Source: Pararhizobium sp. IMCC3301 (lineage in GTDB: Bacteria > Pseudomonadota > Alphaproteobacteria > Rhizobiales > GCA-2746425). From it: a stretch of 64,000 nt of DNA. The notes under the pieces are model-generated. The model ran no database searches. It was not told the origin of the DNA and saw only the letters and a program-made list of their open reading frames with translations. The stretch spans positions 1,550,001 to 1,614,000 of the forward strand of contig NZ_CP132336.1 in the NCBI RefSeq assembly GCF_030758315.1. The letters run 5' to 3'. The position numbers were made by a program, and so were the translations under genes. How positions within the stretch are numbered: the stretch's first letter is position 1; each line of letters starts with the position of its first letter. Positions 1 to 64,000 of this stretch are shown one piece after another.

Positions 1-137
1 ATCGCGTCAGGCGTTGCGCCAGGACCAAGCATGTTCAATGCCGGATCACCAATCACGCGCCCGGCAAAGAAAACAAAACTGATGGTGAGAATAAGCAGAA
101 TCAGCGAATTAAAAATGCGCCTCGTGAAATAGGCCAT
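1..137 (-). CDS. ABC transporter permease, DppB/OppB type (N-terminus only)
   Basis: The first 45 codons of an inner-membrane permease that continues past the left edge of the window. The start ATG lies at 135-137. The peptide begins MAYFTRRIFN, followed by a hydrophobic first membrane segment (about residues 9-27) and then GDPALNMLGPGATPDA. A basic N-terminus, one long helix and a GDP-containing stretch about 30 residues in are the usual opening of the first permease of dipeptide/oligopeptide/opine importers. It lies directly downstream of the solute-binding protein gene on the same strand, as expected for such an operon. The substrate cannot be told from this fragment. Confidence 0.8.
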   Translation of the reverse strand, partial: MAYFTRRIFNSLILLILTISFVFFAGRVIGDPALNMLGPGATPDA

Positions 138-166
138 GGCAGTGCTGCCTTCACTTTTGGAAAACC

Positions 167-183
167 GGGCCGGAAGCCGGCCC
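167..183 (-). terminator. Intercistronic hairpin between binding-protein and permease genes
   Basis: GGGCCGG (167-173), AAG loop, CCGGCCC (177-183). Read on the minus strand it is followed by GGTTTT. A second small stem, CCGCGC/GCGCGG, sits at 182-195 and shares bases with it. Such hairpins after a binding-protein gene often protect the upstream message or partly terminate transcription, so that binding protein exceeds permease. That role is inferred. Confidence 0.5.
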
Positions 184-215
184 GCGCTTGCGCGGACCAG
201 CCTTCTGGGAGCTCA

Positions 216-1829
216 TCAATCGCTTTTTGTCACATAGACCGCTTGAAACCGGTGGTCGGTGCCAAATTTGAAATCGATACCATCTTTCACGAGATAGGCG
301 CGGTCCAGCAGGGCCAATGGCAGGATCAGGTGACGATCATGCACAGTCTTGACAAGCTGTTTCAGCTTTTCGGCACGTTCTGCACCGGTGCTTGCCAGCG
401 CTATCGCCAATTCTGCATCGAAAGCCTCGTCGCAATAGACCGATGACCGGGACGCACCTGTTGGATCATCCATACTCGGGCAGGCGTAGTTGGAAAGCAG
501 CAGAAGCCCGAAATCGTTTGACGGGTTCTGCTTGACGTGAACCTGCATCATCTGTCGGCCAGGCTCGTTGGCATAGCCGGCAATCCGGACCCGTGGATTG
601 AATTCCTGCGGGGTCTGCACTTTAACCTCAGTGCCGATACCGACCGAATTCAGCATGGCACCGAGTGCCTCTACGGTTGGCTTGATCCGGGGCGTTGAAC
701 TGCGGCCCACGATCTCTATAGAGAGACTATCCACATCGACACCATCAGCTTTGGCCTCTTCCAAAAGCGCCATTGCTCCTGCCGGGTCGTATTCATAGGC
801 GCTGACATCGGCATTGTAACCGACGGTTCCTTTGGGTGCCAACTGTCCTGGTGGCACGGACGCCAGGCCATAAAGATCCACCAGACCTTCAATGTCGACC
901 GCCTTGAAAATGGCTTCGCGGATGCGAGTATCCTTCAGCCGTTCATCGCCATAAAGTGAATGATCAAGCCTGCCATAAAGATAGGTGGTGGATGGACCAG
1001 TCACACAGTAATATCCTGAAGTGCCTTCTGCGCGCTCACATTCATCGGCGGACGGGAACATCCCGATCTGCGCTTCGCCGCTCTGGATCATGGCGACACG
1101 CGCTGCGTCTTCCGGACGGAACACAAACCGCAAGCTCTGCCAGATTGGCTTTGAGGTGCCGTAGGCATCCTCAGCTGTCAGACCCCACCATTCAGGATTG
1201 TAATCTGCGGTCCAGTATTGGCCCGCTGCCCATTCATTGAATTTGTAGGGTCCGGTGCCCACTGGCGCGGAAAAATGTGCCTTGGGATCGTCCTCCAATT
1301 GCTTTGCGGACGAGATGCCGTTCAATGACAGGCGGAATTCCAGAAGCGGATCGGGCTTGCTGGACCGCACTTCGACAACTCCGTCACTGACTGCCGTGGC
1401 GGTGATCTCTCCCGGCCCTGCATATTCCTGAATTGTGAATGAATTTTCCAGGCTCCAGACCCAGTTTATGGATGCCGCAACTGCCGCTGCATCCATGGCG
1501 GAACCGTCATGAAACATCACCCCTTCACGCAGCTGAAAACGCAGTGTGCTGTCATCAATGCGCTCCCAATTGCGTGCCAGCACGCCGCGCATTTCGCCAG
1601 CCACCGGATCTTGCGCGATCAGGGTTTCAAGCACATTGCGAATGCCGACCGCATTGATTTCCTTGTAAGCGCCCTGCGCCGCCAGATCTTGCGGTTCCTG
1701 GCTGACCGCCACAACCAGCTCACCCTCTGTCGGCTGAGCCAGCGCATAAGGCACAGACAGGCTGGTCGCCAGTGCGGCCCATGCGACACTCCCCCTGATT
1801 AATCGCAAGAACGAATTACATCCAGTCAT
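216..1829 (-). CDS. ABC transporter periplasmic substrate-binding protein (SBP_bac_5 family)
   Basis: About 537 residues, the usual size of DppA/OppA/opine-type binding proteins. The ATG at 1829 is preceded by a good ribosome site (GGGAGGAAG) and followed by a basic, hydrophobic signal peptide ending near ALA-Q. An in-frame start further upstream at 1889 would place an operator palindrome inside the coding sequence and spoil the signal peptide, so it was rejected. The mature protein starts with ELVVAVSQEPQDL and has the family's LRFQLREGVMFHDGSAMDAAAVAAS-like region near residue 90-115 (only key parts quoted). It would deliver a peptide, opine or glycoside to the permease whose start lies at 137. 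A palindrome matching LacI-family operators lies just upstream. Family assignment is firm; the ligand is unknown. Confidence 0.88.
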   Translation of the reverse strand: MTGCNSFLRLIRGSVAWAALATSLSVPYALAQPTEGELVVAVSQEPQDLAAQGAYKEINAVGIRNVLETLIAQDPVAGEMRGVLARNWERIDDSTLRFQLREGVMFHDGSAMDAAAVAASINWVWSLENSFTIQEYAGPGEITATAVSDGVVEVRSSKPDPLLEFRLSLNGISSAKQLEDDPKAHFSAPVGTGPYKFNEWAAGQYWTADYNPEWWGLTAEDAYGTSKPIWQSLRFVFRPEDAARVAMIQSGEAQIGMFPSADECERAEGTSGYYCVTGPSTTYLYGRLDHSLYGDERLKDTRIREAIFKAVDIEGLVDLYGLASVPPGQLAPKGTVGYNADVSAYEYDPAGAMALLEEAKADGVDVDSLSIEIVGRSSTPRIKPTVEALGAMLNSVGIGTEVKVQTPQEFNPRVRIAGYANEPGRQMMQVHVKQNPSNDFGLLLLSNYACPSMDDPTGASRSSVYCDEAFDAELAIALASTGAERAEKLKQLVKTVHDRHLILPLALLDRAYLVKDGIDFKFGTDHRFQAVYVTKSD

Positions 1830-1862
1830 GACTTCCTCCCGGGAAATAGTGAATAAGCATAT

Positions 1863-1880
1863 TATGAAACCGCTTTCATA
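1863..1880. promoter_or_regulatory. LacI-family operator candidate 1
   Basis: TATGAAACCGCTTTCATA: 7-base perfect arms (TATGAAA/TTTCATA) around a central CCGC. Its core TGAAACCGCTTTCA fits the TGWAANCGNTNWCA pattern used by LacI/CcpA-type repressors. It ends about 34 bases upstream of the binding-protein ATG, where a repressor could block transcription. No LacI-family gene is present in the window. Confidence 0.65.
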
Positions 1881-2009
1881 TTTCCGCAAATTTCCAACTC
1901 TGTCAAGTGCAGATATTATTCCTCATTTTCACTTTATAGCTCTGTTATTAAACAGATATTATGGTTTTTGAAGAAAATACTTGCCAATAATTTTTTCGTC
2001 GTTATTAAT

Positions 2010-2023
2010 TGAAAGCGCTTTCA
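2010..2023. promoter_or_regulatory. LacI-family operator candidate 2
   Basis: TGAAAGCGCTTTCA is a perfect 14-base palindrome and again fits TGWAANCGNTNWCA. It lies 25 bases upstream of the GTG start of the kinase gene at 2049 and about 146 bases (centre to centre) from operator 1, so the two divergent transcripts each carry one site. Co-regulation by one repressor, possibly with looping, is inferred. Confidence 0.65.
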
Positions 2024-2048
2024 CATTTATTCAATTTTGGAGTCCCTG

Positions 2049-2669
2049 GTGGGTAAATCGGTAAACAACAAAGGCTTGGTCCTCGCACTGGTGGGGGAAT
2101 CCGGTGCGGGCAAAACGACCACAACCGCAATACTGAAAACAATGGGCTTTGCCCCGGTCGCCCTGTCCAAACATCTACGCGACACGGCCATTGCCAAATT
2201 TGGCGTCCCGACGAGGTCCCAGGTGCAAAACCTTGCCCGGGAAACCCAGGTGGTCGAGGGTGATGATTACTATGCCCGCGTGGCGGTTGATGACCCGGCC
2301 TTCCATGCGCCGGGCAACGTTGTTGTTGACGGGCTGCGAAATCGCGCCGAACTGACTTACGTCACCGAAGCCACCAGGAAATCCGGCCGGGATTTCTTCC
2401 TCATGGCGGTTGTTACAAGTGATGACAACCGGTTTGCCCGTGTGGTCAATCGCGGCCGCGCCGGTGATCCGCTGGATCGCTCGAAATTTGATGCCGATGA
2501 TGCACGTGCAAGGGGCAGCGCAACAGCCGGGTTTCAGCAGAACGGTATTTTGATCGAGATGGCCGAATACCGAATTGAAAACAGTTCCGAGTTAACGGAT
2601 CTGACCCGCAATATCGAACAAGCTGTTGACTATGCTTTAAACGGCACAACCAGTAAGGCAAGTGGATGA
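2049..2669 (+). CDS. P-loop kinase resembling dephospho-CoA/nucleoside kinases
   Basis: About 206 residues. The GTG start at 2049 has GGAG six bases upstream; a TTG at 2037 is possible but lies before that ribosome site. A Walker A loop, GESGAGKTTT, sits near residue 16-25. It is followed by a helix, then ALSKHLRDTA and a VVVDGLRNRAEL strand-loop that places it among small-molecule kinases of the dephospho-CoA-kinase/UPF0200 kind rather than ABC ATPases. NRGRAGDPLDRSKFDADD resembles a lid region rich in arginine and aspartate. Its stop overlaps the start of the downstream phosphatase gene (ATGA), so the two are translationally coupled. With a LacI-type site in front and a transporter facing it, a role in phosphorylating an imported compound is plausible but unproven. 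Confidence 0.6.
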   Translation: MGKSVNNKGLVLALVGESGAGKTTTTAILKTMGFAPVALSKHLRDTAIAKFGVPTRSQVQNLARETQVVEGDDYYARVAVDDPAFHAPGNVVVDGLRNRAELTYVTEATRKSGRDFFLMAVVTSDDNRFARVVNRGRAGDPLDRSKFDADDARARGSATAGFQQNGILIEMAEYRIENSSELTDLTRNIEQAVDYALNGTTSKASG

Positions 2670-3442
2670 GTGATTTGGCAGAACGCCAGCGTGTCGGCTG
2701 TGAGATTGTCAAACGCGCGGCCGCGCTGGCACTGGACTATTTCCAGCGCCGCGACAGCCTCGATCAGGGCAGCAAGGCTGCACCGCTTGATCTGGTGACA
2801 GAAGCGGACCGGGCCGTCGAACAGCAGATCAAGGCGGAGCTTGCAGCAGCATTTCCCGATGACGGGTTCTGGGGAGAAGAAAGCGGCGGCGATGCCAGCC
2901 AAAATCTCTGGGTCGCAGATCCCATTGACGGCACATCAAACTTCGTCGCCGGCCTGCCTTTGTGGGGGGTTTCTTTGGCGTTTGTACAAAACGGCGAAAC
3001 CCGGATCGGTTTTCTGGCTTTTCCCGTGCTGGATAGTTTCTATCAGGCGACAAAGAATGCCGGTGCCTTTCGCGATGGTCAGCCTATTGCGGCATCACAA
3101 ATCAGTTCTCTCGACCGCTCCCGCGTTATATTTGGACGCTCGCCTGATATGGCGCCCGACAATCCTCTTGCCTTTGCCACCGGTGTTCTCGACGGCGGGG
3201 CTGTGATCTATGCGTTCAACTGCTGCATTTTTAATCTGAGCCAGATCGCGGAAGGGTGTTGCCATGCCTATTATGAAGAGCGCGTCCACCCCTGGGACTA
3301 CGCCGCCGGGGCCCTGATCGTGAGCGAGGCAGGCGGGCGAATTTCAACAGATATGACGGCAAAAGCCTATGCCAATGGAGCACCCCTGTTCGCCTCCGGC
3401 CCGAACCTTTGGGACAAGATAAGACCGTTCGCAGCCTTGTAG
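2666..3442 (+). CDS. Inositol-monophosphatase-family phosphatase
   Basis: 258 residues, normal for the IMPase/HisN/CysQ superfamily. The metal-site motifs are all present: EAD in LVTEADRA, GEES near residue 72, the signature WVADPIDGTSNF near residue 90-101, and HPWDYAAGALIVSEAGG near the C-terminus. These are the Mg2+/Li+-sensitive phosphomonoesterase residues. The substrate may be an inositol, histidinol, sugar or nucleoside phosphate; sequence alone does not choose. It overlaps the kinase gene by four bases, which suggests the two act on the same metabolite, perhaps one delivered by the transporter across the divergent promoter. Confidence 0.85.
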   Translation: MSDLAERQRVGCEIVKRAAALALDYFQRRDSLDQGSKAAPLDLVTEADRAVEQQIKAELAAAFPDDGFWGEESGGDASQNLWVADPIDGTSNFVAGLPLWGVSLAFVQNGETRIGFLAFPVLDSFYQATKNAGAFRDGQPIAASQISSLDRSRVIFGRSPDMAPDNPLAFATGVLDGGAVIYAFNCCIFNLSQIAEGCCHAYYEERVHPWDYAAGALIVSEAGGRISTDMTAKAYANGAPLFASGPNLWDKIRPFAAL

Positions 3443-3507
3443 GAACCCATCGCGACCAACCGAGCTCGGCCATGCAGCGTTTTACGATGCGGTCTGATGA
3501 TCTGGCG

Positions 3508-4491
3508 TCAGCGTCTCTCTGTCAGCAACGGTTCAAAGGTCGGACCCGAGAAAAACGCTACCCCGGTGGCACGGATTTCATCTGCCCATTGATCGTCAAC
3601 TATGTCCAGCGGCCCCGCACCGCGCAGGCACACCTCGATTATCCGGCCCTCATGGCGTGCAATGGCATCCAGATAAACCTTTCCATCATGCTGGCCTGTG
3701 TCGCCAATCAGAACAAATTTGAGCGTCGGATTGGCCGCAACAATGGAATCAATGGCATCCCCCTTATGGGACCCGTGAGAGCTTTTGATAAACTGGGTTT
3801 CGCTGATGCCGAGATCGCGCAGAAATTTCGGCCCGAACGGCACATCATTGTGGTGAAACACGGCATCGAGAAAACTGTGCAGATTCCACGGTGAGGAACT
3901 GACATAAAACACCGGATTTACACCATTTTGCCGGCGCTGGATAAGCGCGACCGTATCAGCGAAAATCTGCCGGCTTTCCACTGCGCCTGTCAGAGTTGTC
4001 CATAAATTTCGCAGAATGCTCCAGGCCCCGGTCTGAAGAACCGTATCGTCAATATCGGAGATGATGCAGATCCGCGCCTGCGGGAGGGGCACCACAACTG
4101 GAGCCTGGCATTCATAGCCATATTTTGGCAAAGTGACCTTTAAAAAGGTTGTTGCCGGATCGGCCACCGGCACGCGAATTGAAAAATAGCCCTCTTCGTC
4201 GCTGTGCCCGATGATGCCCTCCACATCAACTTCCACATCGCTGACTTCCCGGGTCAGAAACAGCGCCACCATGGCGCGAAGATTTGTCAGCAGGCCGGGT
4301 TTCAGCGGCGTCGCCCGCAACTGGCGCCGGGTCAGCACCCGGCCACGCACAACGACGCCCTCAGGCGTCGCATAGCCGGTATAGGTATCTACAATCAGGT
4401 CATCGGACGACCTGGCCGGCCGGAACCGGTCAATGAAACTTTCGGCACGGTAGCCCCATCGGCTCAGCCTGCTTGCGCCGGTTTTTGTCAA
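3508..4491 (-). CDS. App1-like phosphatase (DUF2183)
   Basis: 327 residues with a TTG start at 4491 behind a modest AGGGCA site. The C-terminal half carries the haloacid-dehalogenase-type DxDxT motif in ISDIDDTVLQT (about residue 149-155) and further family blocks NPVFYVSSSPWNL, KSSHGSHKGDAI and VLIGDTGQHD, as in the catalytic domain of yeast App1 (a Mg2+-dependent phosphatidate phosphatase). The N-terminal half is a beta-rich region with PEGVVVRGRVL. Bacterial members have not been well characterised as far as I know; action on phosphatidate or another phosphomonoester is inferred from the fold. Confidence 0.8.
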   Translation of the reverse strand: MTKTGASRLSRWGYRAESFIDRFRPARSSDDLIVDTYTGYATPEGVVVRGRVLTRRQLRATPLKPGLLTNLRAMVALFLTREVSDVEVDVEGIIGHSDEEGYFSIRVPVADPATTFLKVTLPKYGYECQAPVVVPLPQARICIISDIDDTVLQTGAWSILRNLWTTLTGAVESRQIFADTVALIQRRQNGVNPVFYVSSSPWNLHSFLDAVFHHNDVPFGPKFLRDLGISETQFIKSSHGSHKGDAIDSIVAANPTLKFVLIGDTGQHDGKVYLDAIARHEGRIIEVCLRGAGPLDIVDDQWADEIRATGVAFFSGPTFEPLLTERR

Positions 4492-4581
4492 AATTGCCCT
4501 GCCTCAATCCAAAGCCCGGCACACGCAGTGCCGCATGACTGCCGGAGAATCTGGTGTTTGCTTGTCTGAACAGGCAGAACG

Positions 4582-5430
4582 TTACTCAAGCAAATCCAGT
4601 TCCTCAACTATTGCGTCGAGGTTTTCGGAGCGCTGTTTCACAGCTTCTGAATTCTGGCCGATATAGGTGATGGCCAGCAGCCGCAGCATGGAAACCAGCG
4701 TTGCATGGGTGGGCAGAGCGCTGTAGCTGGCCACATGGCACGGCAGAACACTTTCTGAAAATCGTTCGGCCTGGGCCTGAAAGCCGTGATCGGTCAGCGT
4801 GATGATGCGCATCCGCGAGGTTCGTGCATAGGCCAGGATTGACCGCAATAGCTTCGGACGCGGATCAAGCGTGAGCAGAATCAGCGCATCATGCGGCCCG
4901 GTCATTGCCAGATCCCCGGACCAGTCCTGCCCGGTGCCGCTCAGATAATGCACGCCATGGCGCAGCTTTGAAAAAAGCGACCGTCCGACCCGAGCCACCC
5001 CGTCTTCAGTGCCAAATCCGAGAAACCAGACGCGCGGCGCGGCTGACAGGATTTTTGCACTTTCCGACAGGCGGTCGGAGCGCAGCTCTTCAAATGTCCG
5101 GGTCAGATTGCGCAGTTCCAGATCCAGATGATCGCCAATCGAGCGGCCCAGAACGGTCTGTTCAGCGAAGGTTTCGGCCTGGCGGTAAGGCTGTGTCCGG
5201 TTGCGCTCCTCGCGAGCCTGCAGCCGCACCTCCTCAAAATCCGAATAGCCCAGACTGCGGAAAAACCGCGCTGCTGTGGCCTTGGAAACGCCGGCGAGTC
5301 GTGCCAGTTCGGTGGCGCTGTGGGTTTCAATAATGCCCTGATGCTCCAGCAGAACCTGGGCAATCTTGCGCTCACTTTCGGTCAGACGCGCCTGTTTTTC
5401 GTGAATTCTGAGGATGAGTCTGGAAGCCAT
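4582..5430 (-). CDS. RpiR/MurR-family transcriptional regulator (HTH + SIS)
   Basis: 282 residues. The N-terminal helix-turn-helix (about residues 15-75) has the family signature THSATELARLAGVSKATAARFFRSLG, quoted here only in part for its core SKATAARFFRSLG. The C-terminal half is a SIS sugar-phosphate-binding fold (WFLGFGTEDGVARVGRSL and DALILLTLDPRP). It is divergent from the 5-FCL/ABC-transporter operon and almost certainly controls it. The shared promoter holds four copies of a TGAAAC element. Most RpiR proteins sense phosphosugars; here the regulated genes suggest a different or broader effector. Confidence 0.88.
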   Translation of the reverse strand: MASRLILRIHEKQARLTESERKIAQVLLEHQGIIETHSATELARLAGVSKATAARFFRSLGYSDFEEVRLQAREERNRTQPYRQAETFAEQTVLGRSIGDHLDLELRNLTRTFEELRSDRLSESAKILSAAPRVWFLGFGTEDGVARVGRSLFSKLRHGVHYLSGTGQDWSGDLAMTGPHDALILLTLDPRPKLLRSILAYARTSRMRIITLTDHGFQAQAERFSESVLPCHVASYSALPTHATLVSMLRLLAITYIGQNSEAVKQRSENLDAIVEELDLLE

Positions 5431-5474
5431 AATGACCGAATAGCCGCTTTTTCATCCAGATTCAACTTGACCGA

Positions 5475-5510
5475 TGAAACATTAGTTTCAATACTATGAA
5501 ACAATGAAAC
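5475..5510. promoter_or_regulatory. TGAAAC repeat cluster, likely RpiR operator
   Basis: Between the divergent starts at 5430 and 5527: TGAAAC (5475-5480), ATTA, GTTTCA (5485-5490) form a perfect inverted repeat. Two more direct TGAAAC copies follow at 5497-5502 and 5505-5510. RpiR-family dimers commonly bind inverted half-sites in the divergent promoter next to their own gene; assignment to this regulator is by position. Confidence 0.55.
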
Positions 5511-5526
5511 CGAACAGGGTGGGTGC

Positions 5527-6264
5527 ATGTCGACCTCAAAAATTATCCGCGAGAGAATTTGGACAAAGCTCCGCGACGTGGCCAAACCTGACACCAGGTT
5601 CCACCTCAATTTTGCCGAAGTCATACCGGATTTTGAGGGCTCGGAAGAGGCCACCGAACGTCTCGTTTCAGAACCCGCCTATCAGCAGTCTGAATTCGCC
5701 TTCATTACGCCGGATAATTGTCTGGCCGGGCTGCGCCGCCGCATGATTGAGGATGGCAAGACCTTCGTGATGTCGACCTATGGCATTTATCGCGGCTTTA
5801 TCCTGCTGGAGCCCGACATGGTGCCAAAGGGCGCCGCGCTCTATGCATCATGGCTCGACGGCATGGAACATTTCGGCCGACCAACTACGCTGGACGAGAT
5901 TGCCCGGCGCGGCCGGTTCGATCTGATGGTCACCGGTGCCTCTGCGGTGTCGGTAAACGGCGTGCGGTTTGGCAAGGGCCACGGATTTTTCGATCTGGAA
6001 TGGGGCATGTTCACCGATCTGGGACTTGTCGATGAAACCACCCCGGTCATTGCGGTGGTGCATGATGTGCAGCTGGTTGAAGATCAGTTGCAGCCTTCGG
6101 AAACGGATATTCTGGTCGACAAGATCGCCACCCCGACACAATTATACACCGTCGAACGCCGGGCAAAACGGCCCAGCGGCGTGAAATGGCCCCTGCTCGA
6201 TCCCAAACAGATTGAACAAACGCCGCCATTGCAAGAACTTCAACGCATTCAGGGCGTTGCCTGA
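5527..6264 (+). CDS. 5-formyltetrahydrofolate cyclo-ligase family protein
   Basis: 245 residues. The C-terminal half shows the family's nucleotide/folate-binding loop as RFGKGHGFFDLEWGM (about residues 146-160), equivalent to the GRGGGYYDR loop of 5-formyl-THF cyclo-ligases, followed by the VIAVVHDVQLV strand. The N-terminal half is longer and differs from housekeeping enzymes. True family members convert 5-formyl-THF to methenyl-THF with ATP. Here the gene sits in an operon with a complete ABC importer and behind an RpiR regulator, so it is more likely a specialised paralogue acting on a folate, pteridine or pyrimidine-like compound that the transporter brings in. Family confident, reaction not. 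Confidence 0.75.
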   Translation: MSTSKIIRERIWTKLRDVAKPDTRFHLNFAEVIPDFEGSEEATERLVSEPAYQQSEFAFITPDNCLAGLRRRMIEDGKTFVMSTYGIYRGFILLEPDMVPKGAALYASWLDGMEHFGRPTTLDEIARRGRFDLMVTGASAVSVNGVRFGKGHGFFDLEWGMFTDLGLVDETTPVIAVVHDVQLVEDQLQPSETDILVDKIATPTQLYTVERRAKRPSGVKWPLLDPKQIEQTPPLQELQRIQGVA

Positions 6265-6286
6265 AAACCAAACGGGAGATATGCAC

Positions 6287-7261
6287 ATGACCCTCACACT
6301 GAGCCGCCGTCACTTTCTTTACACCGCAACCGCTGCTGCTGCAGCAGCATCATTTGTACCGCGCAGCGCATTTGCGGCAACGCCGCTGACCATGCAGGCG
6401 GCCTGGATCAACGATGCTGAATTTGCCGGCTATTTTCTTGCCATGGACAAGGGCTATTACGCTGCCGAGGAGCTCGATCTGACCTATCTGTCCGGCGGTC
6501 CCGACGTCATTCCCGAAAGCACCATCATCGCCGGACGCGCCGATCTGGCGCTGACCACGCCCGATACGACACTGAAAGCGATTGCCGATCAGGGTGCGCC
6601 GTTCAAGATCATCGGCGCGCAATATCAGAAGAACCCGATCGGAATTGTCTCTCTGGTCGCCAGCGGCATTAATTCTCCGGCAGATCTGGTGGGAAAAACC
6701 CTCGCCGTACCGCCGGTCAATGTGATTTCGGTTGAAGCAATGCTCAAGATCAACGGCATTGAGCCCGGCTCTGTGAACATTGTGCCCTATGCCTATGATC
6801 CAACACCGCTGATCCGCGGCGAGGTTGATGCCAGCATGGATTTCACCACCAACGTGCCCTACACGATCAGCCAGCAAGGGGCCGAGGCTACCTCGTTTCT
6901 GCTGTATGATTTCGGCTACACCATTTACAATGACACAGTGGTCGTGACCGAAGAGGTGTTGAAGACCAAGCGGCCTGAACTGGTTGCCTGGCTGCGCGCC
7001 AGCCGCAAGGGCTGGGAGGAAAACCTGGCCGATCCTGCGCTGTGGCCGGCCAAATGGGCCGACACGCATTTCAAGGGCACAGGCCGCACCATCGACAATG
7101 AAGTCTTCTTCAACACCGCCCAGAAGCCCCTTATCGAGACCCCGGCTGGAATATTCTCCATGACGGAAGACGATATCGAGGCCAATCTGAGTGCTCTTGG
7201 CGAAGTCGGCATTGTCGGCAACCGTGATATGTTCGATACCACACTTCTTGAAGAAATTTGA
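6287..7261 (+). CDS. ABC transporter substrate-binding protein, NMT1/THI5-like, Tat-exported
   Basis: 324 residues from the ATG at 6287, chosen because GGGAG lies eight bases upstream; an ATG at 6281 is too close to it. The protein opens with a twin-arginine signal (SRRHFLYTATAAAAAASF) ending at AFA-ATP. The mature part begins with MQAAWINDAEFAGYFLAMDKGYY (quoted in part), the typical opening of NMT1-like periplasmic proteins that bind pyrimidines (HMP), sulfonates or similar. Tat export implies folding before export. It is followed by its ATPase with a TGATG stop/start overlap. The ligand is not evident; the neighbouring 5-FCL homologue points to a one-carbon, pteridine or pyrimidine compound. 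Confidence 0.85.
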   Translation: MTLTLSRRHFLYTATAAAAAASFVPRSAFAATPLTMQAAWINDAEFAGYFLAMDKGYYAAEELDLTYLSGGPDVIPESTIIAGRADLALTTPDTTLKAIADQGAPFKIIGAQYQKNPIGIVSLVASGINSPADLVGKTLAVPPVNVISVEAMLKINGIEPGSVNIVPYAYDPTPLIRGEVDASMDFTTNVPYTISQQGAEATSFLLYDFGYTIYNDTVVVTEEVLKTKRPELVAWLRASRKGWEENLADPALWPAKWADTHFKGTGRTIDNEVFFNTAQKPLIETPAGIFSMTEDDIEANLSALGEVGIVGNRDMFDTTLLEEI

Positions 7262-8091
7262 TGCCTGCCCCGGAAGGGATATCCCCCGACGGGATTTCTC
7301 CCGACGGAATATCTCTTGCCGGGATTACCCCCGAAGGAATTTCTCTTCTCGGGATCGACAAGACCTTTCAGGGACGCGGCAAGACGGTTGAGGCGCTGCG
7401 TGATGTTAGCCTCAATTGTCCTGCCGGATCGTTCACCGCTATCATCGGTCCGTCGGGCTGTGGTAAATCAACCATCATGCGCATTGCCCTGGGTCTGGAA
7501 ACCGCCGACAGCGGCACGGTCCTCATTAATGGTGAAACCCCGGCTGTTGCGACCAGGACCGGTCATACGGGCGTCGCGTTTCAGGATGCCGCATTGCTGC
7601 CCTGGCGCAACGTCAGCCGCAACATCGAAGTGCCGCTGGAGGTCATCGGCCGCCAGCTTTCTGCCCACAGGCACCGCGTTCAGGAGATGATTGATCTGGT
7701 TGGCCTGAAAGGATTTGAAAACTCGCTTCCCGGCGAGTTGTCCGGCGGCATGCGCCAGCGCGTCGCAATCGCTCGCTCTCTGGTGACCGAACCCAGGGTG
7801 CTGTTCATGGACGAGCCTTTCGGCGCGCTTGACCAGATCCTGCGCCGCCAGATGAACGTCGAATTGCAGCGCATCTGGCAGGAAATCGGCTCCACCGCGC
7901 TGCTGGTAACCCATGGCATAGACGAGGCGGTGTTTCTGGCTGACCGGATCGTGGTGATGCACGCAGATCCCGGCCAGATCGTGGATGTCATCGAAGTGCC
8001 ATTTGCCCGCCCGCGCCTGCCTTCGCTGTTCTCCGCGCCCGCCTTTCATGAACTCAGCGACCATATTGCCGAGGTTCTGCATGGCGGATGA
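7261..8091 (+). CDS. ABC transporter ATP-binding protein (SsuB/TauB/ThiZ type)
   Basis: 276 residues. The ATG at 7261 overlaps the binding-protein stop (TGATG). After an unusual repetitive leader of about 30 residues comes a standard ABC domain: Walker A GPSGCGKST, Q-loop VAFQDAALLPW, signature LSGGMRQRVAIARSL, Walker B RVLFMDEPFGALD and H-loop VTHGIDEAVFLADRI. This is the nitrate/sulfonate/HMP class of importer ATPases. The N-terminal leader consists of near-repeats of GISPD and is encoded by a 15-bp tandem repeat; it has no counterpart in ordinary family members. Confidence 0.92.
   Translation: MPAPEGISPDGISPDGISLAGITPEGISLLGIDKTFQGRGKTVEALRDVSLNCPAGSFTAIIGPSGCGKSTIMRIALGLETADSGTVLINGETPAVATRTGHTGVAFQDAALLPWRNVSRNIEVPLEVIGRQLSAHRHRVQEMIDLVGLKGFENSLPGELSGGMRQRVAIARSLVTEPRVLFMDEPFGALDQILRRQMNVELQRIWQEIGSTALLVTHGIDEAVFLADRIVVMHADPGQIVDVIEVPFARPRLPSLFSAPAFHELSDHIAEVLHGG
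7276..7350 (+). repeat. 15-bp tandem repeat in the N-terminus of the ATPase gene
   Basis: Five consecutive 15-base units plus a partial sixth, starting GGGATATCCCCCGAC, GGGATTTCTCCCGAC, GGAATATCTCTTGCC, GGGATTACCCCCGAA and GGAATTTCTCTTCTC. They encode GISPD, GISPD, GISLA, GITPE and GISLL. Units differ at several positions, so this is not a fresh expansion. Confidence 0.85.
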
Positions 8092-9655
8092 AGCGGCCAG
8101 CAAACCGGGCACCGGCCTGCGCAACGCTGCCCTGCTGCTCACTGTGTGGGAAATTGTCGGGCGTCTGGACCTGATAGCAGGCGGCGCTTTGCCATCCTTG
8201 TCGGAAATTCTGCTGCGTCTCTGGGTCGACCGCGCCGACTATCCGCCGCATGTTCTGGCGACACTGTATGCCTCCGGGCTTGGCTTTATCATCGGCAACG
8301 CGATTGGCATTTTCGCAGGTGTCGTGTTTGCCCTGTCTCCCACCACGCTGCGGCTGTTTCGCGGAGTCAACATTGCCATTTTTGCGCTGCCGCCCATCGC
8401 CATTGCGCCGATTCTGGTGCTCACTCTGTCAGGTATGGCCCCGCGCGTCGTGCTGGCCACGCTAGGTGTCTATTTCGTCACCATGACTGCCACCGTGATC
8501 GGCCTGTCGCAGACCGACAAACGCACGACCGATCTGATCAGGGCCTATGGCGGCTCCAGCTGGACAGTGCTGCGTCTGGTGCAGTTTCGCGGTGCGTTGC
8601 CAACCATCGTCTCTGCCTTCCGCATCGCCGCACCCAATGCGGTGCTGGGCGCCATTCTGGCGGAGTTCGGCGGGGGCGGCCGCTGGGGGCTGGGCTCCTA
8701 TCTGCTCGGCTCGCTGGGCCGCGGCAAACCTGACCGGCTGTGGGGCATCGGCCTGACGGCAACCGCCATTGCCGGGCTGAGCTATCTGGGCTTTGCCATC
8801 CTGTCCGATCGCTTTCTCGGATCGACCCGCGCGGTAACCTTGAATGCCGCAACGCCTGATGTAGCGGCACCGGCCTCTTCTGCCACCGGCCGTGGGCTTC
8901 TGACCATCGGCGCAATCGCACTGCCATTGCTGTTGTGGTGGGCCTATATCGAGCTGTCCGGTGTGCCGGGGCTGATATCGAAAACCCCATGGGGCGTGAT
9001 CGATTATCTGTTCCTTGCCAAAACCGCACCGGTGGCCCAGACCAAGCTGCTTCAGGCACTGGGGGAAACCCTGCCCATCACCTTTGTCGGCATGGCGATG
9101 GGGCTCGGTTTCGCCTTTCTGCTGGCGATCTGCTCACGGCTGTTTCCCCAGGCCATCCGCGCCTTCATGCCGGTTGCTCTGGTCACCCAGACGATGCCGC
9201 TGGTGGCCTTGACGCCGCTTCTGGTGCTGATTTTCGGGCGCGGCACAACGTTGACCTTGTGGGTCACGATTTCCGTGACCTTTTTTCCGGCTTTTGTCAC
9301 GCTCGCCCAAGGTATTGCGCTGGTGCCGCGCGGCACACAGGAGCTGCCGCGCGCCTATGGCGCAAGTCCGTGGCTGGAAATGCGCATGGTCACCATACCC
9401 GCCTCCCTGCCCTATCTGTTCGCCGCCACCCGCCTGACCGTCCCGCGCGCGCTTTTGGGGGTCATGATTGCCGAATGGCTGGCCACCGGAAAGGGCCTTG
9501 GCAATCTGCTCAACCAGTCCCGTGGCTATCTCGACTACGGCATGATCTGGAGTGTCGCCGCCGTATCGGTGCTGGTATCGGTGATCCTTTACCAGCTCGT
9601 CGTCCTCGCCGAACGCCGCATCCTGCACCGCTTCGGCATGCAGACCGCCGAATGA
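8081..9655 (+). CDS. Fused double ABC permease (two BPD_transp_1 domains)
   Basis: 524 residues from the ATG at 8081, which overlaps the ATPase gene by 11 bases. It holds two complete permease domains in tandem. The first (about residues 45-250) has the EAA loop RAYGGSSWTVLRLVQFRGALP; the second (about residues 330-515) has RAYGASPWLEMRMVTIPASLP. Each has about six membrane segments; a short hydrophilic linker near residue 250-280 separates them. Members of this importer class usually use two copies of one single-domain permease, so a fused pair serves as the whole membrane part and may bind ligand asymmetrically. It completes the transporter with the Tat-exported binding protein and the ATPase. 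Confidence 0.88.
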   Translation: MADEAASKPGTGLRNAALLLTVWEIVGRLDLIAGGALPSLSEILLRLWVDRADYPPHVLATLYASGLGFIIGNAIGIFAGVVFALSPTTLRLFRGVNIAIFALPPIAIAPILVLTLSGMAPRVVLATLGVYFVTMTATVIGLSQTDKRTTDLIRAYGGSSWTVLRLVQFRGALPTIVSAFRIAAPNAVLGAILAEFGGGGRWGLGSYLLGSLGRGKPDRLWGIGLTATAIAGLSYLGFAILSDRFLGSTRAVTLNAATPDVAAPASSATGRGLLTIGAIALPLLLWWAYIELSGVPGLISKTPWGVIDYLFLAKTAPVAQTKLLQALGETLPITFVGMAMGLGFAFLLAICSRLFPQAIRAFMPVALVTQTMPLVALTPLLVLIFGRGTTLTLWVTISVTFFPAFVTLAQGIALVPRGTQELPRAYGASPWLEMRMVTIPASLPYLFAATRLTVPRALLGVMIAEWLATGKGLGNLLNQSRGYLDYGMIWSVAAVSVLVSVILYQLVVLAERRILHRFGMQTAE

Positions 9656-9742
9656 TCTGAGATTTCTCCCTCACGAGCCTGCAATGCGGTGAAAGAAGAA
9701 CCATGCTGCATTTGCCCCAGCATTTCCCGCGTTGAGACAGGA

Positions 9743-10420
9743 TTATTGCGGCTGCGGATAGATTTGCAGTGACGGGATCATGACATGTTCGGGCTGCTCG
9801 ATGGCATAGATGAAGGCGCGGGCAATATCATCGGGGCGCAGCGCGTTGGGTTTGGGTTCATCGAAGAACGGCGTATCGACCATGCCCGGATTGATATTGG
9901 TGACCCTTGCGCCAGTGCCTGACAACTCGGCCGCGACATTCTCCGCATAGCCCCTTATGAACCACTTCGTCGCACCGTAAACCGATCCCGGCAAGGTCGC
10001 GTGCCCTGCGCGCGAACCGACAAATACCAGATGGCCTTTGGAGGCCTTCAGATGCGGAATGGCCAATTTTGCGGTGACGGCAACACCAAAATTATTCACC
10101 AGCACCATCTCTTTGAAATTGTCGATATCGCCATTTTCTGTGCCCATTGCGCTGGCGCCCAGACCGGCATTGGCCAACACCACATCCAGCCGTCCGAACC
10201 TGTCGGTGGCCGCAGCAAACATCGCCTTCTGCTGATCCGCATCGGTGACATCGCAGGTCACCGCCAGGGCATTTTCCGCCCCCAGTTCAGCGACCAGTCC
10301 TTCCAGCTTGTCGGCAGAGCGTGCTGCCAGAATGACTTTGTGCCCGGCCTTTGCCGAATGGCGCGCACAGGCCGCTCCGATGCCCGAAGAAGCGCCGGTG
10401 ATGAGAATGATTTTGCTCAT
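9743..10420 (-). CDS. Short-chain dehydrogenase/reductase
   Basis: 225 residues from the ATG at 10420, which has GGAAGGA upstream. Classical SDR: cofactor loop ITGASSGIGAA (residues 7-17), NAG in VVLANAGLGAS, and the catalytic Tyr-Lys in VYGATKWFIRGYAEN. The C-terminus NINPGMVDTPFFDEP and the total length match the YdfG/serine-3-dehydrogenase-like group that uses NADP and oxidises small hydroxy acids or 3-hydroxypropionate, but the substrate is not determinable. It stands alone, convergent with the ABC permease and divergent from an MFS gene. Confidence 0.87.
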   Translation of the reverse strand: MSKIILITGASSGIGAACARHSAKAGHKVILAARSADKLEGLVAELGAENALAVTCDVTDADQQKAMFAAATDRFGRLDVVLANAGLGASAMGTENGDIDNFKEMVLVNNFGVAVTAKLAIPHLKASKGHLVFVGSRAGHATLPGSVYGATKWFIRGYAENVAAELSGTGARVTNINPGMVDTPFFDEPKPNALRPDDIARAFIYAIEQPEHVMIPSLQIYPQPQ

Positions 10421-10590
10421 GATATGTCCTTCCAAAAATGTCGCCACGTAGAACGCATTGGACGGCTATACACCAAATGCTCTCTGTTTGTGCGCGGCAA
10501 GGGCCAAATTGTGCTACAAAGCCCGGCACAGCCTGGCGCAGCATCCAGGCATCTCAATGCCACGACGCTTGAGACGGAGAGAGCGCAGAC

Positions 10591-11805
10591 ATGGATAAAT
10601 CAGACCGGCAACCGACCTATCGCTGGGTGATTGTGACGGCCTCAGCGCTGATTCTGGCTGTCTCGATGGGAGCCACCGTCAACGGCCTGTCGGCTTTTAT
10701 TGTGCCGATGCAGGATGCTTTCGGCTGGCAACGCGGCGACATTACGCTGATCAATTTCTCCGGGATTATGGGCCTGGCGTTCGGCGGACTGGTGATGGGG
10801 CCACTGGCCGACCGCAAGGGCACGCGGCCTGTCGTGCTTGGCGGTGTCATTGTGCTTGGCCTGTGCTATCTGGCCGCCTCTGTCGTGACCTCCCTGTGGC
10901 AGTTCTATCTTCTGTTCTTCATTGGCGGTTTTTTTGGCGCAGGCGCAATTTTCCCGCCGGTGATGGCTGCCGTTGGCAACTGGTTTCAAGTCGGTGTCGG
11001 CACGGCCATCGGCATTGCCTCGGCCGGGCAGGCGCTGGGCCAGGGTGGCGTGCCATTTGTGTCATCCCTCCTGATCGGCTCATTTGGCATCAGCGGCGCT
11101 TTTGGCATCACCGGCGCAGTCATGCTGGCGGCCCTTGTGCCGCTGGCCTGTCTGCTGCGAAACCCGCCTCAGCGCAGCGCCGCGATGCAACAAAGTGATG
11201 CTGCCGAGGAAGAAAACAGACTTCCCACCAGAACCGTTGTCATGCGCATGAGCGCTGCCATAACTTTGTGCTGCATCTGCATGTCCGTCCCGCTGATGCA
11301 CCTCGTGCCGCTCATTCAGGATCGCGGATTTTCCGCAGAACAGGCCGGCAGCGTAATTTTCGTGATGTTGCTGGTGGCCATCATCGGCCGCCTCTCCTTC
11401 GGCATGCTGGCCGACCGGATTGGCGCATTGCCCGCCTATATGACTGCGACAGCCTGGATGACGCTGATGGTATTTGGCTTCATTTACGTCCAGAACATCG
11501 GATCATTCTACGCCTATGCGGTGATTTACGGATTTGGCTATGCCGGCGTCATGACCGGCGTGCTGGTCTCGATCCGCATGCTGACCCCGCCCTCCCGGCG
11601 CGCTTCAGCCATTGGCATCGTCATCATGTTCGGCTGGTTCGGCCATGCCATTGGCGGTTATCAGGGCGGTTTGCTTTACGATCTGACCGGCAACTACACC
11701 GCCGCCTACGCCGTCGCTGCCCTCGCCGGCATTCTCAACCTGATCATCGTCAGCAGCCTGTTCCGCAAAACCCGGCGGCTTGAAGGGATGGCTATGGCTG
11801 CGTGA
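10591..11805 (+). CDS. MFS transporter
   Basis: 404 residues with about twelve membrane segments. The loop 2-3 signature of the major facilitator family is present as GPLADRKGTRPVVLGG (about residues 70-85), and a second half-signature, GMLADRIGALPAYM, lies in the second half. A charged central loop (AAMQQSDAAEEENRLPTR) separates the two six-helix bundles. It resembles oxalate/formate- and monocarboxylate-type MFS proteins. It is divergent from the SDR gene, and the two could share a substrate, but there is no direct proof. Confidence 0.85.
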   Translation: MDKSDRQPTYRWVIVTASALILAVSMGATVNGLSAFIVPMQDAFGWQRGDITLINFSGIMGLAFGGLVMGPLADRKGTRPVVLGGVIVLGLCYLAASVVTSLWQFYLLFFIGGFFGAGAIFPPVMAAVGNWFQVGVGTAIGIASAGQALGQGGVPFVSSLLIGSFGISGAFGITGAVMLAALVPLACLLRNPPQRSAAMQQSDAAEEENRLPTRTVVMRMSAAITLCCICMSVPLMHLVPLIQDRGFSAEQAGSVIFVMLLVAIIGRLSFGMLADRIGALPAYMTATAWMTLMVFGFIYVQNIGSFYAYAVIYGFGYAGVMTGVLVSIRMLTPPSRRASAIGIVIMFGWFGHAIGGYQGGLLYDLTGNYTAAYAVAALAGILNLIIVSSLFRKTRRLEGMAMAA

Positions 11806-11855
11806 GGCGGGAGAAGACAAAAATACCGCCAGTTTTGCCTCAGATGCCTCCCCCG

Positions 11856-12518
11856 CTACGCCCCGTCCTTCTGCGACAGCAGAAACACCGCCTGTTCGCC
11901 GATCACGTTTTTCACCGCCAGCGGCCAGCTGTCCGGCAGCGGCCGGCGGCCGCCGCCCAGCGCGACAAACTTGTCGATGCGCGCATCGGCCTGCGCACAC
12001 AGATCGAAAAAATCGCGGATCGTGCAGAAATGAATGTTGGGGCTGTCATACCAGGTGTAGGGCAGATCCTCGGTCACCGGCATTTCGCCTTTCAGCAGCA
12101 AATGCGCGCGCATGCGCCAGAAGCCGAAATTTGGAAATGACACGATGGCGTGCCGGCCGATCCGCAGCAACTCGCGCAACACGACTTCCGGCCTGCGGGT
12201 CGCCTGAATGGTCTGCGACAGAACCACAAAATCAAAACCCTTGTCAGGATAATGGAAAAGGTCCGTATCGGCATCACCCTGGACCACGGCAATGCCCTTC
12301 GACACCGCCACGCTGACGCCCTTCTGGCTGATTTCAATGCCACGGGCATTGATGTTTTTCTGCTGCTTCAACAGCGCGATCAGCGCTCCGTCGCCGCTGC
12401 CGACATCCAGCACTTTCGCACCATCGGGTATCAGTTGCGTGATGATCCGGTAGTCGGCCCGGTTCGGGTCAGCCGTCATTGTCAGATCAATGCTTGGACC
12501 GGCCTTGTCATCGCTCAT
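11856..12518 (-). CDS. metW: Methionine biosynthesis protein MetW
   Basis: 220 residues. It has an AdoMet-type methyltransferase fold with the glycine motif [15 protein letters not shown] (about residues 37-51) and the MetW-specific blocks [37 protein letters not shown] and [13 protein letters not shown]. MetW proteins pair with the MetX homoserine acyltransferase and are needed for its activity in some proteobacteria. Here the two genes overlap by four bases (ATGA), which fits a complex formed during translation. Confidence 0.93.
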
Positions 12519-13702
12519 GTTGCGGCCGCCAGCCCCAGTTCTTCCGCCCCCGCCCGGATAAAGCCGCCAACCGTATCGAACAATTCGGGCAGCTCCAGCA
12601 GGAAGGCATCATGCCCCTTGTCGGTTTCAACCTCGACAAAGGAGACATTGGCCCCCGCCGCGTTCAGGGCATGAACAATAGCGCGGTTTTCAGAGGTCGG
12701 AAACAACCAGTCGCTGGTGAAGGAGACACAGCAGAACCGGGTCGGGGTCTGATCGAAAGCATGCGCCAGCTTGCCGCCGAATTCCGCTGCCAGATCGAAA
12801 TAATCCATCGCCCGCGTCATATAGAGGTAGCTGTTGGCATCGAACCGGTCAACGAAGCTCATGCCCTGGTGGCGCAGATAGGATTCAATTTGAAAATCGG
12901 CTTCAAAACCGAAAGTGACGTCCTCACGTTCCTGCAGGTTGCGGCCGAATTTACGGTGCAGAGCGCCTTCTGACAAATAGGTGATATGCGCGGCCATACG
13001 CGCCACAGCCAGCCCTTTTGTCGGGCGTATGCCGAAACTGTAATAATCGCCGCCATGCCAGTTCGGATCGGCCATCACCGCTTGCCGCCCGACTTCATGA
13101 AACGCGATATTCTGCGAGGTGTGGCGAGCCGCGGTGGCGATGGGTACCGCGGCAAACACACGTTCCGGATAGCTCGCCGCCCATTGCAGCACCTGCATGC
13201 CGCCCATCGAGCCGCCGATCACGGCGAACAGGCGGTCAATGCCGAGATAATCTATCAGTTTTGCCTGCGCATTGACCATATCGCGGATCGTCACCACCGG
13301 GAATCCAAGCCCGTATGGGGTGCCGTCTGCTGTCTCACTGGCCGGGCCGCTTGATCCCATGCAGCCGCCAATGACATTGCTGCAGATCACATAAAACCGG
13401 TTGGTGTCGATAGGCTTGCCCGGACCGACCAGGGAATCCCACCAGCCTGACTTGCCGGTAATCGGATTTTGCGTGGCAACATGCTGGTCGCCAGTCAGGG
13501 CATGGCAGACCAGAACCGCATTGGTTTTGTCGGCATTCAGTGTGCCATAGGTCTGGTAAGCGATCTGCAACGGGGCCAGCTCCGCCCCTGCGGCCATCTG
13601 CAGGCCGTCGTCTGTTCCAAAGCGCACCACCAGACCACTGGGCGTGCGCGCTTCTTTCAACGCCGCCGGAAGATGGTCATTGCTGATACTGGATTGCGAC
13701 AT
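12515..13702 (-). CDS. metX: Homoserine O-acyltransferase MetX
   Basis: 395 residues, alpha/beta-hydrolase fold. The nucleophile elbow is [10 protein letters not shown] (serine near residue 163); the early oxyanion region is [12 protein letters not shown] and the C-terminal acid/histidine region DWLFPT...[13 protein letters not shown]. It transfers an acyl group to L-homoserine in the first committed step of methionine synthesis. Annotations normally say acetyl-CoA, but many MetX proteins that occur with MetW use succinyl-CoA, so the donor is left open. I looked for a SAM-II riboswitch upstream and did not see its conserved core. Confidence 0.93.
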
Positions 13703-13741
13703 GGTGCTGGTGGAGGCTCATATTTGCTTGAGATCGCCGGA

Positions 13742-13771
13742 TAGCTACGGGCAGCACTTGTGGACTGTCAA
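13742..13771 (-). promoter_or_regulatory. Possible sigma-70-type promoter for metX
   Basis: On the minus strand TTGACA (13766-13771), an 18-base spacer and TAGCTA (13742-13747) lie about 40 bases upstream of the metX start. The -35 is perfect and the -10 weak. No riboswitch or leader structure is evident between it and the start. Confidence 0.35.
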
Positions 13772-13893
13772 TGTTTTCTTTGATTTTCGCCCCGACCACG
13801 CATATGAAGACCCGTCTTGGACAATGCAATTGCAATGGCTGTAACCAGGATCGATGGGACCCGCCATCCGGCGGTGACAAAGAGGAAGCAACA

Positions 13894-15009
13894 ATGCCAG
13901 ACACGTCTCACAGAGGCCCGGTACCGCGTGCGTCCGTGATGAAGATCGCGCCTTATGTTCCGGGCAAAAGCCAGGCCAGCGGTGTCGATCCGAAAAGCGG
14001 CAAGGTTTTCAAACTGTCCTCCAATGAAAATCCGCTGGGGCCAAGTCCGCGCGCCCTTGCCGCGCTGCAGGACGCCCCCCGTCTGGAAGACTATCCCGAT
14101 GGCAGTTCCACCAGGCTGCGTCAGGCCATAGCAAATGCACATGGTCTCAACCCGGCGCGGATTGTCTGCGGCTCCGGATCGGATGAGATTCTCTCGCTTC
14201 TGGCCTATGCCTATCTTGGTCCGGGCGATGAAGCGATTTACAGCGAGCACGGCTTTCTGGTCTACAAGATTGCGATTCTGGCGGCAGGGGCCGAGCCGGT
14301 TGTGGTGCCCGAGCGCGACTATACCGCCGAGGTGGATGCCATTGTTGCCGCCGTTACCGCGAAAACCAAAGTGGTGTTCCTCGCCAACCCCAATAATCCA
14401 ACCGGCACCTACATCCCGTTTGACGAGGTTAAACGGCTGCACGCGGCATTGCGCCCGGACATTCTTCTGGTGCTGGATGCCGCCTATGCGGAATACGTCC
14501 GGCGCAATGATTACGAATCCGGTCTGGAACTGGTCGCCAACTCGGCAAATGTCGTGATGACGCGGACGTTTTCGAAGATTTTCGGCCTGGCCAATCTGCG
14601 CCTCGGCTGGTGCTTTGGCCCTGAAGGCGTGATTGACGCAATCAACCGCATTCGCGGACCGTTCAATGTCAATGGCGCTGCTCTGGCCGCCGGTGAAGCC
14701 GCTATTACCGATACCGACCACGTCGCCAGATCGGTCATTCACAATGAGGACTGGCTCAAACGGATGACGAAGGGCTGCGAGGCACTCGGTTTGAAAGTCA
14801 CACCCAGTGTGGGAAATTTCGTGCTGGTGCATTTCCCGCAGACCGCGCAACACTCGGCGGAACAGGCTGATAATTTTCTCCAGGCGCGCGGCTGCGTGGT
14901 GCGCCGGGTCAGCGCTTACGGCCTGCCCAATGCGCTGCGCATTACCATCGGCACAGAGCAGGCCAATCTCGCAGTTCTGGCCGCCTTCAAGGAATTTTTG
15001 AGTAAGTGA
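13894..15009 (+). CDS. hisC: Histidinol-phosphate aminotransferase
   Basis: 371 residues. The start ATG at 13894 follows GAGGAAGC; an in-frame ATG at 13771 would add a cysteine-rich leader unlike the family. PLP enzyme of fold type [13 protein letters not shown] (about residues 36-47), [18 protein letters not shown], the aspartate in [10 protein letters not shown] and the PLP lysine in [17 protein letters not shown]. It catalyses imidazole-acetol phosphate plus Glu to histidinol phosphate, and in many alphaproteobacteria also the aromatic amino-acid transamination, which suits its position 12 bases before tyrC. Confidence 0.94.
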
Positions 15010-15021
15010 GTTGACCTCCGC

Positions 15022-15987
15022 ATGACGAAGTCTCTGCAAACCCCTGTCTTTGGCAGACTGGCTCTGATCGGCATTGGCCTGATCGGCTCGTCGATTGCCC
15101 GCGTCGCCCGCGCCAGAAATCTGGCTGGCCACATTGCGATCTATTCGCGCAGCGCGGAAACGATCGCCCGTGCCGGGGAGTTGCAGCTGGGCGACAGCTA
15201 TTCGACAGATCCGGCGGAGGCTGCGCGCGACGCGGATTGCATCATCATCTGTGTGCCGGTCGGAGCCAGCACGCAGATTGCCAGAGCGATTGCACCGCAT
15301 TTAAAACCCGGCGCCATCGTTTCCGATGTCGGGTCGGTCAAACGCGCCGTGATCGAGCAGATTCAGCCGCATCTGCCCGACAATGTGCATTTCATACCCG
15401 CCCATCCGGTGGCCGGCACTGAAAAATCCGGCCCTGATGCCGGTTTTGAAACCCTGTTCGACAACCGCTGGTGTATTCTGACCCCGCTGCCTGAAACCGA
15501 TCAGCAGGCGATTGAAACACTGTCGCGTTTCTGGTCCGCCTGCGGTGCCAATATGGAGCAGATGGATGCGGATCATCATGATCTGGTGCTGGCTATCACC
15601 AGCCATCTGCCGCATCTGATCGCCTATAATATCGTCGGCACGGCCAATGATCTGGAAACCGTGACCCAGTCGGAAGTGATGAAATATTCCGCCGGTGGCT
15701 TTCGCGATTTTACTCGGCTGGCCGCATCCGACCCGACCATGTGGCGCGATGTCTGCCTGCACAACAAGGATGCGCTGCTGGAGATGCTGGCACGCTTTTC
15801 CGAGGATTTGTCAGCGCTTCAGCGGGCGATTCGCTGGAGCAAGGGCGATGAGCTTTTTGACCTGTTCACCCATACCAGAGGCATTCGCCGCGCCATTATC
15901 GATGCCGGACAGGAAGTCGATCTGCCGGATTTCGGACGCCAGGCTGGTAAGCCGGGCAGCGATGAAAAGCGCGACGCCCTAAAATAG
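15022..15987 (+). CDS. tyrC: Prephenate/arogenate (cyclohexadienyl) dehydrogenase
   Basis: 321 residues. The N-terminal NAD-binding loop is LIGIGLIGSSIARVA. It is followed by VGSVK and the substrate-site block HFIPAHPVAGTEKSGPDAG (histidine near residue 132), then the helical dimerisation domain with SHLPHLIAYNIV and FRDFTRLAASDPTMWRD. It oxidatively decarboxylates prephenate or arogenate on the way to tyrosine. It forms an operon with hisC. Its last bases overlap the end of the convergent DUF2125 gene by nine bases. Confidence 0.93.
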   Translation: MTKSLQTPVFGRLALIGIGLIGSSIARVARARNLAGHIAIYSRSAETIARAGELQLGDSYSTDPAEAARDADCIIICVPVGASTQIARAIAPHLKPGAIVSDVGSVKRAVIEQIQPHLPDNVHFIPAHPVAGTEKSGPDAGFETLFDNRWCILTPLPETDQQAIETLSRFWSACGANMEQMDADHHDLVLAITSHLPHLIAYNIVGTANDLETVTQSEVMKYSAGGFRDFTRLAASDPTMWRDVCLHNKDALLEMLARFSEDLSALQRAIRWSKGDELFDLFTHTRGIRRAIIDAGQEVDLPDFGRQAGKPGSDEKRDALK

Positions 15988-16992
15988 GTTCGGAATCCGC
16001 CCGACTGGCAGCAATCCGGCACTGACGACGCCGTTTCTCAGAAACAGCGAAATCACCACATTGCCATCCGCATTGTCGGTCGAAAGATTTTTGAACGTTG
16101 CGGCAATCTGTTCTGCGTTTTCGCGATACTGCGGCGCCAGCGCTGCCACCAGTTCAGGGAATTTCTCCATACCGGAAATCTCCAGCCTGACCTTGCCGGA
16201 GACCAGCCCGTCCTGGGAAATCGTCACCGGGCCTGATGCATTGGCGGAAAATCCAAGACTGCTGAAACGGGCTGACGCAACGTCGAGTGCACCGCCATTG
16301 TCAAGCCAGGTGCGGATCAGCATTTCCGGGTCAAACCCAAGTGCTTCCCCGACATTTCCGGCAGTCGCCAGCAGGCGCAGATCCATGGCCGGCAACTCAC
16401 CGCCGAAACGTGTGGTCAGAACATCGCTGACCGTCAGGGCGACATCAAAATCCGCCGGCACGTCGGGATTCGGCCGCAGATGCAATTGCGCATCTTTCAG
16501 CGCTACCTGTTCCAACCCGGCCATGCCGGAGCGGGCGGTCGTGCTGAGGGTCACGTCCTCTGCCACAAATGAAGCCCGCTTTAGCCCGGACAGACCAGCT
16601 GCAACACTGGAACGCGCCGTCTTCCAACGCCCGGTGAGTTCGCCGGTCAGACCTGCCGCTGGAGATAATTTAATCGTCAGCGGGCCATCGGCTTCGGTAA
16701 TCACCAGACCGGGATTATACAGCAGAGCAACGCTGCGCACCGCATCAATATCGGCTGCGATGCCCTGATCCTGCGCGTCAAGGCCAGCCTGGCCACAGCT
16801 CACTTCGATATGGAATGGAAACCCCGAGACAGTGCGATTTTCACAGCTGACATCTCGGCCCATTTCCACACTGCGCCGTTCAACCCGGTCGAGCACCTTT
16901 CCGGCTGCCACACTGGCACCATACCAAAGCACCGACCACAGCGCTATAACGGCCACAATTACGCCAATCAGCCATTTAACTTTACGAGCCAT
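15979..16992 (-). CDS. DUF2125 protein, membrane-anchored
   Basis: 337 residues from the ATG at 16992, placed behind GGAAGG. An upstream ATG at 17061 would add 23 residues encoded by a tandem repeat and has poor ribosome spacing. The N-terminus MARKVKWLIGVIVAVIALWSVLWYG is a signal anchor (shown for its position, residues 1-25 of the anchor region). The rest is a periplasmic beta-rich domain of the DUF2125 family, with CENRTVSGFPFHIEVSCG near residue 55. The family is widespread in Rhizobiales next to tyrC; its function is unknown. The relation to AsmA-like lipid-transport domains is only suspected. Confidence 0.82.
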   Translation of the reverse strand: MARKVKWLIGVIVAVIALWSVLWYGASVAAGKVLDRVERRSVEMGRDVSCENRTVSGFPFHIEVSCGQAGLDAQDQGIAADIDAVRSVALLYNPGLVITEADGPLTIKLSPAAGLTGELTGRWKTARSSVAAGLSGLKRASFVAEDVTLSTTARSGMAGLEQVALKDAQLHLRPNPDVPADFDVALTVSDVLTTRFGGELPAMDLRLLATAGNVGEALGFDPEMLIRTWLDNGGALDVASARFSSLGFSANASGPVTISQDGLVSGKVRLEISGMEKFPELVAALAPQYRENAEQIAATFKNLSTDNADGNVVISLFLRNGVVSAGLLPVGRIPNLF

Positions 16993-17003
16993 AGAACCTT
17001 CCA

Positions 17004-17049
17004 ACTGGACAATCTTGCCACCGGATAATCTTGCACCGGATAACCTTGC
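17004..17049 (-). repeat. 15-bp tandem repeat just upstream of the DUF2125 gene
   Basis: On the plus strand: a diverged copy ending TGGACAATCTTGCC, then ACCGGATAATCTTGC (17020-17034) and ACCGGATAACCTTGC (17035-17049). On the gene strand it reads in frame as ARLSG-ARLSG if translation began at 17061, but it lies before the preferred start at 16992, so it is most likely untranslated leader. Confidence 0.75.
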
Positions 17050-17139
17050 AACGGGCCTCATCCATCCTGTACCTTAACCCGCATGTCAGCGACGCATCTG
17101 CAAGCTGTTCCACAGGACATCAGGAAACGCGGAGAGCAT

Positions 17140-17664
17140 ATGCGTCATTTTTGGGTTTTTGGCTACGGCTCTTTGATGTGGCGCCCGGGTTTTGCCTATG
17201 CAAGATGTGAAACCGCGCTTTTGTATGGCGCACATCGCAGCCTGTGCGTTTATTCCTATGTTCATCGCGGCACGCCGGAACGGCCGGGCCTGGTTCTGGG
17301 CCTTGACCGGGGGGGCACCTGCAAAGGACTGGCGTTTGCGGTCGAACCGGAGAACTGGCAGGCAACGCTGGCCTATCTGCGCAAACGCGAGCAGGCAACC
17401 ATGGTCTATAAGGAGGCCACGCGGACAGTGCGGCTGGCAAGTGGCGAATCAGTTTCCGCCCTCAGCTACCTGGTCGATCGTGACCACGAACAATATGCCG
17501 GCAAGCTTGATCTGCAGGAGCAACTCGCTCTGGTCCAGGCCAGTCACGGACAATCAGGGCCGAACACCGATTATGTGATGAATACCCAGGCTCATCTGAA
17601 GGAAACCGGAACCCACGATCCGGCGCTGTCCTGGCTGACCCGGCAATTGCAAAGCGGTTCATGA
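17140..17664 (+). CDS. chaC: ChaC-like gamma-glutamylcyclotransferase
   Basis: 174 residues from the ATG at 17140 (GGAG five bases upstream); an ATG at 17083 is possible. The N-terminus MRHFWVFGYGSLMWRPGF carries the YGSL substrate loop, and HRGTPERPGLVLGLDRGGTCKG follows (parts quoted). The catalytic glutamate lies in LRKREQATMVYKEATR, and the C-terminal YVMNTQAHLKETG block is typical of ChaC. The enzyme cleaves glutathione to 5-oxoproline and Cys-Gly. It stands alone, convergent with the next gene. Confidence 0.87.
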   Translation: MRHFWVFGYGSLMWRPGFAYARCETALLYGAHRSLCVYSYVHRGTPERPGLVLGLDRGGTCKGLAFAVEPENWQATLAYLRKREQATMVYKEATRTVRLASGESVSALSYLVDRDHEQYAGKLDLQEQLALVQASHGQSGPNTDYVMNTQAHLKETGTHDPALSWLTRQLQSGS

Positions 17665-17698
17665 AACACCTTGCCGCAGGCCGGGCAGCAAACTCTGC

Positions 17699-18091
17699 TC
17701 AGGCCGCGCGTTGCTCTTGACATTCGTGACGAATCCCATCGCCCAGGCCGGAACCGGGCAGCACCGGCCGCAAATCCTCAACCGCCTGCGGGTCTGAGCC
17801 CGACAGGAAATGCAGAAACCACCGCACATGGCTGCGTGGAAAACCCTCATTCTGCTGCGAAGCGTACAACGCCTGATCCGGCTGCCAGCCTTCACCAGCC
17901 AGCCAGACCCCGGCAATGCGCTCTCGCACCACGGCTATGGCAATACAGTCATGATAGGCCATCAGAACCGAGGCCGGCACTTCGGTGACAATATAGCTGC
18001 GCCCTGAACGGCCGCACAATTTGGCGAAGCGCGAACTGATTGCGCCGCTTTTTAAACTGACAAATCGTGGTATGGGTCGATGATTCTTCAT
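17699..18091 (-). CDS. Unrecognised small protein under an SOS-type promoter
   Basis: 130 residues beginning MKNHRPIPRF, then VSLKSGAISSRFAKLCGRSGRSYIVTEV (key parts quoted), AYHDCIAIAVVRERIAGVWLAGEGW and SHVRWFLHFLSG. I do not recognise a family. It is basic at the N-terminus with two cysteines and many tryptophan/aromatic residues later; there is no signal peptide and no membrane segment. Codon usage looks like its neighbours and there is no internal stop, so it looks genuinely coding. The ATG at 18091 lies only eight bases from a -10 hexamer, so the message may be leaderless; a second in-frame ATG at 18103 falls inside the promoter. The LexA-type box makes it a DNA-damage-response candidate. 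Confidence 0.6.
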   Translation of the reverse strand: MKNHRPIPRFVSLKSGAISSRFAKLCGRSGRSYIVTEVPASVLMAYHDCIAIAVVRERIAGVWLAGEGWQPDQALYASQQNEGFPRSHVRWFLHFLSGSDPQAVEDLRPVLPGSGLGDGIRHECQEQRAA

Positions 18092-18093
18092 AG

Positions 18094-18108
18094 GAACAAA
18101 CATAGAAC
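18094..18108 (-). promoter_or_regulatory. LexA (SOS) box, alphaproteobacterial type
   Basis: On the minus strand GTTC, seven bases, GTTC: an exact match to the GTTC-N7-GTTC box bound by LexA in Rhizobiales and other alphaproteobacteria. It overlaps the -10 hexamer and spacer of the promoter below, where repressor binding would exclude RNA polymerase. Confidence 0.7.
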
Positions 18109-18126
18109 AAATCGGACAATTGTCAA
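18099..18126 (-). promoter_or_regulatory. Sigma-70-type promoter overlapping the SOS box
   Basis: TTGACA (18121-18126 on the minus strand), a 16-base spacer and TATGTT (18099-18104). Transcription would start around 18091-18093, at the first base of the ATG. Confidence 0.6.
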
Positions 18127-18870
18127 CTACATTGCGGAACCTTGCAATTTCTGTTCCGCTCTCGCTTCCGCCACCAGCCGGTCCGAGGCGGTCTCGATTC
18201 TGTCGATCAATGTTGCCTTGAACACCTGATCGCTCAGACCGGGTTCGATGGGTGGCAGAATTTCCATCACAATGGTACCCGGATAGCGCAGAAATGTGCG
18301 CCGCGGCCAGAATACGCCGGCATTGAGAGCAACCGGCACAACCGGCGCTTTCACGGAGCGGTACAGCGCAGTGACGCCGAATTTGTATGACGGTGGTGCG
18401 CCCGGAGCGCGCCGCGTGCCTTCCGGGAAAACAACCACATCACGGCCATCCTTCACAGCAGCCCTGGCCTGCGGAATGAGAGATTTCAGGGCGCTGGACC
18501 CGCGTGACCGGTCAACCGAAATCTGTCGAAAGCGTGACAGATACCAGCCAAAAAACGGGATCAGAAACAATTGCCGTTTGGCCAGATAGGCCGGACGTTC
18601 AGCAACGTATAAAAGGACAAATGTTTCCCACAGCGACTGATGTTTGGAGGCGATCAGGCTTCCGCCTTCAGGTTTGTTTTCAATGCCTCTGAGTTCGAAC
18701 TTGATCCCTGCCAGCACCCTCAGCATCCACAGTGACGCTTTGGCCCAGGTGGTCGGCACCCACCACACCCATTTCCACGGCAGCAGGAAGATCGGCAGCG
18801 CAAAAACCATCAACAGAATCAGGAAACTGTAAAACGCGATGTTGAAAACCAGAGAACGAAAATAGATCAC
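18127..18870 (-). CDS. plsC: 1-acyl-sn-glycerol-3-phosphate acyltransferase
   Basis: 247 residues, GTG start at 18870 with AAAGGA seven bases upstream. One or two N-terminal membrane segments (about residues 8-40) precede the acyltransferase motifs: KHQSLWET (catalytic His; Glu where many members have Asp, as is common in alphaproteobacteria), ISVDRSRGSSALKSL and VVFPEGTRRAPG. It makes phosphatidic acid from lysophosphatidic acid at the inner membrane. It follows ftsEX on the same strand, with an 18-base gap. Confidence 0.9.
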   Translation of the reverse strand: MIYFRSLVFNIAFYSFLILLMVFALPIFLLPWKWVWWVPTTWAKASLWMLRVLAGIKFELRGIENKPEGGSLIASKHQSLWETFVLLYVAERPAYLAKRQLFLIPFFGWYLSRFRQISVDRSRGSSALKSLIPQARAAVKDGRDVVVFPEGTRRAPGAPPSYKFGVTALYRSVKAPVVPVALNAGVFWPRRTFLRYPGTIVMEILPPIEPGLSDQVFKATLIDRIETASDRLVAEARAEQKLQGSAM

Positions 18871-18888
18871 TCAAAATCCTTTGCACGG

Positions 18889-19914
18889 TTACTGAACAGT
18901 GGCCAGATATCGTTCCACTGTCATCCGCGTTGTCATCGCCGTCAGCGCACTGACCAGAATTAGCACAAATATAAATCCTGTGAAGACCAGCGGTGTCAGC
19001 GAGAAACCACCAAACAGGGCTTGAAACGGGCTGCCCCCGGACGGGCCTTCCAGAAAGCCCAGGACACTGCCTCCGACAATAAAAAAAGCAGCCGCGGCGC
19101 TGCAGCCGATCAACCCGCCCTTCAGGCCGATAAACAAAAACCGGCCCTGGAATTCCCTCGCTATATAGCGGTTCAGTGCCCCGACAAAATGCAGCACTGA
19201 AATCACCACCTGATTGCCAGCCATTGCTCCACGCGTGGCAAACACAACGCTGAGACAGGTGGCAACGAGCACCAGTAGAAAAATACCGATGCCGGTGGCA
19301 ATGGTGACATTGGCGATGCGCTTCAACTGATCGATCCAGATGCCGTGATCATCAACACTGACCCCGGCGATGCTGTCGCTCAGATTGGCCCGCAGCCGCC
19401 CCACATCCAGCATCGCCGGATTGTCGATATCAACTACAATCAGTCGCGGAACAGGCAGTTCTGAAAGATCCAGCCCGGCACCAAGCCATGGCTCCAGCAG
19501 AACCGCGCCTTCGGATTCTTCCAGAGCCTTGACCCGGCCGATACCCGGTTCGCGTTCGGTAATGCGGATGGCGCGCTCAATTTCGAAATCCATATCGACC
19601 CCGTCGGTCGGCCGTATCTGGACGGTCAGTTCGCTGCTGACATCGCTTTCCCAAAGCTGTGCCTGTTCGAACACCATTGTCACCGCAGCCAGTGTCAGAC
19701 AAGCGAGAAAACTCATGATTGCGATCACCGCAACCAGCGCAGTACCGGCAACAGACTGCGGTGGCACAATCGGTGTCTGTCTCATTTCGCGATGCCCGCC
19801 GATCCAGCGTGCTGCATAGCGGATCGGTGCGAACACCACACGAATTCCGGTACGGGCGCTGTTCATGGCAATATATCCGGGCTTGAATTGCGGATCTGCA
19901 CTTCGTTCAGTCAT
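18889..19914 (-). CDS. ftsX: Cell-division protein FtsX
   Basis: 341 residues; starts inside the end of ftsE (eight-base overlap). The cytoplasmic N-terminus is followed by four membrane segments: near residue 57-80, then, after a periplasmic domain (about 85-200) containing VQIRPTDGVDMDFEIERA, near 205-230, 255-280 and 305-330. This is the FtsX/permease topology of the divisome ABC complex that activates peptidoglycan hydrolases. The sequence VISVLHFVGALNRYIAREFQGRF is the usual cytoplasmic coupling loop (part quoted). Confidence 0.92.
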   Translation of the reverse strand: MTERSADPQFKPGYIAMNSARTGIRVVFAPIRYAARWIGGHREMRQTPIVPPQSVAGTALVAVIAIMSFLACLTLAAVTMVFEQAQLWESDVSSELTVQIRPTDGVDMDFEIERAIRITEREPGIGRVKALEESEGAVLLEPWLGAGLDLSELPVPRLIVVDIDNPAMLDVGRLRANLSDSIAGVSVDDHGIWIDQLKRIANVTIATGIGIFLLVLVATCLSVVFATRGAMAGNQVVISVLHFVGALNRYIAREFQGRFLFIGLKGGLIGCSAAAAFFIVGGSVLGFLEGPSGGSPFQALFGGFSLTPLVFTGFIFVLILVSALTAMTTRMTVERYLATVQ

Positions 19915-20566
19915 AAATCTGCAACCGCCCGTCTTTCAAGACAAATCGTCTGGTATCAAACTGGTCGATCAGGTTCAGATCATGGGTGGCGATGACCACA
20001 GTTGTCCCCAGCTTGTTAAGCTCAATGAACAACCGCAGCAACCGGCGGGCCAGCGGCGGGTCCACATTACCGGTCGGTTCATCCGCCAGCAGAATATCCG
20101 GCCGGCCGATCAAGGCACGGGCAATCGCGGCGCGTTGCTTCTCGCCGCCGGACAGGATCGGCGGCAATACATGCATCCGCTCTCCCAGTCCGACCCAATC
20201 AAGCAGTTCCACCACATCTGAGCGGTAGCGTGATTCGTCCATGCCCTGGACGCGCAGGGGCAGGGCAACATTCTCATAGGTTGTCATATGGTCAAGCAGG
20301 CGGAAATCCTGAAAGACAATGCCGATGCGCCGCCGAATTTCCGGAAGTTCGTCATTGCCGACCTTGACCGCATCTTTGCCGAAGATGGAAATCAGCCCCC
20401 GCGACGGGCGCATCGACAGAAACAGCAGGCGCAGCAGCGAAGTCTTGCCCGCCCCGGACGGTCCGGTCAGAAACTGAAACGAACGCGGTGCGATCTGGAA
20501 ACTGATGTCGCGCAGGACCTCCGGCCCCATACCATAGCGCAGGCCGACATTTTCAAACCGGATCAA
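19907..20566 (-). CDS. ftsE: Cell-division ATP-binding protein FtsE
   Basis: 219 residues with a TTG start at 20566 and GAGG upstream. ABC ATPase: Walker A GPSGAGKTSLL, Q-loop IVFQDFRLLDHMT, signature LSGGEKQRAAIARAL, Walker B ILLADEPTGNVDP and H-loop VIATHDLN. The LLDHMTTYENVALPL block is typical of FtsE. It partners with FtsX. The start codon overlaps the stop of a repetitive 22-codon upstream reading frame (TTGA), so ftsE translation may be coupled to that leader. Confidence 0.93.
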   Translation of the reverse strand: MIRFENVGLRYGMGPEVLRDISFQIAPRSFQFLTGPSGAGKTSLLRLLFLSMRPSRGLISIFGKDAVKVGNDELPEIRRRIGIVFQDFRLLDHMTTYENVALPLRVQGMDESRYRSDVVELLDWVGLGERMHVLPPILSGGEKQRAAIARALIGRPDILLADEPTGNVDPPLARRLLRLFIELNKLGTTVVIATHDLNLIDQFDTRRFVLKDGRLQIYD

Positions 20567-20631
20567 TTGACCGCCTCATTGCTTTCAGGCTCCATCGGGC
20601 TTTCAGGCTCCATCGGGCTTTCAGGGTACAT
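20563..20631 (-). CDS. Possible 22-codon leader peptide coupled to ftsE
   Basis: ATG at 20631 (or a GTG at 20646) to TGA at 20563-20565. The peptide is MYPESPMEPE followed by SPMEPESNEAVN. The stop overlaps the ftsE TTG start by two bases. The middle is a repeat of SPMEPE encoded by an 18-bp tandem duplication. It may be a leader peptide or merely a fortuitous open frame across the repeat. Confidence 0.35.
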   Translation of the reverse strand: MYPESPMEPESPMEPESNEAVN

Positions 20632-20634
20632 TGG
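20581..20634 (-). repeat. 18-bp tandem repeat in the ftsE leader
   Basis: Three units on the plus strand: GCTTTCAGGCTCCATCGG (20581-20598), an identical copy (20599-20616) and a diverged copy GCTTTCAGGGTACATTGG (20617-20634). Two identical adjacent units suggest a recent duplication. Confidence 0.9.
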
Positions 20635-20813
20635 ATACGAAGTCACACTCTCTCGCTTCGCTTTTCACTTCATTAACGTTGTTTGCGATTCAGCGCAAAA
20701 AAACATACAGGACGGGCCAATTTCAAGACCCCATTGTCACACCGTTAACACCCTTGGCGCAAAAAGGAATACTTACAACTGAACATATTGCGGTCAGGAC
20801 CCGTTAAGCCAAG

Positions 20814-21725
20814 ATGAAAATTGCATGCCCCAGATGTGACACCAGATATGCGCTCAGTGAAGAAGCATTGGGTGACCAGGGCCGCAAGATGAAATGCGCC
20901 AAATGTGCCGCTGTCTGGCTGGCCTTGCCGGAGACACCCGCTCTCACCGCACGACAGTCATTACAGGCTCTGCGCCCTTCGCAGCAGGCAGCAGTCCAAC
21001 CGCGCACGCAGATCGACATTGATCCGGCCACTCCGCCGCACTCTATCGGCCCCAGCGATGCGGAGCGCTGGGAAGAGGATCTGGCGCAAGAGCGGAGTGC
21101 TCAAAATAGCAGATCTGCGGAAGTGCCGGAAAAGCCCGCTGCAAAAGCACAATCGCATCAGATCGCCGACAAGCAGAAAAGAAAGTCCGGCCTGCGTCGC
21201 ACAAGTGCAAAAGCCTTCGGCAGCATTGTCGCGAGCTGGCAGATGATTTCACGGCTCGGAACCTGGATGACACATTTGCGCTTTCGCGAGAAATTGATCG
21301 TTTTGTCCGCACTGGCCATTCCCGTTTACATGCTGGCCGGGCTTTATGCGGGCCGGGAGTTTGTCGTGCGGCAGGTTCCGGATCTGGCCGGACTGTACCG
21401 GCTCATCGGAGTTGAGGTAAATCTGTATGGTCTGGCTTTTGAAGATGTACGCACTGTCAGACGACCCGAAAATGGCGTTGCCGTGCTGATCGTCGAGGGC
21501 GCGGTGCGAAACATATCCCAACAATCTAAAGATGTGCCACGTCTGCACTTTATTCTCAGCGGCCGCGAGCGGGAAGTCTATTCATGGCAGGATGAAGCCA
21601 CACCGGCTCCGCTGGAGCCTGGAAGTACTGTGAGGTTCCGCACCGTTCTCGCGGCACCGCCGGATGTCGCCGACGAGTTGCATGTCCGCTTTTTCAACAG
21701 TGACCCGCGCCTCAACCGACTATAG
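20814..21725 (+). CDS. MJ0042-type zinc-ribbon protein with DUF3426-like domain
   Basis: 303 residues. The N-terminal zinc ribbon MKIACPRCDTRY...MKCAKCAAVW has two CxxC pairs (C5/C8 and C27/C30). A long disordered charged stretch follows, then one membrane segment near residue 158-178 (LIVLSALAIPVYMLAGLYAG). The C-terminal domain has LAFEDVRTVRRPENGVAVLIVEGAV (part quoted) and ends NSDPRLNRL, resembling DUF3426. The same gene lies between ftsEX and hpt in many Rhizobiales. Function unknown; a single-pass envelope or regulatory protein is likely. Confidence 0.82.
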   Translation: MKIACPRCDTRYALSEEALGDQGRKMKCAKCAAVWLALPETPALTARQSLQALRPSQQAAVQPRTQIDIDPATPPHSIGPSDAERWEEDLAQERSAQNSRSAEVPEKPAAKAQSHQIADKQKRKSGLRRTSAKAFGSIVASWQMISRLGTWMTHLRFREKLIVLSALAIPVYMLAGLYAGREFVVRQVPDLAGLYRLIGVEVNLYGLAFEDVRTVRRPENGVAVLIVEGAVRNISQQSKDVPRLHFILSGREREVYSWQDEATPAPLEPGSTVRFRTVLAAPPDVADELHVRFFNSDPRLNRL

Positions 21726-21752
21726 ACTTCCAGAATTTGAAAGATCGTAACA

Positions 21753-22295
21753 TTGGCCCTCATTCGTAACCGCAATATCAACACCCTGTTCGACGCAGAC
21801 ACCCTGGCACAGCGCAATGACGCTCTGGCGCAAGAGATCGCCCAGCGGGGAAATGACAATCTGCTCGTGATTGCCGTCCTGAAAGGCAGCTTCATTTTCG
21901 CAGCAGATCTGGTGCGCTCGCTGCACAAGGCCGGGCTGGCGCCGGAGATCGAATTCATCACGCTGTCAAGCTATGGCACCGACACAACATCCAGCGGCAC
22001 TGTCCGTGTTGTGCGCGATATTGAATCCGATGTGCGCGGCCGCAATGTCCTGCTCATTGATGACATTCTGGAATCCGGCCGCACCATTTCCTTTGCCAGA
22101 AAACTGATGCTGGAGCGCGGTGCCGCCACCGCCGAAATTGCGGTTCTGCTGGACAAGACCGGCAAGCGGGTGGCTGACATCAACGCTGATTATGTGGGCT
22201 TTGAATGCCCGGATTACTTTGTTGTGGGCTACGGTATGGACGTGGCCCACGCGTTTCGTGAATTACCCTTTGTCGGGGTGGTTGCCGACGACTGA
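21753..22295 (+). CDS. hpt: Hypoxanthine phosphoribosyltransferase
   Basis: 180 residues; a TTG start at 21753 gives the expected length (no ATG is available nearby, and the ribosome site is weak). The PRPP-binding motif is VLLIDDILESGRTI (about residues 92-105); the upstream loop is VLKGSFIFAADL, and the catalytic base region and base-binding part are VLLDKTGKR and YVGFECPDYFVVGYGMD. It salvages hypoxanthine and guanine to nucleotides. It is co-directional with the zinc-ribbon gene and cpdR. Confidence 0.92.
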   Translation: MALIRNRNINTLFDADTLAQRNDALAQEIAQRGNDNLLVIAVLKGSFIFAADLVRSLHKAGLAPEIEFITLSSYGTDTTSSGTVRVVRDIESDVRGRNVLLIDDILESGRTISFARKLMLERGAATAEIAVLLDKTGKRVADINADYVGFECPDYFVVGYGMDVAHAFRELPFVGVVADD

Positions 22296-22359
22296 CCTGG
22301 CAAGGCAACTTTTGCTGATCTTATCAGTTTCTAAGTGTAGTGCGTTTGGAGAAACACTG

Positions 22360-22737
22360 ATGGCAAGAATTTTACTCACAGAAGATGACGCAGCCGTGCG
22401 CACTTTCGTCAGCCGCGCTCTGCAACTCGATGGCCATGACGTTACAACCGCCGAAGACGGAGAAGAAGCGCTCAATGTGCTGAAAAATGAAGGCGGTGAA
22501 TTTGATCTGCTTCTGACCGATGTGAAAATGCCGATTATGGACGGCATCGCCTTGACCCATCATGCCGCACGGGATTGGCCGACACTGCCGATTCTGATTA
22601 TGACCGGCTATGCCGATCAGCGCGAACGCGCCAGAGGGCTGGAGGCAATTGTCCTTAACATTGTCACCAAACCGTTCTCCCTGGCGGATATCCGCTCGGC
22701 CGTCAGCGGTGCCCTGGCCGACAAGATGGCAGCGTGA
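22360..22737 (+). CDS. cpdR: CpdR-type single-domain response regulator
   Basis: 125 residues, a lone receiver domain. The acidic pocket is TEDDAAVR (D9/D10), the phospho-acceptor is D53 in LLTDVKMPIMDG, and it has IMTGYADQ and the lysine in VTKPFSL. The wording ARILLTEDDAAVRTFVSRALQLDGHDV (part quoted) and the place after hpt match CpdR of Rhizobiales. CpdR couples the CckA-ChpT phosphorelay to ClpXP-dependent degradation of cell-cycle proteins such as CtrA or PopA partners. Confidence 0.87.
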   Translation: MARILLTEDDAAVRTFVSRALQLDGHDVTTAEDGEEALNVLKNEGGEFDLLLTDVKMPIMDGIALTHHAARDWPTLPILIMTGYADQRERARGLEAIVLNIVTKPFSLADIRSAVSGALADKMAA

Positions 22738-22883
22738 CAGGTAACAGTTTCCGGCACAACACGCGCAGCAAATGAATCCAATTATCCACCAGACGACCCG
22801 CAGGCGTCGGCAAAGCTCAACCCGGCTTGCCGCTGCCCGTAATCGACCAGATGCAATCAGACCGCGATACAGAGGATGCCATT

Positions 22884-23219
22884 ATGCCCTACCCAAACTT
22901 TATCACAGCGTTTCCCAGCATTGATGTGCCTTTTCCAAAGGATGTCGTGCAAACAGCCGTGGTGAGATCAGATGCGGGCTTGGTGGCTTTCTTCACCTTC
23001 CTCAAGGATATGGAACTTCCCGCGCATTCGCACGGGGCTCAATGGGGCACAGTGATCGAAGGCGAAATCGAATTTACCATTGGCGGAGAAACCAGGATTT
23101 ATGGTGTTGGCGATAGCTACACTATTCCCTCTGGCGTCGAACATGGCGCGAGAATCAAGGCAGGGACACGTGTTATCGATGTATTCGAGGAAGCCGACCG
23201 CTACGCAGTCATCGACTGA
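22884..23219 (+). CDS. Cupin-domain protein
   Basis: 111 residues from the ATG at 22884 (AGAGGA upstream). Single-domain cupin: motif 1 ELPAHSHGAQWGTVIEGEIEF holds two histidines and the glutamate of the metal site (about residues 48-66), and motif 2 IPSGVEHGARIKAG holds the third histidine (about 88). The fold could be a metal-dependent isomerase, dioxygenase or small-ligand sensor. It stands alone; nothing nearby fixes the role. Confidence 0.8.
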   Translation: MPYPNFITAFPSIDVPFPKDVVQTAVVRSDAGLVAFFTFLKDMELPAHSHGAQWGTVIEGEIEFTIGGETRIYGVGDSYTIPSGVEHGARIKAGTRVIDVFEEADRYAVID

Positions 23220-23310
23220 CGAAGATCGGCAAAACCTTGCCTTGCACCCGAACGTTCAGCCACGCCTTCGGTTGTGAGAATAGTGTAATTCCATCCGGGC
23301 ATGAAACGAT

Positions 23311-25902
23311 CTACTGCGGCAGCAGGCGCTCCAGATAATCCAGTTCCAGATCGGGACGCTCCATATCGCCAAGACGCTTGCGGATTGCATCCAGAATCTC
23401 GCGTGCGCGCTGGATGTCGATCTCGCCGGGTACTTTGACACTGTCACCATCATCAGTGCCACGGCTGCGCTGCGGCCGTCCCAGCGGGTCGGTTCCGGTT
23501 TGAAAGCCGCCAGGCCGTCCCTGCTGCTGGCCTTGAGCGCCTTGCTGACCCGGTCCCTGCTGCTGGCCGCCGGGCTGACCCGGTTGGCCCTGCTGGGCAA
23601 ATTGCTGCATCAACTCCTGCGCACCGTCGCGCAGCGCCTGAAGCGCTTGTGACTGCGAACCAAGGGCCGGTCCGCTCTGACCTTCTCCCAGAGCCTGTTC
23701 CGCGTCACCCATGGCGCCATCGGCTTCGCCCATCTGCTCGCCGGGCTGAAGGCCGTTTTGCTGCATCTGCTCCATCAGTTGCTGCAGGCCTTCCTGCAAA
23801 GCCGCCTGGCCGCGCTGCAATTCTTCCAGCGCCCGCTCACGCTCTGCATCAGACATCTCGCCCTGCTGGCCCTGCTGGCCGTCCTGACCCTGCAATTGCT
23901 GCTGGCGCAACTGCTGTTGCTGTTGCTGGAACGTCTGGTCCATCAGACTTTGCTGACGCTCGATCAGATCACCCAGGTCGCGCAACATCTGTTGCATCTG
24001 CTGTTGCTGCTGCGACATTTGCGGCTGGCCATTTTGCAGGCTTTCCAGCATGCGCTGCATTTCCGCCAGCATCTCGCGGGCGGCATCGCGCGAACCACTG
24101 CGCGCCAGATTCTCGATCTGGTCGAGCATCTGATCGAGATCCTGAGGCGTCACCATCTGCATGTTCTGGTCAAACGGCAATTGCTGCTGAGCCGAAGGGT
24201 TTTGCTGCATCTGGCGCGCAAGCGCCTCCAGGTACTGGTTCATGGCATCGCGCAATTCCTGTGTCAGCCTCGCGATTTCTTCATCAGATGCGCCATTTTC
24301 CAGCGCCTCGCGCAAAGCTTCCTGGGCGGCTCGCAACTCCCGCTCCACGGCTGACAGATCGCCATCTTCAATGGCCAGCGCAATGTCCCAGAGCAAATCC
24401 GCAACAGCGCGCAGGGCATCATGATCCGCAGCGATGAGGAGCCTGCGTCTGGCGGTATTCAGCGCCAGATAGACCGAAACATTGTCGATGAATTTTTCCG
24501 GAGCGAACAACAGCGCATCCATTGCCACGGTCACTTTCGCCGCCTGGTTTGCATCAAGTGCCAGATTCTGCCGCTGCTCGACCAGAGCACGGGCCAAAGG
24601 TTCGCGAAACGGCCGGATTGGCAACACCATGTCAACCGGCAAGGACAATCCCTGCTGCGTAGCTTCATCCACAGCCACCAGCACCATTGTCACGTCAAGT
24701 CCGGCCCAGGGATGTTCCGTCAGGTTTTTGATGGTGTGTCCACTGCCTTCACGGATGCGCGAACGCGGCAACGACAGCGCCATCAAAGGCGCGCCATAAA
24801 GCGGCTCTGCCTCGGGATTCTGCTCCTTTGCCGGCGTAAATTGTGTGGCAGCGGACACAATTCCGTAATCGTCTTTCAGCGTATAGCGCAGTTCCAGCGC
24901 TCCACTGCGCGCAATCTGCGGCGGCCCGTCAAACGCGATTTCCGGCACCTCATCCGGAATTACGGAAAACTGCCAGCTTCGCGGCGCGCCAAAGCCGCTG
25001 GAGACAGAAATCTCGGCATCCGCTTCCAGCGTCGCCTGAAACTGGCTCAGCGCCGAGGCCGCACCACCAATTTCCGCGTGGCTCTCATCTTCTCCGGCGG
25101 CCAGAATTTCTTCCCTGCCATTCTGTCGCAGCGTCACAGTGAGAGCGTCTGCGGCATCGCTTTGCAGCGAAAATATGCTGCCGGTCGGGACCGTCACGGA
25201 AGTGGCGCTTTGCAGTTCGGCGGCACGGGTCAGAAAAATCGGTGCACGCCGTGTGTAATCAGGCGGTGTGACCCAGGCATCTATCCGCGCCAGCGCCGGT
25301 GTGACTGCGATTGCCGGGTCTGTCAGCGCAGCCAGACGGCGGGTTCTGTCCGATCCGGCATAGGCGAATGCCACCACCAGCAGCAACACCATCAAAGCCC
25401 GCAACTGATAAGGATCAACCCGCTCCGCAGCCGGATGCGGGGCACCGGTTCGCAGCGCTTTCAGCGCCGCCAGATTGCGCGCCTGATGCGCCCGCCACAA
25501 TTGCTGTCCAAGCACATTATCTGCCGCCATCGCCGCAGGTTGATCGTCAAAACTGGAAAGCGGACGGTGCCGTGTGCCGGAAACCCGTTCGATACGCTTC
25601 AAAGCCTGGTCTTTATCGGGGAACGACAGCCGCACCAGCGGCCACAGTGCAATCACCCCGGCCAGAACAAACATCGCGAGGCCGATCATGCGTCCGATTG
25701 GCGGAAAAACCAGCCAGACACCAAACCAGGAAACGATGAGAAACAACGCCAGAACACCGAGAGCCGGCAATATGGCCGGCCACAATATTTCCCAGAACAG
25801 CACCAGCCGAGCGCGCAGAACAAGGCCCGCAATCCGGCGTGCAAATCCATCGGGCACCGCGACAGGCCTGTTGCTCAGATACGGGTTTTGCTCACCAGCC
25901 AT
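23311..25902 (-). CDS. TIGR02302 family membrane protein (DUF4175)
   Basis: 863 residues from the ATG at 25902; a GTG at 25947 would add 15. Two N-terminal membrane helices (about residues 30-85), a third near 190, then a large beta-rich periplasmic part with PEIAFDGPPQIARSGALELRY (part quoted). The C-terminal third (about 590-820) is glutamine- and methionine-rich, with many QQ runs and predicted coiled coils, and ends in RPDLELDYLERLLPQ. The gene lies after lysA, as in many Rhizobiales. Function unknown; an envelope structural or scaffolding role is possible. Confidence 0.85.
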   Translation of the reverse strand: MAGEQNPYLSNRPVAVPDGFARRIAGLVLRARLVLFWEILWPAILPALGVLALFLIVSWFGVWLVFPPIGRMIGLAMFVLAGVIALWPLVRLSFPDKDQALKRIERVSGTRHRPLSSFDDQPAAMAADNVLGQQLWRAHQARNLAALKALRTGAPHPAAERVDPYQLRALMVLLLVVAFAYAGSDRTRRLAALTDPAIAVTPALARIDAWVTPPDYTRRAPIFLTRAAELQSATSVTVPTGSIFSLQSDAADALTVTLRQNGREEILAAGEDESHAEIGGAASALSQFQATLEADAEISVSSGFGAPRSWQFSVIPDEVPEIAFDGPPQIARSGALELRYTLKDDYGIVSAATQFTPAKEQNPEAEPLYGAPLMALSLPRSRIREGSGHTIKNLTEHPWAGLDVTMVLVAVDEATQQGLSLPVDMVLPIRPFREPLARALVEQRQNLALDANQAAKVTVAMDALLFAPEKFIDNVSVYLALNTARRRLLIAADHDALRAVADLLWDIALAIEDGDLSAVERELRAAQEALREALENGASDEEIARLTQELRDAMNQYLEALARQMQQNPSAQQQLPFDQNMQMVTPQDLDQMLDQIENLARSGSRDAAREMLAEMQRMLESLQNGQPQMSQQQQQMQQMLRDLGDLIERQQSLMDQTFQQQQQQLRQQQLQGQDGQQGQQGEMSDAERERALEELQRGQAALQEGLQQLMEQMQQNGLQPGEQMGEADGAMGDAEQALGEGQSGPALGSQSQALQALRDGAQELMQQFAQQGQPGQPGGQQQGPGQQGAQGQQQGRPGGFQTGTDPLGRPQRSRGTDDGDSVKVPGEIDIQRAREILDAIRKRLGDMERPDLELDYLERLLPQ

Positions 25903-26109
25903 GCGGTTACGACCCTTTCCAGAATCGGAATGGACGGCATAAGACACTGAATTTCATGGTCAATTTCAGCATGGCATTCCTGAAGCAAGAGCACTCAAAT
26001 CCTGTCCAGCCAAAGTTTATCACAGCCCGCGCGCTTGACCAGCCCTGGAACCATCACACTGCATGACAAATTGGCAAGGTCATTTTGAGGCCGGCGGTTG
26101 CGAAAAACT

Positions 26110-27378
26110 CTAGGCCAGCCAGTCCGGGACACTGTCGAGGCCAAGCAATTCCTCATAAGTGCGGCGCGGACGGATGACATGAAACCGCTCGCCATGGACC
26201 AGAACCTCGGGAATCAGCAGCCGGGAATTATAGGTGCCAGCCTGCACGGCACCATAGGCACCGGCTGACAGCAGGGCCAGCAGATCGCCTGCAACCGGCT
26301 TTGGCAGCTTTCTGCCCAGAGCCAGATAATCACCGGTTTCGCACACCGGTCCAACCACATCGGCGGTGATTTCCGGGCGGCCCTCTTCCGGCTCCACCAC
26401 AGGCCAGATTTCGTGATAAGCGTCATAGAGAGTCGGCCGGATCAGATCATTCATGGCAGCATCTGCGATGATGAAATTCTTGGCGTCGCCCTCTTTCAGA
26501 TAAATCACTTCGGTCACAAGAATTCCGGCATTTCCGGCAATCAGCCGGCCCGGTTCGAAAATGATCTGGCAATCCAGTCCGCTGACATGTTTCTTCACCA
26601 CTTCCGCATAGGCATCAGGCAGGGGCGGCGGATTGTTGTCATTGCGATAGGGAATGCCAAGCCCGCCCCCAAGATCGACATGCTCGATGGCATGACCGTC
26701 GGCGCGCAGCAAGCCGATCAATTCGGCGAGACGCGCGAAAGCCGCATCAAACGGCGCCAGCTCGGTAATCTGCGACCCGATATGCATATCAATGCCGATG
26801 GCTTTGATACACGGCAGGGCTCCAGCCCGCTGATACACCGCACGTGCATGCTGCCAGGCTATTCCGAATTTGTTTTCCGCTTTGCCGGTCGAAATTTTCG
26901 CATGGGTTCTGGCATCCACATCCGGGTTGATGCGCAGCGATACCGGTGCCACCATTCCCATTGACTGAGCCACCTCGTTGAGGCGCTCCATTTCCGGCTC
27001 GCTTTCCACATTGAAACACAGAATACCGGCTTCCAGAGCAAATCGCATTTCCGCCGCTGTCTTGCCGACTCCGGAAAACATGATTTTTTGGGCCGGAATG
27101 CCCGCTGCCAACGCCCGCCGTAGCTCGCCCTCCGACACCACATCGGCACCTGAGCCGGCCTGTGCCAGCGTTGTCAGAACGGCCTGATTGGAATTCGCCT
27201 TCATGGCATAACACACCAGAGGCTGCAGCGCGCCAAACGCTTCGCTGAACACTTTCAGATGCCGTGTCAGTGTGGCTGTGGAATAGACGTAAAAGGGCGT
27301 GCCCACTGCGGCAGCGATCGCCGCCACAGACACGTCTTCGGCGTGGAGAACCCCGCCCTGATAGGCAAAATGATGCAA
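26110..27378 (-). CDS. lysA: Diaminopimelate decarboxylase
   Basis: 422 residues. A TTG start at 27378 follows GGGAGA and gives the usual N-terminus HHFAYQGGVLHAEDVSV; an upstream ATG at 27417 lacks such support. Fold-III PLP enzyme: PLP lysine in VCYAMKANSNQAVL (about residue 47), SGVGKTAAEM, HIGSQITE, GGGLGIPY, EPGRLIAGNAG, and the C-terminal GPVCETGDYLA with the catalytic cysteine, then GAYGAVQAGTYNSR. It makes L-lysine from meso-DAP. It follows the small lipoprotein gene at a short distance. Confidence 0.94.
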   Translation of the reverse strand: MHHFAYQGGVLHAEDVSVAAIAAAVGTPFYVYSTATLTRHLKVFSEAFGALQPLVCYAMKANSNQAVLTTLAQAGSGADVVSEGELRRALAAGIPAQKIMFSGVGKTAAEMRFALEAGILCFNVESEPEMERLNEVAQSMGMVAPVSLRINPDVDARTHAKISTGKAENKFGIAWQHARAVYQRAGALPCIKAIGIDMHIGSQITELAPFDAAFARLAELIGLLRADGHAIEHVDLGGGLGIPYRNDNNPPPLPDAYAEVVKKHVSGLDCQIIFEPGRLIAGNAGILVTEVIYLKEGDAKNFIIADAAMNDLIRPTLYDAYHEIWPVVEPEEGRPEITADVVGPVCETGDYLALGRKLPKPVAGDLLALLSAGAYGAVQAGTYNSRLLIPEVLVHGERFHVIRPRRTYEELLGLDSVPDWLA

Positions 27379-27429
27379 GACTGTCTCCCGGGCCTGCCGG
27401 GAGCGTCCTGCAGGCATTGCTGTTAAAGC

Positions 27430-27684
27430 TTAGATGAGGCCATCGAGAATAAATTTACGCTGAGGCTTTTTGCTATCATAGCCGATCACCGCATCTTCCA
27501 GAGAACCGCTGCCTCCGCCGCGATAGGCAGGGCTGCTGCCGCTGCTGCCGCTGCCGCCGCTACTGCTGCCACTATAACTGGCATCAGGTGCCTCCAGCGG
27601 CCCACGACGGCCACAGGCGCCCAGCACAAGGCTCACGGTCAAAACGCCAATCACGCTGGCGACAATTTTCTGTTTGGGTGTCAC
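27430..27684 (-). CDS. lptM: LptM-like small lipoprotein
   Basis: 84 residues from a GTG at 27684, with AGGAG upstream. It has a lipoprotein signal peptide with lipobox LVLGAC (lipidated cysteine near residue 22), then GRRGPLEAPDAS, the LptM/YifL signature GxKGPLxxP in variant form. The rest is a Ser/Gly-rich linker (SGSSSGGSGSSGSS) from a GCTGCC-like DNA repeat, and a short basic end, YDSKKPQRKFILDGLI. LptM helps LptD mature in E. coli. The order argH-lptM-lysA is standard. Confidence 0.85.
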   Translation of the reverse strand: MTPKQKIVASVIGVLTVSLVLGACGRRGPLEAPDASYSGSSSGGSGSSGSSPAYRGGGSGSLEDAVIGYDSKKPQRKFILDGLI

Positions 27685-27819
27685 GAAAGGCTCCTTTGAG
27701 CGGAAATCACATTGGCATCGGATACACAAATACAATTAACAGAACTTTGCCGCAAGTGCCGGGTGATTGCAACAGCGGGCCAGGTGGTTCATCCCGACAT
27801 ATGAAGTTCGACAGGCTCT

Positions 27820-29253
27820 CTAGCGTTCCAGCGCCCGCAGCCAGCGTTTGGCCTGTCGGCGCACATTGGCCGGAGCGGTGCCGCCATAGCTGACGCGGCT
27901 CATCACCGATTTTCGCACGCTCAGAACGCCCAGCACATCTTCGCTGATGCGCGGCTCTATCGCCTGCATGTCGGCCAGCGGAACTTTATGCAGTTCGCAA
28001 TTCAGCTCCTCGGCACGAGCCACAATGCGCCCGGTGACATGATGGGCATCGCGGAATGGCAGGCCGGGCACACGTACCAGCCAGTCTGCCAGATCCGTGG
28101 CCGTGGAAAATCCGCTGCCGGCGGCCTTCAGCAGAACTTTTTCATTAGGCTTCAGATCCGCCACCATGCCGGCGGTTGCTGCAACCACCAGAGAAAATGC
28201 GTTGAAGGCGTCAAAAGCCTGTTCCTTGTCTTCCTGCATATCTTTGGAATAGGCCAGCGGCAGACCCTTCATGACGATCACCAGTGCCTGGAAGGCCCCG
28301 GCAATACGGCCGATCTTGGCGCGCACCAGTTCGGCGGCATCCGGATTGCGTTTTTGCGGCATGATCGATGAGCCGGTGGTAAATTTGTCGGACAGATGCA
28401 CAAAGCGGAACTGGGCCGAAGACCAGATCACCAGTTCTTCGGCGAACCGCGACAGATGCATGGCGGAAATAGTCGCCGCAGACAGGGCTTCGAGCACGAA
28501 ATCGCGGTCTGACACGCTGTCGAGCGAATTGGCTGTCGGCCGGTCGAAGCCAAGCGCCTTTGCCGTCATTTCCCGGTCGATCGGGAATGAGGTTCCGGCC
28601 AGAGCGGCAGCGCCCAACGGGCTTTCATTCAACCGTTTGCGGGCATCTGCAAACCGCCCCCTGTCGCGGCCCAGCATTTCCACATAGGCCATCAGATGGT
28701 GGCCGAATGTGACCGGTTGTGCCGATTGCAGATGGGTGAATCCGGGCATGATGACGGCGGCATGCTCCAGAGCTTTCCGGGCCAGGGTTTTCTGCAGGCC
28801 GGCCAGGGCGCCGTCCAGAGCATCAATTGTGTCCCGCATCCACAGTTTGAAATCGGTCGCAACCTGATCATTGCGCGAGCGTCCGGTGTGCAGCCGGCCG
28901 GCTGCATCGCCAATCAAATCCCGCAGCCGGGCTTCGACATTCATGTGAATATCTTCCAGCTGCCGGGAAAAGGCGAATTGGCCGGTCTCAATTTCTCGCA
29001 AAATCGTGTCTAGACCGTGATCGATTTTTGCCACATCTTCATGGGATAAGATGCCCTTGGCCTCCAGCATAGCCGCATGGGCCTTGGAACCCGCAATATC
29101 CTGGCGGAACATGGCCTTGTCAAAATCGATTGAGGCGTTAATTTCCTCCATGATGGCATCCGGCGCCGAAGAAAAGCGCCCACCCCACATGGTGTTGGAT
29201 GAGCCATCAATTTGTTCTGATTCGCCTTGCGGCTTATGTGGACCATTGGACAT
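27820..29253 (-). CDS. argH: Argininosuccinate lyase
   Basis: 477 residues. Fumarase/aspartase superfamily: [20 protein letters not shown] near the N-terminus, [13 protein letters not shown], the central [13 protein letters not shown] block, and the flexible signature loop [22 protein letters not shown] (parts quoted) with its catalytic serine. It splits argininosuccinate into arginine and fumarate. About 20 residues precede the usual MWGGRF start; the ATG at 29253 has GAAGG upstream. Divergent from tlpA. Confidence 0.95.
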
Positions 29254-29334
29254 GAATTAGGACCTTCGTGAATTCTGCACAATTCCTGTACGGGCCCTGT
29301 GCGGGGTTGAGCGAACCAACAACGGGATGTTGTC

Positions 29335-29982
29335 ATGAAAGTGCTGCTACTTGCTGCTGCTGCGGGCGCGATCGCAGGATCGCTGCTCCTATACGGGAAA
29401 CTGGGTGGTGATGTCTATGATGGAGAGGCGGTTGTAGCCAATGCCGGAGTGGCCTGCAGCGCCAGAAATGATGTTGCTGCAGCGCTGGACCCTTTCATCC
29501 GCGGTGAAATGGCGGCCGTGCAACTGGCAGACCCTCCCTCCTATATGGGAGACCTCTCCTTCAAATCACCGGAAGGCAACGATGCCTCATTATCTGACTG
29601 GAACGGCAAGATAGTGGTTTTCAACCTGTGGGCCACCTGGTGCGCACCCTGCCGCGCCGAGATGCCTGCCCTGTCCAACCTGCAGGCAGCGTTCAGCGGC
29701 GAGGATTTTGAAGTTGTGGCCGTTAACATCGACACCAGTGGAGCCGATCGACCGCTCGCCTTTCTGAGCGATATAGAAGTCGCAAACCTGCCGCTTTATT
29801 CAGATCAGAGCACCGACATATTCACCACGCTAAAACAAAAGGGGCTTGCCTTCGGCATGCCGACGACCCTGATTGTCGACAAGGATGGCTGCCAGGTGGC
29901 CCATTTGTCTGGTCCGGCCGAGTGGGACAGTGACGATGCCAAGGCCCTTGTCGCTGTATTGATGGACCGCAAACAGAGCTGA
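29335..29982 (+). CDS. tlpA: TlpA-type thiol:disulfide interchange protein
   Basis: 215 residues. N-terminal signal anchor VLLLAAAAGAIAGSLLLYG, then a periplasmic thioredoxin-like domain. The active site is WATWCAPCRAEMP (C99-x-x-C102 approximately), followed by VVAVNIDTSG, and FGMPTTLIVDKDG with the cis-proline. In Bradyrhizobium and relatives TlpA reduces CuA sites and copper chaperones for cytochrome oxidase assembly. An extra disulfide pair near residues 39 and 179 (ACSAR, DGCQV) is also typical of TlpA. Confidence 0.9.
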   Translation: MKVLLLAAAAGAIAGSLLLYGKLGGDVYDGEAVVANAGVACSARNDVAAALDPFIRGEMAAVQLADPPSYMGDLSFKSPEGNDASLSDWNGKIVVFNLWATWCAPCRAEMPALSNLQAAFSGEDFEVVAVNIDTSGADRPLAFLSDIEVANLPLYSDQSTDIFTTLKQKGLAFGMPTTLIVDKDGCQVAHLSGPAEWDSDDAKALVAVLMDRKQS

Positions 29983-30195
29983 AAACCGGCATTAATGGCT
30001 ACATCCTTAGGTTATAGAGGTGCTTTTACACAACTATAACTGAATTTCGGCAACGTACATCAGGCACAATATGAGTAATGATAAACAAAACGGATGCGCC
30101 TGACAGCCAAAACGCCGAAACCGGGCGCAGACTTTAGGGCGTATTATTTTATAACTACTACCATTTTTACACGATATTAAACCTCGCACATCATT

Positions 30196-31125
30196 ATGCT
30201 GGCTAATAGTCCATTTAAGCAGGTGAACCGCTTGAAGAATCCAATCACGTCTGACCAGTTTGATCCGAAAAGTCTCAAAACCCAACATCTGAAGATGGAC
30301 CCCGACTTGCTGATGCAGTTGGTGCTCCAGGTGGAAGCGTTCGGGTTCTGGAGTTTGGATGTGCAAACCGGACAGGTCTGGTGGTCGGAAAATGTATATC
30401 ACATTCACGGAATGGAACCGGGTGACGGCTCGGTCAACATCGGCAAGGCGGTTTCCAGATACCATCCCAAAGATGCCCAGACCGTTGAATTCCTGGTCAA
30501 CGATGCCATCACCAATAAAAAGGGGTTCAATTTCGTGCTGCGGCTCAACCGCATTGATGGCAAGATGCGATATGTTCAGTCCGTTGCCTCTGTCAAACTC
30601 CATGAGGACGGCAGCGTAGAAACTGTATACGGAATTTTCCGTGACGTGACCGAACGAATTTCGCAAAAAAATATTTCCAAAACCCGGGCCCAGTTGGTGA
30701 ATTCGATTATTGCCAATTCCCCCTCTCCGATCGTCATTCTGGACCGTAATCTGCGCTATCTCCAGATCAGCCCGGCCTGGGCCGAGTTTCACAATCTGGA
30801 CAATCCCAAGTCATTTATCGGCAAATCACACTATGAAACATTGCCGGAAATTCCCCAGGACTGGCGGGCAGAGCATCAGCGTGCCCTGACGGGTGAGGTC
30901 ATCCATCGCACCAGTGCACTTCAGGCTGGACGAAAAACCAGTTCCACCATATTCGGCTCTGTCGTTTTCCCCTGGCACACGGCTTCAGGCGAGGTTGGTG
31001 GTCTCATCATCATGGTGACCGCTCCCGGCAAGGAACCTGCGGGCAGCACCGACGCTATCGCCAATATCGCCCGCCTGATGGGACAGGCTGATCCAAAATC
31101 GCACCGGTTTGGCGAAATCAGGTAA
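30196..31125 (+). CDS. Double-PAS sensory protein without an output domain
   Basis: 309 residues, ATG at 30196; another start may lie 33 residues on (MDPDLL). The first PAS domain (about residues 45-155) has FGFWSLDVQTGQVWWSENVYHIHG and closes with the PAC block VYGIFRDVTER. The second (about 165-280) has SPSPIVILDRNLRYLQISPAWAEF (parts quoted). The short tail (ANIARLMGQADPKSHR) holds no kinase, GGDEF or HTH. The 213 bases upstream are AT-rich and hold no gene. It may bind a ligand and signal through protein contact; the partner is unknown. Confidence 0.78.
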   Translation: MLANSPFKQVNRLKNPITSDQFDPKSLKTQHLKMDPDLLMQLVLQVEAFGFWSLDVQTGQVWWSENVYHIHGMEPGDGSVNIGKAVSRYHPKDAQTVEFLVNDAITNKKGFNFVLRLNRIDGKMRYVQSVASVKLHEDGSVETVYGIFRDVTERISQKNISKTRAQLVNSIIANSPSPIVILDRNLRYLQISPAWAEFHNLDNPKSFIGKSHYETLPEIPQDWRAEHQRALTGEVIHRTSALQAGRKTSSTIFGSVVFPWHTASGEVGGLIIMVTAPGKEPAGSTDAIANIARLMGQADPKSHRFGEIR

Positions 31126-31198
31126 ACCGGCACGCCGCCGCCCGCACAGATCGCAGAGCGGACAGGACATTCAACCCGTTTCTGCTTGCAGTGAAACT

Positions 31199-31660
31199 CT
31201 AAACCGGCAGGATCGTGGTATCCTTGATGTCTTCCATGACAAAGCTTGCTGAAACATCGGAAATATCAATGCGCCGGATCAGTTCTTGATAGAACCGGTC
31301 ATAGGCTTTGACGCTGGAAACCCGGACGCGGAGCACATAATCCAGTTCCCCTGTCATGCGATGCGCGCCCAGAATCTCCGGCATGGCCAGAACAGCCTCA
31401 CGAAATGTTCTCAGCCAGTCTGCATCGTGCGAATTGGTCTTGATCAGGACAATCACCGACAGGCCCAGATCGACGCTATCCGGGTCGAGCAGCACCACCC
31501 GGTCACGGATGATTTTCCGCGCCTCCAATTGTTTGACCCGGCGCCAGCAGGCATTGCGCGACAGATGCACCTGTTCAGCCAGGGCATCAACGCCCACTGT
31601 GGCATCCCTTTGCAGGATACGCAGGATGGCCCGGTCGATAGGGTCGATTTTTTCGGTCAT
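31199..31660 (-). CDS. Lrp/AsnC-family transcriptional regulator
   Basis: 153 residues. N-terminal HTH (about residues 8-50: DRAILRILQRDATVGVDALAEQVHLSRNACWRRVKQLE in part) and a C-terminal RAM/effector domain with MPEILGAHRMTGELDYVLRV. These regulators form octamers or dimers of dimers and answer to amino acids. It faces the PAS gene from the other strand and lies behind the DevBCA operon; the target genes are not evident. Confidence 0.9.
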   Translation of the reverse strand: MTEKIDPIDRAILRILQRDATVGVDALAEQVHLSRNACWRRVKQLEARKIIRDRVVLLDPDSVDLGLSVIVLIKTNSHDADWLRTFREAVLAMPEILGAHRMTGELDYVLRVRVSSVKAYDRFYQELIRRIDISDVSASFVMEDIKDTTILPV

Positions 31661-31766
31661 GACTGCGGCTATATCTCATTAGCAGAGGTTACAAAAGTGG
31701 TGGCGTCAAAAGTCCGGCGGTCTCAGTTCGCGAGCGGATTTGCTGAAGCGCATCCGGTGCCTTCTG

Positions 31767-32480
31767 TCAATGTCGAGACGTCCGGTCAGCCACGACGCGG
31801 CCTTCTTCCAGAGTGATAATCCGGTCAGCCATGTCAAGGATGCGGTTATCGTGAGTGACCATTACCGTCGTTGTTCCTCGCTGCTGGCCAAGTTGCTTCA
31901 AGAGCCGCACTACATTCATCCCGGAGTCCTTGTCCAGAGCTGCAGTCGGCTCATCTGCAAAGACAATTTCCGGATTGCCAACCAGCGCCCGGGCAATGGC
32001 GACGCGTTGTTTCTGGCCGCCGGACAGGTTTCTCGGCAAATAGTGCAGACGCTCGCCCAGTCCCAGCAGATCAAGCAGATGAGCCGCCGCCCGGTCAAAT
32101 TCGCCACTGCGGCGAGCGGCCGGCAAATCATGGACTTCCAGTCCGACACGCACATTCTGCATAGCCGTCAGACTTTCATGAAGATTGTGCGCCTGAAAGA
32201 TAAATCCCAACCTCCTGCGGGCCTGCACCAGAATATCTTCCGCTGCCCCGTTGAGTTCCTGACCCAGCAGTCTGGCACTGCCATCCTGCACATTGCGCAG
32301 ACAGCCGATCAGGGTCAGCAATGTGGTTTTCCCGGATCCGGAAGGCCCCATCAGAATTGTCAGCTTTCCCGCTTCAATCGACAGGCTGACATCAAATATC
32401 GCCTGTTTGCGCGCCTCTCCTTCACCAAACCAGTGATTCAGGCCCCGTGTCACAATTGGGTATGGGAGCTGATCTACCAT
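31767..32480 (-). CDS. DevA-type ABC exporter ATPase
   Basis: 237 residues from the ATG at 32480. Walker A GPSGSGKTTLLTLIG, Q-loop FIFQAHNLHESLT, signature [15 protein letters not shown], Walker B EIVFADEPTAALD and VTHD. The MacB/LolD/DevA branch is indicated by the ADEPTAALDKDSG wording. Third gene of a devB-devC-devA operon; with a membrane-fusion protein it would form a MacB-like exporter, in cyanobacteria used for envelope glycolipids. Substrate here unknown. Confidence 0.88.
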   Translation of the reverse strand: MVDQLPYPIVTRGLNHWFGEGEARKQAIFDVSLSIEAGKLTILMGPSGSGKTTLLTLIGCLRNVQDGSARLLGQELNGAAEDILVQARRRLGFIFQAHNLHESLTAMQNVRVGLEVHDLPAARRSGEFDRAAAHLLDLLGLGERLHYLPRNLSGGQKQRVAIARALVGNPEIVFADEPTAALDKDSGMNVVRLLKQLGQQRGTTTVMVTHDNRILDMADRIITLEEGRVVADRTSRH

Positions 32481-32488
32481 GAGACGAT

Positions 32489-33664
32489 CTAGAACAAATC
32501 GGCCGGGTCGGCGCTGGCAAGACGTCGGGTGGCAATGGCACCGGAAAGCGAACAACTGGCGATCGTACCGAGGAACACGGCAATTGGACGGGCCGCATCC
32601 ATCATCACCGGAAGGCCGGTTGCCTGATTGAGAAACTGATAGAGAATACTGGCAATGATAAAGCCGGGAATGAAGCCGAACACCGCCAGTATCAGAGCTT
32701 CTTCAAAAATAATTCCGAGAAAGAAAGACTGGCTGTAGCCCATCGCTTTGAAGGTGGCATATTCCTTCAGATGGTCGGCCACATCTGTGGACAGGAGCTG
32801 ATACACAATCACCAGTCCGACAATGATCCCCATCACCACGCCGAAACCGAAGATCAGCCCCGTCGGGCGCTCTGTCGTCTGATAGATCTGATCGGCTCTG
32901 GCAGCATCAGCCAGAGTTCGGATTTTGACCTTGTCTTGAGGCAGCAGCTGGCGCAATTCCTCGATCACAGCATTAACATCGGAACCGGCCCTGGTTTTCA
33001 GCAGAAGATGGTTCGGCGCGCCGGCGATGCGCGCATTGAAGAGGCGCAGGAAGGTCTGGTCGGAGGTGATCAGATAGCCATCGGCAGCAAATCCGCCGCC
33101 AATGTTGATTGTACCAGGCACGGTCAGGGTGCGGCCCCTGGTTTCAAATCTGAACGGGTCATCCGACGTTATCAGCGATAATTGTTTTGTATCAGCGCCA
33201 CGGGTGTTCCGATCGATCAAGGCTGTGTCGATTAACAGCAGATTGGCAATATTATTGCGGATTTCCGGTATGACATAGCGACCCTGCGACGGGTCTATTG
33301 CCAGCACTTGCAGGCTCCGCGCATTGCTGTCTTCCCGCGTCCAGTCAACAGTGCCGACAAACAGCGGCAGCGCGCTTTCCACCTCTGGTACCGCCAGCGC
33401 TTCAAAGCCGCGCTGGCGCGGAACATTGCTGCCATCTGTCAGCGTATTGGTATCAGCGGCCGAAATAATGATATCGGCTTCAAACAGACTGTAGGGCAGC
33501 AGGATCGTTGTATTCAGCGCGAACATGATGCCAAGCTGGACAAACACCAGAATATTGGCAAAGGCGATACCGGCCACAGCTGCGGCCAACCGCGGTTTAT
33601 TGTGCACCAGTTGCAGCCAGCCGATCGGCAGCCTGCCAAGAAGGCGCGTCAGCAGCGCCGTCAA
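32489..33664 (-). CDS. DevC-type ABC exporter permease (FtsX fold)
   Basis: 391 residues, TTG start at 33664 overlapping the end of the adaptor gene (TTGA). One membrane segment near residue 25-50, a large periplasmic domain containing VPRQRGFEALAVPEVESAL (part) and DPSQGRYVIPEI, then three C-terminal membrane segments with the FtsX-type coupling VADHLKEYATFKAMGYSQ. It matches DevC of the DevBCA exporters. Coupled to its ATPase eight bases downstream. Confidence 0.87.
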   Translation of the reverse strand: MTALLTRLLGRLPIGWLQLVHNKPRLAAAVAGIAFANILVFVQLGIMFALNTTILLPYSLFEADIIISAADTNTLTDGSNVPRQRGFEALAVPEVESALPLFVGTVDWTREDSNARSLQVLAIDPSQGRYVIPEIRNNIANLLLIDTALIDRNTRGADTKQLSLITSDDPFRFETRGRTLTVPGTINIGGGFAADGYLITSDQTFLRLFNARIAGAPNHLLLKTRAGSDVNAVIEELRQLLPQDKVKIRTLADAARADQIYQTTERPTGLIFGFGVVMGIIVGLVIVYQLLSTDVADHLKEYATFKAMGYSQSFFLGIIFEEALILAVFGFIPGFIIASILYQFLNQATGLPVMMDAARPIAVFLGTIASCSLSGAIATRRLASADPADLF

Positions 33665-34902
33665 CCCGCCTCTCCCACCGCAATGCGTGCCACGACTTCC
33701 AGATTGGTAAAGCGCGCGGCCAGCGCAGAAGAGGGCTCGTCAAGCAGCACTGTCACTTTGATAACGCGAGCATCCGTATTGGCGGCCGGATCATCGGCGG
33801 TGACCGTCTGTCGCCCGACTTCCAGCCCAATCTCTGACACCACCCCCCTCAGGCTCTGCTGCAAGGCATCAGCGACAATTTCAACGCTCTGGCCGGTCCG
33901 GATCAGGGCTATCTGGTTTTGAAAAATATCCACTTCGGCGGTCATGTTTTCAATATCGCCGATATCGGCAACGCCATCCGGCCCCGGCTTTTCTCCGGCC
34001 CGCACATGCACCTTCAGGATTGTGCCGTTGATCGGTGCCATCACCATTGCCTTCGCAATATCATTGCCGGCGCGCCGCAGTTCCGCTCTGGCCACATCCA
34101 GATTGCGCGCCGCAACCACCACATCAACCTGCGCATCAATCCCATCGCTGGTAAAACGTGACAAAGTCGCGGCAGCGCGCGCCACATCACGCTCGCTCTG
34201 GAGTTTCAGCGACACGGCCTGATCAAGCGCTGCCCGGGCAACCACCCGGCGGTCAAACAGCGATTTTGCCCGCTCAAACTCCTGCCGGGCGGCGTCCGCA
34301 GCAGCCTGGCTACGCTGCAGCGTGGCTTCTGCTTCCGCAATGCTGGCACGCACAGCTTCACGGGTCTGGTTCAGGTTCGCCTCGCGCACGTCGACATTGG
34401 CCTGCGCTGTTTCCAGAGAGGCCTTGAGTTGGCCAAGACTGTCGAGCACGGCAATCGTGTCGCCCTTGTCGACAATCTGCCCGTTGCTCACCAGAACTTC
34501 GCTGATCCGCGCATCACCTGCGCCAAACGGCAATGCTATTGTGACGACATCGCCTTTTGGTAACAGCCGCCCAAGCCCGGCCACGATCTGCGGTGCCGCA
34601 ACTGACCGGTCTGGCACCGACACCGGCACGGCGATCGGGGAATTACTGCCGGCACCCGGCTGCAAACCGACGAATTGAAAGAAGGCTTTCAGCCCCGGAG
34701 GCTGAAAATAAAGGCCGATGATGCCGCCGCTAAACAGCGTAATCAGGAACAGCGGCAGCAAAAACAGCTTTGAAGGCAATCTGAACCGGCTTCGGCGACG
34801 TGTGATCCGCGCATCAGCGCTATGATCCACCACCCACAAAGGCAGGCGGGAAGGTTCATCGGCAGGTTTCGGTTCCGGATTTTCTATCTTCACCACACTC
34901 AT
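33661..34902 (-). CDS. HlyD/DevB-type membrane-fusion protein
   Basis: 413 residues. A cytoplasmic basic N-terminus (ARITRRRSRFRLPSKL) is followed by one membrane segment (about 45-65), a lipoyl-like beta domain with GRLLPKGDVVTIALPF and NGQIVDKGDTIAVLDS, then a long coiled-coil hairpin (about 150-270: AQANVDVREANLNQTREAVR in part), and a beta-barrel with VMAPINGTILKVHVRAGE. It bridges DevC to an outer-membrane channel. First gene of the operon, divergent from the tetR gene. Confidence 0.88.
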   Translation of the reverse strand: MSVVKIENPEPKPADEPSRLPLWVVDHSADARITRRRSRFRLPSKLFLLPLFLITLFSGGIIGLYFQPPGLKAFFQFVGLQPGAGSNSPIAVPVSVPDRSVAAPQIVAGLGRLLPKGDVVTIALPFGAGDARISEVLVSNGQIVDKGDTIAVLDSLGQLKASLETAQANVDVREANLNQTREAVRASIAEAEATLQRSQAAADAARQEFERAKSLFDRRVVARAALDQAVSLKLQSERDVARAAATLSRFTSDGIDAQVDVVVAARNLDVARAELRRAGNDIAKAMVMAPINGTILKVHVRAGEKPGPDGVADIGDIENMTAEVDIFQNQIALIRTGQSVEIVADALQQSLRGVVSEIGLEVGRQTVTADDPAANTDARVIKVTVLLDEPSSALAARFTNLEVVARIAVGEAG

Positions 34903-34981
34903 GCTGACCCCGGCGGCTGTATTTTTGGCACCCTGCCCAACACAAAGGCGTGCAAAATTGACATGGCACTGTTAAATCAGA

Positions 34982-35001
34982 TAATGACTATAAAGTCATT
35001 A
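34982..35001. promoter_or_regulatory. TetR-type operator palindrome
   Basis: TAATGACT, ATAA, AGTCATTA: perfect 8-base arms with a 4-base centre, lying between the divergent devB and tetR starts, 28 bases before the latter. Position and symmetry fit autoregulation by the adjacent TetR protein. Confidence 0.6.
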
Positions 35002-35029
35002 ATTTTCTGGCACGTCTGGAAACCGTCCC

Positions 35030-35659
35030 ATGGCCACCCATGAAACGCCTGAACCAAGGAGACGGCGCCGTAAAGCCGACCGCCCGTCGGAAATCCTGGA
35101 GGCCGCACTACAGGAATTTGCCACAAACGGCCTGTCTGCGACCCGCCTGGAAGATATTGCCCGCCGCGCCGGGATCGCCAAGGGAACGATCTACCGCTAT
35201 TTCGACAGCAAGGAAGAATTGTTCATTGCCGTGATTCGGTCACGCATCGTTTTGTCGCTGGATGATTTCAACCGGATGATCACGCAGTTTCCAGGACCGA
35301 CAGACGCTTTGCTGCGTCTGGTTCTGACCGGCATTTACAAGGAATTTGTCGGAACCGATATTGCAGCGCTGATGCGCATTTTGATATCCGAAGGGCAGCG
35401 CTTTCCGGGCCTGGTTGATCTGTATTACAATGAGGTGATCTCCAGCGGCGTCTCGATGTTGACCCATATCATCCAGCGCGGACTGGAACGCGGTGAATTC
35501 CGTGACAGCGCTGCCGCCCGGGAACCAAGACTGATCATGGCGCCGGCGCTCATGGCAGCGCTGTGGCGGCTGACCTTCGACAATCAGGACCCGCTATCGG
35601 TTGACGACTTTCTCGCTGCCCATATCGATCTGGTGCTGCACGGGTTGAACTCCAGATAG
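35030..35659 (+). CDS. TetR-family transcriptional regulator
   Basis: 209 residues. The DNA-binding domain (about residues 17-63) has ILEAALQEFATNGLSATRLEDIARRAGIAKGTIYRYFDSKEELF (key part GIAKGTIYRYF). The C-terminal ligand domain resembles the AcrR/CerR group. A basic tail, RRRRKADR, precedes the HTH. Divergent from the DevBCA exporter genes with a palindrome between; most likely their repressor, released by the exported compound or a related signal. Confidence 0.9.
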   Translation: MATHETPEPRRRRRKADRPSEILEAALQEFATNGLSATRLEDIARRAGIAKGTIYRYFDSKEELFIAVIRSRIVLSLDDFNRMITQFPGPTDALLRLVLTGIYKEFVGTDIAALMRILISEGQRFPGLVDLYYNEVISSGVSMLTHIIQRGLERGEFRDSAAAREPRLIMAPALMAALWRLTFDNQDPLSVDDFLAAHIDLVLHGLNSR

Positions 35660-35737
35660 ACCCTTGGCCCCGCCGGACCAGTAGATGTGAAGGAATCTGA
35701 AAATCTGGAATATTAAGTTTATTTAATAGATATTTTT

Positions 35738-35757
35738 TGGGATATTTTCCCATTTTT
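35738..35757 (+). terminator. Weak intrinsic terminator after the tetR gene
   Basis: TGGGA (35738-35742), TATTT loop, TCCCA (35748-35752), then TTTTT. A short stem in a very AT-rich stretch (about 35695-35775); plausible end of the tetR transcript but weak. Confidence 0.35.
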
Positions 35758-35838
35758 ATACCAATTAGGAAGAATTTTGGGATTTCATCCTCCGCCGGAT
35801 TCAGTAGGTTTTGCCTGACCCGAACCGGAGAAAAATAC

Positions 35839-36048
35839 ATGCAAATCGTCAGACGCCTTTTTGTCGATCACCCTGCTTCGGTCGATGAATCCTATTTTGA
35901 ACATATGCGCTTTGCCGGCGGGTTTTCGGCACAACTCTGCCTCGCAGGTTGTGCTGCACTGATTCACGCGCTGATCCCTGGTCTGTTTGAGAAAACCGCA
36001 GGAAACATCATCTGCAAACTGCACTACCGCATTCACAACCGGCGCTAG
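35839..36048 (+). CDS. DUF6356-like small protein
   Basis: 69 residues from the ATG at 35839, with CGGAG upstream; the longer frame from 35737 runs through AT-rich leader and is unlikely. Sequence MQIVRRLFVDHPASVDESYFEHMRFAGGFS (key parts VDESYFEHMRFAG), a hydrophobic middle with AQLCLAGCAALIHALIPGLF and an end KLHYRIHNRR. This pattern of an acidic, aromatic N-terminus and one membrane-like helix is known in alphaproteobacterial proteins called DUF6356. Function unknown. Confidence 0.72.
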   Translation: MQIVRRLFVDHPASVDESYFEHMRFAGGFSAQLCLAGCAALIHALIPGLFEKTAGNIICKLHYRIHNRR

Positions 36049-36092
36049 AACGTTCAATCCCGGTAAATGCTGAAGCGATCGTGTCAAGTGAA

Positions 36093-36302
36093 GCAAAGCA
36101 TGCGATCTGGGATCCGGAACTTGAGCTGACGGTGCGCCATAAGGGTTAGCATGTTGGTGCAGATTATTCGCCTTATAAAGGGCTGACGCTGCGCGGTTGG
36201 CCGGTCACTGTGATGTTGCGCGGCAAGGTCATGGTGCGGGATAGCCACCTTGAGGGAGTGCCGGGTGACGGTGTCCATTTGGCTCGGGCACCAAACCCCT
36301 CC
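36093..36302 (+). pseudogene. Dihydropyrimidinase/D-hydantoinase C-terminal remnant
   Basis: In one frame the stretch reads AKHAIWDPELELTVRHKG, then an in-frame TAG (36147-36149), then HVGADYSPYKGLTLRGWPVT, VMLRGKVMVRDSHLEG and VPGDGVHLARAPNPS. That is the conserved C-terminal tail of hydantoinases (IWDP, DYxPxxG, GWPVTV, RGxVVVxDGxxxGxPGDGxFL). The metal-binding and catalytic part is missing and there is no start. Open sequence runs on without homology to a TGA at 36513. It is a decayed gene fragment next to the GntR gene of the catabolic operon. Confidence 0.75.
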
Positions 36303-36548
36303 AAAACCGCTCAGGCACCGGTGTTAAAGGCAATTGCCTCGGTAGGCGTATGGCCGCCTCCCCCACCGGGATATTCCGGGTTTAAACTTTGCCGCCAGCG
36401 AGAGATGCAAACCGCTGGTTTCAGCGAACGGACCTTTGTATTCTGGAGCACCAAAATAACCAGTTCATCTGACAATTGCTCCCGACGGCTGTCCCGTCTT
36501 GGGAACCTGAACTGAAAGCTACCAATTCAGTACGATTTAATCCCGTTG

Positions 36549-37298
36549 TCACGCAATGGCGGCAATGGCGGATCTGATCAACGATCGGATGTGAGCGACC
36601 ACAGTGCGGCGGACCAGCTTGCCGTCCTTCTGCTCCAGCGCGTCAAGAATGGCATCATGTTCGCGTGAATCCGGATCCAGTCGATCGGTCAGTCGGTCGA
36701 TTTCGAACAATTGCGTGGTAATCCGCAGCGATCGGAGCGTGTCTTGCATCACCTCGTTGCTGCAATTGCGGATAAAGAGTTCATGAACCAGATCGTCGCA
36801 TTTCAAATGTTCAAGATAATCATAGGGTTGTGTCGCCCGGAGGCTGTCGAGTGCGGTGCGCGCATCGTGCAGCTCTCTGGGGCTAACGCGGTCGGTCGAC
36901 AGAAACGCGGCTTCGGGTTCGAGGATCTCGCGCACGCGCAGGCTTTGCAGATATTCAGCAACATTGACTTTTCGCACGAGATAGGACCGCCCGCCCGATT
37001 TGACCAGAAGCCCCTCGATCTCAAGCCGCTGCAACGCCTGACGCAAGGGCGTGCGGGACAGCCCCAGGTGCTCTGCGAGATGCTGCTCCACAATGGCCTC
37101 GCCGCTTTTCAGCTTACGTTCGCGTATCATCACGGCCAGAGTTTCATACGCCATGTCCGACAGTTTTCGGACTGCCGGGCGGTGTAGAATCGTGGTGGGT
37201 TTCGCCTTGGAAATTTGATGATTCACCGAGCCGTTCCTATCGGATTGCGCCCGCCAAATGCGGGAATCACTGAATATATGCGTACCGTTTTTTGACAT
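36549..37298 (-). CDS. GntR-family regulator (FCD/FadR subfamily)
   Basis: 249 residues from the ATG at 37298; a GTG at 37226 with AGGA upstream would give a 225-residue protein and is a good alternative. Winged HTH (about residues 45-110): VEQHLAEHLGLSRTPLRQALQRLEIEGLLV in part. The C-terminal FCD helical domain contains the metal/ligand residues in REILEPEAAFLS, CDDLVHELFIRNCSNE and REHDAILDALEQKD. FCD regulators answer to small carboxylates. It is divergent from the nine-gene region that starts with the M20-like gene and is its likely regulator. Confidence 0.9.
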   Translation of the reverse strand: MSKNGTHIFSDSRIWRAQSDRNGSVNHQISKAKPTTILHRPAVRKLSDMAYETLAVMIRERKLKSGEAIVEQHLAEHLGLSRTPLRQALQRLEIEGLLVKSGGRSYLVRKVNVAEYLQSLRVREILEPEAAFLSTDRVSPRELHDARTALDSLRATQPYDYLEHLKCDDLVHELFIRNCSNEVMQDTLRSLRITTQLFEIDRLTDRLDPDSREHDAILDALEQKDGKLVRRTVVAHIRSLIRSAIAAIA

Positions 37299-37521
37299 TT
37301 TATAAGGGAATTCTTCGCTGTATGTATATCGTCAAATCACATGCCCCACCTATGCAATGCCCGCCGAGAGGCGCAGAATGCAAGAAAAAAACGGTTTTGC
37401 GCGTGACAAAATATTGCAACGCAGCATGAAAAAAAGCCGTACATCCCTCCAGAAAAAAGTTGCATTGAAAATAGAAACTGGCATGTTTCGTATACCAACG
37501 GTGTCCCAAAAGGTAATTTCA

Positions 37522-38829
37522 ATGACCGCCGAGAGCCCCGACAAAGCCGCAGATGCACGTGCCATTTCTTTCCTGCGGGATTTGATCGCGGCGCAGGCTG
37601 ACGGTGAATCTGCGGTCCAGAAAGTGATCGTTGAGCGGTTGACCGCAGCGGGCTGCGAAATTTCCGAACTCACCTATGACCCGTCAACTGTTCCAGCGAT
37701 CGGGGATTTTGGAACCGGTGCCAAACAGGCGTCGGGCGCGCGAACGGCTGTCGTCGGCACCTATAAAGGCGATCCGGGCAAATGCAGCCTGCTGGTCTTT
37801 GCACATCCTGACGGCGAGAAACTCCAGACCGATCACGGTTGGGAGCGCGATCCCTTTGCCGGCACCATCGACAAGGGGCGCATCTACGGCTGGGGCGTGG
37901 CCGACGATCTGGCCGGATGCGCAGCCGCCGTTCTCGCCATCGAAGAGGCTGCGCGCGTCGGCACATCGCTGGGCACCGTCGTCTTTGCCAGTACGCCGAG
38001 CAAGAAAAATGCCCGTGGCGTTGCGGCCCTGCTACACGAAGGCCTTTCGGCCGACGCCAGCCTTTACCTGCACCCTGCCGAATCTGGCGTTGGCATGCAG
38101 GAGATCAAGGCGGTAACGCCGGGCCATCTGGATCTGAAGATCGTGGTGCCCGGTCGTCTGCCGGACACGAACGAACCCAGTCACACCGCGTTTTCGCACC
38201 GCGCGGTCAATCCGGTGGACAAGGCGATATTGATCATTGCCGCGTTGCAGACTTTGGCCGAGGCTCGGGTGGCGCAGATCAGCCATCCGATGATCGATGC
38301 CTTTGTCGGCCGGTCGACCAATATTCTTGTGTCATATGTCAAAAGCGGCAACGCGGCCAGATTCTCCCGCGTACCCGAACTGTGCGAACTGGGTGTCGCC
38401 ATCTCATTCCCGCCCCATGAGACAATGCGCGAGGTTCAGGACGAGATCGAGGCTGCGCTGAAGGCTTGTTTCGACGCCGATCCATGGTTGGCGGAACATA
38501 GTCCCACGCTGGAATGGCTGTCGGGTTCGACCGGGGCCGAAGTGCCGCATGACCATCCGCTTTTCTGCGTGGCCAGCAACGCGGTCCAGCACGTGACCGG
38601 TAAAATCCCCTTCGTCAACCCGCTTCACGCGGCCAGCGACATTCGCAACCCGGCCGTTGAAAAGGGTATTCCGACCGTCGCCTTCGGCGGTCTTTGTGGT
38701 GATCTGACCCAGAATGACAAACGCGACGAATGGGTCGACGTGGCCGATTTCCATCGCATGGTCAGGGCCACCACCGAAGTCGTCACCAACTGGTGCGCAC
38801 GTTCCCGCAACGCCGGGTGCGGCAAATAA
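37522..38829 (+). CDS. M20-like metallohydrolase with altered active site
   Basis: 435 residues from the ATG at 37522 (AAAAGG eight bases upstream). The fold follows M20 deacylases/peptidases: LLVFAHPDGEK gives H95 and D97; GRIYGWGVADDLAG gives D128; LYLHPAES gives E187; and NPLHAASDIRNP gives the C-terminal histidine. In canonical members two adjacent glutamates follow the metal-bridging aspartate; here that place reads FASTPSKKNARG, without acids. It might be a divergent hydrolase or a non-catalytic homologue. First gene of the operon; deacylation or hydrolysis of an N-acyl amino-acid derivative is the natural guess. Confidence 0.75.
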   Translation: MTAESPDKAADARAISFLRDLIAAQADGESAVQKVIVERLTAAGCEISELTYDPSTVPAIGDFGTGAKQASGARTAVVGTYKGDPGKCSLLVFAHPDGEKLQTDHGWERDPFAGTIDKGRIYGWGVADDLAGCAAAVLAIEEAARVGTSLGTVVFASTPSKKNARGVAALLHEGLSADASLYLHPAESGVGMQEIKAVTPGHLDLKIVVPGRLPDTNEPSHTAFSHRAVNPVDKAILIIAALQTLAEARVAQISHPMIDAFVGRSTNILVSYVKSGNAARFSRVPELCELGVAISFPPHETMREVQDEIEAALKACFDADPWLAEHSPTLEWLSGSTGAEVPHDHPLFCVASNAVQHVTGKIPFVNPLHAASDIRNPAVEKGIPTVAFGGLCGDLTQNDKRDEWVDVADFHRMVRATTEVVTNWCARSRNAGCGK

Positions 38830-38878
38830 GAGAGCCTGAAAAACAGGTAAGCAATCAACCAACAGGAGTAGAAAGAAA

Positions 38879-39730
38879 ATGAACATCCCCAGAACCCAAG
38901 TTTCACTGGTGGCTGCCGCATTTGCGGCTTTTTTTGCCCAACCACTAATGGCAATGGAATGCCCCGAGAACCTGCCGCTGATCGAGCCGGGCAAGTTGAC
39001 CATGTCAATCAACGCCACGCTGCCCCCAATTCAGTACATCGACAACAACGGCGAACTGGTCGGTCTCAATCGCGACATGGGTGACGAGATCGCCAAGCGC
39101 ATGTGCCTCGAGCCCAAATATATCAACGTCAGCTTTGAGGTCCAAATTCCCGGCCTTGCCTCAGACCGTTGGGACATGATCAACACCGGGTTGTTCTACA
39201 CAGAGGACCGCACCAAGATCATGCATCTTATTCCGGTCCGTGTGGTGGCGCTTGCGATGATCGCGCAGGGTGGAAATCCGCTTAATCTGAAGAGCCCCGA
39301 GGATCTAGCGGGACGCGTCGTCGGTGTCGAAATTGCCGGTGCCGAGGAAAAGCAGTTGCGCGCACTGAACGACAAACAGGTCGCAAACGGCATGGAGCCA
39401 ATGGATATTCGCGTGTTCAACAACTACGGCGATGCCTTCCTTGCGCTTAGCGCGGGCCAGGTTGACGCGATCTTCGCGGCCGACAGCACCGGCGCCTATT
39501 ACCAGAAACGCGGTCAGTTCACCATGGCGGCCACTGGTCTTTTGGCCGGCACCGCAACCACGATGGCCGTGGACGAAGAGGCAACGGCGCAGGCGATCGT
39601 CGACGCGCTTAACGAGATGCTCGAGGACGGCACCTATGATCGGCTGATGGAAAATTCGGGCGCGACCAAGGTCGATGCTTGGTCAAAGTGGTCAGGCAAG
39701 TTCGAGTATCACTACAACCCCGACTCCTAA
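38879..39730 (+). CDS. Polar amino-acid ABC transporter substrate-binding protein (SBP_bac_3)
   Basis: 283 residues, ATG at 38879 with AGGAG upstream. Signal peptide up to LMA-M. The mature protein follows the family plan: KLTMSINATLPPIQYIDNNGELVGLNRDMGDEIAKRM (key part GLNRDMGDEIA), GLASDRWDMINTGLFYTEDR, VGVEIAGAEEKQLRAL, GDAFLALSAGQVDAIFAADS. It has four cysteines, two near the N-terminus (ECPENL and CLEPKY). The ligand is an amino acid or relative. A strong hairpin separates it from the permease gene. Confidence 0.9.
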   Translation: MNIPRTQVSLVAAAFAAFFAQPLMAMECPENLPLIEPGKLTMSINATLPPIQYIDNNGELVGLNRDMGDEIAKRMCLEPKYINVSFEVQIPGLASDRWDMINTGLFYTEDRTKIMHLIPVRVVALAMIAQGGNPLNLKSPEDLAGRVVGVEIAGAEEKQLRALNDKQVANGMEPMDIRVFNNYGDAFLALSAGQVDAIFAADSTGAYYQKRGQFTMAATGLLAGTATTMAVDEEATAQAIVDALNEMLEDGTYDRLMENSGATKVDAWSKWSGKFEYHYNPDS

Positions 39731-39744
39731 TCCGTTTTCTCCCT

Positions 39745-39776
39745 GTGGGCAGGAGGGCAATCGGCCCCCTGCCCAC
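39745..39776 (+). terminator. Strong intercistronic hairpin after the binding-protein gene
   Basis: GTGGGCAGGAGG pairs with CCCCCTGCCCAC (39765-39776) over 12 bases with one mismatch and an eight-base loop. There is no T-run after it, so it more likely stabilises the upstream message or partly stops transcription to favour binding protein over permease. Confidence 0.6.
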
Positions 39777-39831
39777 TTCAAGCCATTGCCTTCCCCAAAG
39801 CAAGGCAAACTCAACATAAGGACTGTGTACA

Positions 39832-40584
39832 ATGCAATGGAGCTGGGAATACTTCTTCCAATATCTCTTCAGCGGCTACATGGTCGAAGGGGTCTGGACG
39901 ACGGTTTGGCTGGCTGTGGTGTCGATGATCATCGGCGTCACGCTGGGCGTCGTACTGGCTTTTATGAAAATGTCACAGACGCGCGTCCTGCGCGCAATCG
40001 CCAACACCTATATCTGGCTCTGGCGCGGCACACCGCTGCTGGTGCAGATGGTCATCATCTATACTGGTCTGCCGCAGGTGGGGATCAGGCTGGGGGTGGT
40101 CGAATCCGCAATTCTGGCCCTGTCACTGCACGAGGGCGCCTATTTTGCTGAAATTGTCCGCTCGGGCATCATGTCGGTAAACAAGGGGCAAGAAGACGCC
40201 TCACGTGCGCTGGGAATGAAATGGGCACAACGTATGCGAATCGTCATTCTTCCCCAGGCGACCCGCGTTATCATTCCCCCTTTGGGCAACCAGTTCAACC
40301 TGATGCTTAAAACCACGTCGCTGGCCTCGGTCATCTCGATGGAAGAGCTGTTGCGCCACGCCCAGCAGCTTGCGCAGATCGAGTTCCGTGTACTCGAAGT
40401 CTATCTGGTTGCTGCCTGCTGGTACATTCTGCTGACGACGATCTGGGGACAGATCCAACAGCGACTCGAAAACCATTACGACAAACCCTTCGGTCCGGCC
40501 GGAAAACCGGAAGATCCAAAAGATGGTGGCGAGGACTCGCCGTTGAAGAACCCGCTGAAAAACCCCGTCGCGGACCAGATCTGA
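39832..40584 (+). CDS. Polar amino-acid ABC transporter permease (HisMQ type)
   Basis: 250 residues. About five membrane segments. N-terminal [20 protein letters not shown] and [17 protein letters not shown] are typical of His/Glu/Asp-type permeases. The coupling loop is [25 protein letters not shown], with its EAA-like glycine. A charged tail after residue 220 ([23 protein letters not shown] in part) is unusual for the family. One permease gene alone implies a homodimer. Confidence 0.91.
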
Positions 40585-40621
40585 CCACCGCCTTCTACTG
40601 CCGCCTCTAAGGAGAACTGAC

Positions 40622-41440
40622 ATGGCCGACACGCCAACGATCACCCCCGTCGAGAAACCGCGCCAGTTGGGAGAGCCGATCGTAGAGATCAAGAACCTGG
40701 CCAAGGCCTTTCACGGTATCGAGGTGTTGAAGGACATATCTCTAACGGTCCGCCAGGGCGAAGTCATCGTGATCGCCGGACGCTCGGGTTCGGGCAAGTC
40801 GACGCTCCTGCGCTGCATCGACCATCTTGAAACGATCGACGGCGGGTCGATCGTCGCCTGCGAGCATCTGATCGGCTTTCGCAAGGGTCCGGGCGGCAAG
40901 CTGGTGCCGCTGTCAGACAAGCAGATCGCGATCCAACGCCGCGATTTAGGCATGGTATTCCAAAGCTTCAACCTGTTTCCACATCTCAGCGTGCAGGACA
41001 ATATCACCGTGGGGCCGGTGAAGATCATGGGGGTGGATCGCGCCATCGCTGTCCGTGAAGCCAAAGAGCTTTTGGCCCGCGTCGGGTTGCCCGAGAAAGG
41101 CAACGCCTATCCGTCGCAGCTTTCCGGTGGGCAACAGCAACGTGTCGCAATCGCGCGGGCTCTGGCCATGAAGCCCAAGGTGATGCTCTTTGACGAGCCG
41201 ACGTCCGCGCTTGATCCCGAGATGATTTCAGAAGTTCTGGACGTGATGGTCGACCTGTCGCGGCAGGGCATGACCATGATCGTCGTCACCCATGAAATGG
41301 GTTTTGCACGGGCTGCCGCAGATCGCGTCGTGTTGATGCATGCCGGCAAGATCGTCGAGGAAGCAGACCCCGAGACTTTCTTCAACAATCCCAAGAGCGA
41401 GCACACGCAGCTTTTCCTGTCCAAGATACTTCAGCATTGA
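40622..41440 (+). CDS. Polar amino-acid ABC transporter ATP-binding protein
   Basis: 272 residues. Walker [18 protein letters not shown]-loop [14 protein letters not shown], signature [15 protein letters not shown], Walker [33 protein letters not shown]. This is the GlnQ/HisP class. A proline-rich leader (about 20 residues: [16 protein letters not shown]) precedes the domain. An insertion of about 15 residues, [15 protein letters not shown], follows Walker A at the position where HisP-type ATPases carry a short loop. Completes the importer. Confidence 0.94.
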
Positions 41441-41449
41441 GGCAGATAC

Positions 41450-42466
41450 GTGGGATTGATACGCACAGTCTTGGGGGATGTGGCAGCCGGGGATGTCGGA
41501 CTGATCCAGTTTCACGAGCATGTCCTTTTCGATATCGTGCCGCCTGGTGCGAACGGCGACACTGCGGCGGAAATCCTGCCATGGGACCGCTTCCAGACCG
41601 ACTATCTTTCGAACGTCAATCCGGCCAATGCACATCAGACCGATGTGACCATTGCGGCGGCGGAACTGCGTGCCTTTGCCGCTGCAGGCGGAAGCCTGAT
41701 CGTCGATCAGTCGGTTGCCGGTCTGGCGCGCGATGCCGCCGGACTGGCGGAAGCATCCCGCGCCAGCGGCGTGCATGTGGTAGCCGCGGCGGGCACCTAT
41801 ACCGCGCCCTTTCTTGACGCAGCACAGATCGCTATGACCACCGCCGAGATGGCCGATCTCTTTACAGCAGAGATCAAAACCGGACTGGATGACACAAAGG
41901 TCCGCGCCGGCCTGATCGGTGAGATCGGCTGTTCCTGGCCGCTTGAGCCGGTCGAACACCGCGCCCTTCTGGCGGCTGTGGACGCGCAGCACAGGACAGG
42001 CGCATCGATCAGCGTTCATCCTGGCCGCGACCCCGGTGCCTGCCTGCAGATCATCGACATTCTGGGCACCGCTGGGGCAGACCTGTCACGCGTCGTCCTG
42101 TGCCACATGGATCGCACCTATCCCGATGGCACTGGCGTCGCCGCCCTTCTGGATCAGGGCATCTGCGTGGAGTGGGATTTTTTCGGCATCGAACAGTCCC
42201 ATTACTGGATGGGGGATGTGGAACTGCCTACCGACAGATGCCGTCTGCGCCTGATCGACGCGATGGTCGCGGCGGGTCATGGGGACCGCATCGTCATTTC
42301 CCACGACATCTGTACCCGCACCAGGCTGCGGCACTGGGGCGGGCATGGCTATGGGCATGTTCTGACCAATGTCGTGCCGCTCATGCGCCGCCTCGGATTC
42401 GATCCGGCGACAATACAAAATCTTGTACGCGACACGGCGTTGCGACTGCTTACCCTCAAGGAGTGA
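41450..42466 (+). CDS. Phosphotriesterase-family amidohydrolase
   Basis: 338 residues, GTG start at 41450 with GAGGCA upstream. TIM-barrel metal enzyme: H22-x-H24 in FHEHVLF, E158 in LIGEIGCSWPL where phosphotriesterases usually carry the carboxylated lysine, H190 in SVHPGRD, H219 in LCHMDRTYPDGTG and D286 in SHDICTR. Glutamate bridging is known in the PHP/lactonase subgroup. Likely a lactonase, esterase or deacylase for a compound handled by this operon. It sits nine bases after the ATPase gene. Confidence 0.85.
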   Translation: MGLIRTVLGDVAAGDVGLIQFHEHVLFDIVPPGANGDTAAEILPWDRFQTDYLSNVNPANAHQTDVTIAAAELRAFAAAGGSLIVDQSVAGLARDAAGLAEASRASGVHVVAAAGTYTAPFLDAAQIAMTTAEMADLFTAEIKTGLDDTKVRAGLIGEIGCSWPLEPVEHRALLAAVDAQHRTGASISVHPGRDPGACLQIIDILGTAGADLSRVVLCHMDRTYPDGTGVAALLDQGICVEWDFFGIEQSHYWMGDVELPTDRCRLRLIDAMVAAGHGDRIVISHDICTRTRLRHWGGHGYGHVLTNVVPLMRRLGFDPATIQNLVRDTALRLLTLKE

Positions 42467-42470
42467 TTTA

Positions 42471-43367
42471 ATGACCAAAAGGATCCGGGGCACGTTTTCA
42501 GTGATGGTGACGGCATTCGATGGCAATGGTGCCGTCGATCTAAAAGCGATGGCGGCCTTTACCGAATGGCAAGTCGCAGAAGGCATCCACGGGTTGATAC
42601 CGCTGGGCTCGACCGGCGAATTCCTGTCGATGACGGATGCCGAGCGTCACGATGTCGCCAAATGCGTGATTGATACGGTCAATGATCGGGTGCCGGTGTT
42701 CATCGGCACGGGCGCGGAATATACCGATGACGTGATCCGCTATTCCCAGCAGGCCGAGGCGCTGGGTGCCGATGGCGTGATGATCATTCCACCCTTCTAC
42801 TCAACTCCGACCGAGGACGAACTGTTCGAACATTTCCGCCGCATTGCCGAAGCAATCACGATTCCTGTCATGCTTTACAACAATCCCGCGACGGCCAATA
42901 TTGATTTGACACCCGCCATCGTGGCTCGGCTTTCGACCATTCCCAGGGTCGATTACATCAAGGAATCGACGATGGATGTGACCCGCGTGCGCGACATCCT
43001 TGATCTGTGCGGCGACCGGATGACGGTGTTTGGCGGTATCATGGGCTATGAATCTTTCATGAACGGGGCAGAGGGTTGGATCGCCGTCGGCTCGAATTTG
43101 ATGCCGCGCGAATTCTCGCGCCTGTTTGAACTGTCGGTGGATGAACAGGATATCGACGCCGCGCGTGCGCTTTATCGGCAGATCCTGCCGGTGATCCGGT
43201 TGGTCGGCGGTCACCGCTACGTCGCCGCAACCAAGTCGGGGCTGGGGATGCTGGGTCATGCGGTCGGCAAGCCGCGTGCGCCGCGACTGCCTACGCCCGA
43301 TGCCGAGATTGACAATGTCCGCGCAGCGCTGATTGCGGCGGGGATCACGCCACAGCAGACGGTCTGA
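42471..43367 (+). CDS. DapA-family (DHDPS/NAL) aldolase or deaminase
   Basis: 298 residues from the ATG at 42471 behind AAGGAG. TIM barrel with PLGSTGEF (about 44-51), Y136 in MLYNNPATAN and the Schiff-base lysine K164 in DYIKEST. The arginine that binds the distal carboxylate of aspartate-semialdehyde in true dihydrodipicolinate synthases is T141 here, so lysine synthesis is not its task. Relatives include KDG/KDGA aldolases, N-acetylneuraminate lyase and pyrroline-4-hydroxy-2-carboxylate deaminase of the hydroxyproline route. The adjacent flavoenzyme makes the last of these worth testing. Confidence 0.87.
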   Translation: MTKRIRGTFSVMVTAFDGNGAVDLKAMAAFTEWQVAEGIHGLIPLGSTGEFLSMTDAERHDVAKCVIDTVNDRVPVFIGTGAEYTDDVIRYSQQAEALGADGVMIIPPFYSTPTEDELFEHFRRIAEAITIPVMLYNNPATANIDLTPAIVARLSTIPRVDYIKESTMDVTRVRDILDLCGDRMTVFGGIMGYESFMNGAEGWIAVGSNLMPREFSRLFELSVDEQDIDAARALYRQILPVIRLVGGHRYVAATKSGLGMLGHAVGKPRAPRLPTPDAEIDNVRAALIAAGITPQQTV

Positions 43368-43369
43368 TC

Positions 43370-46288
43370 TTGCCACAAAATAACCACCCCGAAGCGGACC
43401 CGGCAGCCAGCAACATGGACGGCTTCGGGTTTCGTTTCGATGGACAAAAGATAGACGCGCGCAAGGGAGATAGTATTGCCGCGGCCTTGACCGCATCGGG
43501 CATCGCCCGGTTCCGCCGCACGATATCAGGAGAGCAGCGGGGCCTGTTCTGTGGCATGGGCGTCTGCAACGATTGTCTGGTCGAAGTGGACGGCGTGAGA
43601 TCGCGCCGCGCCTGCATGACGCAGGTCGAACAGGGGATGGAAGTTTCCAGTCAGGATGACACCCGTTTGGGAGCGCTGCGTGAAGCGCTGCCCGCCCTGC
43701 CCGAACAGCTTGAGACGGCGGATGTCTTGATCGTCGGGGCGGGGCCGGCAGGATTGACGGCTGCGCTTGAGTGTTGCCGGATGGAGGCAACCGTGATCGT
43801 GGTGGACGAGCGCGATGCTGCCGGTGGGCAGTATTTCAAACCCCGCAGCGAGGGTGCACGGCATGTAGATGCGCAAGATGTCCAGCACCGGGCAGGCAAT
43901 GCGCTGAGGGCAGCGGCAACCGCCGCTGGAGTGCGCATATTGCAGCACCATACCGTATGGTATGCACGCCACGACAAGGCTGCCAAGGACATGGGCGGTT
44001 TTGAGCTGCGCACCACCGGCACCGGCGGGCGGTGCCGCCTTTCCGGCAAGACACTGATTGTGGCCACTGGGGCCTATGAGCTGCCGGCCATAGTGCCTGG
44101 CTGGACGCTGCCGGGGGTGATGACGATCGGCGCAGGCCAAACGCTGGTACGCCGCTATGGTGTGGCGCCAGGTTCGCGGACTCTGATCGCGGGCAATGGA
44201 CCGCTTGGCCTGCAACTGGCGGCAGAACTTACGACCATCGGTGGAAAGGTCGTCGCGGTTGCCGAGCGGTCGCAGTTGCGGCCGGGAGGCGCGATGTTGC
44301 GGGCGGCGCTGGCAGCACCCCGTCTGGTCGCTACTGGTGTCGGTTATCAGCTGCGTCTGCGGCGCGACCGGGTGCCGCTGTTGAATGGCTGGGAAGTGAC
44401 CGGGATCGCCGCGAGCGGCGACGCCCTCGACGTTGATCTGTCACAGATTGGTGCATCCGGTATGCGCCGGGTGCGCGCCGACGCAGTCTGTATGGGCGAT
44501 GGTTTTGCCCCCCAAGCCGAACTGTTGCGGCTTCTGGGCTGCAGCTTCGAAATGCGGGACGGCGTGCCACGGCCAGTCCGGGACACACAATGTGAAACCG
44601 ACATTCCGGGCCTTTTTGTGGCAGGCGATGCCGGAGGGCTCGGTGGCGCACAACTAGCGCTGCAACAAGGGAAAACCGCCGCGCAGGCCGCATTGACCCG
44701 GCTGGGGCAATCGGTCATGATCGACCCGAATATGACGGCACGCGTGGCCCGGATTGGCAGGTTTCAATCCGCGCTTTGGCAGCTTTACAAGGCGCCGTCA
44801 CCCGATATCACCTCTGCCCCTGGCGACTTACTGATCTGCCGTTGCGAATCCGTATCGTTGGGGCAGGTGCGCCAAGCAATCGACGCAGGGGCGCGAGACG
44901 CGGGTGCGGTCAAGCGCGCGACCCGCCTGGGCATGGGGCGTTGCCAGGGGCGTTACTGCACACGGCCCTTGGTCGCACTTTTGCAGAATGTCGGTCCAGA
45001 GGTCCGGGCAGATACGCTCTTTGCACCACAACTGCCCGTACGTCCTCTGTCCATTTGCGCAGTGGCACTTGAAAAACCCGAATGGGCCGGTCACCGTGAA
45101 AGCAGCCCCGTCGCGCGCCCCGCGCCAAAGGACAAAGCACCGCTGGGCCGTGAAACCGCTGATCTGGTGGTCATCGGTGCAGGTGTCACTGGTTTGGCAG
45201 CGGCACTGTTTGGCGCTCAGGCCGGAGCTTCGGTTATCTGTCTTGACCAGGGACGCCTGAATGCAGAGGCCTCGGGCGGCAATGCCGGAAGCCTACATCT
45301 GCAGCTTCTTTCATGGGATTTTGGCAGCAAGGCCTTTGCCGGCGGCTCCGCTGCGCTGCGCACGTTACCGTTGCAACAAGAAAGCATTGCGCTCTGGTCT
45401 CAGCTGCAAGACGAACTTGGCGGCAATTTCGAGATGGCGGTGACTGGCGGTATGATGGTGGCGGAAAGCCCTGACCAGATCGCCTTTCTGGAAGCCAAGG
45501 TTTCCGCAGAGGCCAGCGTTGATATCCATTCCGAAGTAATCGGTCCTGATCGCATCCGCGCGATCGCGCCTCATTTATCGGACCGCATCGTAGCGGCCGC
45601 ATGGTGTCCGGGTGAAGGCAAGATCAACCCCCTGCCCGCCTCTGCAAGCCTCGCCGCTGCGGCCCGCGCAGCAGGCGCGTTGATCGAAGAGCTGGCCTCG
45701 GTGACGGGCATCGTGCAGGACGGCAATGGCTATGTGATCGAGACCGGGCGCGGTCAGATCCGCACGCGTCGGCTGGTGATCGCTGCGGGTGGCTGGTCGG
45801 CTCAGATCGGGCGTCATCTTGGCGTTGCTCTGCCAATCCGGGGCGCACCGCTCCAGATGCTGGTGACGGAGCCCGCGCCGCCACTGGTTCCATGCCTTCT
45901 GGCCCATGCAGACCGGCATCTGACGATGAAACAATCCCACAGCGGCACCATTATCATTGGCGGGGCGTGGCCTGCGGAAACCGGTCCCGCCGGACAGGCG
46001 CGGGTGCTGCCCGATAGTATTGAAGGCAACCTTTGGGTGGCCCAGCATACTCTGCCGGCACTGAGCACTTTCAAGCTGGTGCGCAGTTGGGCTGCCATGA
46101 ACATCGATATCGATGGCGCGCCTTTGTTGTCTGCAATACCGGGGCATCCGCGTGTCGTCGTTGCGGCCACGGCCAATGGCTATACTCTGGGCCCGCTGAT
46201 GGGCCGCGAGGCCGCAGCACTGGCGCTTGGTCGAGACCTACCGACGCGACTGCACCCCTTCACACTAGAACGATTTAAAACCAGCTAA
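43370..46288 (+). CDS. Three-part flavoenzyme: 2Fe-2S + FAD/BFD + DAO domains (HcnABC/LhpBEF-like fusion)
   Basis: 972 residues, TTG start at 43370 two bases after the dapA-like stop; an ATG at 43415 is an alternative. Part 1 (about 18-95): plant-type 2Fe-2S ferredoxin with C61, C66, C69 and C82 (LFCGMGVCNDCLVEVDG). Part 2 (about 115-470): two-dinucleotide flavoprotein with VLIVGAGPAGLTAALE and LIAGNGPLGLQLAAEL, closing with FVAGDAGGLGG; then a BFD-type 2Fe-2S segment (about 485-535) with LICRCESV and GMGRCQGRYC. Part 3 (about 594-972): D-amino-acid-oxidase fold with LVVIGAGVTGLAAALF and NGYTLGPLMGREA. In hydrogen cyanide synthase and D-hydroxyproline dehydrogenase these parts are three subunits. 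Predicted membrane-linked oxidation of an amino acid or amine. No internal stops or frameshift. Confidence 0.88.
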   Translation: MPQNNHPEADPAASNMDGFGFRFDGQKIDARKGDSIAAALTASGIARFRRTISGEQRGLFCGMGVCNDCLVEVDGVRSRRACMTQVEQGMEVSSQDDTRLGALREALPALPEQLETADVLIVGAGPAGLTAALECCRMEATVIVVDERDAAGGQYFKPRSEGARHVDAQDVQHRAGNALRAAATAAGVRILQHHTVWYARHDKAAKDMGGFELRTTGTGGRCRLSGKTLIVATGAYELPAIVPGWTLPGVMTIGAGQTLVRRYGVAPGSRTLIAGNGPLGLQLAAELTTIGGKVVAVAERSQLRPGGAMLRAALAAPRLVATGVGYQLRLRRDRVPLLNGWEVTGIAASGDALDVDLSQIGASGMRRVRADAVCMGDGFAPQAELLRLLGCSFEMRDGVPRPVRDTQCETDIPGLFVAGDAGGLGGAQLALQQGKTAAQAALTRLGQSVMIDPNMTARVARIGRFQSALWQLYKAPSPDITSAPGDLLICRCESVSLGQVRQAIDAGARDAGAVKRATRLGMGRCQGRYCTRPLVALLQNVGPEVRADTLFAPQLPVRPLSICAVALEKPEWAGHRESSPVARPAPKDKAPLGRETADLVVIGAGVTGLAAALFGAQAGASVICLDQGRLNAEASGGNAGSLHLQLLSWDFGSKAFAGGSAALRTLPLQQESIALWSQLQDELGGNFEMAVTGGMMVAESPDQIAFLEAKVSAEASVDIHSEVIGPDRIRAIAPHLSDRIVAAAWCPGEGKINPLPASASLAAAARAAGALIEELASVTGIVQDGNGYVIETGRGQIRTRRLVIAAGGWSAQIGRHLGVALPIRGAPLQMLVTEPAPPLVPCLLAHADRHLTMKQSHSGTIIIGGAWPAETGPAGQARVLPDSIEGNLWVAQHTLPALSTFKLVRSWAAMNIDIDGAPLLSAIPGHPRVVVAATANGYTLGPLMGREAAALALGRDLPTRLHPFTLERFKTS

Positions 46289-46304
46289 CAAGACAGGACA
46301 CAGC

Positions 46305-46718
46305 ATGACAGAAGTTATCATCGAGGCAGGCCCCTTCACTTTCGGCGCACGGTTTGAAACAAAGGACGCGCCCGAAACCTGCCGCGCCTTCATGGCACGG
46401 ATGCCTTATGAGGCTGAATTGGTGCATGTCCGCTGGTCGGGAGAAGGGGTCTGGGTGCCCCTTGGCGACTACGATTTCGGCGTCGGCTATGAGAACCACA
46501 CAAGCCATCCCGCCCCAGGTCAGTTTCTGCTTTATCCAGGCGGCATCAGCGAGACTGAAATCATTCTATGCTACGGCGGCATGGATTTCTCATCGAAGAT
46601 GGGGCAACTGGCGGGTAATCACTTCATCACCATCCATACGGGGCTGGAAAATCTCCGCGCACTTGGCGAACGGGTACTGTGGAAGGGGGCACAGCCAGTG
46701 CGTTTTACGCTGAAGTGA
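46305..46718 (+). CDS. DUF3830 protein (cyclophilin-like fold)
   Basis: 137 residues. Begins TEVIIEAGPFTFGARFETKDAPETC (key part ETKDAPETCRAF), with the family blocks VHVRWSGEGVWVPLGDYDFG, HPAPGQFLLYPGGISETEIIL and GNHFITIHTGLENL, all of DUF3830 (cyclophilin-like beta-barrel). Members occur next to amidohydrolases and amino-acid transporters; no reaction is established as far as I know. Last gene of the operon, 16 bases after the flavoenzyme. Confidence 0.8.
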   Translation: MTEVIIEAGPFTFGARFETKDAPETCRAFMARMPYEAELVHVRWSGEGVWVPLGDYDFGVGYENHTSHPAPGQFLLYPGGISETEIILCYGGMDFSSKMGQLAGNHFITIHTGLENLRALGERVLWKGAQPVRFTLK

Positions 46719-46758
46719 AATATGGATGCCTCTACCCCCAAACTACCGCAATGTGTCG

Positions 46759-46971
46759 TTATGATGCGGGTGAACCCGGGGCCGTCCACCGCATCAATTC
46801 AACCTCTCGGGCATTCGGTCCGAGAGCGTATCCGTTGCGTTCATGCAGCTGACCGGCAGGTTCGTTGTTTGCCAAGCGGCCCTGCTTGATGGCGTCGAGT
46901 GTTTCGATTCCTTTGAGGGTGTTCTTCGCGGCTGCCAGAACTTGGGGCCCACGCTTTGGTTTCAGCCGATT
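46759..46971 (-). pseudogene. Transposase C-terminal remnant (IS6-like)
   Basis: On the minus strand, bounded by stops and lacking a start, the frame reads KPKRGPQVLAAAKNTLKGIE, then TLDAIKQGRLANNEPAGQLH and a tail to a TAA at 46759. The AAxxTLxGIExxxxIxxGR pattern is the extreme C-terminal helix of IS6-type DDE transposases. The DDE core, inverted repeats and start are missing. It lies between the end of the catabolic operon and the ligase gene. Family call is tentative. Confidence 0.5.
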
Positions 46972-46974
46972 GCT

Positions 46975-48531
46975 TTACACGGCAAGCGCTTCTGCCAGTG
47001 CAAACCGGGCTAGTTTGCCGCTCGCGGTTTTTGGCAGGCCATCGACCTCGATCCATTTTTTGGGCCGCTTGTAATCCACCAGCAGTGGCGCCAGGCTTCG
47101 ATTCAACTCGTTCGGTGCCAGCGTTTCTCCGGCTTGTGGCACAACATAGGCCACAAGGCCCCGGCCGCGCCCGGGAACGACCCCCTCGGCCACAGCAACT
47201 TCCCGGATGCTCGGAAGCGCGGCGATAATCGTCTCGATCTCTTCCGGATTGGCCCGATAGCCTTCCACATTGACCAGAGAGGCCAAACGGCCTTCATACT
47301 GGATGTAACCATCCTGATCGCGCAGCGCCAGATCTCCGGTCAAAAACCATGCTCCGCGGACCGCCGCCTTGGTTGTTGCAGCATCATTCCAATAACCCAG
47401 CATCAGGGCTGGATCTGAGCGGTGCGTCGCAATAACACCGATCTGATTGACGGAGACATTCTTCAGACCGGCATCCGGTGCCAATATCGCCAGTTTTCGG
47501 CCAGGTGCTGGCTTTCCGATTTTACCCGGCTTCACCGCACAGTCCGCGCCGCTGTAAATTGGGCTGGCAATTTCCGCCAGCTCATAGCCGTCATAAATTG
47601 GCCGACCGGTCGTACTTAGCCATTCCTCCGACACATGTGCTGGCAGAATTGCACCACTGGATACAGCTCTGGTCAGGCTCGGCATCGCGGCGGCTTTCAC
47701 TGTCCCGCTTTTCAAGGCGGTGCTGTATTGCCCCGGCATGGCCGCAACCACAGTGGCCCCGGTCAGTTCCACCAGGATCGGCAGGGCCTGATCAAACACG
47801 CGGCGCAATTTCGGCGGTGAAAGCAGGATCACCGCTGCGCCGCGGCACAAGGGATCCATCAGCCCGTACCCGATGCTGCGTGCCCAATTATCCGCTCCGG
47901 TATGCAGCATACGGTCTTTCTGGGTCAGGCCAAGCCACTCGGTCTGCAACTGCCGCCTGCCCCACAACGCCCTGTGGGCGTGCAGCACCCCGCGTGGCGC
48001 GGCAGAGGTGCCATCGGTATAAACCAGATAGGCCGGGTCATAGGAATAGGTCCGCCCGTAAAGGCCAAGCGGACTTTGCGACAGAAACTGCAGATCTTCC
48101 GGCCCAAAAATTTTTACGTCTGTGGCCGGTGTTGGCAGCCTGGTGGCTCCGTCATGAGCGATGAGGATGGGTTTGCAGTCCTTGGCAATATGGTCAAGCT
48201 CGCGCGTGCCCAGCCGGTCAGATGTCGGCACCGGCACAAACCCTCCGGCCAAACAGGCAAAAAACATGATCGGAAACCAGACACTGTTTCCCATCCGCAA
48301 CAACACCCGATCCCCCATTTTGATGCCGAGCGATTGCAGGCCAGTGGTCGTCCTCAGCACCGCATCTTCCAATGAGGCGTAGGTCCACACATCAGATGGT
48401 TCCCGGCTGGTGCCGTCGAACACCATCAGCGCGACATTATCCGGTTTGGACGCGGCCATGCGTCCAAGTGCATATGCGGCTATGTTGAACCGTTCGGGGG
48501 TTTCGTCAGCAGGCTCCAAAAATCGCTCCAC
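46975..48531 (-). CDS. AMP-forming acyl-CoA synthetase/ligase, atypical
   Basis: 518 residues. ANL-superfamily order is kept: P-loop YTDGTSAAPRGVLHAHRAL (family norm YTSGTTGxPKG), A5-like YDGYELAEI, A7-like WFLTGDLALRD, hinge RLASLVNVEGYRANPEEIE, and the A10 lysine in LPKTASGKLARFAL. Several usual residues differ: Ser to Asp and Lys to Arg in the P-loop, Thr-Glu to Leu-Ala in A5, and Asp to Ala at the hinge. The overall wording resembles benzoate-CoA ligases. The acid activated is unknown; the gene leads to hbd-etfAB on the same strand. Confidence 0.8.
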   Translation of the reverse strand: MERFLEPADETPERFNIAAYALGRMAASKPDNVALMVFDGTSREPSDVWTYASLEDAVLRTTTGLQSLGIKMGDRVLLRMGNSVWFPIMFFACLAGGFVPVPTSDRLGTRELDHIAKDCKPILIAHDGATRLPTPATDVKIFGPEDLQFLSQSPLGLYGRTYSYDPAYLVYTDGTSAAPRGVLHAHRALWGRRQLQTEWLGLTQKDRMLHTGADNWARSIGYGLMDPLCRGAAVILLSPPKLRRVFDQALPILVELTGATVVAAMPGQYSTALKSGTVKAAAMPSLTRAVSSGAILPAHVSEEWLSTTGRPIYDGYELAEIASPIYSGADCAVKPGKIGKPAPGRKLAILAPDAGLKNVSVNQIGVIATHRSDPALMLGYWNDAATTKAAVRGAWFLTGDLALRDQDGYIQYEGRLASLVNVEGYRANPEEIETIIAALPSIREVAVAEGVVPGRGRGLVAYVVPQAGETLAPNELNRSLAPLLVDYKRPKKWIEVDGLPKTASGKLARFALAEALAV

Positions 48532-48640
48532 GACAGTCTGCGATGCTTCGGATCGCCCGCTGCCCGGTTAACAGGCCGGACCGGTCCATTGATGGCGCGG
48601 TTTGTGTCAAGCATAAGGCAGTATCGGGATTCATCACCGG

Positions 48641-49519
48641 TCAGCGCGTCGGAACAGGTTCGTCGCCGCGATAATCGTAAAATCCGCGATTGGTCTTTCG
48701 GCCAAGCCAACCGGCCTCAACATATTTCACCAGCAGCGGACAAGGCCGGTATTTGCTGTCTGCCAGGCCTTCATAAAGCACCTGCATGATCGACAGACAG
48801 GTATCAAGGCCAATGAAATCAGCCAGTTGCAGCGGGCCCATGGGGTGGTTGGCACCCAGCTTCAAAGCCGTGTCAATTGCCTCGACGGAGCCCACACCTT
48901 CATACAGCGTATAAATCGCTTCATTGATCATCGGCATCAGAATGCGGTTGACGATAAAGGCCGGAAAATCTTCGGCCACAGTGATGGTTTTCCCCATCCC
49001 CTGAACATATTTTTTAGCTGCCTCAAAGGTTTCGTCTTCAGTCGCAATGCCGCGCACCAGTTCCACCAGCTTCATGATCGGAACAGGATTCATGAAATGG
49101 ATTCCCATGAAGCGTTCCGGACGGTCCGTTGCGGCCGCAAGCCGGGTGATCGAAATGGATGATGTATTGGATGCAATCATCGCTTCGGGTTTCAGCACCG
49201 GACAGAGCGCCGCAAAGATTTTCCGTTTGACGGTTTCATCTTCGGTCGCAGCTTCAATCGCCAGATCGACTTCGGCCAGACCTTCCATGCCTTTCGAGGC
49301 ATGCAGCTTTGCCACTGCGGTATCCCGTTCTTTTTCGCTGATCTGCCCCTTGCTTAATTGCCGCCCCAGATTCCCCGTGATGGTCGCAAGGCCTTCTTCA
49401 ATGCGGTCTTCGGAGACGTCATACATGTAGACATCATAACCGGACAGAGCACTGACATGGGCAATTCCCGAACCCATCTGGCCTGCGCCGATAATGCCTA
49501 TGGATTTTATTTCAGTCAT
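48641..49519 (-). CDS. hbd: 3-hydroxybutyryl-CoA dehydrogenase
   Basis: 292 residues from the ATG at 49519 (GGAAAG upstream). NAD loop IGIIGAGQMGSGIAHV, then ASNTSSISITRLA with the catalytic serine, HFMNPVPIMKLVELV with the histidine, and the helical C-terminal domain GANHPMGPLQLADFIGLD. It oxidises (S)-3-hydroxybutyryl-CoA to acetoacetyl-CoA. Gene order hbd-etfA-etfB is common in Rhizobiales, tying it to electron-transfer flavoprotein. Confidence 0.94.
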   Translation of the reverse strand: MTEIKSIGIIGAGQMGSGIAHVSALSGYDVYMYDVSEDRIEEGLATITGNLGRQLSKGQISEKERDTAVAKLHASKGMEGLAEVDLAIEAATEDETVKRKIFAALCPVLKPEAMIASNTSSISITRLAAATDRPERFMGIHFMNPVPIMKLVELVRGIATEDETFEAAKKYVQGMGKTITVAEDFPAFIVNRILMPMINEAIYTLYEGVGSVEAIDTALKLGANHPMGPLQLADFIGLDTCLSIMQVLYEGLADSKYRPCPLLVKYVEAGWLGRKTNRGFYDYRGDEPVPTR

Positions 49520-49727
49520 AGTTCTTTCCGGTCTTAGTCTTGTGGGAGCTAGGGACAGGACTGTGTTGCACCGCAGCAGAATTTGCAATCGGTTTTTTAT
49601 CGGCTCCAGCAGCATGATACCCAAAAGCGTGTGCTACGGGAAGCCATGCCATGTGGCGGCAACCAGACCAACGCAAACCGCCGGAGCCACACCTGAGGAA
49701 TCGGCCACTTGCCTGACGAAATTGCGC

Positions 49728-50669
49728 TCAGGAGGTCTTGTCGAGTTCTGCTACCAGCTGTGGAAGCACTTCAAACAGATCGGCGACCAGCCCATAATCC
49801 GCAACCTGAAAAATCGGTGCTTCATCATCCTTGTTGATGGCGACGATGACCTTGCTGTCCTTCATGCCGGCCAGGTGCTGAATCGCGCCCGATATGCCGC
49901 ATGCTATATAAAGATCCGGCGCAACCACCTTGCCGGTCTGTCCGACCTGCCAGTCATTCGGCGCGTAACCGGCGTCAACCGCAGCCCGCGAGGCTCCGAC
50001 AGCCGCTCCAAGCTTGTCGGCGACCGGCATGATCACCTCCTGGAATTTTTCTGACGAACCCAGGGCACGGCCCCCGGAAATGATGATTCTGGCGGACGTC
50101 AATTCCGGACGTTCCGACTTCGACACATCTTCTCCGACATAGGATGACAGGCCAGGCCCCTCATCACCGGATACGCTTTCGACAGAAGCTGAGCCACCCT
50201 CTTCAGCGACGGCAAAGGCCGCCGTCCGGATGGTGATGACCTTGATGGCATCGCGGGACTGAACCGTCTGGATCGCATTGCCGGCATAGATCGGCCGCTC
50301 GAATGTATCAGCGCTGATAATTGCAGTGATGTCAGACACCTGCATGACATCCAGCAGCGCTGCCGCGCGCGGCATGATGTTCTTTCCATTGGTGGTATTG
50401 GCAGCCACAAGTGCTGTATAATCTCCGGCAAGTGAGACAACCAGCGCCGCCATCGGCTCTGCCAGCAGATGGTCATAGGCGGCGGCATCACAATGCAGCA
50501 CCTTTTCCACACCGCTGATCCTGGCCGCATGCGCTGCCGCCTCGGCACTGCCACTGCCTGCAACCAGCACATGCAGGGGTGCGTCCAAATCTGCCGCCGC
50601 GGTGATAGCGCGCAATGTCGGGTCGTTGAGCACAGTTCCGTCGTGATCTGCTATCAGCAAAGTTGTCAT
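49728..50669 (-). CDS. etfA: Electron-transfer flavoprotein alpha subunit
   Basis: 313 residues. The N-terminal alpha/beta half is followed by the FAD-binding C-terminal domain: SGGRALGSSEKFQEV, GAAVGASRAAVDAGYAPNDWQVGQTG (parts), LYIACGISGAIQHLAGM, IVAINKDDEAPIF and ADYGLVADLFEVLPQL. This is the standard EtfA signature set. It accepts electrons from acyl-CoA dehydrogenases and passes them to ETF:quinone oxidoreductase. Fourteen bases downstream of etfB. Confidence 0.95.
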   Translation of the reverse strand: MTTLLIADHDGTVLNDPTLRAITAAADLDAPLHVLVAGSGSAEAAAHAARISGVEKVLHCDAAAYDHLLAEPMAALVVSLAGDYTALVAANTTNGKNIMPRAAALLDVMQVSDITAIISADTFERPIYAGNAIQTVQSRDAIKVITIRTAAFAVAEEGGSASVESVSGDEGPGLSSYVGEDVSKSERPELTSARIIISGGRALGSSEKFQEVIMPVADKLGAAVGASRAAVDAGYAPNDWQVGQTGKVVAPDLYIACGISGAIQHLAGMKDSKVIVAINKDDEAPIFQVADYGLVADLFEVLPQLVAELDKTS

Positions 50670-50683
50670 GGCTCTGCCTTTCC

Positions 50684-51433
50684 TTAAAGTACGTTGGCTT
50701 CGTTGCGTAATTTGTCAACCAGTTCGGCCACATTGGCAACCTTGACACCGGCTTCCCGCTTCTGCGGCTCGACGGTCTTCAGAACGTTCAGGCGCGGCGT
50801 CATATCAACTCCGTAATCCGCTGCCGTTTTCATATCGATCGGCTTTTTCTTGGCCTTCATGATATTCGGCAGCGACGCGTAGCGCGGTTCATTGAGACGC
50901 AGATCGGTGGTCACCACCGCCGGAAGTTTCAGTTTGATTGTCTGCAGCCCGCCATCAACTTCGCGGGTCACATTCATATCCCCTTCGCCCAGCGACAGCA
51001 CAGAGGCGAAAGTGCCCTGGGACCAGCCCAGAAGAGCTGCCAGCATCTGGCCGGTCTGGTTGCAATCATCATCAATCGCCTGTTTTCCGGCAATCACCAG
51101 ATCGGGCTTTTCCTCATCGACAATTTTTTGCAGAATTTTTGCCACCGCCAGCGGTTCGACCAGGTCGTCATGCTGCACCAGAATGCCGCGATCAGCCCCC
51201 ATCGCCAGTGCCGTGCGGATGGTTTCCTGAGCCTGCTGCGGACCGATTGAAACCACAACGATTTCACTGGCTTTGCCGGCTTCGCGCAACCGCAATGCTT
51301 CCTCGACGGAAATTTCATCAAACGGGTTCATCGCCATTTTTACATTGGCCAGTTCAACGCCCGATCCATCCGTTCTAACCCGGATTTTGACATTGTAGTC
51401 AACCACCCGCTTAACGGGCACCAGTATTTTCAT
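50684..51433 (-). CDS. etfB: Electron-transfer flavoprotein beta subunit
   Basis: 249 residues. [19 protein letters not shown] at the N-terminus, [15 protein letters not shown], the AMP-binding region [18 protein letters not shown], and [21 protein letters not shown] with the family's EtfB signature (parts quoted). Pairs with etfA. The promoter region upstream holds two copies of a TTTGTAGC element on either side of a hairpin. Confidence 0.96.
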
Positions 51434-51466
51434 GATTGTCTCCAGATTGCGCGCTTATGTGCAAAA

Positions 51467-51534
51467 TTTGTAGCGAACCTATCGGTGCCCTCTTACCCTG
51501 TCAACGACAGGGAACAACACAATTTTGTAGCAAA
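51467..51534. promoter_or_regulatory. Paired TTTGTAGC elements flanking a hairpin upstream of etfB
   Basis: TTTGTAGCGAA (51467-51477) and TTTGTAGCAAA (51524-51534), each a TTTG-TAG-CAAA-like near-palindrome, 57 bases apart. Between them CCCTGTC-AAC-GACAGGG (51496-51512) is a perfect 7-base inverted repeat with a 3-base centre. Likely regulator sites for the etfBA-hbd operon; regulator unknown. Confidence 0.45.
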
Positions 51535-51542
51535 TTCACTCG

Positions 51543-52241
51543 TCAGGAAAGGTCCAGACCCCGGTCGAATAAAGCCACGTCCCGGCGCTTCAGGAGAAGC
51601 ACCAAAACCGCACCGGAGATGAGACCACCAATATGCGCCATCCACGCAACTTCACTGTCAACGGCAACTACAAGATTGTAGATCTGCATCAAGACCCAGG
51701 CACCCAGAACCCACATCGCCGATAGCCGTAACGGAATGCGGCCCAGTGCCAGAATCCAGATTTTGACGCGCGGATGCAGGATCAGATAAGCCGCCACGAC
51801 ACCGGCCACAGCGCCCGAGGCACCAATCAGCGGTGCTTCGGATGTGGCATTGAACAACGCATGGGCGTAGCCACCACCTGCAGCGCTGAGAAGATAGAAA
51901 ACCAAATATCTGATATGGCCAAGGGCATCTTCAATATTGTCTCCGAAGACCCACAAAAACAGCATGTTGCCAAGCAGGTGCATCCAGCTGCCATGAAAGA
52001 AGGCGTAGGATACCAGGGTCAAATCCGCGGGAATGAAGGCCAGATCCGGCGGTAGAACGCGGGTTTCGAACAGAACCGATGGAATGATGCCGAATGCCGC
52101 CGCCAGAACGTCCGGCTGGCCTTCTGCTGCGGGCAGCTGGAACACCACAAACACTAAAATCGTGATACTGATCAGCGCCCAATTGACATATGGCCGCGTC
52201 ACGTAGGTCAGAGGATTGCTGTCATAAAGAGGAAGAAACAT
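51543..52241 (-). CDS. Rhomboid-family intramembrane serine protease
   Basis: 232 residues, six membrane segments. HGSWMHLLGNMLFLWVFGDNIEDALG carries the asparagine/histidine region (part quoted), the catalytic serine is in LIGASGAVAGVVAAYL, and the histidine in WMAHIGGLISGAVL. This matches bacterial rhomboids with Ser-His dyad in the membrane. The substrate is unknown. Confidence 0.9.
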   Translation of the reverse strand: MFLPLYDSNPLTYVTRPYVNWALISITILVFVVFQLPAAEGQPDVLAAAFGIIPSVLFETRVLPPDLAFIPADLTLVSYAFFHGSWMHLLGNMLFLWVFGDNIEDALGHIRYLVFYLLSAAGGGYAHALFNATSEAPLIGASGAVAGVVAAYLILHPRVKIWILALGRIPLRLSAMWVLGAWVLMQIYNLVVAVDSEVAWMAHIGGLISGAVLVLLLKRRDVALFDRGLDLS

Positions 52242-52368
52242 GGGGGTCGTCGACCTGGATTTGAAGGACCGGCTCCGACCCTAAAGTACATTCTGCGATT
52301 GTTGAACCATTTGCTGCGCGAAGGATCCGAAGGTTCAACCGGAACGTTCAATATTCATAAAACGTGTT

Positions 52369-52950
52369 CTAGCGGTTTTTTCCCGGAACCCACAACACAT
52401 CCGCCTGGCCCTTGTCATTGACCCAGCGCGCCGCAACAAACAGGAAATCCGACAGGCGGTTCAGAAACTGGATGCCATAGGGATTGACCGGTTCAGCCTC
52501 ATCAGCCGCCAGTTCCACCATCACCCGTTCGGCTCGCCGCGCAATGGTACGGGCAAGATGCAGATGTGCAGAGGCGGCGCTGCCGGCCGGCAGTACAAAG
52601 GAGCGCAACGGCTCCAGATCGGCATTCAATGTGTCAATGTCGCGCTCAAGACGCTGCACCTGGCTTTCGATGATACGCAGCGGCTCATAGCCCAAATCCT
52701 CGCCCGTATCCGGCGTCGCCAGATCGGCCCCCAGATCGAAACAATCATTCTGGATCCGGTTCAGCATCTGGTCCAGATCACCATAGGCGTTTTTGGTATG
52801 CAGGCGCGCAATGCCAATTGCTGCATTGGCTTCATCGACAGTTCCATAGGCAGCCACCCGCAAATCATATTTGGCCCGGCGTTCGCCATTGCCAAGCGCT
52901 GTAGTGCCGTTGTCACCGGTCTTGGTATAGATTTTATTCAGAATAACCAT
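52369..52950 (-). CDS. pduO: Cob(I)alamin adenosyltransferase, PduO type
   Basis: 193 residues from the ATG at 52950 (a GTG at 52953 directly precedes it). N-terminal ATP/cobalamin motif IYTKTGDNGTTALGNGERRAK, RIQNDCFDLGADLATP, FVLPAGSAASAHLHLARTIARRAER (part) and a C-terminal LNRLSDFLFVAARWVN: the complete PduO/MMAB trimer fold. It makes adenosylcobalamin from cob(I)alamin and ATP. The upstream stretch shows no cobalamin riboswitch core. Confidence 0.94.
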   Translation of the reverse strand: MVILNKIYTKTGDNGTTALGNGERRAKYDLRVAAYGTVDEANAAIGIARLHTKNAYGDLDQMLNRIQNDCFDLGADLATPDTGEDLGYEPLRIIESQVQRLERDIDTLNADLEPLRSFVLPAGSAASAHLHLARTIARRAERVMVELAADEAEPVNPYGIQFLNRLSDFLFVAARWVNDKGQADVLWVPGKNR

Positions 52951-53046
52951 CACAGCACCTTTCTGGATTATGTCTGGAGTGTCTTGCCCAATTCAGCGCG
53001 CCGCCTGACGATTGATTTTAAACGTTTCACAGCTATGAAACACGTT

Positions 53047-53238
53047 TCAGCGCGAGGTAAAATACAGAACAGTCATCAGCACCACAACTGCCAGGAATTG
53101 CAGGATCACCCGCCAGCGCATCAGCTTTTGCGACAGATTTGCATCACCGCCCCGCATCATATTGTAAAGGCCCAGCAGAAGCACAATGGCCACGGCAGCC
53201 AGCGCCAGACCGATCAGTCCCTTGGACAAGAATTCCAT
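53047..53238 (-). CDS. Twin-transmembrane protein, HIG1-like
   Basis: 63 residues: MEFLSKGLIGLALAAVAIVL begins the first helix (about 6-27), a short loop NMMRGGDANLSQKLMRWRV with the conserved RGG and SQKLMRWR, and a second helix (about 44-60), ending YFTSR. Such small HIG1-domain proteins occur next to pduO in Rhizobiales and, in mitochondria, associate with respiratory supercomplexes. Function here unproven. Confidence 0.8.
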   Translation of the reverse strand: MEFLSKGLIGLALAAVAIVLLLGLYNMMRGGDANLSQKLMRWRVILQFLAVVVLMTVLYFTSR

Positions 53239-53364
53239 TTTTCACCTAAAGCAGTTTTTATGGTTGCAATCAATCTTTTCACAGGGTTCGTGCCTCTGCC
53301 GGTGCACCCCCATTCCACGGCGGCTTCTGTCTCACCGCAGGGTTCAAGGTCACTTCGAAACAAT

Positions 53365-53874
53365 CTAATTCATCCGGGCAATCGACAGATTCAGCACCGC
53401 TGCAAAGCCAACCCAGGCCACATAGGGAACCAATAACAGACCGGCCAACCGGTCCTGTCTTGCAAAGACAATCATCGTCGCGACGATTGCGACTAGCAGC
53501 GCCAGAATGACCGCCAGTCCGAGACCCGGGCTCTGCAGAAAGAAAAAGGCCGCTGACCAAATCACATTCAACACCAGTTGAGCGGCAAAAAACAGATAGG
53601 CTCTGCGCCGAGCCGGCTGGCCAGACCAGTCCGGTTGTGCCCATATTCGCCACAGCGCGTAACCCATCAGAACATAAAGCGTGGTCCAGACCGGGGCGAA
53701 AATCCAGTTGGGTGGATTGAAAGACGGCTTTGCAAGCCCGGCATACCATGGCTCAAGTCCAGGCGTTGTCAGCACTGACCCAAGGGCACCGGCCGCCAGG
53801 CAAAGAAGAATGAACCCTGCCAGCACGAATGCGGATCTGGCAGTTCGCGGAAGCAGGAACACAGAATTGGTCAT
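53365..53874 (-). CDS. tspO: TspO/MBR family protein
   Basis: 169 residues, five membrane segments. PWYAGLAKPSFNPPNWIFAPVWTTLYVLMGYALW carries the WYxxLxKPxxxPPxWxFxPVWTxLY signature (part quoted), followed by FFAAQLVLNVIWSAAFF and, near the end, YVAWVGFAAVLNLSIARMN. These proteins bind porphyrins and steroids in the membrane and in Rhodobacter modulate tetrapyrrole synthesis. It is three bases after the SDR gene. Confidence 0.93.
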   Translation of the reverse strand: MTNSVFLLPRTARSAFVLAGFILLCLAAGALGSVLTTPGLEPWYAGLAKPSFNPPNWIFAPVWTTLYVLMGYALWRIWAQPDWSGQPARRRAYLFFAAQLVLNVIWSAAFFFLQSPGLGLAVILALLVAIVATMIVFARQDRLAGLLLVPYVAWVGFAAVLNLSIARMN

Positions 53875-53877
53875 ATG

Positions 53878-54723
53878 TCAGGTTTCTCGGTCAGCGCTCC
53901 GCGCCAGCAAGGCGCTGAGCGCGCGATGGCTAAGCACACGTTTCAGGAACCCCATCGCATAGCTCGGGGCGGTGACATAATATCTGGGGCGCGGCCTGTC
54001 ACTTTCCAGTGCATGGACAAGACGTTTTTGCACAGCCTCCGGCCCCAGCTTGAACCGTGACGCGCCGCCGCGCTGCATCCGCGCCAGCCGCTTGTGGTAA
54101 ACCTCCTTGTGAACAGAGGCATCAATCCTGATTTCACGGTGAAACGCCTCAAGGGAGTGTTCGACAAAACGGCTCGCGATCGGCCCCGGTTCAATCAGGC
54201 TGACATGAACCCCGCTTCCCATCAATTCCATACGCATTGTATCGGACAGGGATTCAACGGCATGTTTGGAGGCACAATATGCTCCGCGATACTTCATTGA
54301 CACCAGGCCAAGCACGGATGAGCACTGCACAATTCGGCCGGATTTGTTGTGTCGCATCGACGGGATCAGCAACCGCGTCAATTCATGCCAGCCGAAGACA
54401 TTCGTCTCGAACTGGTCACGCAATGCATGAACCGACAAGTCTTCCAGGGCACCGCTCTGCCCGTAGCCGCCATTGTTGAACACCGCTTCAAGTCTGCCAT
54501 CGGTGCTGTCCAGAACATCATCGACACACTTGGTGATACTGTCATGATCAGTATAATCCAGATACAGCACCTGCAGACCTTCATCTGCCAGCCGCTGTTG
54601 ATCGGCAGCCTTGCGCACGCAGGCAAAGACCTGCCAGCCGCGCTGCTGCATGGCGTGAGCACAGTGATACCCTATACCGGACGAGCAACCGGTGATCAGA
54701 ATGCTTTTGTGTCGTGTGGCCAT
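53878..54723 (-). CDS. Short-chain dehydrogenase/reductase
   Basis: 281 residues from the ATG at 54723. NADP loop ITGCSSGIGYHCAHA, VFNNGGYGQSG for the NNxG motif, serine in IVQCSSVLGLV, and the YCASKHAVE catalytic tyrosine-lysine. The C-terminal VYHKRLARMQRGGASRFKLGPEAVQKRLVHALESDRPRPRYYVT (part) is like retinol-dehydrogenase/YbbO-type SDRs. Just after the EamA gene and before tspO; likely one transcript. Confidence 0.88.
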   Translation of the reverse strand: MATRHKSILITGCSSGIGYHCAHAMQQRGWQVFACVRKAADQQRLADEGLQVLYLDYTDHDSITKCVDDVLDSTDGRLEAVFNNGGYGQSGALEDLSVHALRDQFETNVFGWHELTRLLIPSMRHNKSGRIVQCSSVLGLVSMKYRGAYCASKHAVESLSDTMRMELMGSGVHVSLIEPGPIASRFVEHSLEAFHREIRIDASVHKEVYHKRLARMQRGGASRFKLGPEAVQKRLVHALESDRPRPRYYVTAPSYAMGFLKRVLSHRALSALLARSADRET

Positions 54724-54733
54724 AACCCAAACC

Positions 54734-55672
54734 TTACAAATGAGTGCGGGGCAGTTTCTGCCACTTACCCGATACCAGATAGACGCCAAATACGGTCAGC
54801 ACCATTCCTCCCAGTTCCAGTGGGGTCAGGCGCTCCCCGAACACCAGAAAGGCCTGGACCGCAATTGTCGGAGGGATGAGATAAATCAGGGCGGCAGCTC
54901 TGGAGACTTCGCCTTCGCGGATCAGAATGACAAAAAGGCCGACTGCGCCGAGTGACAGACCAAGAACCGACCATGCCATGGCACCATAAAGCTGCAGCGT
55001 CCAGGAAAACTGAAACTCTTCCAGCAGCAGGGCGGCGGGCAATGTCGCCAGAAAGGCACCCAGATATTGCAGCGTGGTGATGGTCCGCAAATCACCTTTC
55101 TGCAGGAATTTCTTTTGATACAGCGTGCCGATCACGACAGAAATCATGGAAACGAAATTCACTCCGATGAGCAATATCCAACCATCGTGCACGCCGTCGG
55201 TGCCCGCAAGATCGCCAGCAAGATCGCCAGAAAGATCGGCAGCAAGCCTGGGAGCCAGTGCCACCATCAGTCCGGCAAATCCCAGTGCAAAGCCAGTCCA
55301 TTGCCGGGTGCTAATCTGCTCGCCGACGATCATCCCCGCCAGAACGGCGGTTATCAGAGGTTGCAGCGCGGCCATCATGCCGGACAGGGTGGACGGCATT
55401 TGCTGATCCAGCACCCACCAGATGCCACCAAGATATATTGCATGCAGAAATACGCCGGAGAAGATCGCATGGACCAGCAATTGCCGGCGTGGCCAGGTGG
55501 CGCGAAGGGCAAAGCAGAACGCCGCCAGCAGCAGGCCGGCGAGCGCGTAGCGGATGGTCAGGAAACTGAGCGGTTCAGCGTAGGGACTGGCATATTTCGC
55601 AACAATCCAGCCGGTTGACCAGAGCAGCACAAAAAGTGCGGGGAACAGAAACAGCAAACGAGCGCGCGTCAC
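54734..55672 (-). CDS. EamA-family (DMT) transporter
   Basis: 312 residues, GTG start at 55672, about ten membrane segments in two EamA repeats. The first repeat ends with MAALQPLITAVLAGMIVGEQIS and the second with YLIPPTIAVQAFLVFGERLTPLELGG (parts), the usual P-x-E-x pattern. A loop between them holds a DLSGDLAGDLAG repeat of 12-bp units. Drug/metabolite exporter of unknown substrate. Confidence 0.88.
   Translation of the reverse strand: MTRARLLFLFPALFVLLWSTGWIVAKYASPYAEPLSFLTIRYALAGLLLAAFCFALRATWPRRQLLVHAIFSGVFLHAIYLGGIWWVLDQQMPSTLSGMMAALQPLITAVLAGMIVGEQISTRQWTGFALGFAGLMVALAPRLAADLSGDLAGDLAGTDGVHDGWILLIGVNFVSMISVVIGTLYQKKFLQKGDLRTITTLQYLGAFLATLPAALLLEEFQFSWTLQLYGAMAWSVLGLSLGAVGLFVILIREGEVSRAAALIYLIPPTIAVQAFLVFGERLTPLELGGMVLTVFGVYLVSGKWQKLPRTHL
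55202..55237 (-). repeat. 12-bp tandem repeat in the EamA gene
   Basis: Three units on the gene strand: GATCTTTCTGGC, GATCTTGCTGGC and GATCTTGCGGGC, encoding DLSG-DLAG-DLAG in an extramembrane loop of the transporter. Unit differences are one or two bases. Confidence 0.8.
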
Positions 55673-55717
55673 GATAAAACATCACTTGCTGACACATCAG
55701 CCCGTTAGGAGAAGGTC

Positions 55718-57430
55718 TTAACTCCAGCCGCCATTGTAGGTCTGATAAAATATATGACGACCGATCTTGGTCATGCGTTTCATGCTCTTGGCCCAGCGTG
55801 GACTCACATAAGTCGCATGATAATGGGTGGCGGATCCGACCGCACGGGACCATTGTTTGCCATTGGTCACTTCTTTTGCCACCTTTTGCGCCTGAGCGTA
55901 GGATTTCTTATCTGTCACCTTGTCGCGGGCACCATCGCAAGCAAATGAGAACTGGCAGCGGTTACGCCATTTCTTGTTCTGATAGACAACGCCGCAAATG
56001 CTTGCCGGATAGGCTGGTGCTTTCACCCGGTTGAGCACAACCTGAGCCACAGCTGCCTGCCCTGAAACCGGCTCGCCCCGCGCCTCAAAATACACCGCGG
56101 CTGCCAGGCAGCGCTGCTCGCGGCGAGAGTATGAGGCCCGCGGCAGTTTATTCGCAGCCCAGACATGATCCTTCGTACCGATCTCCGGCCGGACAACAGC
56201 CACATTTTCAATGCCGTCGCTTTTCGCAATCTCGGAAATATCCGGTCTGATAGTGGGAATTCGGCCTGCAATGGAAATCTGTGGTTCAGGCGCAACCGTT
56301 CGTTTTTCTTTATCCAGAGATGCTGCTGCCAGGGAAGCGCTTTGTATCGTCCCCCCCCGTTTGATCTTCGGAGTTCCAAGCGGAACGGCGGCTCTACCCG
56401 GCAGGGTGCGTACAGCAGGCGGTTTCGGCATGTTCAGAATCGCGGAAAACGGAGACTTGAACTCTTCCATATTGTCAACCGGTGCATAGGCCAGTGCCAC
56501 CTGCAGGGGATCAGCTTTTCCGGTTGTATCAGCAATAGCCGGTTTTGCTTTTTGAGCATTGGCAACCATGCTGCGCGAGCGCTGGCGCAACGTGCCCGGC
56601 ACGCTGAATTGATTGGTTGCAAGAGCAATCTGGTCTTTGCTTGGCCAGCCAGGTGCCGCCAGTGCAGAACGCGGCAGCATTTCTTCATCGACCGCTGAAA
56701 ACAGATCGCGCAATTCGAACAGATTGCCAGAATGCGGCAGGTCGGTATTGGGTTCAATGGCGATGGCACGGCTGCGTGTCATCTGCAAATCTTCTTTTGC
56801 GTCACGGTTGACATTTTGCGAAGGCGTATTGGCCGGATCTTTGGCCGACACTTTGGGTGGCGACCCGGTTTCGACGCTTGCAGTCAGAACGCCGGACGAT
56901 TCTATCTGTTGGTTGGTTTGCGAACTGGTGGCACGGACGGCAGACCGTTGCATCGGCGTCAGAAGTATATAGGAATCCGCATCCGCCAATTCGATAAATT
57001 CAGGCAGACTGGATTGAGAGGGCGTTGCAAATAACAACAAGGCACCAAGGGCAGTCGAGACAGCCAACCCAGCCATCCGGGCCTGGCGTCGGGCCACTAT
57101 GGCACGTTCGTTGGCTCGGGCGCGGGCCAGCAGCATGACCCTTCTTTGCCTTGCGGCGCGCTTCCTCGCCACTGGCGAAAGAGTGCTTTCATCAAGACGC
57201 AATGCTGGCACAGGGAGACCCCCAGCAACATGCGCGGCTTTACGTGACACAACCATCCAAAGGGTACTCCAACGCAACGCGAGCCCTTTTGCACCGTAAT
57301 CCTGGCCATCGGCGTCATCGCCATCCATCAAGAAATCCGATGGTTCTAGCGCATCGCCCGGCTCAACAGCCGAAGACAGGACTGAAACCTGGTGCAAACT
57401 TTTTGGCCTCAAGGACCGATCATTTATCAT
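55718..57430 (-). CDS. SleB-type cell-wall hydrolase with long N-terminal region
   Basis: 570 residues, ATG at 57430; a clear ribosome site is lacking and a start at a later Met (MDGDDADG) is possible. Basic cytoplasmic stretch with many arginines, one membrane segment near residue 120-140 (AGLAVSTALGALLLFAT), a long disordered part, and the hydrolase domain at about 450-565: CLAAAVYFEARGEPVSGQAAVAQVVLNRV (catalytic Glu in FEARGE), VYQNKKWRNRCQFSFACDG and ATHYHATYVSPRWA. Family members act on peptidoglycan (SleB/CwlJ fold). The region in front holds CtrA-like half-sites. Confidence 0.85.
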   Translation of the reverse strand: MINDRSLRPKSLHQVSVLSSAVEPGDALEPSDFLMDGDDADGQDYGAKGLALRWSTLWMVVSRKAAHVAGGLPVPALRLDESTLSPVARKRAARQRRVMLLARARANERAIVARRQARMAGLAVSTALGALLLFATPSQSSLPEFIELADADSYILLTPMQRSAVRATSSQTNQQIESSGVLTASVETGSPPKVSAKDPANTPSQNVNRDAKEDLQMTRSRAIAIEPNTDLPHSGNLFELRDLFSAVDEEMLPRSALAAPGWPSKDQIALATNQFSVPGTLRQRSRSMVANAQKAKPAIADTTGKADPLQVALAYAPVDNMEEFKSPFSAILNMPKPPAVRTLPGRAAVPLGTPKIKRGGTIQSASLAAASLDKEKRTVAPEPQISIAGRIPTIRPDISEIAKSDGIENVAVVRPEIGTKDHVWAANKLPRASYSRREQRCLAAAVYFEARGEPVSGQAAVAQVVLNRVKAPAYPASICGVVYQNKKWRNRCQFSFACDGARDKVTDKKSYAQAQKVAKEVTNGKQWSRAVGSATHYHATYVSPRWAKSMKRMTKIGRHIFYQTYNGGWS

Positions 57431-57785
57431 TAGGAGTGATTAACCTTGAGTTTCGGTTAACGTTTCACAAAAATATTGCAGCTAAGTGTTTGGATTTGGT
57501 TAACCATAAATTTAATTTCTGAGAACCTTATCCAAGAGTGCCGAAACTTATCATCTGGACTCAGCAACACATCCAGCTGGTCAAACCAAAATTGTCACAG
57601 ACAGGCGCCGACCGCGCTGTAAAACTATTTAAATGTGGCGTTGAGAAGGCTTGCCCCTGATTAAATTCAAACGTCTGCCCTAACCGGTAGTGATGATAAG
57701 TTTATACAGAGTTTCAACCTCCTCGCAACCCTTGATGCACGTCATATTTCAATGTGTTACAGTTCGTCTGGATCAGCTTTCAGCT
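57431..57785. promoter_or_regulatory. 355-base intergenic region with CtrA-like half-sites
   Basis: No gene is seen here. It is upstream of sleB-like 57430 (minus) and downstream of ppdK. TTAACC occurs at 57440, GTTAAC at 57456-57461, and TTAACCAT, the CtrA half-site, at 57500-57507, followed by TTAA at 57512 (8-base rather than 7-base spacing). A cell-wall hydrolase is a reasonable CtrA target. No terminator or RNA gene is obvious. Confidence 0.35.
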
Positions 57786-60452
57786 TCATTTTTCCTGTCT
57801 CAGCGCGGCCTGTGCGGCAGCCAGCCGTGCAATCGGCACGCGGTAGGGGGAACACGAAATATAATCGAGACCGATCGACTGGCAGAAACTGATGGATGCC
57901 GGATCACCACCATGTTCACCGCAGATTCCCAGCTTGATATTGGGACGCGTCGCGCGCCCGCGCTCTGTTCCAATACGCACCAACTCGCCGACACCGTCCT
58001 GATCAAGGCTGACAAATGGGTCCTGCTGGATCAGACCCTGAGCCGTATAAGTCCCCAGGAAAGAGGCCGCATCATCGCGGCTGATTCCAAAAGTTGTTTG
58101 CGTCAAATCATTGGTCCCGAAGGAGAAAAACTCCGCCGTCTCTGCGATCCGGTGAGCCTGCAGCGCCGCGCGAGGCAACTCCACCATGGTTCCGACCTGA
58201 TAACTGATCTGGATGTTCCGCTCTTTCATGACCATCTCGGCAACCGCATCAATGCGCGCCTTGATGAGATCAAATTCGGGTTTGACGGAAACCAGCGGCA
58301 CCATGATTTCAGGCGTGACCGGGGCACCGGTTTTCTGCGCTGCTTCAATTGCGGCCTCGAAAATGGCCCGGGCCTGCATATCCGCGATTTCCGGATAGGA
58401 CACAGCCAGACGGCAACCGCGATGCCCCAGCATGGGGTTAAACTCATGCAGCGCACGGGTACGCTGCCGGACTTTGTCCATCGGCAGGCCGAGTGCCTTC
58501 GCAACGTCCTCCATATCGGCTTCTGATTGCGGTAAAAACTCATGCAGCGGCGGATCGAGCAACCGTATCGTTACCGGCTTGCCGCGCATAATGTCGAACA
58601 GTTCGGTAAAGTCGGCCGTCTGCATCGGCAGCAATTTATCAAGCGCCTGGCGCCGCCCGGCGGCATCTTCCGCCAGGATCATTTCGCGCATCGCCATGAT
58701 CCGGCTGCCATCGAAGAACATGTGTTCAGTACGGCAAAGACCGATCCCTTCTGCGCCGAAACTAAGCGCCATCCGTGCATCGGCCGGGGTTTCCGCATTG
58801 GTCCGCACTGCCATTGTCCTGGCTTCATCGGCCCATTGCATCAGCGTCGCAAAATCCTCCGAAAGTTCAGGCTGCAGCATGGCAATTTCGCCTTCCAGCA
58901 CCTGACCACTGGTCCCGTCCACGGTGATGACATCACCGCGCTGAAACACCTTGCCGGCCACACTCAGAGTTTCATTGCGCAGATCAATACGGATGCTGCT
59001 GGCGCCCGATACACAGGGCTTGCCCATCCCTCTTGCGACCACTGCTGCATGGCTGGTCATGCCACCGCGGGCGGTCAGAATACCTTCGGCCGCATGCATG
59101 CCATGAATATCTTCCGGACTGGTTTCAACCCTGACCAGAATCACGTTGCGCCCCTGAGCCTTGGCATCCTGGGCATCATCGGATGTGAACACGATCCCGC
59201 CACTGGCAGCACCTGGGGAAGCGGGCAGACCTTTCGTCAAAATGTTTCGCTTTGCAGCCGGATCAATCGTCGGATGCAGCAACTGGTCAAGCGCCGCCGG
59301 CTCAATGCGCAGCACAGCTTCGTTCCGGCTGATCAGGCCTTCGGCCGCCATCTCCGTAGCAATCTTCAAAGCCGCCTTGGTGGTGCGCTTGCCGGACCGG
59401 GTTTGCAGCATCCACAATTTGCCTTCCTGGATGGTGAATTCCAGATCCTGCATATCGCTGTAATGCGCTTCAAGCTGGTTACAGATTGTGCAGAATTCCG
59501 CAAAGGCTTCCGGCATTTCCGCCTCAAGCGATGGCTCCTGCGTGCCCGCCTCCAGACGTGCCGCTTCGGTCAGGTTTTGCGGCGTGCGGATGCCAGCCAC
59601 GACATCTTCGCCCTGGGCATTGATGAGAAACTCGCCATAAAGCGCTTTCTCGCCGGTCGAAGGATTGCGCGTAAAGGCAACGCCGGTGGCTGAATTACGG
59701 CCCATATTACCGAACACCATGGCCTGTACATTGACCGCCGTTCCCCAGTCGGAGGGAATGTTGTTGATGGCACGGTAGGTGATGGCACGCGGTGCCATCC
59801 AGGACTGAAACACCGCCCCGATCCCACCCCAGAGCTGATCTTTCGGGTCCTGCGGAAATGGTGTTTCCAGCTCACGCTCGACCAGATGTTTGTAGTCCGA
59901 AACGATCTGCTTCCAGTCATCGGCTGTCAGATCCGTATCCAGCACATAGCCGGCACGATTTTTGAAATTTTCCAGAATCTCTTCAAAGGCATGATGGTCG
60001 AGACCCATCACCACATCGCCATACATCTGGATGAAGCGCCGGTAGCTGTCATAGGCAAAGCGGGCATCGCCGGATTGCCTGGCAATGGTCTCAACCGAAT
60101 TGTCATTCAGACCAAGATTGAGAACAGTATCCATCATGCCGGGCATGGAACTGCGCGCTCCCGAGCGCACCGACATCAACAATGGATTGGCATCATCGCC
60201 GAATTGGCGGCCGGTCAGCTCTGCAATGCGGGCAAGGGCATCCTCCACCTGCTGCTGCAGCGAACCAGGGAAACATTTGCCATTTCCATAATAATGCGAA
60301 CAGACCTCGGTGCTAACCGTAAACCCCGGCGGCACAGGCAGCCCGAGTGACGACATTTCCGCCAGATTTGCACCCTTGCCGCCCAGCAGATCACGCATCT
60401 CCGCCGCGCCTTCAGCACGGCCATCACCAAATTGATAAACCCACTTGTGCAC
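57786..60452 (-). CDS. ppdK: Pyruvate, phosphate dikinase
   Basis: 888 residues, full length. N-terminal ATP-grasp part opens KWVYQFGDGRAEG and LLGGKGANLAEMSSLGLPVPPGF; the swivelling domain has the phospho-histidine in GGMTSHAAVVARGMGKPCVSG (near residue 465); and the PEP/pyruvate domain has FGTNDLTQTTFG and the catalytic cysteine in LGICGEHGGDPASI (near residue 840). It interconverts pyruvate, ATP and phosphate with PEP, AMP and diphosphate, used in gluconeogenesis from organic acids. Monocistronic. Confidence 0.96.
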   Translation of the reverse strand: MHKWVYQFGDGRAEGAAEMRDLLGGKGANLAEMSSLGLPVPPGFTVSTEVCSHYYGNGKCFPGSLQQQVEDALARIAELTGRQFGDDANPLLMSVRSGARSSMPGMMDTVLNLGLNDNSVETIARQSGDARFAYDSYRRFIQMYGDVVMGLDHHAFEEILENFKNRAGYVLDTDLTADDWKQIVSDYKHLVERELETPFPQDPKDQLWGGIGAVFQSWMAPRAITYRAINNIPSDWGTAVNVQAMVFGNMGRNSATGVAFTRNPSTGEKALYGEFLINAQGEDVVAGIRTPQNLTEAARLEAGTQEPSLEAEMPEAFAEFCTICNQLEAHYSDMQDLEFTIQEGKLWMLQTRSGKRTTKAALKIATEMAAEGLISRNEAVLRIEPAALDQLLHPTIDPAAKRNILTKGLPASPGAASGGIVFTSDDAQDAKAQGRNVILVRVETSPEDIHGMHAAEGILTARGGMTSHAAVVARGMGKPCVSGASSIRIDLRNETLSVAGKVFQRGDVITVDGTSGQVLEGEIAMLQPELSEDFATLMQWADEARTMAVRTNAETPADARMALSFGAEGIGLCRTEHMFFDGSRIMAMREMILAEDAAGRRQALDKLLPMQTADFTELFDIMRGKPVTIRLLDPPLHEFLPQSEADMEDVAKALGLPMDKVRQRTRALHEFNPMLGHRGCRLAVSYPEIADMQARAIFEAAIEAAQKTGAPVTPEIMVPLVSVKPEFDLIKARIDAVAEMVMKERNIQISYQVGTMVELPRAALQAHRIAETAEFFSFGTNDLTQTTFGISRDDAASFLGTYTAQGLIQQDPFVSLDQDGVGELVRIGTERGRATRPNIKLGICGEHGGDPASISFCQSIGLDYISCSPYRVPIARLAAAQAALRQEK

Positions 60453-60604
60453 AATGCTCTCCCTGAAATAAGCCCGTTACGCAAATCGGCATAGCACCGC
60501 GGCACCTGCCCCCACCTAACGCTGCGTCACAAGGGCCTAACGCGCAAATTGCTGCAGCGCAATACAGAATTCCATTATTTGGAAGATTTCCGCCTTGGGG
60601 GCTG

Positions 60605-61525
60605 TCAATTTCGCAGAATGAAAAACCCCACCTTTTTAATCATTTTCTGCCCGAGGCAATCTGCAATGGAGTCCTTGAAGCGGTATTGATTTCCTGATTC
60701 ACCGAGAATGCGGGTCAGAGCCAGTATCTTGTCCAATTCATGGACTTGTGTTCGTGTCACAGGCTTTGAAAACTCGGCGACCAATCTCGGGGACAGATCA
60801 TACGAGCTCAAGTTTTCATCGTTCAGTTGGTAGATCAACTGTCCGTCAGACACAATTCGCGTCAGTTGATCCCTCACTTGGGTGTCATTATGCGTCTTCA
60901 AATCGAAAATATCCAAACATCTCCCGTTGCTGCCCTTGATGATAATTTCAGCCTTTTTGGGATTTTTTTTGGGCTTCATGCCGATACCGTGACCCGCGAC
61001 AATTTTTGCCCCTTTCCTGCGAACCAAAGCAGTGTTTCGTCCTGCATTGCGCAATGACATGCGTACAACCGACAAAAAGTGAACCGGAATTCCAAAATGA
61101 TGTAGCTGCTTGAACGTATTGTCGCCGGTTGCTTTCGTCATGCAGTCCAAATTCGGCAATTTCACAAAATCTTCCAATGAAATGATTTTATCATAGTCGG
61201 GGTTTCGTAAGGACTTGAGGAGATTTGTAAAAGAAGCGGAAGTAGGTGTATCCCAAAAATGAATGGCATTTGGAAATAGACTGAGCAAATCCGTCCCCTT
61301 TGCCAACATAACATCAGCGGGCAAACAGTTGATCACACGGTTCGGCTGCTTGTCATATTTGTCTAGATCTGAAATGACGCTGACATCTTTGAAATCCGGT
61401 ATCTCTTCACCATTGCGGCGAAGAATTGTTGTGTGTGCTGCTGTTAGTCCAACCAATTCCAGTGCAGGTAGAATGAACCTTTGAACTCGCCAGCCACCAC
61501 CAGCAATCAAAATCTCCTCAGTCAT
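60605..61525 (-). CDS. Rossmann-fold oxidoreductase, Gfo/Idh/MocA-like, divergent
   Basis: 306 residues from the ATG at 61525. N-terminal nucleotide loop EEILIAGGGWRVQRFILPALELVG (key GGGWRVQ) and INCLPADVMLAKGTDLLSLF give a dinucleotide fold, then NAIHFWDTPTSASF and GDNTFKQLHHFGIPVHFLSVVRMS. The EKP motif of canonical Gfo/Idh enzymes is not present. The C-terminal part is basic (GIGMKPKKNPKKAE) and not familiar. Its start overlaps the GMC gene end by eight bases, so they form a transcription unit. Substrate unknown; a sugar or aminosugar is likely from its neighbours. Confidence 0.65.
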   Translation of the reverse strand: MTEEILIAGGGWRVQRFILPALELVGLTAAHTTILRRNGEEIPDFKDVSVISDLDKYDKQPNRVINCLPADVMLAKGTDLLSLFPNAIHFWDTPTSASFTNLLKSLRNPDYDKIISLEDFVKLPNLDCMTKATGDNTFKQLHHFGIPVHFLSVVRMSLRNAGRNTALVRRKGAKIVAGHGIGMKPKKNPKKAEIIIKGSNGRCLDIFDLKTHNDTQVRDQLTRIVSDGQLIYQLNDENLSSYDLSPRLVAEFSKPVTRTQVHELDKILALTRILGESGNQYRFKDSIADCLGQKMIKKVGFFILRN

Positions 61526-63122
61526 AATTTTGGGTCTCCCGATTGCCATTCTTCAAATCCGCTGAAATTTTTTCCGCTGTGCGCAGAGAAAAAGCGGCGA
61601 TCGACAAGAACGGATTGGCATTGCCATATGATGGAAAGACCGCCGAACCACAGACATATATCATGTTGGCGTCGTGCAGGCGGCCATACTGATCGACCAC
61701 CGATTTTTTCGGATCAGCACCCATACGCGCAGTTCCCAGGAAATGCGAATGGACTGCGGTGAAATCCCATTCCTCCGGATTGGCGCTCAGTGCAGATGTG
61801 AATTTGCCGATGCCGTAGGTTTCAAACAGGTCTTTCAGCGCATCGGCCAACTCTCTGATCGAGGCAATATCCTGGTCGGAAAAACGCCACTCGACCCTGG
61901 CTGAGGACATTCCGTACAGGTCCGGTTCGCCGGTCAGGCTGACTTTGCAATCGCGGCTGGGATACTGGTCCAGAAAGGCCTTGACCGAAAGCGTGTTGGC
62001 CCGGTGCTTCCACAGACCCGCCTTCCCGAGAAAATTGAATAAGGCCCGTCCCGAGGCGATACCGAATTTGTTGAGCCTTTGATGGAAGCGTTTTGCCAGG
62101 CCCGAGGCTTGGTCTGAGGGCAATGCGGCAAAAGCCGCTTGTGCCTGTTCAAGAAAGTAAGTTCCGATCCGCTCGAATTTTCCGCTGAACTGCACATAGT
62201 GGTTTAAGGGCCCACTCCCGGCAGACGATTGCGCCAGGCCGAGACCAAGCCGCAGATTCGCATTTTTAAGCTTTGCATCCGAGAACATCGGCGAAGCCAG
62301 CAAAACCGGCCTGTTCAGCGCAAGACGTCCCAGCGTCCCTTTCGGGTGGGTTGAAAAGAACCTGCCGAGCAGTCCCGAAGCGTTGCCAATCCCCCTACCC
62401 TGATCCGAGTTCAAAAGAATTCTCGGCGTTTCAATGCCGCCGGTACACAGCACAAATACCTTGCCGGAAATGTCCAGTGTCTTGTTGTTGCCGCATGCGA
62501 ACCGTGCGGATATGGCCTGCCCTGTGCTGTCCTGCCGTTCAAAGGAAAGCAGCCGGCAGCCGCTCAGCATGTTGAAGCTGGAATGATCCGGGAGGCTATC
62601 TTTCAAATAGGTGCCGGTGTTGAATGGCGGCGTGTTCCACTGGAACCGTTTGATCGAAATCTGTCCCGATGACTCAAGCGCAGCCCAAGCGTCATCGTCC
62701 GCTATGCCGGTTTCAGTTTTCTTAAGATCCGCAATTGGAAGCAGGCCCAGAATACTCGCCGCTTCCTCGTAATGAGCGGCAATCGCTTCATATTCAAACG
62801 GCCAGCCCTTTGCGGCGGTGATATCGGTTTCTTCCAGCGGTGCGCAACGCCCTGACCACAGATTCGAAGTACCGCCAATCTGCCAGCTGAGACCGAATTC
62901 GACCGGGACCTGCTTGCCCCGGCTTTGAAACTGGAAATAGGGTGATGCATCGACATCAGGCAGGTCTCTGCCGGCTTCAATCAAAAGCACATTGTGTCCG
63001 CGCTCAAGCAATCGAAGGGCAGTGAAAGCGCCGGCAGGTCCGCTGCCGATGATGATAACTTCTGCAGCCTCAATTGCCGGAGCATCCGGTGCGATATCTG
63101 CCGCATCAATGATCTGGCCCAT
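61518..63122 (-). CDS. GMC-family FAD oxidoreductase
   Basis: 534 residues. FAD loop VIIIGSGPAGAFTALRLLERG (about 23-43), then FGLSWQIGGTSNLWSGRCAPL and the C-terminal GMC_oxred_C block HSHFLGTARMGADPKKSVVDQ (histidine near 461) with NANPFLSIAAFSLRTAEKIS (asparagine-proline near 508). The wording resembles enzymes oxidising alcohols or sugars, including those acting on aminocyclitol/aminosugar units. Part of the cluster that follows the glycosyltransferase gene. Confidence 0.88.
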   Translation of the reverse strand: MGQIIDAADIAPDAPAIEAAEVIIIGSGPAGAFTALRLLERGHNVLLIEAGRDLPDVDASPYFQFQSRGKQVPVEFGLSWQIGGTSNLWSGRCAPLEETDITAAKGWPFEYEAIAAHYEEAASILGLLPIADLKKTETGIADDDAWAALESSGQISIKRFQWNTPPFNTGTYLKDSLPDHSSFNMLSGCRLLSFERQDSTGQAISARFACGNNKTLDISGKVFVLCTGGIETPRILLNSDQGRGIGNASGLLGRFFSTHPKGTLGRLALNRPVLLASPMFSDAKLKNANLRLGLGLAQSSAGSGPLNHYVQFSGKFERIGTYFLEQAQAAFAALPSDQASGLAKRFHQRLNKFGIASGRALFNFLGKAGLWKHRANTLSVKAFLDQYPSRDCKVSLTGEPDLYGMSSARVEWRFSDQDIASIRELADALKDLFETYGIGKFTSALSANPEEWDFTAVHSHFLGTARMGADPKKSVVDQYGRLHDANMIYVCGSAVFPSYGNANPFLSIAAFSLRTAEKISADLKNGNRETQNYD

Positions 63123-63194
63123 CAGCCGCCCTCCCCCTCAGGACCCGGTGCACATTTTAAGAATTCTGAACCATAACAATCCGGCTACCAACAC

Positions 63195-63983
63195 CTAAAT
63201 ATCGTAAATCTTGCAGAACTGGCCCAGATAGCTCGACGCCACAGGTTTACTGACAAGGCAATTCTCGCGCTTCAGTTTTCCCTGCCAGGCATGCATCAAA
63301 ATCGTGTTTTCCCGCACCGATGCTTTTGCCACACTGTCATCGCGTGTTGTCAGATGCGGTGCTTCTCCCGAGCGCAGCGGATAGAAAACCGCCTTGTCCT
63401 GGGCGCAGGACATTTTATTGTGGCGCGTGGCATAGTAAGTCAGCGCGCGCGGCCCGATATTGGTTCTGGTCGTCAGGCTCGGCTCTGTGCGTCCGATGCG
63501 AATTTCATATTCGCGATAGACGCGGCGGCGCAATGTCGACCACGGTGTTCTCAGCGGATCTGCCGAAATTCCGTTGTAATAATCCTGTGTCATGTCTGCA
63601 TCGGCCGGCAGCTTCAGCACCGCCCCATTGAGTTTCACATCGCTCAGCCAGCCGAACACATAATCGTCTTGCAACTCGTAGGGTTTAAGGAAAATACAAT
63701 CCAGATCGACCCATAGACCGATCGATTGCATCTGCCCGACGAGGCGGAAGATATTGGTGAACAGCGTATAGCGTTTGGCCGGAATGTAACGGTACGAATT
63801 GTCGCTTTCGGGAATGATTTCACGGGCGTCGCGAATGTCGATATGCAGATCAAGCTTTGCCAATTCCTCCGGAAAATAGGAATACACTGTCAGACTGTGG
63901 CCATGAGCCAGGATGGAGGCAACCGAGAGGCGCTCCAGCCAGGATACCGGCCCGTCCCAATATGAAAAAATATGCTGTTTCAA
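63195..63983 (-). CDS. Glycosyltransferase, DXD type (Gly_transf_sug-like)
   Basis: 262 residues from a TTG at 63983; the frame stays open to the window edge, so the true start may lie further right. Opens MKQHIFSYWDGPVSWLERLSV. FTNIFRLVGQMQSIGLWVDLDCIFLKPY carries the DXD pair D93/D95 (part quoted), and the region NKMSCAQDKAVFYPL follows. This matches the initial-mannosyl/alpha-1,4-GlcNAc-transferase-like group that uses nucleotide sugars and Mn2+. With the GMC and Rossmann genes it looks like part of a polysaccharide or glycan-modifying locus. Confidence 0.75.
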   Translation of the reverse strand: MKQHIFSYWDGPVSWLERLSVASILAHGHSLTVYSYFPEELAKLDLHIDIRDAREIIPESDNSYRYIPAKRYTLFTNIFRLVGQMQSIGLWVDLDCIFLKPYELQDDYVFGWLSDVKLNGAVLKLPADADMTQDYYNGISADPLRTPWSTLRRRVYREYEIRIGRTEPSLTTRTNIGPRALTYYATRHNKMSCAQDKAVFYPLRSGEAPHLTTRDDSVAKASVRENTILMHAWQGKLKRENCLVSKPVASSYLGQFCKIYDI

Positions 63984-64000
63984 AATATTCCGGTCCCGGG

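Follow-up and report, generated by a model that had tools for sequence, protein, structure and literature searches.

A conserved single-chain member of the alpha-beta-gamma dehydrogenase superfamily, encoded with a DapA-family partner in an uncharacterised catabolic operon

INTRODUCTION

The octopine dehydrogenase OdhABC carries two FAD, a 2Fe-2S cluster and one FMN that lies between alpha and beta; it acts as a dye-linked dehydrogenase, not as an oxidase (PMC4575208). The same study describes the gamma 2Fe-2S motif of the superfamily as C-x4-C-x2-C-x11-12-C and the alpha BFD motif as C-x-C...C-x4-C, the latter with a spacing given in the text as x15-20. The archaeal L-proline dehydrogenase is a known case in which a gamma-like region is joined to alpha (PMC4575208).

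Here we have analysed a 64,000-nucleotide stretch of the Pararhizobium sp. IMCC3301 genome (contig NZ_CP132336.1, positions 1,550,001 to 1,614,000; hereafter the window), in which one gene encodes gamma, alpha and beta modules together. Text searches of the open-access literature found no described three-subunit fusion.

RESULTS

One reading frame carries the three modules

The gene and the modules of its product are the following:

43370..46288, plus strand: single-chain gamma-alpha-beta flavoenzyme, 972 aa from TTG or 957 aa from ATG 43415
43430..43657, plus strand: gamma module, Fer2_4 2Fe-2S domain, residues 21-96, with C61/C66/C69/C82 (Pfam 2.5e-25)
43721..44671, plus strand: alpha module, Pyr_redox_2 FAD domain, residues 118-434 (Pfam 3.8e-28)
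44831..44986, plus strand: alpha module, BFD-like 2Fe-2S domain, residues 488-539 (Fer2_BFD, Pfam 3.0e-11)
44987..45145, plus strand: alpha/beta junction, residues 540-592, alpha tail APQxPxRPV...EKPEWGGHRES running into beta (alignment)
45161..46222, plus strand: beta module, DAO-fold FAD domain, residues 598-951, with an R-x-W motif assigned to FMN (Pfam 9.5e-59)

The ORF runs unbroken in one frame for 972 codons from the TTG at 43370. The in-frame ATG at 43415 (957 codons) is a second possible start, and the homologues begin approximately there. We looked for a break in the frame and found none between 43370 and 46288; frame continuity, already proposed in the sequence-only reading, extended to the 42 fused ORFs of 42 loci. 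The Pfam search returned Fer2_4, Pyr_redox_2, Fer2_BFD and DAO in this order along the chain, in agreement with the initial description of a ferredoxin domain, an FAD flavoprotein with a BFD tail and a DAO module in one protein. Since this one chain bears gamma, alpha and beta, the 1:1:1 stoichiometry that had been suggested is fixed.

The cysteines C61-x4-C66-x2-C69-x12-C82 are present as first described and match the superfamily gamma motif. Those of the BFD-like domain are arranged as C490-x-C492-x32-C525-x4-C530, and the spacing of x32 lies within the 27-33 that we measured in split alphas of the family. Among the aligned fused homologues (n = 29; 36-63% identical to the window protein), all eight cluster cysteines (C61/66/69/82 and C490/492/525/530), the glycines of both FAD (GxGxxG, ADP-binding) motifs and the FMN motif R890-x-W892 (ATG numbering) were invariant or nearly so. 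The fusion therefore has the two GxGxxG motifs and the beta R-x-W of the superfamily, and differs from the described enzymes in being one chain instead of three (or two) separate subunits. These motifs suggest a cofactor content of two FAD, one FMN and Fe-S clusters, with FMN binding predicted from R-x-W and homology. One homologue (L046) had been considered to contain DAO and alpha modules only; this was discarded once its Fer2 domain proved to be complete in the full alignment.

A proline- and charge-rich linker had been described at the second junction (~540-592). This segment is not a foreign linker: the first half of the junction is the conserved C-terminal tail of alpha itself (APQxPxRPV...), which also terminates separate alpha subunits. 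A near-complete alpha thus runs straight into beta.

The predicted fold matches L-proline dehydrogenase

The AlphaFold2 model, obtained with a 27-row alignment as input, had a mean pLDDT of 85.6 and a pTM of 0.88. In Foldseek searches the front half matched 1y56_A, the alpha chain of the Pyrococcus horikoshii L-proline dehydrogenase (TM 0.78 by target length), and also SoxA. The rear half matched the beta chain of the same enzyme, 1y56_B (TM 0.85 by target length), and also SoxB. None among the 50 matches listed spanned all modules with a good score. Based on its architecture, the kept cofactor motifs and the match of the model to the alpha and beta chains of L-proline dehydrogenase, the fusion is a single-chain member of the alpha-beta-gamma dehydrogenase superfamily, which comprises D-hydroxyproline, opine and L-proline dehydrogenases and HCN synthase. 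Domains, motifs and predicted fold all supported the original proposal of one chain that unites the three modules (gamma, alpha and beta) found in the HcnABC/LhpBEF/OdhABC superfamily. NCBIfam provided no name above its curated cut-off for the fused oxidoreductase or its DapA partner, and PADLOC gave no relevant match.

The fusion is conserved in dozens of species and uncommon in genome samples

A scan of one genome per species, queried with short peptides of the window protein and yielding lower-bound counts, found the fusion in at least 41 loci. With further loci added, 42 had a complete three-module ORF, in Devosia, Kaistia, many Rhodobacterales, Hyphomicrobiales, Acetobacteraceae, Thalassospira, Vibrio, Granulosicoccus and others, so that the search for proteins of the same architecture, advised at the outset, reached dozens of species. 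On complete plasmids of Aureimonas, Azospirillum and Agrobacterium vitis the fusion is a single CDS with no name beyond FAD-dependent oxidoreductase; Rhizobium and Variovorax plasmids gave single-piece matches that cover nearly all of the chain. It is nevertheless uncommon, being present in 2 of 384 other genomes of the class and in 3 of 397 others of the Pseudomonadota (even genome samples). We also looked for a clean split into separate genes in close relatives, and the nearest relatives were fused too.

In the alpha trees, all joined gamma-alpha proteins fell on one side of a branch with support of 92-94, apart from the separate alphas. Six loci have a two-gene form, with gamma-alpha joined and beta separate (L064, L065, L067, L092, L142 and L147); a DapA homologue also occurs near two-gene forms. 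Because these forms sit inside the same alpha clade, gamma and alpha were probably joined before beta was added. One common origin of the beta fusion, with the three-module rows held together, was not rejected by the alpha (p 0.059) or beta (p 0.43) data, and the trees would accommodate either one or two such events.

On the Ti plasmid pTiCFBP4996 (L092, 11121-16395) the gamma-alpha fusion and separate beta occur with RidA and a saccharopine dehydrogenase-family gene, a set that is possibly an uncharacterised opine-type pathway. The plasmid forms of Paracoccus aminophilus (L142, 8034-18012) and Antarctobacter (L147, 3105-19475) lie beside 3-hydroxyacyl-CoA dehydrogenase, SDRs and DapA homologues, a setting that points to another conserved pathway for this type of enzyme.

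Three-gene enzymes coexist with the fusion in some genomes. The window genome has a three-gene version (C1:1846476-1849184), only 31-39% identical to the fusion. This alpha/beta/gamma dehydrogenase (with its flanks, L103, 7644-14497) has its own, different DapA homologue, and its other neighbours are a CoA-transferase, a gluconolactonase-like protein, a beta-keto acid cleavage enzyme and a tripartite tricarboxylate transporter. In ten Acetobacteraceae loci (L036, L037, L041, L042, L044, L047, L049, L050, L052 and L059), one-chain and three-gene enzymes lie ~10 kb apart or less, each with a DapA homologue, and a TonB receptor gene is present in most.

The fusion has a constant DapA-family partner and amide hydrolases of varying family

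The neighbours of the fusion gene in the window, identified by profile matches and locus comparison except where indicated, are the following:

36549..37298, minus strand: GntR/FCD regulator, divergent
37357..38829, plus strand: M20 ArgE/DapE-like deacylase/peptidase
38879..41440, plus strand: polar amino-acid type ABC transporter (binding protein, permease, ATPase)
41450..42466, plus strand: PTER-like phosphotriesterase-family hydrolase (profile match, PDB match)
42369..43367, plus strand: DapA-family protein, constant genomic partner of the fusion, likely true start ATG 42471
46305..46718, plus strand: DUF3830 protein with predicted cyclophilin-like fold (profile match, structure model)

Within its clade this operon is conserved with hardly a gene changed. 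In other clades the M20 and PTER-like genes are replaced by a dihydropyrimidinase-type hydantoinase, or, in Acetobacteraceae, by another M20 with a TonB receptor; further clades have TRAP or other transporters, plus an amidase. Amide hydrolases of varying family (M20, PTER-like, hydantoinase) thus recur beside the fusion, and together with the PAAT transporter and DUF3830 they are its usual companions. We conclude that the fusion is a real, conserved single-chain variant of a three-subunit enzyme class, located in an uncharacterised catabolic operon.

A DapA-family protein accompanies the fusion in every locus with readable flanks. The homologue is at least 55% identical in 39 of the 42 loci; as to the exceptions, L026 ends with its contig, L062 is short and has a 61% homologue on a longer stretch, and L063/L107 have a 30% homologue. 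The partner keeps the catalytic Tyr of YNNP and Lys of IKEST. It departs from DHDPS in having Thr at the Arg138 position (YNNPATANxD), both in the window and in nearly all fusion loci. Its best PDB match, 3na8, was considered as a possible LhpC; this was rejected, since 3na8 is PA0223, a protein without DHDPS activity (PMC3281039).

The closest PDB match of the PTER-like protein is 9efa, named phosphotriesterase-related protein. By residue count on the alignment, it keeps the equivalents of mouse PTER H26, H28, E169, R204, R233 and Y263, with Cys for H300, so that this relative of mammalian PTER retains the metal ligands and the two substrate arginines. The mouse enzyme is an N-acetyltaurine hydrolase that also acts, at a lower rate, on other N-acetyl amino acids (PMC11374699).

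DUF3830 surpasses even the fusion in conservation, with a mean column identity of 83%. It is present in 26 of the 42 fusion loci, and RidA in none of them. Its predicted fold is near those of 3kop, TM1367 and the Pictet-Spenglerase KslB, and a literature search found no paper on this family. Downstream, on the opposite strand (48641-51433), the window has ORFs that look like 3-hydroxybutyryl-CoA dehydrogenase and EtfA/EtfB, for which no link to the fusion is claimed.

DISCUSSION

We propose that the fusion is a dye-linked dehydrogenase for an amide-masked amino acid, the product of which goes to the DapA-like lyase, and give this proposal as a whole a probability of about 0.6. Such a substrate fits because the recurring theme of these loci is amide removal, amine oxidation and a Schiff-base lyase. 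The ABC transporter would take up an N-acylated or cyclic-amide amino acid, from which the amine would be liberated by amide hydrolases, the M20 and PTER-like enzymes in the window and a hydantoinase or M20 in other loci. The C-terminal DAO module would then oxidise the C-N bond of this amine at FAD, with the electrons passing to FMN at the alpha/beta interface, through two 2Fe-2S clusters and then, instead of to O2, to a respiratory acceptor. The adjacent Schiff-base DapA-family enzyme would receive the imine or 2-oxo product for cleavage, dehydration or deamination, and the fusion would serve to fix both the stoichiometry and the FMN interface. We infer this order of steps and this electron path (FAD, FMN, 2Fe-2S, acceptor); by homology, electron channelling through the clusters is plausible. 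Since the operon partners differ between clades, these may serve different substrates.

A more specific version of this proposal is offered tentatively, at odds that we put somewhat below even. The single-chain enzyme may represent a new substrate class, dehydrogenating an amino acid that interchangeable hydrolases free from its cyclic or N-acyl amide. The catabolic pathway would be one not yet described, in which the enzyme works with a DapA-family lyase dedicated to it and with the cyclophilin-fold protein DUF3830; the latter perhaps handles an unstable imine in RidA's place.

Among the alternatives, the one that survives best, which we regard as unlikely, is an opine (secondary amine) dehydrogenase akin to OoxAB/NoxAB/OdhABC that would cleave an N-carboxyalkyl amino acid. 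The common superfamily, the polar amino-acid transporter and the two-gene relative on a Ti plasmid are compatible with it. However, the octopine and nopaline enzymes formed separate clades in our trees, the RidA gene of the octopine operon is missing from all 42 fusion loci, the ornithine cyclodeaminase marker matched only one of them, and the opine operons examined had no conserved DapA.

It is more doubtful still that the fusion is a D-hydroxyproline dehydrogenase of the LhpBEF type. Hydroxyproline loci are known to place an LhpBEF-type dehydrogenase beside a deaminase of the DHDPS family (PMC4113996), and we found one 4HypE-beta-gamma-alpha-DapA cluster on a Caballeronia plasmid. Nevertheless, the 42 fusion loci contain no epimerase (a proline racemase-family gene), and the window genome has its two genes of this family (C1:1208601 and C1:3851315) hundreds of kb off, near neither the fused nor the three-gene dehydrogenase. 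The epimerase-linked enzymes fell outside the fusion clade in both alpha and beta trees, where they are represented by two references only, on long branches; the epimerase-cluster DapA is just 23% identical to that of the fusion, and amide hydrolases are foreign to that pathway. The proline racemase loci of Azospirillum and Paraburkholderia had no three-gene enzyme. The tie to hydroxyproline drawn in the sequence-only reading found no support in the epimerase, tree and DapA evidence.

The tie to cyanide formation fared worse: a one-chain hydrogen cyanide synthase converting glycine to cyanide would share the superfamily and module set, but the transporter, amide hydrolases and DapA-like lyase conserved around the fusion are catabolic and ill-suited to cyanogenesis, making this reading very improbable. 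That an assembly or sequencing artefact merged three genes, as most superfamily relatives have, deserves practically no credence and is already refuted by the same fusion in 42 loci of independent assemblies, complete plasmids included.

Enzymes of several subunits are hard to express as complexes, and a PDB sequence search yielded no solved structure for the three-gene LhpBEF/OdhABC forms. With a naturally single-chain version, the structure of the superfamily and its electron path could be approached in a practical way, and such a protein might find use on electrodes as a dye-linked dehydrogenase in one piece. The conserved, DUF3830-containing operon would mark a widespread, undescribed catabolic pathway.

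Comparison with known systems

The best template for both halves is PDH1, the archaeal dye-linked L-proline dehydrogenase of Pyrococcus horikoshii (PDB 1y56). Its alpha chain already contains the gamma-like N-terminal region, and FMN lies between its alpha and beta. PDH1 has two chains versus one in the fusion, the identity is only about 20-22%, and the substrate of the fusion need not be proline. The heterotetrameric sarcosine oxidase (PDB 2gag, 1vrq) is comparable in that SoxA starts with a Fer2/Pyr_redox-type region and SoxB is a DAO-fold subunit. However, SoxA is a 965-residue chain reaching well past the matched region, SoxB is separate, and the KHDH segment of SoxB is missing from the fusion at the aligned position.

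The opine dehydrogenases OdhABC/OoxAB/NoxAB have the gamma, alpha and beta modules and the cofactor motifs in common with the fusion, and the enzyme on pTiA6 also adjoins an amino-acid type transporter. They differ in their three separate genes, their own clade and their RidA, cyclodeaminase and arginase neighbours, without a conserved DapA. LhpBEF, from the same superfamily, is likewise paired with a DapA-family (DHDPS-family) deaminase, but its three genes lie beside an epimerase, its DapA partner is the distant one described above and it falls outside the fusion clade. Relative to these systems, the new points are the addition of beta to gamma-alpha, the dedicated DapA partner and DUF3830.
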